From a virus, in IMG/VR virus record IMGVR_UViG_3300043466_002151, positions 1 to 20,528 of that record: DNA of 20,528 nt; one strand, given 5' to 3'. Shown here in pieces: positions 1 through 20,528 of the stretch. A model generated the notes under the pieces. The model was not told the origin of the DNA. It made no database searches and saw only the letters and a program-made list of their open reading frames with translations. Each line of letters opens with the position of its first letter. The stretch's first letter is position 1. Both the position numbers and the translations under genes were made by a program.

Positions 1-898
1 ATCCTATTACAAGGTTGTTAATTGCATTGGCTTGTACTTGGTCATCTATTGCAGCAGCATTAATAAATGCTTGTGCATCAGCATCACTTACTGTTTGCGT
101 TCCTATTGAGCGTCCTAAAGTTGTTTGGAAAGCTTGAACAGCAGTGTAAAAGTTAGCCGCTTCTGCATCTGTTAAACCATCTCCGATTGAGGCGAATGTA
201 GATTGTTTTGTTGAAAATGAACTTGCACCTCCTCCTCCAGCAATATTGTTATAAGCCAAAATAAATAAATTACCATTTCCAACTACTCCACTTGCAGTTG
301 TTCCGTTAAGGTTTTTCACTCCATTTTTCCATACATCTATATCATTTGATGATTGTCTATTTCCTATGAAAAAACCTCTTGAATCTGTTTCTGAAACTGT
401 TGGTAAACCAGGTGTATTTATTAAATAATACCCCGTTCCATTAACCCTAATTTGCATTAAATTATAAGACCCATTATGAATACCAATTTCCGCTTGGTTT
501 GTATTAATATTTGTCCTTGAATAAAAGCTTAAATGTGTTGAATTTTGAGATAATAAGCTTTGACTTAAATTAGTATCCGCATATCCATTAATACCATTAC
601 CTTGAACACCATTTGAGGTGTGTGTAATACCACCATTAAACACCAATCTAAACGCAGCATTTAAATCGCGTGGGTCTTTTAGGTTAAATTTGTGACTTGT
701 AGCTGTACCACCTACAAAAGGATAAACCGCTTTCATCTTTGTCCATATACCATAAGCCTTTAAGTTAACAACCAATGTATTGATTGCAGATTTTTGTGTT
801 GTGTCCGTAATACCGGCTGCCGTTATGAACGCTTGCGCGTCAGCATCTACCGGATTTGAAGCCGCAACACCTTTGACTCTTAATTTTCCTTGTGTCAT
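1..898 (-). CDS. LamG-like phage structural protein, partial (C-terminus beyond window)
   Basis: Open from the ATG at 898 to the window edge, 299 residues without a stop. It begins MTQGKLRVKG, then an alpha-helical unit of about 35 residues (VDADAQAFITAAGITD... to about residue 52), then a passage about an 'indefinite' phage module (KMKAVYPFVGGTATSHKFNL, about 54-73). The middle, about 75-240, is rich in Gly, Asn, Thr and beta-prone residues and resembles the concanavalin/LamG-like domains of phage tail or surface proteins (SFYSRTNINTNQAEIGIHNG, then DVWKNGVKNLNGTTASG). The N-terminal helical unit recurs near the edge (DADAQAFINAAAIDDQVQAN), so a second module probably starts there. A structural or adhesin role is inferred from this composition and from the neighbouring fibre genes. 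No enzyme motif is visible. It is the most downstream gene of the leftward block here and is separated from the fibre gene by a hairpin. Confidence 0.7.
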   Translation of the reverse strand, partial: MTQGKLRVKGVAASNPVDADAQAFITAAGITDTTQKSAINTLVVNLKAYGIWTKMKAVYPFVGGTATSHKFNLKDPRDLNAAFRLVFNGGITHTSNGVQGNGINGYADTNLSQSLLSQNSTHLSFYSRTNINTNQAEIGIHNGSYNLMQIRVNGTGYYLINTPGLPTVSETDSRGFFIGNRQSSNDIDVWKNGVKNLNGTTASGVVGNGNLFILAYNNIAGGGGASSFSTKQSTFASIGDGLTDAEAANFYTAVQAFQTTLGRSIGTQTVSDADAQAFINAAAIDDQVQANAINNLVIG

Positions 899-922
899 AG
901 TTTTTTATTATTTTGGTTTATA

Positions 923-929
923 ATAAATA
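923..929 (-). promoter_or_regulatory. TATTTAT box ahead of the LamG-like gene
   Basis: Read on the minus strand, CATATTTAT lies about 24 bases before the ATG at 898. The same box precedes several other unit-leading genes here (4542-4548, 8132-8139, 8153-8159, 13814-13821). It may be a promoter -10-type element. The opposite strand reads ATAAATA, close to the T4 late-promoter core, so the direction is ambiguous, and AT-rich DNA makes chance matches likely. Confidence 0.25.
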
Positions 930-930
930 T

Positions 931-954
931 GGGAAGGAGTATTTCATCCTTCCC
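931..954 (-). terminator. Perfect 8-bp hairpin between fibre and LamG-like genes
   Basis: GGGAAGGA (931-938) pairs perfectly with TCCTTCCC (947-954) across an 8-base loop. With one bulged base the stem extends into flanking A/T pairs. It lies in the 74-base gap after the stop of the fibre gene. The following minus-strand sequence is T-rich but has no clean U-run, so it may be a weak intrinsic terminator or an mRNA stability or processing hairpin. Confidence 0.5.
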
Positions 955-972
955 AATATTCACTTTAAGTTA

Positions 973-3900
973 TTAATACATACCGTAAACAGCAACTTTA
1001 TCACCAGCAAGTGGAGCGTTAGCGAATGTTACAGATGTAGTAGTGATTGTATAATCACCAGCATCTTGTAATAGACCATTCAAGTATACCGCTTGTGAAC
1101 CAGCTCTAAGTTCATTATTGAATGTAAATTCAGTAATAATACCGTTAGCAGTTTCAGCAACACCAGCATTTCTAAAGTAGATATTTGCGAAATCATTTGC
1201 CAATGATAACTCAGCAGATTCTGCACGAGATACTTCAGCAGATGCTGCATTTGATACTTCAGCAAATGAATCAATTGATGTAAGATCTGTATTAGCAATT
1301 AAGTAAGATACTTCAGTTGACAATGCAATCTCTAATGAATCTTCAGCTGATTCAGCTCTTGCAATTTCTGAAGATAATGCCGCCATAATTGAAGCATCAC
1401 CAGAAATACGAGCAGATTCTTCAGCATTAACATCAGCGATTCTGTTAGAGATTTCTGAACTGATTTCATCCATTACATTAACACCACCAACTGTAAGATC
1501 TCCAGAAACTTCAATATTACTATTGAATGTATACTGTCCAGATGTTGGAGCAGCAATTTCCTCTTTCAATCGGATAACATTATTTACAGTGTCAAGTTCA
1601 ATCGTTGTTCCATCAGCATCAGCTAAACCATCAATTTCAGTTGATAAGTCAGCAGCCAATGATGAATCAGCAGAAATACGAGCAGATTCTTCAGCGTTAA
1701 CATCAGCAACTCTGTTTGAAATTTCAGCAGACAAACCTGAGTTCAATGAAGCTTCAGCGCTCATTGCTCTTGATTCTTCAGCATCAACGTCAGCAGTTCT
1801 GTTAACGATTTCAGATGACAACAATGCCATTACAGAAGCATCACCAGATACACGAGCAACTACTTCAGATGAAATTGCAGCTTCACGGCTAGCAACTTCA
1901 GTTGACAAGTCAGTAGCCAAAGATACGTCACCAGAAATACGAGCAGCTTCTTCAATTGATACATCAGCAATACGATCAGCAACCTCAGTTGACAAATCAG
2001 AAGCCAATGAAGCTTCAGCAGATTCTGCACGAGATGCTTCAGCAGACAATGAAGAAGCGGCAGCTGTTGCCAAAGATGTGATTGCACCATTAAGGTCACC
2101 ATCAGCAGATTGGAACGCACCAACGATTTCAGTTAATGAATCCAAAGCAGCAGGATCAACATTAGATACAATATAGTCAATTCTATCTTCCAATGAAGAC
2201 TCAGCAGATTCAGCTCTTGCAGTCTCACTAGAAATTTTAGAATCTAAAGAAGCGTCAGCTACACTCATAGCAGCTTCTAAACTTTCATCACCAACAACTC
2301 TTACAGATGCTTCAGCGTCAATATTGTTTTGTAATGAAGTTTCAGCAACGATAGCTCTTGATTCTTCAGCATCAACATCAGCGATTCTATTAGAAACCTC
2401 AACACTCAATGCAGAAGATAAAGAAGCGTCACCAGATACTCTTGCAGATGCTTCAGCAGATACAGCGTTTGAACGATCAACGATTTCAGTTGATAAACCA
2501 GCAGCGATTGAACCTTCAGCGGAGATTGCACGAGATGTTTCAACAGATACTTTAGCATCCAATGAACCTTCAGCAGAAATAGCTCTAGATTCTTCAGCGT
2601 CAACATCAACGATTCTGTTAGAAATTTCAGCAGATAAATCACCAGCCAATGAAGCTTCAGCACTTGTTGCACGAGATACTTCAACAGATAAACCACTAGC
2701 CAAAGAAGCGTCACCAGATACTCTTGCAGATGCTTCAACACTTACCGCATTTGAACGATCAACGATTTCAGTTGATAAACCAGCTGCGATAGAAGCTTCA
2801 ACAGATTGTGCTCTAGATTCTTCAGCGTCAACATCAACGATTCTGTTAGAAATTTCAGCAGATAAATCATTTGATAATACAGCTTCAACAGACTCAGCTC
2901 TTGATTGTTCAGCATCAACATCAGAAATACGAGCAGAAATTTCAACAGACAACGCATTATCTAAAGAAGCGTTTGCAGTTGATAAGTCAGCAGAAATTTT
3001 ACCTTCTAATGAAACATCACCAGATACTCTTGCAGAAGCTTCAGCGCTTACCGCGTTTGAACGATCAACGATTTCAGTTGAAAGGTTAGCAGCGATAGAA
3101 GCATCACCAGAAATTCTTGAAGAAACTTCAGTAGATACGGCAGCTTCACGATTAGCAACTTCTGTTGATAGATTAGCTTGAACAGAAGCGTCACCAGAAA
3201 TACGAGCAGCTTCTTCTAATGATATAGCAGCTTCTCTACCATCAACTTCAGTTGAAAGGTCAGAAGCTAAAGACGCTTCAGCACTTGTAGCTCTAGAAAC
3301 CTCAGCGGATAATGAAGACGCAGCAGCAGTAGCCAATGAAGTAATAGCTCCGTTCAAATCACCGTCTGCAGATTGGAATGCACCAACGATTTCAGTTAAT
3401 GAATCCAAAGCAGCAGGATCTACATTAGAAACAATGTAATCAATTCTGTCCTCTAATGAAGATTCAGCAGACTCAGCTCTTGCCGTTTCACTAGATACTT
3501 TAGAATCCAATGAAGCATCAGCAGTCGACATTGCGGCTTCTAAACTCTCATCACCAACAACTCTTAAAGATGCTTCAGCATCAATATTGTTTTGTAATGA
3601 ATTTTCAGCAACCATTGCACGAGATTCTTCAGCACTAACATCAGCAATACGGTTTTCTACTTCTGTAGAAAGATCTGCAGCCAATGATTCATCACCAGCA
3701 ACTCTTAAAGAAGCTTCAGTAGATACTGCAGAAGATAAAGACGCGTCTCCAGAAATTCTTGAAGAAACTTCAGCAGATAAATCAACTGATACTGCAACAG
3801 ACAATGAAGCGTCAGCAGAAACAAGTGAAGATTTTTCAACACTCAATGCGGTTGATAAAGAGGCATCACCAGAAATACGGCTAGAAGCTTCAGAAGAAAT

Positions 3901-4047
3901 ATCTCTAGATACTTGCGTATCAATAGATAATACTGTAGAATCTAAACCGGAAATGTCCGCCATAACAAGACCATCTGGGTTGGTAATGGTGGCGTTGGTT
4001 AGGATTAAGTCGGACTGTCTGTCCAATACAATTTTAGTTTGTGCCAT
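973..4047 (-). CDS. Large Ser/Ala/Glu repeat fibre-like protein with C-terminal tail domain
   Basis: 1024 residues. Residues about 1-45 form a non-repetitive head (MAQTKIVLDR..., DISGLDSTVLSID). From about 45 to 900 the protein is built of heptad-like units such as SAEASAR, VSGDASL and LSTEVSNR, a pattern suited to long coiled-coil or rod-like trimeric fibres. Two nearly identical modules of about 107 residues lie at 147-253 and 568-674 and include a distinct non-heptad stretch (DRIDYIVSNVDPAALDSLTE). A short segment near 830-850 (YTFNSNIEVSGDLTVGG) resembles beta-rich fibre spacers. Residues about 956-1024 are a separate C-terminal domain (VYLNGLLQDAGDYTITTTS...) shared with the gene at 4592-5080. 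A tail-fibre or whisker-like structural role is inferred. No enzyme or chaperone motif is seen. The TGATG-free 5' leader has no Shine-Dalgarno sequence. Confidence 0.75.
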   Translation of the reverse strand: MAQTKIVLDRQSDLILTNATITNPDGLVMADISGLDSTVLSIDTQVSRDISSEASSRISGDASLSTALSVEKSSLVSADASLSVAVSVDLSAEVSSRISGDASLSSAVSTEASLRVAGDESLAADLSTEVENRIADVSAEESRAMVAENSLQNNIDAEASLRVVGDESLEAAMSTADASLDSKVSSETARAESAESSLEDRIDYIVSNVDPAALDSLTEIVGAFQSADGDLNGAITSLATAAASSLSAEVSRATSAEASLASDLSTEVDGREAAISLEEAARISGDASVQANLSTEVANREAAVSTEVSSRISGDASIAANLSTEIVDRSNAVSAEASARVSGDVSLEGKISADLSTANASLDNALSVEISARISDVDAEQSRAESVEAVLSNDLSAEISNRIVDVDAEESRAQSVEASIAAGLSTEIVDRSNAVSVEASARVSGDASLASGLSVEVSRATSAEASLAGDLSAEISNRIVDVDAEESRAISAEGSLDAKVSVETSRAISAEGSIAAGLSTEIVDRSNAVSAEASARVSGDASLSSALSVEVSNRIADVDAEESRAIVAETSLQNNIDAEASVRVVGDESLEAAMSVADASLDSKISSETARAESAESSLEDRIDYIVSNVDPAALDSLTEIVGAFQSADGDLNGAITSLATAAASSLSAEASRAESAEASLASDLSTEVADRIADVSIEEAARISGDVSLATDLSTEVASREAAISSEVVARVSGDASVMALLSSEIVNRTADVDAEESRAMSAEASLNSGLSAEISNRVADVNAEESARISADSSLAADLSTEIDGLADADGTTIELDTVNNVIRLKEEIAAPTSGQYTFNSNIEVSGDLTVGGVNVMDEISSEISNRIADVNAEESARISGDASIMAALSSEIARAESAEDSLEIALSTEVSYLIANTDLTSIDSFAEVSNAASAEVSRAESAELSLANDFANIYFRNAGVAETANGIITEFTFNNELRAGSQAVYLNGLLQDAGDYTITTTSVTFANAPLAGDKVAVYGMY
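2026..2346 (-). repeat. 107-residue fibre module, copy B
   Basis: Encodes residues 568-674 of the fibre-like protein. It differs from copy A (3289-3609) at only a few residues, while many third codon positions differ, for example GTA versus GTT in the SNVDP stretch. The copies are spaced exactly 1263 bases (421 codons) apart. Confidence 0.85.
3289..3609 (-). repeat. 107-residue fibre module, copy A
   Basis: Encodes residues 147-253 of the fibre-like protein, from AENSLQNNID through SSLSAEVSRA. It carries the same non-heptad insert as copy B. The protein match is nearly complete but the DNA match is imperfect at silent sites, which points to an old duplication held by selection rather than a fresh one. 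Confidence 0.85.
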
Positions 4048-4073
4048 AATTTTTAATTAAAAAATTTATTAAA

Positions 4074-4080
4074 GATAAAT
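4074..4080 (-). promoter_or_regulatory. Degenerate ATTTATC box ahead of the fibre gene
   Basis: On the minus strand CATTTATC lies about 26 bases before the ATG at 4047. It is one base off the TATTTAT box found ahead of other unit-leading genes in the window. This is a weak call, resting on position and similarity only. Confidence 0.18.
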
Positions 4081-4104
4081 GTGTTCTTTCACACCAAAAG
4101 TTCC

Positions 4105-4122
4105 AACATAGGAGCTTATGTT
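4105..4122. other. Hairpin 1 in fibre-gene leader region
   Basis: AACATA (4105-4110) pairs with TATGTT (4117-4122) over a GGAGCT loop. On the plus strand it is followed directly by more T, like a small intrinsic terminator, but no plus-strand gene lies to its left. On the minus strand it falls in the 5' leader of the fibre gene. It is one of three hairpins in the 237-base gap at 4048-4284, which otherwise shows no gene. Confidence 0.35.
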
Positions 4123-4141
4123 TTTTGATAAATAATAGACC

Positions 4142-4169
4142 AGGATATTACTTTAGGGTAGAATATCCT
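4142..4169. other. Hairpin 2: perfect 8-bp inverted repeat in fibre-gene leader
   Basis: AGGATATT (4142-4149) and AATATCCT (4162-4169) form a perfect inverted repeat around a 12-base spacer. It lies about 95 bases ahead of the fibre-gene start on the minus strand. It could be a leader stem-loop, a terminator stem for the DUF5659-like gene, or an operator. The sequence does not decide. Confidence 0.4.
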
Positions 4170-4222
4170 TTAATATAAATTTAAATTTTTTTAGGAAGAT
4201 TAATATAAGATATAAATAATTG

Positions 4223-4246
4223 TTAGGCAAGAACCTAATCTTTTTT
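4223..4246. terminator. Hairpin 3 with T-run on the plus strand
   Basis: TTAGG (4223-4227) pairs with CCTAA (4234-4238) over a 6-base loop and is followed on the plus strand by TC and six T. On the minus strand it lies 39 bases after the stop of the DUF5659-like gene, where the A-run precedes the stem and the following sequence is only mildly T-rich. It may end leftward transcripts weakly, or block antisense transcripts. Confidence 0.35.
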
Positions 4247-4284
4247 AATATAAATATGCCATAAATTCAAAAAAGACAAAATTT

Positions 4285-4518
4285 TTATAAATTATATAAT
4301 AAATTTTTTAAATTCTTTATTGAATTAGTGTATAATAGCGGTTCACAAGAACCACTCTCATTTAGATATTCATTCACATATTGTGTCAATTCTTCAGTTT
4401 TTTCAAAAACAAAGATTGCTTTATTTTTAATTTTTTCAACAGCCATTTTTGAACCTTTTAATTTTAAGTATGCGGCTAAATATAAATCACTAGTTGTGTA
4501 TTTTAAATTTTGTTCCAT
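4285..4518 (-). CDS. Small DUF5659-like phage protein
   Basis: 77 residues, starting MEQNLKYTTSDLYLAAYLKL. The order is a conserved N-terminal segment (YTTSDLYLAAYLKLKG, 7-22), a basic stretch, a FVFEKTEELTQYVNEYLN segment (about 36-53) and a C-terminal helix (NSIKNLKNLLYNL). This matches the general pattern I know for the DUF5659 family of small phage proteins, which have no assigned reaction. The call is from memory of the family's look and not a search. It is a standalone gene between two structural genes, with 237 bases after it and 73 bases before it. The 73-base leader holds a TATTTAT box about 23 bases before the start. Confidence 0.6.
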   Translation of the reverse strand: MEQNLKYTTSDLYLAAYLKLKGSKMAVEKIKNKAIFVFEKTEELTQYVNEYLNESGSCEPLLYTNSIKNLKNLLYNL

Positions 4519-4541
4519 TGTTTTTTTTTGTTTTACATTTT

Positions 4542-4548
4542 ATAAATA
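4542..4548 (-). promoter_or_regulatory. TATTTAT box ahead of the DUF5659-like gene
   Basis: On the minus strand GCATATTTATA sits about 23 bases before the ATG at 4518, nearly the same sequence and distance as the box at 923-929. An identical 11-base word occurs at 4248-4258, just past the other end of the gene. Read on the plus strand it is an exact TATAAATA, the T4 late-promoter core, but no plus-strand gene follows. Confidence 0.28.
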
Positions 4549-4591
4549 TGCGTTAAACAGCCTTATATGTAATTTTTTTTATTTTTTTTTG

Positions 4592-5080
4592 TTAAGCTCG
4601 ATATGAACACCTAAGTTTCATTCCGATTAATGGTGGTTCAATAAATTTAATTGAGTTAAATTCCATAATGTAATCTTCATTTTCATCTTGAAGAAGTCCA
4701 TTTAAATAAACATGTTCTGATCCAGGAATTGGTGTTTGTGATAATTCAAATGTTTCATTTATACCGTCAATCAAACCTAGTGGTATTTCTTTATCAATGT
4801 GAATTACTTTGGTTAAATCAAGCTCTAACCAATCTGAAATGTCAAATAACCAATCTGCTAGGTTTTTTAATTTATAATATGTATTACCCCCATTTACACC
4901 AACTATCATTCCTGGTCTGCGACGCTCAAACGATATAGAATTTAAATCCTCAATCGTATCAACATTCCTTAAACCATCAATACCATAAATTGGATCAATT
5001 ACAGCATAGGTGTCTTCTGTGTCCATCGGACTAATAAAGCCCATTACACCAATACCACCTATTAGTTCAGAATTTGACAT
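4592..5080 (-). CDS. Tail-associated protein with shared C-terminal domain
   Basis: 162 residues. The N-terminal half contains DTEDTYAVIDPIYGIDGLRN and then DLNSISFERRRPGMIVGVNG (about 45-64), a pattern seen in small phage baseplate or tail-fibre-associated proteins where 'RR.GM.V' is followed by a Tyr-Lys-Leu strand. The C-terminal half, about 103-160, reads GLIDGINETFELSQTPIPGS then EHVYLNGLLQDENEDYI and resembles the C-terminus of the 1024-residue fibre-like protein. The shared domain suggests that both proteins attach to the same structure or use the same receptor-binding fold. It starts 17 bases after the stop of the 1007-residue gene, so the two are probably co-transcribed leftward. No Shine-Dalgarno sequence is seen. 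The exact structural role is unknown. Confidence 0.65.
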   Translation of the reverse strand: MSNSELIGGIGVMGFISPMDTEDTYAVIDPIYGIDGLRNVDTIEDLNSISFERRRPGMIVGVNGGNTYYKLKNLADWLFDISDWLELDLTKVIHIDKEIPLGLIDGINETFELSQTPIPGSEHVYLNGLLQDENEDYIMEFNSIKFIEPPLIGMKLRCSYRA

Positions 5081-5097
5081 TTACATATAAATTTTTT

Positions 5098-8000
5098 TTA
5101 ATCACAGATCCAAATATCAACATCAGCTTTAGTTGATACAAAAGATCTATATACATAATATATAATATTTTCTCCACCAGAATCAATAATCGTTACATCA
5201 TCAAGTCTAGTGAAAGGTATAATAAAACCACTACAACCCTCATTACTATTTCTAAATATTGTTGGTTGTTGTAGATTACTTGGTATTAAAATATAACAAT
5301 AACCAGGATCACTACTATACAATAAATAATTATCAACAATTTTATTTGTTTCAATAATTGTCAATAAATTTAATTCATTTAACACAAAATTTTGTCTTGT
5401 ATATTTCCCATAATATACTTTTGGTAAATTAGCAACTTGTGTAGGTGTAGGTGTTGGTGTTAAAGTTGGTGTAGGTGTTGGTGTTAAAGTAGGTGTAGGT
5501 GTTGGTGTTAAAGTTGGTGTAGGCGTAATTGATGGTATAACTGGATCCACATATTCAATTATTCTATTTTCGGTAATACTAATATTAACCGAATCAACAT
5601 TTTCCATATCAACAATAGGTTCCCCAATAAATGTGGCATCAGTTAATTTTGAGTAATCTTCATTTATTATAATTTCTTGTGTGACGCTAGTTTCACCTTT
5701 TGGTATTGTTAAATCAACATTAATAGGTGTTTGAGTTCCACCATCTAATACAAGATATTTTGTAAATTTAACATTAACATTTTCTGGCACAGGATATGAG
5801 TTTGTAATAACAATATTTGAAACAATACTTCCTGAAGATATTATAACCTCAATTGTTAAATCCAACAAGATAGGTTCAATTGTAGGTGTTGGAGTAGGTG
5901 TAGGCGTGACAGTAGGTGTTGGTGTAGGAGTTGGTGTCGGTGTAGTGGTTGGTATTATTGTTGGTGTAGGTGTAATAATTGTATATGTAAAATCATCAAC
6001 TTCACAAAATTCACCACCACAATCTGGACAATCTGGATTAAACATTCCAAATTTATCTTTAAGCAATAAGAAATTATGTTTAATTTCATCACCACTCAAA
6101 GGTTCAACATACATTCTAAATTGTGAAATGGCACCTTCAAAAGTTCCACCAAATTCTTGTTCCAATAAAATATTTGTTGTTAATCCAGATAAACTTGTTC
6201 CACTTAAAACTGAAGTTGGAAAACATTCTGGGTCTTGAATATAATTGTCGGTCAAACCGGAACAAGATGAAAATGTTAAATTTTCGTGAAGACCTTGTGT
6301 TCCACCACCCCAAGATATGTTAAACGGAACGGCAAGTTGTCTTTCTTTGTCGGTATTTAACGCTCTTGGAATAACTTCCTCAAAGTTCTCCAATGTATAG
6401 ATTGGTTTTCCATTGACATAGATTTTTAATCTTCCCAATCTATGTTTCTTTTCTTCCAACCATTTTTTATTTAAATTAACAATCTCAATCGTTTCACCAT
6501 CATCACCTTTTCTTGTATATGGTGGTGCGATAAGTGATGCCGCATTGTTTGCAAGTGATTGAAGGTGTTTTATCTCCGTAATATCGGCAAGTCCCCCAAA
6601 ATATTTTAAATCACAAAAATCATAATTTGTATATCTGGACCAAACAACATCAACTAGGAACCAATGTTCCAAATCTAACCAAGATGGATTTTCGTTTGCA
6701 CATTTTGAATATATCGGAGGAGAACAATATTCCTCAATTGTATATCCACTTAAAAATGTTTGTCCTGTAATGCAAGTCCCGGTTGTTTCGCAACCACCAG
6801 TAAATCTTAAAACTTTAACTCCGATTGAAGGATTTTTTGGGTCACCACATAATTTAAATGAAATGTTATTTGACATTAAATCATATAATGGATCCTTCTC
6901 ACAAGTATTTTCAACTGATGTAAATCCGCTTGGACCACAAGTAATGCAGTCATCACAAGTTTTACATTCCTCACAAGTTGGCGTGCAAGCCGGTGCTGGT
7001 GTATCACAACTTGGTGTCGGGGTTGGTGTCGGAGTTGGTGTGGGCGTTGGTTCAATTATTGTCCCACAATTATGTGTTTGACATTCCCACCCACAAGTAT
7101 CACAAGGTTTATCGTTGCAATCACAACCACAAGTAAGTTTAATTTCTTTTATTCCATTACATTTATCACACCCATAATTAATATGTGGATCGTGTTGATT
7201 GTCTTTTGACCTTGGTGGATAAACATATATACATCTGCTATTTGTAACCGTTTTATTGCAACAAGCGCAAGTTTCCAAACAACCGGAAAGTGGTGTTGTC
7301 ACCCTTGTATATCCGGTAAAACAATTTGGGTGACCATCCGCGTGGTGATAAAATTTATTCTCGGCCCTTGTCCCCAAATAAAAAAATGTGTTTTTATTTT
7401 TTGGATATAATAAGTTTAATGTTGTTTCACCCGAATTTGGGGCATATTCATTATTTAATCTTGGTTTTAAAACCATTTCAACGGACCACCCTTTGGCAAC
7501 CCTTTCTGGTATAACCTCATAATCATAACCAAATAACTTATAAAATCCTTGATAAAAACCACCATATAATTCGTGATATTTTCCGGCAATTGGATCTTCC
7601 TTGCTTATGACCTCATATAAAGTTTGTTTTGTAAATCCAGAAAATCTATTGTATGTTCCGGTATAACCCGTCACTTGTATCATTTTGAATCTTCTGTCGT
7701 AGTGCATTCTATCAAACTTTACGGCATCCTCATAAATTCCTTCCGTAAAATATAATGTTTCACCGGTCATTTTATTAACAAGACCATTATCAATTCCCGT
7801 AAGACCAATGTCACATACAGTTCCGGCCGATAAACAATCCAAATTTAAATTATCTGGGTTATAATAGTTTTGGGATACAAAAACATTGTTGAGATTGTAA
7901 TCTTTGTATGATAGATTAAGTGGTTGTGCTGTTAATGGATTGTCAATATCAATATTTATTGGAAGTTTTTTTCCATATGTATCAGCAATTATAAATGGAG

Positions 8001-8121
8001 AAAAAACAACTTCTTGATTAAAATCATTTTCATCAGAAGCTAAGGACATATCATTTCCATCATATTGCAGATTTATTCGATACTTCTGATAAACATATTG
8101 GTTAATATTTTGATATGCCAT
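5098..8121 (-). CDS. Large LamG-like virion protein with Cys-rich insert and Pro-Thr linkers
   Basis: 1007 residues. Residues 1-200 form a head (MAYQNINQYVYQKYRINLQY...). LamG/concanavalin-like strands appear at about 210-265 (GWSVEMVLKPRL, NTFFYLGTRAENKFYHH) and resume at about 475-695 (LDLEHWFLVDVVW, RLGRLKIYVNGKPIYTLENF, FEGAISQFRMYVEPLSGDEI). Between them, about 267-470, lies an insert holding roughly two dozen Cys, many as CxxC or CxC, split by a Pro-Thr run at 358-370. Further Pro-Thr linkers at about 717-749 and 866-894 flank a beta-rich domain (about 751-855). A final domain of about 110 residues ends the protein. Lectin-like folds joined by flexible linkers suggest a host-surface binding or decoration protein. 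The start at 8121 follows the divergent promoter-like inverted repeat. Confidence 0.72.
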   Translation of the reverse strand: MAYQNINQYVYQKYRINLQYDGNDMSLASDENDFNQEVVFSPFIIADTYGKKLPINIDIDNPLTAQPLNLSYKDYNLNNVFVSQNYYNPDNLNLDCLSAGTVCDIGLTGIDNGLVNKMTGETLYFTEGIYEDAVKFDRMHYDRRFKMIQVTGYTGTYNRFSGFTKQTLYEVISKEDPIAGKYHELYGGFYQGFYKLFGYDYEVIPERVAKGWSVEMVLKPRLNNEYAPNSGETTLNLLYPKNKNTFFYLGTRAENKFYHHADGHPNCFTGYTRVTTPLSGCLETCACCNKTVTNSRCIYVYPPRSKDNQHDPHINYGCDKCNGIKEIKLTCGCDCNDKPCDTCGWECQTHNCGTIIEPTPTPTPTPTPTPSCDTPAPACTPTCEECKTCDDCITCGPSGFTSVENTCEKDPLYDLMSNNISFKLCGDPKNPSIGVKVLRFTGGCETTGTCITGQTFLSGYTIEEYCSPPIYSKCANENPSWLDLEHWFLVDVVWSRYTNYDFCDLKYFGGLADITEIKHLQSLANNAASLIAPPYTRKGDDGETIEIVNLNKKWLEEKKHRLGRLKIYVNGKPIYTLENFEEVIPRALNTDKERQLAVPFNISWGGGTQGLHENLTFSSCSGLTDNYIQDPECFPTSVLSGTSLSGLTTNILLEQEFGGTFEGAISQFRMYVEPLSGDEIKHNFLLLKDKFGMFNPDCPDCGGEFCEVDDFTYTIITPTPTIIPTTTPTPTPTPTPTVTPTPTPTPTIEPILLDLTIEVIISSGSIVSNIVITNSYPVPENVNVKFTKYLVLDGGTQTPINVDLTIPKGETSVTQEIIINEDYSKLTDATFIGEPIVDMENVDSVNISITENRIIEYVDPVIPSITPTPTLTPTPTPTLTPTPTPTLTPTPTPTQVANLPKVYYGKYTRQNFVLNELNLLTIIETNKIVDNYLLYSSDPGYCYILIPSNLQQPTIFRNSNEGCSGFIIPFTRLDDVTIIDSGGENIIYYVYRSFVSTKADVDIWICD
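5440..5526 (-). repeat. Pro-Thr linker repeat 3, three near-identical 24-base units
   Basis: Encodes ITPTPTLTPTPTPTLTPTPT and onward (residues about 866-894). On the plus strand, units reading GGTGTAGGTGTTGGTGTTAA follow one another with a 24-base period. Such low-complexity DNA can change length by slippage. Confidence 0.85.
5875..5973 (-). repeat. Pro-Thr linker repeat 2
   Basis: Encodes the TP-rich linker at residues about 717-749, between the second LamG-like part and the following beta-rich domain. Codons alternate ACN/CCN, giving GGTGTAGGTGTTGG-like DNA on the plus strand. Confidence 0.8.
6901..7323 (-). other. Cys-rich insert within the LamG-like protein
   Basis: Residues about 267-407. 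It contains CLETCACCN, CDKCNG, CGCDCNDKPCDTCGWEC, CEECKTCDDCITC and other clusters, about 23 Cys in 141 residues. The spacing could suit several small zinc-knuckle or disulfide-rich units. Cys of this density is rare in phage structural proteins. Confidence 0.75.
7012..7050 (-). repeat. Pro-Thr linker repeat 1, inside the Cys-rich insert
   Basis: Encodes PTPTPTPTPTPTP (residues 358-370), dividing the Cys-rich insert into two parts. Confidence 0.8.
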
Positions 8122-8131
8122 TTCTTTTCTT

Positions 8132-8160
8132 GATAAATACTACAAATCAAAGTATTTATT
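8132..8160. promoter_or_regulatory. Divergent promoter-like inverted repeat
   Basis: ATAAATACT (8133-8141) and AGTATTTAT (8151-8159) are perfect 9-base inverted arms around ACAAATCAA. They lie in the 52-base gap between the leftward gene starting at 8121 and the rightward gene starting at 8174. Each strand reads ATAAATA about 32-35 bases ahead of its gene, matching the T4-like late-promoter core and usual distance. Each strand also reads TATTTAT 11-14 bases ahead. Two back-to-back promoters is the simplest explanation. A shared operator is also possible. Confidence 0.5.
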
Positions 8161-8173
8161 ATTAAAAAAATCT

Positions 8174-9319
8174 ATGATTGAATTTAACAAGGAATATTTC
8201 AAAAAACCATTTTATTTCTTTTTAAAAGATAAGGGGGATAAAATATCCGTTCATTATTCTGTTTCTGATACTTTAAACGAAGCAAAAGAAACTGATAATG
8301 TTGTTGAAGTTCCTAAAAAAAATGAAGGGAAATTAAAAAATTTTATGGGAAAAATGATGATGAAAGAATCTATTCCTTCACTTGAATATATTACAAATAA
8401 ATTAAAATCATATAAGAAAACGGCGCTTGGTGAATTAAAGGAAACGAGATTACTTGTTAAAATCATTATGAAGGCCGCAAAAGATTATATGAAGGACAAA
8501 GATTTCAAACTTGATGACCAAGATAAAAAATTTATAAAAGACCAATCAATAGATGTTTTAAAACTAATTCCTCTGATTGCATTTCAAATTTTTCCGGGTT
8601 CAAGTCTTGCAACACCTTTTATTGTTGAATTTGCAAACAAAGTTGGTATTAAACTAACAAGCGAGGTTCCGGAAAAATATAAAGAAAATGATGGTGGTGA
8701 AATTGACGAACTTGTTGATGTTGACGGATCACCTTTGGGTTCAAACATTCCAATATTACAACAAAATATGCACCCAAACAAAACTTTGGATCAAACTGTA
8801 AGGATGTCAAGAACAACCCAGTTTCCATTTATTCGTGTTTATTATGGTGAGTCGGAAGAAAAAGAAGGTAATCTAATTGATGAGGAAGATATGTCTGATG
8901 CTTTTGGTTTTGACGAAACGGAAAATGAAAACACATACAAAGATTGTATGGAAACAATGAAAGAAATGGGAATTTCAGATCCGATTGAAAGAGATGAAAG
9001 ATGTAAAACATTTGGTTTTGAAAAAAAATACGACCAACAATTAGACCAAGAAAAAAAACAAGGTAAATGTAAAAACTGTTTTACAAAAAGAAGATTATCA
9101 GAACTTGAAAATGAAAAAATGGAAACCTTGCTTGATGAGATATTATTATCAAAAAAGAAGAAAGATAATGATGTTGTAAAAAATAAAGAAAAGGAGACTG
9201 ATTCATCAAACCCGGTTGAAAAAATTTTAATGCGAAACTTGGAATCAATTGCAAAAATTGCGGACAAGGAAGGTATTGATATTGATAAACTTGTTAAACA
9301 TTTAAAAGATAGTGAATAG
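8174..9319 (+). CDS. Phage protein of unknown function with a LETM1-like stretch
   Basis: 381 residues, mostly charged and Lys/Glu-rich. Residues about 55-120 are basic and helical. The segment at about 118-172 (FIKDQSIDVLKLIPLIAFQI, then FPGSSLATPFIVEFANKVGI) has the helix, hydrophobic stretch and Pro-Gly pattern of LETM1-like domains, which are known from mitochondrial membrane proteins and occur in a few phage proteins. This is a resemblance judged by eye. The middle has acidic repeats (GEIDELVDVDG, LIDEEDMSDAFG). Near 255-320 there is a Cys-containing segment (DCMETMKEMGISDPIERDER) and a CKNC pair. The C-terminus (about 345-381) is helical. It is first in the rightward block and overlaps the next gene by 8 bases. 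The function is unknown. Confidence 0.65.
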   Translation: MIEFNKEYFKKPFYFFLKDKGDKISVHYSVSDTLNEAKETDNVVEVPKKNEGKLKNFMGKMMMKESIPSLEYITNKLKSYKKTALGELKETRLLVKIIMKAAKDYMKDKDFKLDDQDKKFIKDQSIDVLKLIPLIAFQIFPGSSLATPFIVEFANKVGIKLTSEVPEKYKENDGGEIDELVDVDGSPLGSNIPILQQNMHPNKTLDQTVRMSRTTQFPFIRVYYGESEEKEGNLIDEEDMSDAFGFDETENENTYKDCMETMKEMGISDPIERDERCKTFGFEKKYDQQLDQEKKQGKCKNCFTKRRLSELENEKMETLLDEILLSKKKKDNDVVKNKEKETDSSNPVEKILMRNLESIAKIADKEGIDIDKLVKHLKDSE

Positions 9320-9791
9320 TAATTTATATAATAAACAAATTCATTTACCAAAGACATTGTTGGATCACCTTTATATTTGTTTTACAAGAGTTCCAAATTC
9401 TGATGCAAATACGGAGGGTCATAATAGAAATGAAGAATTAAGGGCAAATGGGTATGCTACATACCAACAATTGGGTAGAATAAAAAATTATTTTGACAAT
9501 TATGGTGGTGATAAAACCGACGCTCCATTCATTTTAAATGGTGGTGATACAATGAGAGCTTGGGTTGATAGGACATTAGAATCAATGAGAAATGGTGATA
9601 AGTTGGATCAACAAATTAAACAAGATTTAACAACACACGAAATTGACCAAGAATTAACAAAAGATTTGGGTTGGTTGGCTGATGTGTCAAACCTAGCAAA
9701 TCCATCAAAAGATCATCACGGATTAATTGATAATTTGAAAATAACAGAAGACCTTAAAAGGATAAACGATTTAATAAAAAAAATAATTTAA
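9312..9791 (+). CDS. Conserved-looking hypothetical phage protein, GTG start
   Basis: 159 residues if it starts at the GTG at 9312, which overlaps the previous gene by 8 bases. No ATG lies near the front of the frame, and a TTG at about codon 17 is the alternative. The protein is soluble-looking: an N-terminal region with LLDHLYICFTRVPNSDANTE, a Gly/Asn-rich stretch (NGYATYQQLGRIKNYFDNYG), a helical segment (DTMRAWVDRTLESMRNGDKL) and a helical C-terminus. No known motif, signal peptide or membrane segment is recognised. Tight packing with the genes on both sides suggests one rightward operon. The function is unknown. Confidence 0.62.
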   Translation: MNSNLYNKQIHLPKTLLDHLYICFTRVPNSDANTEGHNRNEELRANGYATYQQLGRIKNYFDNYGGDKTDAPFILNGGDTMRAWVDRTLESMRNGDKLDQQIKQDLTTHEIDQELTKDLGWLADVSNLANPSKDHHGLIDNLKITEDLKRINDLIKKII

Positions 9792-9792
9792 A

Positions 9793-10080
9793 ATGCCAGC
9801 AAGTGAAAGATTAGACTTTAGCCAACCAATGAATGAATTGGGTATGGTTGGTGAGCAACAAAGAGGAAAGTTGTTCCCAAAAAATGACTACAAAGCGGTA
9901 AATCCTTATTCTGCAACAAATAAGGATGCAATATCAGATGGTGATGAGAAAGGAAAAGGAACCGGTTCATTTTTGGATACATCAAATGGTGGATCATCAA
10001 TTGATGTTATTGAAAGAATTAATGAAATTAAAATTAACGAGTATCAAAAAGACAAACCATATACAACTCCTACGGCTTAA
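9793..10080 (+). CDS. Small hypothetical phage protein
   Basis: 95 residues, beginning MPASERLDFSQPMNELGMVG. It is polar, rich in Gly, Ser, Asp and Lys in the middle (ISDGDEKGKGTGSFLDTSNG), and ends in a short helical segment (DVIERINEIKINEYQKDKPY) and a Thr-Pro tail. No motif is recognised, and most of it looks disordered. It starts one base after the previous stop and shares one base with the next start (TAATG), which fits translational coupling. Confidence 0.55.
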   Translation: MPASERLDFSQPMNELGMVGEQQRGKLFPKNDYKAVNPYSATNKDAISDGDEKGKGTGSFLDTSNGGSSIDVIERINEIKINEYQKDKPYTTPTA

Positions 10081-10487
10081 TGAAACTTTACAATGTATAT
10101 AAAAACCTTATTCTTGAAATAGCTTCGGTAGATGATATTGTGTCATCTATTAAACAGAAAAAACGAGTAATTGTTTATTACGATGGTGATGAGCCAGGAG
10201 GAAAGGGTTTGAGGATTATTGAACCAGTTTGTTATGGATATAGTAAAGCCGGTAATCCAGTTTTAAGAGCTTGGGATTTGGAAGGGGCATCACACAGAGC
10301 ATACTTGGGAGAAAAACCATTACCAAGTTGGAGAATGTTTAGGGTTGATAAGATTATAAACTATAAACCAACATTAGAAAATTTTAACGAGATGAGACCC
10401 GGTTATAACCCAAGTGGTGATAAAAGTATGACACGAGTTATAATAAACGCAGTTTTTGATAATCAACAACAAACAGAAAATATATGA
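10080..10487 (+). CDS. WYL-like domain phage protein
   Basis: 135 residues. The core at about 20-95 reads IKQKKRVIVYYDGDEPGGKG, then RIIEPVCYGYSKAGNPVLRA and WRMFRVDKI. It follows the pattern of WYL-type ligand-binding domains: an initial helix, a beta strand ending in Y-Y, then 'EP..Y....G...L.A', and a final 'F.V.RI' strand. In bacteria WYL domains bind nucleic acids or ligands and control transcription or defence systems. Here there is no DNA-binding helix-turn-helix in front, so it is a standalone domain with an unknown role. It overlaps the next gene through ATGA. The family call is by pattern only. Confidence 0.6.
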   Translation: MKLYNVYKNLILEIASVDDIVSSIKQKKRVIVYYDGDEPGGKGLRIIEPVCYGYSKAGNPVLRAWDLEGASHRAYLGEKPLPSWRMFRVDKIINYKPTLENFNEMRPGYNPSGDKSMTRVIINAVFDNQQQTENI

Positions 10488-11068
10488 ATTCAGAACAAGA
10501 TTTAATAAGAAAACTTATGGTATCCAAACAAATTATGGATAAACATAATACAATGACCAGAAGTAATGGACAGGATACACCATCGACACCAATTGTTGAG
10601 GACTATCAACCAGTAAATGCAAAATTTAATATCCCATCAGACATTCTTGAGGAATCACAACCACAAAAGGTTTATAATACCGAGACACCAACACAAGATA
10701 GAATTATGAACTCCCGTTTACCAAATGAAATTAAACAACTTATGATGGAACACCCAATTCAACAACCAACAATGGGTGTTAATACCGGAGCGTCATTATC
10801 AAATGAGTTAGTTGAGAAAGCGTCAAGATTAATGAATAACGGGAAAAATGAAACAATAACTGAAAATCAAAAAAGAACTCAACCTAAACAATCTCAAATT
10901 AGTAATGAAGATATTAGAGAGGTGATTAGAGAAACGGTTGAGGATGTTTTAAGAGAAAATGGATTGCTTGTTGAATCCGAAACCTCATCAAATGATATTT
11001 TTAAATTCAAAGTTGGTCAACACATTTTTGAAGGTAAGGTAACAAAGATTAGAAAGACAACAAAATAA
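10484..11068 (+). CDS. Hypothetical phage protein, possibly structural or scaffold-like
   Basis: 194 residues. The first 140 are polar and Gln/Asn/Thr/Pro-rich and look disordered (MNSEQDLIRKLMVSKQIMDK, then PVNAKFNIPSDILEESQ). A helix follows at about 143-163 (NEDIREVIRETVEDVLRENG), then a short beta-like end (IFKFKVGQHIFEGKVTKIRK, 172-191). A disordered region with a helix and a small beta end is compatible with a linker, scaffold or head-associated protein, but no family is recognised. It ends the five-gene rightward unit and is followed 23 bases later by a strong intrinsic terminator. Confidence 0.6.
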   Translation: MNSEQDLIRKLMVSKQIMDKHNTMTRSNGQDTPSTPIVEDYQPVNAKFNIPSDILEESQPQKVYNTETPTQDRIMNSRLPNEIKQLMMEHPIQQPTMGVNTGASLSNELVEKASRLMNNGKNETITENQKRTQPKQSQISNEDIREVIRETVEDVLRENGLLVESETSSNDIFKFKVGQHIFEGKVTKIRKTTK

Positions 11069-11091
11069 TTGGCGTATCATCAATTATTCAG

Positions 11092-11124
11092 AATCCTCTC
11101 GATTAATTTTGGGGGGATTTTTTT
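11092..11124 (+). terminator. Strong intrinsic terminator
   Basis: AATCCTCTC (11092-11100) pairs with GGGGGGATT (11111-11119) over a 10-base loop. The 9-base stem has two G-U pairs and is followed by a run of seven T (11118-11124), then G and four more T. It lies 23 bases after the stop of the gene ending at 11068 and marks the end of that unit. Confidence 0.85.
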
Positions 11125-11136
11125 GTTTTAAATTAA

Positions 11137-11165
11137 TTTACTTGATCATTTTAAATGTTTATACT
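11137..11165 (+). promoter_or_regulatory. Sigma70-like promoter for the glycan and DNA-metabolism block
   Basis: TTTACT (11137-11142) and TATACT (11160-11165) are spaced by exactly 17 bases, 22 bases before the start at 11187. These match 4 of 6 and 5 of 6 bases of the sigma70 consensus. It follows a terminator directly, where a new promoter is expected. If the host is a Bacteroidota member, its own consensus differs, so this needs testing. Confidence 0.5.
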
Positions 11166-11179
11166 TCTATAAAAGTATA
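11160..11179 (+). promoter_or_regulatory. Palindrome overlapping the -10 element
   Basis: TATACTT (11160-11166) and AAGTATA (11173-11179) are perfect 7-base inverted arms with a 6-base spacer. The left arm is the putative -10 element. It could be an operator or a short leader hairpin. Confidence 0.4.
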
Positions 11180-11186
11180 GAAAAAT

Positions 11187-12401
11187 ATGAATAAAATTAA
11201 TGTTTTGGTAGCCCCTAGTGATACATCTGGAGTTGGGAAAGTAAGGTCTGTTGACCCACATGTTAAATTACAAAATATGTATCCGGAAGAATTTCACGTA
11301 GATATTGAGTATAACATTAATCTTGATGATTTAAATTTTTGGAAGAAGTATCAAATTGTTCACTTCCATAGATCAATCGGTCACGATATGGATAGAACAC
11401 CACAATTTATCAAGCAATTACAATCAATGGGTATAATTGTAATTGGTGATATTGATGATTATTGGTTACCAACAAAAGAACACCCAATTCACCAGTTAAT
11501 TGTTCAAAATAAAATTCACGAGAAAATTGTTGCGAATTTAAAGGCTTGTGATTATGTAACAACAACAACGGAAGTATTTGCGAATGAAATTCGTAAGTTT
11601 AATAAAAATGTTTTGGTATTACCGAATGCCATTGATCCAAACGAACCGCAATTCAATGAACCGACTTTACCATCAGATAAGGTAAGAGTTGGTTGGTTAG
11701 GTGGATCATCACACTTACACGATTTAAAATTACTGGACGGTATGGTGTCAAAATTATCACCAATACAAGATAAGTTACAATATTATGTTTGTGGGTTTGA
11801 CATTCGTGGAACTGTAACGGAAATCAACAAACAAACCGGTGAGAGAACACAAAGAGCAATCAGACCAGAAGAAACTGTTTGGGTTCAGTATGAAAAAATA
11901 TTCACAAATGATTATAGAATTATAACACCAACATATAAAGAATATTTGGATACATTTACCGAGAATGATTATCCTGGTGTTGAAAAAGAAAACTATGTTA
12001 GAGTTTGGACGAGACCGGTTAATACTTATGCAAAAAATTACGCGAAGTTTGATATCTCATTAGTACCAATTAAAAATCATATTTTTAACAGAATGAAATC
12101 ACAATTAAAGGTAATTGAAGCTGGATTCTATAAGAAAGCATTGATCGCATCAAATGTTGGTCCTTATACCATTGATTTAAAACACTCACTTAAAAATGGT
12201 GAATTTACAGATGGGAATGCACTTCTTGTTGATGAGGTAAAAAATCATAGTGACTGGACTAAGTTTATTAAGAAACTTGTTGATAATCCAAATTTTATTA
12301 CCGATCTTGGTGAGAGATTATATGAAACTGTTAAAGATAAATATGATTTAAATAATGTTACGGCTGAACGTGCATCTTTTTACAAATCTTTAATTAAGTA
12401 A
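11187..12401 (+). CDS. GT-B glycosyltransferase (GT4-like)
   Basis: 404 residues. It has an N-terminal Rossmann-like half with VLVAPSDTSGVGKVRS (6-21), QIVHFHRS (56-63) and DIDDYW (88-93), a bridging PNAID motif (146-150), and a second half with VGWLGGSSHLHDL (168-180). The donor-binding region has a Lys/Arg-rich loop and KVIEAGFYKKALIASNVGPY (308-327). Glu311 is the likely counterpart of the conserved GT4 Glu that contacts the sugar nucleotide. The family transfers sugars from activated donors with retention. Donor and acceptor cannot be read here. It is the first gene after the promoter and terminator, 3 bases before the exonuclease gene. A cytoplasmic protein is expected, with no signal peptide. 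Confidence 0.8.
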   Translation: MNKINVLVAPSDTSGVGKVRSVDPHVKLQNMYPEEFHVDIEYNINLDDLNFWKKYQIVHFHRSIGHDMDRTPQFIKQLQSMGIIVIGDIDDYWLPTKEHPIHQLIVQNKIHEKIVANLKACDYVTTTTEVFANEIRKFNKNVLVLPNAIDPNEPQFNEPTLPSDKVRVGWLGGSSHLHDLKLLDGMVSKLSPIQDKLQYYVCGFDIRGTVTEINKQTGERTQRAIRPEETVWVQYEKIFTNDYRIITPTYKEYLDTFTENDYPGVEKENYVRVWTRPVNTYAKNYAKFDISLVPIKNHIFNRMKSQLKVIEAGFYKKALIASNVGPYTIDLKHSLKNGEFTDGNALLVDEVKNHSDWTKFIKKLVDNPNFITDLGERLYETVKDKYDLNNVTAERASFYKSLIK

Positions 12402-12404
12402 TAT

Positions 12405-13106
12405 ATGATTAATATACCAATAACAAAAATTTTATTTCTGGATATTGAAACCGTTGGTGGTTGTCCTAATTTGGAATCTTGCGAAAGATTTAGTCCACAA
12501 ATCGCAGAACAGTTTAATAAATATTTTGACTGGTTCTCAAAAAGATTTCCGGAAGATAACGGATTAACCAGTGATGAGGTTTTTGAGAAACGAACAGCAC
12601 TTGTTCCAGAGTTTGCAAAAATTGTTTGTGTTTCGGTTGCATTTGTCTTGGATAATGGTGAAACAAAAAAACAATCATTCTTTGGTGACGATGAAAAAAA
12701 ATTGTTAACGGATGTTAGATCAGTCCTTGATCGTTGTGAGAAACTCGGATTCTTTTTGTGTGGTCACAATTTAAAGAACTTTGACATACCAATGTTGGCA
12801 AAAAGAATGATTATAAATGGAATTAAACCATCAAAAATTCTTCCGTCATATGATACAAAACCTTGGGAGATAAAAGCGATTGATACCAAAGAAATCTGGC
12901 AATATGGATCCTATAGTTCAATTGGGTCATTAGATTTGTTATGTTCTTGTTTGGATATACCAACACCAAAGGATGGTGAAATCACCGGAGCGAATGTCCA
13001 TAAAGCATATTGGGAAGAACAAAAAATAAAAGAAATAGTGGAATATTGCGAAAAAGATGTTAATGTTCTGATAGATACAATAATGAAATTAAAAAGTTTA
13101 GACTAA
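12405..13106 (+). CDS. PolB-type 3'-5' exonuclease
   Basis: 233 residues. The three DEDD-type exonuclease motifs are in order: Exo I FLDIET with Asp13 and Glu15, Exo II GHNLKNFDIPML (120-131) with Asp127, and Exo III YCEKDVNVL (214-222) with Asp218. This pattern fits the standalone family of 3'-5' exonucleases related to the exonuclease domain of B-family DNA polymerases. The protein is expected to remove nucleotides from 3' ends with two metal ions, during phage DNA replication or repair. It shares one base with the dUTPase start (TAATG), so the two are probably translationally coupled and both act on nucleotides or DNA. No polymerase domain is attached. Confidence 0.82.
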   Translation: MINIPITKILFLDIETVGGCPNLESCERFSPQIAEQFNKYFDWFSKRFPEDNGLTSDEVFEKRTALVPEFAKIVCVSVAFVLDNGETKKQSFFGDDEKKLLTDVRSVLDRCEKLGFFLCGHNLKNFDIPMLAKRMIINGIKPSKILPSYDTKPWEIKAIDTKEIWQYGSYSSIGSLDLLCSCLDIPTPKDGEITGANVHKAYWEEQKIKEIVEYCEKDVNVLIDTIMKLKSLD

Positions 13107-13804
13107 TGGAAAAAAATGACCTTGATGATTTAAATAAAAGTTTGGAAAGTATTGATAATTTATTTTCAAAAGATTTATCAAACGAAGAAGATAATGAGGA
13201 TATTGATCTAAGTTCAATGTTTTCAAACCTTGGGTTTTCATTTGAAGATTTGGAGAAAGGATTTGATGAATACCAACCAACAATGCCTTTAAGATATTCA
13301 ACATCAAATGTTGATGCGGTTGATCCAGAATATGCTTACCCAACCGATTCTGGATTTGATTTATATTCAACAGAAGAAATTACAATTGAATCTTTTGGTA
13401 GAGCGCTTATTCCAACCGGATTACATTTTGATATTCCGGATGGTTATGAAATTCAAGTAAGGTCAAAGAGTGGTTTAGCATTAAAACAAGGACTTATGGT
13501 TTTAAATTCTCCAGGAACGGTTGATTGTTTTTCAGAAAATATGAAAATACTAACAACTGATGGTGAAAAAACAATTAATGAAATTAAAATTGGTGAAATA
13601 GTATATTCATTTAACGAAGAAACTTTAGAAATTGAAAAAGATATAATATCACAAATATTTGATACTGAAAAACAAGAAATTTTAATTATAGAAACTGAAA
13701 GTGGGATTTTAGAAGTAACATCAAATACTGAAGTTTACACAACAAAAGGTATTGTGTTGGCAAAAAATTTAACCGAAAATGATGAAATTATAAACTTTTT
13801 TTAA
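13106..13804 (+). CDS. dut: dUTPase N-terminal part fused to split-intein N-part
   Basis: 232 residues. Residues 1-58 are an acidic extension not found in typical dUTPases. From about 60 come dUTPase motif 1 (DSGFDLYS, 81-88), motif 2 (VRSKSGLALKQG, 118-129) and the first half of motif 3 (NSPGTVD, 134-140), where Asp140 is the predicted catalytic base. Cys141 then begins a split-intein N-part of 92 residues with block A (CFSENMKILTTDGEKTINEI, 141-160) and block B (TSNTEVYTTKGIVLAKNL, 205-222), ending at the stop. The dUTPase cannot work from this product alone: the rest is encoded at 14712-15014. dUTPase hydrolyses dUTP to dUMP and keeps uracil out of phage DNA. The upstream exonuclease gene overlaps by one base. 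No frameshift explains the break, since intein blocks occupy the gap. Confidence 0.93.
   Translation: MEKNDLDDLNKSLESIDNLFSKDLSNEEDNEDIDLSSMFSNLGFSFEDLEKGFDEYQPTMPLRYSTSNVDAVDPEYAYPTDSGFDLYSTEEITIESFGRALIPTGLHFDIPDGYEIQVRSKSGLALKQGLMVLNSPGTVDCFSENMKILTTDGEKTINEIKIGEIVYSFNEETLEIEKDIISQIFDTEKQEILIIETESGILEVTSNTEVYTTKGIVLAKNLTENDEIINFF
13526..13801 (+). other. Split intein N-part (92 residues)
   Basis: Starts with Cys1 and holds block A and block B patterns. In block B the usual T-x-x-H reads T-S-N-T, so the His that normally helps the first acyl shift is replaced by Thr (residue 208 of the ORF). The length is typical of natural split-intein N-parts. Confidence 0.88.
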
Positions 13805-13813
13805 CCAACATAC

Positions 13814-13821
13814 TATTTATC
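13814..13821 (+). promoter_or_regulatory. TATTTATC box ahead of the endonuclease gene
   Basis: Lies in the 36-base gap between the dUTPase N-part stop and the ATG at 13841, about 20 bases before the start. The same word precedes other unit-leading genes at similar distances. It may give the endonuclease its own promoter. Chance is possible in such AT-rich DNA. Confidence 0.25.
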
Positions 13822-13840
13822 AATAAAGATAAAGAGTATT

Positions 13841-14725
13841 ATGGTAAAATGTTTAATTTGTGGTATAGAAAAAGAATTTTCAATTGTGGAACATTTAAAG
13901 TTTGTTCACAATATGAAAAGTGCCGAATATAAAACCTTATATTTTGGGGCAAAAGTCAAAAGTGCAAAACACTCTGAATTATTAAGTGAAAGGGCAAAAA
14001 AAATGTGGTCCAACAATGATTATAAACAAAATCAAATAAAAATTAGAAATATTACACATAACGATCCCGAATTTAAGAAAAAAATGTCAGAAAAACTTAA
14101 AAAAATTCATAATGAAACACCTGAAGTTTTTTCTGGTCTTACAATTTGGAAAAAAAGTGAAGAGTTTAAAACTTGGGTTGTATCTGAAGATCGTAAGAAA
14201 AAAATAAGTGAAACAAGTAAAAAAAGGTGGGAAGATGATGATTACAGAAAAAAAACAATAGAGTCAATTAAAAGAGTTTTAAATGACGGTAGGTGTAATA
14301 AAAGTGTTGAGTATAGGGAAAATATGTCAAAAAAAATATCAGAATTATATAGTTTGGGAATTTTAAAAAATGAAAAAAATAAATACAAAACTGGTGTTTT
14401 CACATCAAAAAAAAATGAGGACTTTATATATTCATCATCATATGAATTGGGTGCTATGGAGTTATTTGACGAAACCGAAGAAATTACTAACTGGACAAAT
14501 AAACACGGTATAAGAATAAAATATTATTACAATGGTTTAAATAGACACTATGTTCCAGATTTTTTAGTTGATTTTAAAAGTGGAAAATCGTATATTTTTG
14601 AAATGAAAGGGTGGAACACTGAAGAGGTTGATGTAAAAAAATATTACGCACTAAAGGAATACCCAAATTATAGAATTTTTTATAGTATAAAAGAATTAAA
14701 AGAATTTATAAATGAAAACAAGTAA
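13841..14725 (+). CDS. Free-standing homing-type endonuclease, PD-(D/E)XK core
   Basis: 294 residues. A C2H2-like finger (C4, C7, H18, H23: CLICGIEKEFSIVEHLKFVH) resembles Ros/MucR-type fingers. Then come several helical repeats of the NUMOD3-like kind: LSERAKKMWSNNDYK (48-62), EFKKKMSEKLKKIHNE (77-92), KKISETSKKRWEDDDYRKKT (120-139) and EYRENMSKKISELY (157-170). The C-terminal nuclease core has E202 (SSSYELGAMELF), PD at 239-240 (HYVPDFLVDF) and E254-x-K256 (YIFEMKGW), a PD-(D/E)XK arrangement as in TnsA-like or T7 endonuclease I-like folds. It is expected to bind and cut dUTPase genes lacking the insert. Its last 14 bases overlap the start of the intein C-part gene. No LAGLIDADG or HNH motif is seen, and it does not show a Vsr-like look. 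Confidence 0.85.
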   Translation: MVKCLICGIEKEFSIVEHLKFVHNMKSAEYKTLYFGAKVKSAKHSELLSERAKKMWSNNDYKQNQIKIRNITHNDPEFKKKMSEKLKKIHNETPEVFSGLTIWKKSEEFKTWVVSEDRKKKISETSKKRWEDDDYRKKTIESIKRVLNDGRCNKSVEYRENMSKKISELYSLGILKNEKNKYKTGVFTSKKNEDFIYSSSYELGAMELFDETEEITNWTNKHGIRIKYYYNGLNRHYVPDFLVDFKSGKSYIFEMKGWNTEEVDVKKYYALKEYPNYRIFYSIKELKEFINENK

Positions 14726-14819
14726 AATTAAAAAAATAACATCTAACATTAAACAAACTTATGATATTACAATATCTAATAATCATAATTTTTTTTGTAA
14801 TAACCATCTAATACATAAT
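14712..14819 (+). other. Split intein C-part (36 residues)
   Basis: Blocks F and G with terminal HN, followed by Cys+1. The length of 36 residues is typical of natural split-intein C-parts. Together with the N-part the intein is 128 residues, the size of minimal inteins lacking an internal endonuclease. Confidence 0.9.
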
Positions 14820-15014
14820 TGTGGATATACCGGTGAAATTAAAGTTATTATATTTAATACAACAAAAGAAACGGTTAAAATTGAGAAGGGACAAAAAGTT
14901 GCACAAGGAGTGATTTGTCCTGTTGTAAGTGGAAAATGGATTAACTTGGTTAGAGTAGAAGAAATAAACGAAAAAAGCAGGGGGGATAATGGATTCGGTT
15001 CTACAGGAATTTAA
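14712..15014 (+). CDS. dut: Split-intein C-part fused to dUTPase C-terminal part
   Basis: 100 residues. Residues 1-36 are the intein C-part: block F TYDITISNNHNFF (16-28) and block G NHLIHN (31-36), with the penultimate His and terminal Asn needed for cyclisation. Cys37 is the +1 nucleophile and opens the C-extein. It completes dUTPase motif 3 (CGYTGEIKVIIFN), then motif 4 (IEKGQKVAQGVICP, 57-70) and motif 5 (RGDNGFGSTG, 90-99). All residues for Cys-type trans-splicing are present in this half. The ATG overlaps the endonuclease stop by 14 bases, so this part is translated separately and probably coupled to the endonuclease. The end overlaps the next gene by 26 bases if that gene starts at 14989. 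After splicing, this half supplies residues 141-204 of the enzyme. Confidence 0.93.
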   Translation: MKTSKIKKITSNIKQTYDITISNNHNFFCNNHLIHNCGYTGEIKVIIFNTTKETVKIEKGQKVAQGVICPVVSGKWINLVRVEEINEKSRGDNGFGSTGI

Positions 15015-15678
15015 CGGTAAAATAAACAGTATTATAATTGACTCTACAATGTCTAAGACTGATTTATGTGAGTTGGGTGTAAAGTACCCAACAGATAAAT
15101 CACCTTACAATACTATTAATCAAGTAACATTGCACGGTAGTGGTCATAGACATCCATATACAGCAGTTTATGATCTATTATTTTCTTCATTGAGATATAA
15201 AAATATAAAACTGGCCGAAATTGGTGTATTAGATAATATGTCTATGTTGTGTTGGAGGGACTACTTTACAAACGCCGAATTGTTTGGTTTTGATTTCAAT
15301 AGTTCATATATTAAAGAAGGCCAAGATTTAAATCTATTTAAAACTACTTATGATTTTATAAATGTTAAAAGTGTAGAATCTATTGAGAATAGTCTTGGTA
15401 AATATGGAAAATACGATATTATTATTGAGGATAGTACTCATGAATTTAATGACCAAATTACGGTTTGTAGTGTTGTACACAAATACTTAAATCCTGGGGG
15501 TATATTAATTGTTGAAGATATTTTTAGACAAGAAAGTGAAGAAAAATATCGAGAAAATCTTTTAGACATTCTTAAATATTATTCATCAATTACTTTTATA
15601 ATAACAGAACATAAATTAAAATATTCACCAAATTGGGATAATGATAAATTATTAATTTTACATAGAAATGATAAATAA
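14989..15678 (+). CDS. Class I SAM-dependent methyltransferase-like protein
   Basis: 229 residues from the ATG at 14989, which is preceded by AGGGGGG, though those bases also encode dUTPase motif 5. A second ATG at 15049 gives a start MSKTDLCELGVKYPTDKSPY that looks like the natural N-terminus of this family, so the start is uncertain. Features include H-rich RHPYTAVYDLLF (54-65), LAEIGVLDNMSML (75-87) as the SAM-binding motif I equivalent, ELFGFDFN (97-104), EDSTHEFNDQI (147-157) and LNPGGILIVEDIF (167-179). The motif I glycine-rich turn is degenerate (IGVLDN). Related proteins modify sugars or antibiotics. In this cluster a sugar O-methyltransferase role is plausible but not shown. Confidence 0.72.
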   Translation: MDSVLQEFNGKINSIIIDSTMSKTDLCELGVKYPTDKSPYNTINQVTLHGSGHRHPYTAVYDLLFSSLRYKNIKLAEIGVLDNMSMLCWRDYFTNAELFGFDFNSSYIKEGQDLNLFKTTYDFINVKSVESIENSLGKYGKYDIIIEDSTHEFNDQITVCSVVHKYLNPGGILIVEDIFRQESEEKYRENLLDILKYYSSITFIITEHKLKYSPNWDNDKLLILHRNDK

Positions 15679-16288
15679 ATTAGAATTATTTTTTGATAAT
15701 GCTGAAAAAGGTATATCAAAAATTGATACATATATAAAAGAACTAGACGGTATGACTGGTATTAAAACCAGACATTTATATAATAACCTTTTAACCATTG
15801 AGGGATCAAAGTATTTAGAAATTGGCACTTGGAAAGGTAGTTCTGTTTGTTCGGCAATGTGTGGAAATTCGTCAAAAATTTTATGTATAGATAATTGGTC
15901 TGAATTTGGGGGACCTAAAAATGAATTTTTAAATAATTTTGAAAAATATAAAGGTAGGAATTTAGCAACCTACATTGAATCTGATTGTTTTAAAATAAAT
16001 CTAAATTCTATCGGTAAATTTAACATTTATTTGTATGATGGTAATCACACATATGAGTCACATTACAAATCCTTAACACATTTTATTGATTCAATGGAAG
16101 ATGAATTTATCTTAATTGTTGATGATTGGAATTGGGAACAGGTTAGATTAGCAACTAATAATTCCATATCAGATTTAAATTTAACAACTTTATGGAGTAA
16201 AGAAATTAGATTAAATAATAATAATGAAACCACTCACGATAAAGATGGGTGGTGGAATGGCATTGCCGTTTTTTTATTAAAGAAATAA
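15668..16288 (+). CDS. Methyltransferase-like protein (Methyltransf_24 type)
   Basis: 206 residues, overlapping the previous gene by 11 bases. The core shows KYLEIGTWKGSSVCSAM (48-64) as SAM-binding motif I with a GxxxGS-like turn, KILCIDNWSEFGG (70-82), NIYLYDGNHTYESHYKSL (119-136) and ILIVDDWNWEQVR (148-160). This order fits the Methyltransf_24 group of class I methyltransferases, in which the acidic D-G-N-H segment lies near the active site. The substrate is unknown. Position among glycosyltransferases suggests a sugar or glycan target. The C-terminus (about 165-206) adds an Asn-rich stretch before ending WWNGIAVFLLKK. Confidence 0.72.
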   Translation: MINKLELFFDNAEKGISKIDTYIKELDGMTGIKTRHLYNNLLTIEGSKYLEIGTWKGSSVCSAMCGNSSKILCIDNWSEFGGPKNEFLNNFEKYKGRNLATYIESDCFKINLNSIGKFNIYLYDGNHTYESHYKSLTHFIDSMEDEFILIVDDWNWEQVRLATNNSISDLNLTTLWSKEIRLNNNNETTHDKDGWWNGIAVFLLKK

Positions 16289-16295
16289 ATTAAAT

Positions 16296-16838
16296 ATGTT
16301 TTTAAATATAATAACACCTTGCTCAAGACCCGAAAATTTATTAAAAATATCGGATTCAATTAATATTCCTAAAGAAAATTATAGATGGATTGTAGTATGT
16401 GATTCAGAATCGTTACCGAATGAAGAACTTATTCCTAAAAATTGTGAAATATATCACCATAAAAATTCAAGTAGCATTTCTGGTAATTCCCAAAGAAATT
16501 ATGCTTTAGATTTGATAATTGATGGTCACATATATTTTAATGATGATGACACAACAATACATAAAGATTTATGGGAAACAATAAAAGATTTAGAGAATGA
16601 TTTCATATCGTTTAAACAATTAAATAATAATGGTGATTTAAGACTTCTTGGTGATGAAATTATTGTTGGGGGTATTGACAGCCACAATTTCATAGTATCA
16701 AAAAATATTGTTGGTCCTAGTCGATGGATTATTAATCGTTATGATGCTGATGGTTATTTTGCTCAAGAATGTTATTTAAAATCCTTAAATAGTGTTTATT
16801 TTGATAAAGTATTATCAATTTATAACACACTTAGATAA
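16296..16838 (+). CDS. GT-A glycosyltransferase-like protein
   Basis: 180 residues, short for the family. It starts NIITPCSRPENLLKISDSIN (4-23), the beginning of a GT2/GT43-like fold, with a strand at WIVVCDSE (31-38), a Gly/Asn stretch GNSQRNYALD (63-72) and the metal-binding motif HIYFNDDDTT (78-87). Asp83-85 are the likely DxD equivalent that holds the metal and sugar nucleotide. The acceptor side is at about 120-175 (IIVGGIDSHNFIVSKN then RWIINRYDADGYFA). It begins 7 bases after the previous stop. A complete small GT-A enzyme is likely, with unknown donor. Confidence 0.7.
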   Translation: MFLNIITPCSRPENLLKISDSINIPKENYRWIVVCDSESLPNEELIPKNCEIYHHKNSSSISGNSQRNYALDLIIDGHIYFNDDDTTIHKDLWETIKDLENDFISFKQLNNNGDLRLLGDEIIVGGIDSHNFIVSKNIVGPSRWIINRYDADGYFAQECYLKSLNSVYFDKVLSIYNTLR

Positions 16839-16861
16839 AATTTTATTGGGAAAAAATCAAA

Positions 16862-17542
16862 ATGAAAAAAAATTTAATAATAACGCCAACGGGTAAAGAT
16901 TCGTTATATAATAATTGGTTGGGATTAGATGATAGTTTTGACATTATATTTCTGTGTTACGAAAATAACGATTTCCATACTGAATTAAAAAATAAAGGGT
17001 TTAACTCTTTTAATGTTAAAGGTGAAAAGTGGAAAATTATTAAAAATTTTTTAAATGAAAACAAAGAATTAATAGAAAATTATGAGATTTTTTGGTTCCC
17101 GGATGACGATTTAAATATCGATTCAAAATCAATAAATAAACTTTTTGATTTACACAAGAAATTTAATTTATTATTATCTCAACCATCAGCTTCTGGATAT
17201 ACATCACATAAAATCACAAATAAAAAAAATGATAGTATTTTAAGATTTACAAATTTTGTTGAAATTATGTGCCCAATGATGAGTAAAGAGTGTTTAGTAT
17301 CATTAATTGATACTTTTGATTATTCTGAATCTGGTTGGGGTTTAGATTTACTATGGCCAAAAATTTTAAATTACCCAAAAGATAAAATAGCAATTATTGA
17401 TGAGATTGAGATTATACACACAAAACCTGTTGGTGGGGATTACGAAGGCAGATTTAGTAAGTCACCGCAAGAGGATTTATTTTTTTTAATGAAAAAATAT
17501 AATTTAAATTTTAATTTCAAAGAATACGAATTAATTAAATAA
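16862..17542 (+). CDS. DUF707-like putative glycosyltransferase
   Basis: 226 residues. FWFPDDDLNID (77-87) gives Asp81-83 as a DxD-like motif. It is followed by LLLSQPSASGYTSHKIT (103-119), LRFTNFVEIMCPMMS (127-141), SGWGLDLLWP (157-166) and AIIDEIEIIHTKP (177-189). This order matches the pattern of DUF707 proteins, which are thought to have a GT-A fold. The family's reaction is not known to me. It starts 23 bases after the previous gene and 4 bases before the next, so it is part of the same run. No signal or membrane segment is seen. Confidence 0.7.
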   Translation: MKKNLIITPTGKDSLYNNWLGLDDSFDIIFLCYENNDFHTELKNKGFNSFNVKGEKWKIIKNFLNENKELIENYEIFWFPDDDLNIDSKSINKLFDLHKKFNLLLSQPSASGYTSHKITNKKNDSILRFTNFVEIMCPMMSKECLVSLIDTFDYSESGWGLDLLWPKILNYPKDKIAIIDEIEIIHTKPVGGDYEGRFSKSPQEDLFFLMKKYNLNFNFKEYELIK

Positions 17543-17546
17543 TAAT

Positions 17547-18428
17547 ATGAAAAAAATTGATGTATGCCTAAATGTTTTTGGTAAACCGTACCAAACAATA
17601 ATAACACTAAAAAGTTTATTAAAACATTCTTCACAACATATTGATAAAATATATCTTATTGAAGAAGAAAAACAACCTAATGATTACAATTTTGAACTAA
17701 TTAAAAATGAAGTAAATTACGATGGTTTAATCAGATTTAAACCAAAACAATTTTTATGGATTTTAGTGACCGATTTTAACCTATACCACAAAGATAATGA
17801 CTATAAAATGTCATTAAGATATGAGTATGGGTTAAACAATACTGATAAGTCTCATATGTTATTAATACACAATGATGTTCTTTTCCAAAAAGACATTGTT
17901 GGTGAATTATTAAACGAAGATGAAAATTTATTTGGTATTGGTAGAGTTGGTCAGTGTTGGAATTGTCCACTATTTTCTGAAAACTTATGTAGTGGTGATA
18001 GATTAGAAAAAAATTTAGTTAATAATTTTAACTATGACGACATCTCAAAACTTGTTGATAAATATAATACATCAAGGACTTATATTAAAAAAAATCATAT
18101 TGACACAAAAAAACCATTACCACTACCAGAATGTAGAATAAATGAATGGTGTATGTTAATAAATGTTGACTTATATAGAAAAGAGGTTTTGGAAGATAAA
18201 AGAGTTGTACCTTTTGGTGGTTATTTTATAATGGACATTGGTGATTTGTGGTTTAAACAAATGGTTGATTTAGGTTATAAATTTAAAAATTTTGATATAG
18301 ACAAATACATAACACACGCGTATTTTTCCGATACGGGTAATGGTCACCAATCACTTTTTAATGCAAAAAAATATGAACTAGAAGAGGTCGAAGCTAAAAA
18401 ACATTATGAAAAAAATTTTAAAGAATGA
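17547..18428 (+). CDS. GT-A/GT2-like glycosyltransferase
   Basis: 293 residues. It opens KKIDVCLNVFGKPYQTIITL (2-21), a GT2-like start, with KIYLIEEE (34-41), HMLLIHNDVLF (103-113), where His-Asn-Asp stands in for the DxD motif, and a Cys cluster in GQCWNCPLFSENLC (135-148). A later segment INEWCMLINVDLYRKEVLED and GGYFIMDIGDLWFKQMVDLG resembles the acceptor part. The Cys cluster is unusual in this fold and may bind a metal or be structural. It overlaps the next gene by ATGA, so the two are co-translated. Substrates are unknown. Confidence 0.65.
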   Translation: MKKIDVCLNVFGKPYQTIITLKSLLKHSSQHIDKIYLIEEEKQPNDYNFELIKNEVNYDGLIRFKPKQFLWILVTDFNLYHKDNDYKMSLRYEYGLNNTDKSHMLLIHNDVLFQKDIVGELLNEDENLFGIGRVGQCWNCPLFSENLCSGDRLEKNLVNNFNYDDISKLVDKYNTSRTYIKKNHIDTKKPLPLPECRINEWCMLINVDLYRKEVLEDKRVVPFGGYFIMDIGDLWFKQMVDLGYKFKNFDIDKYITHAYFSDTGNGHQSLFNAKKYELEEVEAKKHYEKNFKE

Positions 18429-19936
18429 TTACAATAATTTATTCAACACATAAAGATTTTGAATATAACCTTAATTTTAAACAACATTTATTAAAAACGG
18501 TTGGAGTAAAAGATGTTCAAATATTAGAATACGAAAATCATAATCAATATTCATTATCAGAAATCTATAATAGTGGTATTACAGAATCAATTTATGATAT
18601 TATTGTTTGTTGTCATAACGACATAAAACTTGAAGACAATTGGGGTAAAAAACTATTATCGGATTTTTCAAATAACCCAGAGTTTGGTATTATCGGAAAA
18701 GCCGGATCTTGTTATTTTCCAGAAAGTGGAGTATATTGGGAACGTATGTTTCAAACAATGGTTGGTCAAGTTTATCACCACCCAACAAACCAAAAAAAAT
18801 GGTTAAGTAAATATTCACCAAAATTACCATTTTTAGTTCCGGTAGTTACAGTTGATGGTTTATTTATAGCATTTAATAAAACAAAAATTAAACACAAATT
18901 TGATGAGTCGTATGGTAAATTTCACTTTTATGATCACGGATTTGCTGTCCCAAATTATTTAGATGGTGTAAAAATTGGTATAACATCATCTTTTGAAATT
19001 ACCCACCAATCTGTTGGTCAACCTAATCAAGAATTTTTTGAATCTAAAAATAAATTTGTTGAGAAGTGGGGTAGTAAATTACCCATAGATTTAAAACCAG
19101 AAAAAGTATACGTTCCGGAAATAAAAAGAAAAAATTTTAAAAAATTAGGAAAGGTTGCCGTTATAATACCAACAAAAGGTAAAGTTGATATGTTGTTTAA
19201 TTGTATCAACTCATTTTATGAACATTGTGATTTTGATGTATTTAATATTTTTATAGCCGACACTGGGTCTACAGATGATGAAAAAACACAAATAAAAAAT
19301 TATATTTCTAATAAATCAAATATTAAATTAATTGAGTACGAATATTATAATTTTGCAAAAATAAATAACGATGTCGTAAAAAATCACATAACAGAAGAGT
19401 TTGAATTTTTACTATTTTCAAATAATGATATAAAATTATTAAACGATGTTATTACCGGTATGTTGTCTGTTTTTGAAATGAATAAAAAAACCGGAACTGT
19501 TGGGTGTAGATTACACTTTGGTGATAATACAATACAACACGACGGTGTTATAGTTATAAAAAATAGTATTGGTAAAATTGATGTTAGTCATCTAAATATT
19601 AGTAATTATTATAATTATTCTACAACAACACATAATGTTATTGGTAATACCGGTGGATTATTAATGATTCGTAAAAAAACATTTATTGATGTTGGTATGT
19701 TTAATGAAAACTATACCACTTGTTTTGAAGATGTTGAATTAAACATTATTGTTAAATCAAAAGGTTTAATTAATATTACAAATAGTGAATGTGTCGCATA
19801 TCATTACGAATCACAAACTAGAAAAGATGACCCGGAAGATTTAATTAAGTTAAATAATGATTACAAAAACCATTTATTTCCTACTATTATAAATAATTGG
19901 AATAAAATAAACGATATGGTAATTAATGTAAAATGA
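18425..19936 (+). CDS. Bifunctional-looking glycosyltransferase with two GT2-type domains
   Basis: 503 residues. Domain 1 (about 1-225) begins MITIIYSTHKDFEYNLNFKQ, has IIVCCHNDIKLEDNW (59-73) with a HND metal-site stand-in, and VVTVDGLFIAF (140-150), and looks like the PF13712 type GT2. Domain 2 (about 243-490) is a typical GT2: KVAVIIPTKGKVDMLFNCIN (243-262), IFIADTGSTDDEKTQI (275-290), FLLFSNNDIKLLND (328-341) as the DxD stand-in, NVIGNTGGLLMIRKKTF (404-420) and CFEDVELNI (433-441), with Glu-Asp likely catalytic. Two domains in one chain suggest addition of two sugars in turn, as in some glycan polymerases, but this is inferred. It shares ATGA with the PhoH-like gene. Confidence 0.78.
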   Translation: MITIIYSTHKDFEYNLNFKQHLLKTVGVKDVQILEYENHNQYSLSEIYNSGITESIYDIIVCCHNDIKLEDNWGKKLLSDFSNNPEFGIIGKAGSCYFPESGVYWERMFQTMVGQVYHHPTNQKKWLSKYSPKLPFLVPVVTVDGLFIAFNKTKIKHKFDESYGKFHFYDHGFAVPNYLDGVKIGITSSFEITHQSVGQPNQEFFESKNKFVEKWGSKLPIDLKPEKVYVPEIKRKNFKKLGKVAVIIPTKGKVDMLFNCINSFYEHCDFDVFNIFIADTGSTDDEKTQIKNYISNKSNIKLIEYEYYNFAKINNDVVKNHITEEFEFLLFSNNDIKLLNDVITGMLSVFEMNKKTGTVGCRLHFGDNTIQHDGVIVIKNSIGKIDVSHLNISNYYNYSTTTHNVIGNTGGLLMIRKKTFIDVGMFNENYTTCFEDVELNIIVKSKGLINITNSECVAYHYESQTRKDDPEDLIKLNNDYKNHLFPTIINNWNKINDMVINVK

Positions 19937-20528
19937 CGAAAAAAAAACCATCAACACAAATTGACGAGAATGAATTAAAACCATTATCAAAAAAAGATTT
20001 TATAAATTTAGTAATAAAGAAAAAACAAAGAAATAAATTTTTATCAGAACAACAAGAAGAATATTACAACCTTTTAAAAAATAATCAAATCACAATTGCA
20101 TCAGGTCCCGCCGGTGTTGGTAAATCATTTATTGCAATGAAAGCGGCGGTTGATTTACTTATAGATCCGGACAATTCTTATGAAAAAATTATTATTGTAA
20201 GACCAGCGGTTGAAGCTGAAGAAAAATTAGGTTCCTTACCTGGTAATCTTGAAGAAAAGTTAGATCCCTATATTTTTCCATCTTATTATCTTTTAAATAA
20301 AATAATAGGTAAAGAAGCTAGAGAAAAATTAAAGGAAGCTGAAATAATTGAGGTATTTGCCCTTGCTTATATGAGAGGTATGAATATAGATAATTCAATC
20401 CTTATTTTTGAGGAAGCACAAAACTCAACACCAAATCAAATGAAATTACTATTGACAAGAATTGGTTTCAATAGTAAATTCTTTATATCCGGAGATTTGG
20501 AACAAACTGATAGGTATAAAGACAAAAA
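19933..20528 (+). CDS. phoH: PhoH-like ATPase, partial (C-terminus beyond window)
   Basis: 198 residues to the window edge. The N-terminal 45 residues are basic. Then comes Walker A GPAGVGKS (58-65), an RPAVEAEEKLGSLPGNLEEK segment (90-109) typical of PhoH, a GMNIDNSILIFEEAQNSTPN stretch (149-168) with the Walker B equivalent LIFEEAQN (157-164), and FNSKFFISGDLEQTDRYKD (179-197). The family usually has Asp-Glu-Ala-Gln-Asn; here the first residue is Glu. PhoH-family proteins are common in phages of marine and freshwater bacteria. Their biochemical role in infection is not settled: ATP binding is clear, and an RNA-related or phosphate-stress role is discussed. It overlaps the previous gene by 4 bases. 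Confidence 0.88.
   Translation, partial: MTKKKPSTQIDENELKPLSKKDFINLVIKKKQRNKFLSEQQEEYYNLLKNNQITIASGPAGVGKSFIAMKAAVDLLIDPDNSYEKIIIVRPAVEAEEKLGSLPGNLEEKLDPYIFPSYYLLNKIIGKEAREKLKEAEIIEVFALAYMRGMNIDNSILIFEEAQNSTPNQMKLLLTRIGFNSKFFISGDLEQTDRYKDK

What the first reader, a model, noticed from the sequence alone, without database searches (positions are those of the whole stretch)
13841..14725. Endonuclease with C2H2-like finger, NUMOD-like helices and PD-(D/E)XK core inside a fractured gene
The nucleases described for many fractured genes belong to a Vsr-related family. This one ends in E202, P239-D240 and E254-x-K256, the pattern of a PD-(D/E)XK fold, with a Ros/MucR-like finger at the front and several NUMOD3-like repeats in the middle. 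It may therefore be a different nuclease lineage that invaded the same kind of niche. The modular layout suggests DNA recognition by the finger and helices and cutting by the C-terminus.
Basis: partly seen in the sequence, partly recalled or inferred. Interest (0 to 1): 0.72.

Follow-up and report, generated by a model that had tools for sequence, protein, structure and literature searches.

The report
Mobile nuclease splitting a phage dUTPase gene
In this phage the dUTPase gene is broken in two by a split intein with a separate DNA-cutting enzyme gene between the halves; comparison with relatives shows that the whole 1.3-kb block jumps into the same spot of other phages' dUTPase genes, using a nuclease lineage (TnsA-like) unlike the Vsr-type one described for fractured genes.

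Summary
The 294-aa ORF has an invariant C4/C7/H18/H23 finger, a helical middle and a C-terminal nuclease with invariant E202, P239-D240 and E254-x-K256. The AlphaFold core (pLDDT about 95) best matches TnsA; four relatives pass Pfam's TnsA-like cut-off. Against EDxHD/Vsr-like homing nucleases only the finger aligns. (Vsr is itself in the wider PD-(D/E)XK superfamily, so the contrast is of families, not folds.) NUMOD3 is not matched by profile in this protein.

The ORF sits inside a fractured dUTPase: dUTPase-N+IntN / nuclease / IntC+dUTPase-C, at the conserved GTVD|x-GY motif. The same block is in 34 other viral contigs (about 14 lineages in all). Near-identical phages without it give precise empty sites. 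In several pairs the 1.29-kb block is far less diverged than its flanks, one filled/empty pair shows a co-conversion-like tract, and dN/dS is 0.1-0.2: it behaves as an active homing element. A hairpin over the nuclease's start, as in T4 homing genes, recurs with unrelated sequence in distant members. One relative has the nuclease free-standing beside an intact dUTPase. Cleavage and trans-splicing are inferred, not tested.

The parts
13106..13525 (+). dUTPase N part (N-extein), ends ...NSPGTVD
   Evidence: Pfam dUTPase E 4.3e-9, PHROG dUTPase E 4.7e-27; junction
13526..13804 (+). N half of a split intein (92 aa, Cys1) and stop codon
   Evidence: Intein_splicing E 7e-4, PT-HINT E 3e-5, TIGR01445 E 9e-4; 65-80% identical in close relatives
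13804..13845 (+). Hairpin that pairs the Shine-Dalgarno-like stretch and the ATG of the nuclease
   Evidence: -12.8 kcal/mol, z -4.5; opening cost above all 201 control starts; kept in 10 relatives
13841..14725 (+). Nuclease gene, 294 aa
13850..13909 (+). C2H2-type finger C4/C7/H18/H23
   Evidence: invariant in 15 homologues; strand-strand-helix at pLDDT about 90
13964..14356 (+). Helical middle (residues 42-172) with repeated K-K-[IM]-S units; NUMOD3 not matched
14387..14722 (+). PD-(D/E)XK nuclease domain, TnsA-like; E202 at 14444-14446, PD at 14555-14560, E254/K256 at 14600-14608
14712..14819 (+). C half of the split intein (36 aa, ends His-Asn); overlaps the nuclease end by 14 nt
   Evidence: Intein_splicing E 0.0015
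14820..15014 (+). dUTPase C part (C-extein), begins Cys-Gly-Tyr
   Evidence: Pfam dUTPase E 5e-13
13526..14819 (+). The mobile cassette, 1294 bp, absent from the empty-site alleles

Best explanation
A composite homing element in a phage dUTPase gene. Its nuclease recognises uninterrupted dUTPase genes at or near the GTVD|GY codons (finger and helical middle for recognition) and cuts them with a C-terminal TnsA-like PD-(D/E)XK domain. Recombination repair then copies the 1.29-kb cassette into the break and replaces the +1 codon with Cys. The two half-genes are translated separately and the split intein joins the dUTPase halves by trans-splicing, so the invasion does little harm. A hairpin over the nuclease's ribosome-binding site and start codon keeps nuclease translation low on read-through mRNA. 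Shown by computation: anatomy, fold family, same-site recurrence, empty sites, horizontal movement of the cassette, purifying selection, hairpin. Inferred: cleavage and its exact site, trans-splicing, translational repression.
For: Invariant catalytic residues and TnsA-like fold. Same three-ORF block at the same dUTPase codon in 34 other viral contigs. Precise 1293-1294-bp insertions against near-identical empty alleles L015/L074, L016/L043, L017/L064. Cassette synonymous divergence 0.3-0.65 against about 1.2-2.3 in the dUTPase for L016/L018 and L099/L106. Co-conversion-like tract in L015/L074. dN/dS 0.10-0.22. Hairpin over the start, with T4 precedent in PMC2988022. Free-standing relative beside an intact dUTPase in L128.
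Against: No biochemical test. The co-conversion bounds were chosen after seeing the data; L016/L043 is weak (p 0.04) and L017/L064 does not show it. The window and L001 show no excess similarity of the cassette. Intein block B lacks its usual His (T-x-N-T/S), so splicing may be slow. L126 has no significant hairpin, and covariation in the close hairpin group is not above shuffles.
Confidence: 0.85

Rival explanations
1. The nuclease is a member of the Vsr-related (EDxHD) family already described for fractured genes.
For: Same gene arrangement; L130, an EDxHD nuclease, shares the finger.
Against: Only residues 1-45 align; the catalytic motif is PD...ExK and the best fold matches are TnsA.
Confidence: 0.03
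2. An ordinary phage nuclease (Holliday-junction resolvase or head-completion nuclease) that landed here and still serves DNA processing, not homing.
For: Profile similarity to phage head-closure (phrog_218, E 1.5e-9) and resolvase families; Phage_endo_I hits in relatives.
Against: Lies between intein halves at one fixed site, is patchily distributed, and moves as part of the cassette; finger and long helical middle are typical of homing nucleases.
Confidence: 0.05
3. A fossil: a once mobile cassette whose nuclease is now inactive.
For: The window/L001 pair shows no recent transfer.
Against: All catalytic residues invariant; dN/dS 0.10-0.22; near-identical filled and empty alleles.
Confidence: 0.06
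4. The nuclease gene alone is the mobile unit, moving separately from the intein halves.
For: L128 has the nuclease alone, 53 nt downstream of an intact dUTPase gene.
Against: In every interrupted dUTPase examined the nuclease and both intein halves occur together, no dUTPase with an intein but no nuclease was seen, and identity is uniformly high across the whole cassette.
Confidence: 0.07

Closest known systems
Fractured genes with split inteins (Dassa et al. 2009, doi 10.1093/nar/gkp095; paper not held; its family identified as EDxHD/Vsr through PMC12350094)
   Same: Enzyme gene broken by a split intein with a free-standing nuclease gene between the halves; phage setting; DNA-metabolism target.
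   Different: Nuclease is TnsA-like PD-(D/E)XK, not Vsr-related; target is dUTPase. Whether that paper lists such a case could not be checked.
TnsA endonuclease of Tn7 (PDB 1t0f, 1f1z)
   Same: Best structural match of the nuclease domain; E...D...E-x-K type active site.
   Different: No transposon partners; finger and helical DNA-binding part; homing-type distribution.
I-Ssp6803I, PD-(D/E)XK homing endonuclease (PMC3943268)
   Same: Homing nuclease of the same superfamily.
   Different: The review describes PD-(D/E)xK homing enzymes as compact and multimerising, in a group I intron setting; here a modular finger-plus-helices protein in a split intein. No sequence match in the PDB search and not among the 50 best fold matches shown.
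Endonuclease of Bacillus phage Moonbeam (AIW03424, free-standing)
   Same: Best viral structure match; nuclease domain 35% identical; TnsA-like_N above cut-off.
   Different: Different N-terminal part with NUMOD3; not in a fractured gene.
Hairpin-controlled T4-family homing genes (I-TevI, segB, mobE; PMC2988022)
   Same: Hairpin over the ribosome-binding site of a homing nuclease gene.
   Different: Here the AUG is paired too; no late promoter inside the hairpin has been identified.

Membership tests
Fractured gene with split intein | Enzyme gene split with intein N and C halves at one codon | tested here: met
Fractured gene with split intein | Separate nuclease ORF between the halves | tested here: met
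Fractured gene with split intein | Trans-splicing yields intact enzyme | not testable with these tools
   Cys1, terminal His-Asn and Cys+1 present; block B lacks His
PD-(D/E)XK superfamily, TnsA-like | Catalytic E, PD and ExK, conserved | tested here: met
   invariant in 15 homologues
PD-(D/E)XK superfamily, TnsA-like | Fold match | tested here: met
   TnsA top three PDB matches, probability 1.00
PD-(D/E)XK superfamily, TnsA-like | Pfam TnsA-like_N above its cut-off | tested here: inconclusive
   below for the window (17.9 against 26.5 bits); above for L124, L133, L004, Moonbeam
EDxHD / Vsr-related homing endonucleases | Profile match over the nuclease domain | tested here: not met
   only residues 1-45 align
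Homing endonuclease | Empty-site alleles in close relatives, with patchy distribution | tested here: met
Homing endonuclease | Element younger in some pairs than its flanks; co-conversion | tested here: met
   co-conversion clear in one pair of three
Homing endonuclease | Site-specific cleavage of the empty allele | not testable with these tools
   needs an assay
NUMOD3-containing nucleases | Pfam NUMOD3 match | tested here: not met
   no hit at E<=1; profile comparison probability 8%

The most novel reading that the evidence does not exclude
A previously undescribed family of TnsA-like PD-(D/E)XK homing nucleases specialised on dUTPase genes. It exists both free-standing beside an intact dut gene (L128) and inside a split intein in the same gene, so the L128 type could be the pre-adapted nuclease that once joined an intein by collaborative homing. 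It also shares its DNA-binding finger with Vsr-like homing nucleases.
Probability: 0.5. Interest if true: 0.66.

Novelty: new variant of a known kind. Interest (0 to 1): 0.56.

Why it matters
It shows that the fractured-gene niche is open to a nuclease lineage other than the Vsr-related one, and it supplies what homing studies rarely have: near-identical natural alleles with and without the element, a candidate co-conversion tract and an intein-less relative at the same gene. That makes the step from free-standing nuclease to intein-borne nuclease directly testable. The nuclease and the split intein (with an odd block B) are also candidate tools.

Tried and rejected
A five-member distant alignment (A1) had no stretch conserved enough for a scan. 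The phage collection gave only partial matches, mostly the nuclease domain, in six records, and L126 found nothing there. Bacterial genomes gave only short matches within the nuclease domain, no full-length relative. The profile search of PDB sequences gave spurious odorant-binding hits and a weak Ros finger, E 0.6. Weak Pfam hits to sigma-54, GerD and nitrile hydratase and NCBIfam HmuQ were set aside as chance. NUMOD3 membership is not supported. Covariation inside the close hairpin group is not above shuffles, so the hairpin rests on stability, start occlusion and recurrence in distant members. A search for a group I or II intron was not made; the intein explains the break. Literature: the paper defining fractured genes is not held, so an earlier description of a dUTPase or PD-(D/E)XK case cannot be excluded.

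Full report
WHAT IS THERE. The window is a 20,528-bp virus record. On the + strand a dUTPase gene is in two pieces. ORF 13106-13804 holds the dUTPase N part followed by the N half of an intein. ORF 14712-15014 holds the C half of an intein followed by the dUTPase C part. Between them is the ORF of the finding, 13841-14725, 294 aa. The break lies in the conserved dUTPase motif ...NSPGTVD | x GYTGE. The intein begins with Cys, ends with His-Asn, and the next extein residue is Cys.

THE NUCLEASE. In 15 homologues down to 27% identity, C4, C7, H18, H23, E202, P239, D240, E254 and K256 are invariant. The AlphaFold model (15-sequence alignment) has a confident finger (pLDDT about 90), a less certain helical middle and a very confident C-terminal domain (about 95). 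In that domain helix 200-211 carries E202, PD leads into strand 241-245, and strand 250-255 carries the ExK glutamate with K256 just after it. The three best PDB matches are all TnsA (E 2e-4 to 7e-4, probability 1.00). Among viral predicted structures the best is the Moonbeam endonuclease; endonuclease I-like, TnsA-like and head-completion nucleases follow. Pfam TnsA-like_N is below its cut-off for the window's protein but above it for L124, L133, L004 and Moonbeam. Against three EDxHD/Vsr-like nucleases from related contigs, hhalign aligns only residues 1-45; the aligned row is L130, a Vsr-like nuclease that carries the same finger. Vsr is a variant of the same superfamily with FxH in place of (D/E)XK (PMC551604), so the two are different families within one superfamily.

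THE SURROUNDINGS RECUR. The same block, at the same codon of dUTPase, is in 34 other IMG/VR contigs falling into about 13 further lineages (a few contigs are cut short). Three are distant in the nuclease: L124 (42%), L125 (31%) and L126 (32%). No bacterial genome contig held a full-length relative. About 75 loci carry an uninterrupted dUTPase gene. In these the +1 residue is mostly Gln (34 of 50 distinct), with Asn, Ser, Glu, Phe and one Cys; in the fractured genes it is Cys (Ser in L124 and L125).

IT MOVES. On a tree of dUTPase exteins the fractured state needs 9 changes, at least 5 on well-supported branches. Several filled and empty alleles are near neighbours: L015/L074, L016/L043, L017/L064. 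Aligned, they differ by a clean 1293-1294-bp insertion after the GTVD codon, with the next codon changed to TGT. Between L016 and L018 the cassette is 87-96% identical over its whole length while the flanks are 65-84% or unrelated; synonymous divergence is 0.32-0.40 inside and 1.2-2.3 in the dUTPase. L099/L106 shows the same and L098/L099 points the same way. In L015/L074 the 180 bp upstream and 120 bp downstream of the insertion are more diverged than sequence further out (14% against 3% mismatches, p 8e-8, bounds chosen after seeing the data), as co-conversion during break repair predicts. L016/L043 is weaker (p 0.04) and L017/L064 does not show it. The nuclease is under purifying selection, dN/dS 0.10-0.22. 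Between the window and L001 cassette and flanks diverge alike, so that pair shows no recent transfer.

THE HAIRPIN. Between the IntN stop and the nuclease start lies a conserved hairpin, 13804-13845, that pairs the Shine-Dalgarno-like stretch and the ATG itself (-12.8 kcal/mol, z -4.5). Opening this start costs more than any of 201 control gene starts in related loci. Ten relatives of the close group keep the structure (91.5% of cells paired, against 32-48% when slid), though covariation is not above shuffles because the stretch is so conserved. L124 and L125, with unrelated sequence here, have equally strong or stronger start-occluding hairpins (z -6.5 and -4.6); L128 has a moderate one; L126 has none that is significant. 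T4-family homing genes I-TevI, I-TevII, I-TevIII, segB and mobE are controlled by hairpins over the ribosome-binding site (PMC2988022). Regulation here is therefore likely but untested. The IntC start overlaps the nuclease end by 14 nt in most lineages, so repression of the nuclease might also affect the dUTPase C half; how the phage avoids that is open.

AN INTEIN-LESS RELATIVE. L128 carries an intact dUTPase gene (3504-3947) and, 53 nt downstream, a free-standing nuclease of the same family, 59% identical to that of L126. This is what collaborative homing (PMC2988022) needs: a nuclease already tied to the gene, later joined with an intein. The direction (gain or loss of the intein) cannot be read from one case.

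HOW IT MOST LIKELY WORKS. Nuclease made from the fractured gene cuts an uninterrupted dut gene of a co-infecting phage; the cassette is copied in with some flanking sequence; the two halves of dUTPase are made separately and joined by the split intein. Cutting, the exact cleavage position, joining and translational control are inferences from anatomy and from named precedents.

COMPARISON AND NOVELTY. It is a fractured gene by arrangement, a homing element by population pattern, and TnsA-like by nuclease fold. It is not a Vsr-related fractured-gene nuclease. The 2014 review lists PD-(D/E)xK as a known homing family, represented by I-Ssp6803I, a compact multimerising type (PMC3943268). A modular TnsA-like member in a split intein appears to be a new variant, with the caveat that the 2009 fractured-genes paper could not be read.

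Noticed in passing
13718-13741: Intein block B reads T-S-N-T (T-x-N-T/S in all 14 lineages) where inteins usually have T-x-x-H; the conserved His is missing, so splicing may be unusual.
   Followed up: partly
14712-14725: The start of the IntC/dUTPase-C ORF overlaps the end of the nuclease by 14 nt in most lineages, so its translation may be coupled to that of a hairpin-repressed gene.
   Followed up: no
L130:4001-5593: EDxHD/Vsr-like nuclease with the same N-terminal finger, NUMOD3 and a weak Mom-like C-terminal match (E 0.0014): a finger shared between two nuclease families.
   Followed up: partly
L128:3504-4867: Intact dUTPase gene followed by a free-standing nuclease of this family.
   Followed up: partly
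L021 (match at 4187-4252): Uninterrupted dUTPase with Cys at the +1 position (PGTIDCGYLG), the only one of 50 distinct; could be the scar of a precise loss.
   Followed up: no
L016:3092-3925, L035:3161-3994, L017:1796-2701, L023:1777-2718: Other homing-type genes nearby in relatives: GIY-YIG with NUMOD3 upstream of the exonuclease gene (L016, L035), Vsr-like with NUMOD3 (L017, L023).
   Followed up: partly
L019:4389-6318: A helicase gene broken by a split intein with no nuclease ORF between the halves; L125 carries a related intein N half in a helicase.
   Followed up: no
14989-18428: Downstream of dUTPase lie methyltransferase- and glycosyltransferase-like genes that differ completely between close relatives (window against L001), a hypervariable region beside the homing site.
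   Followed up: no
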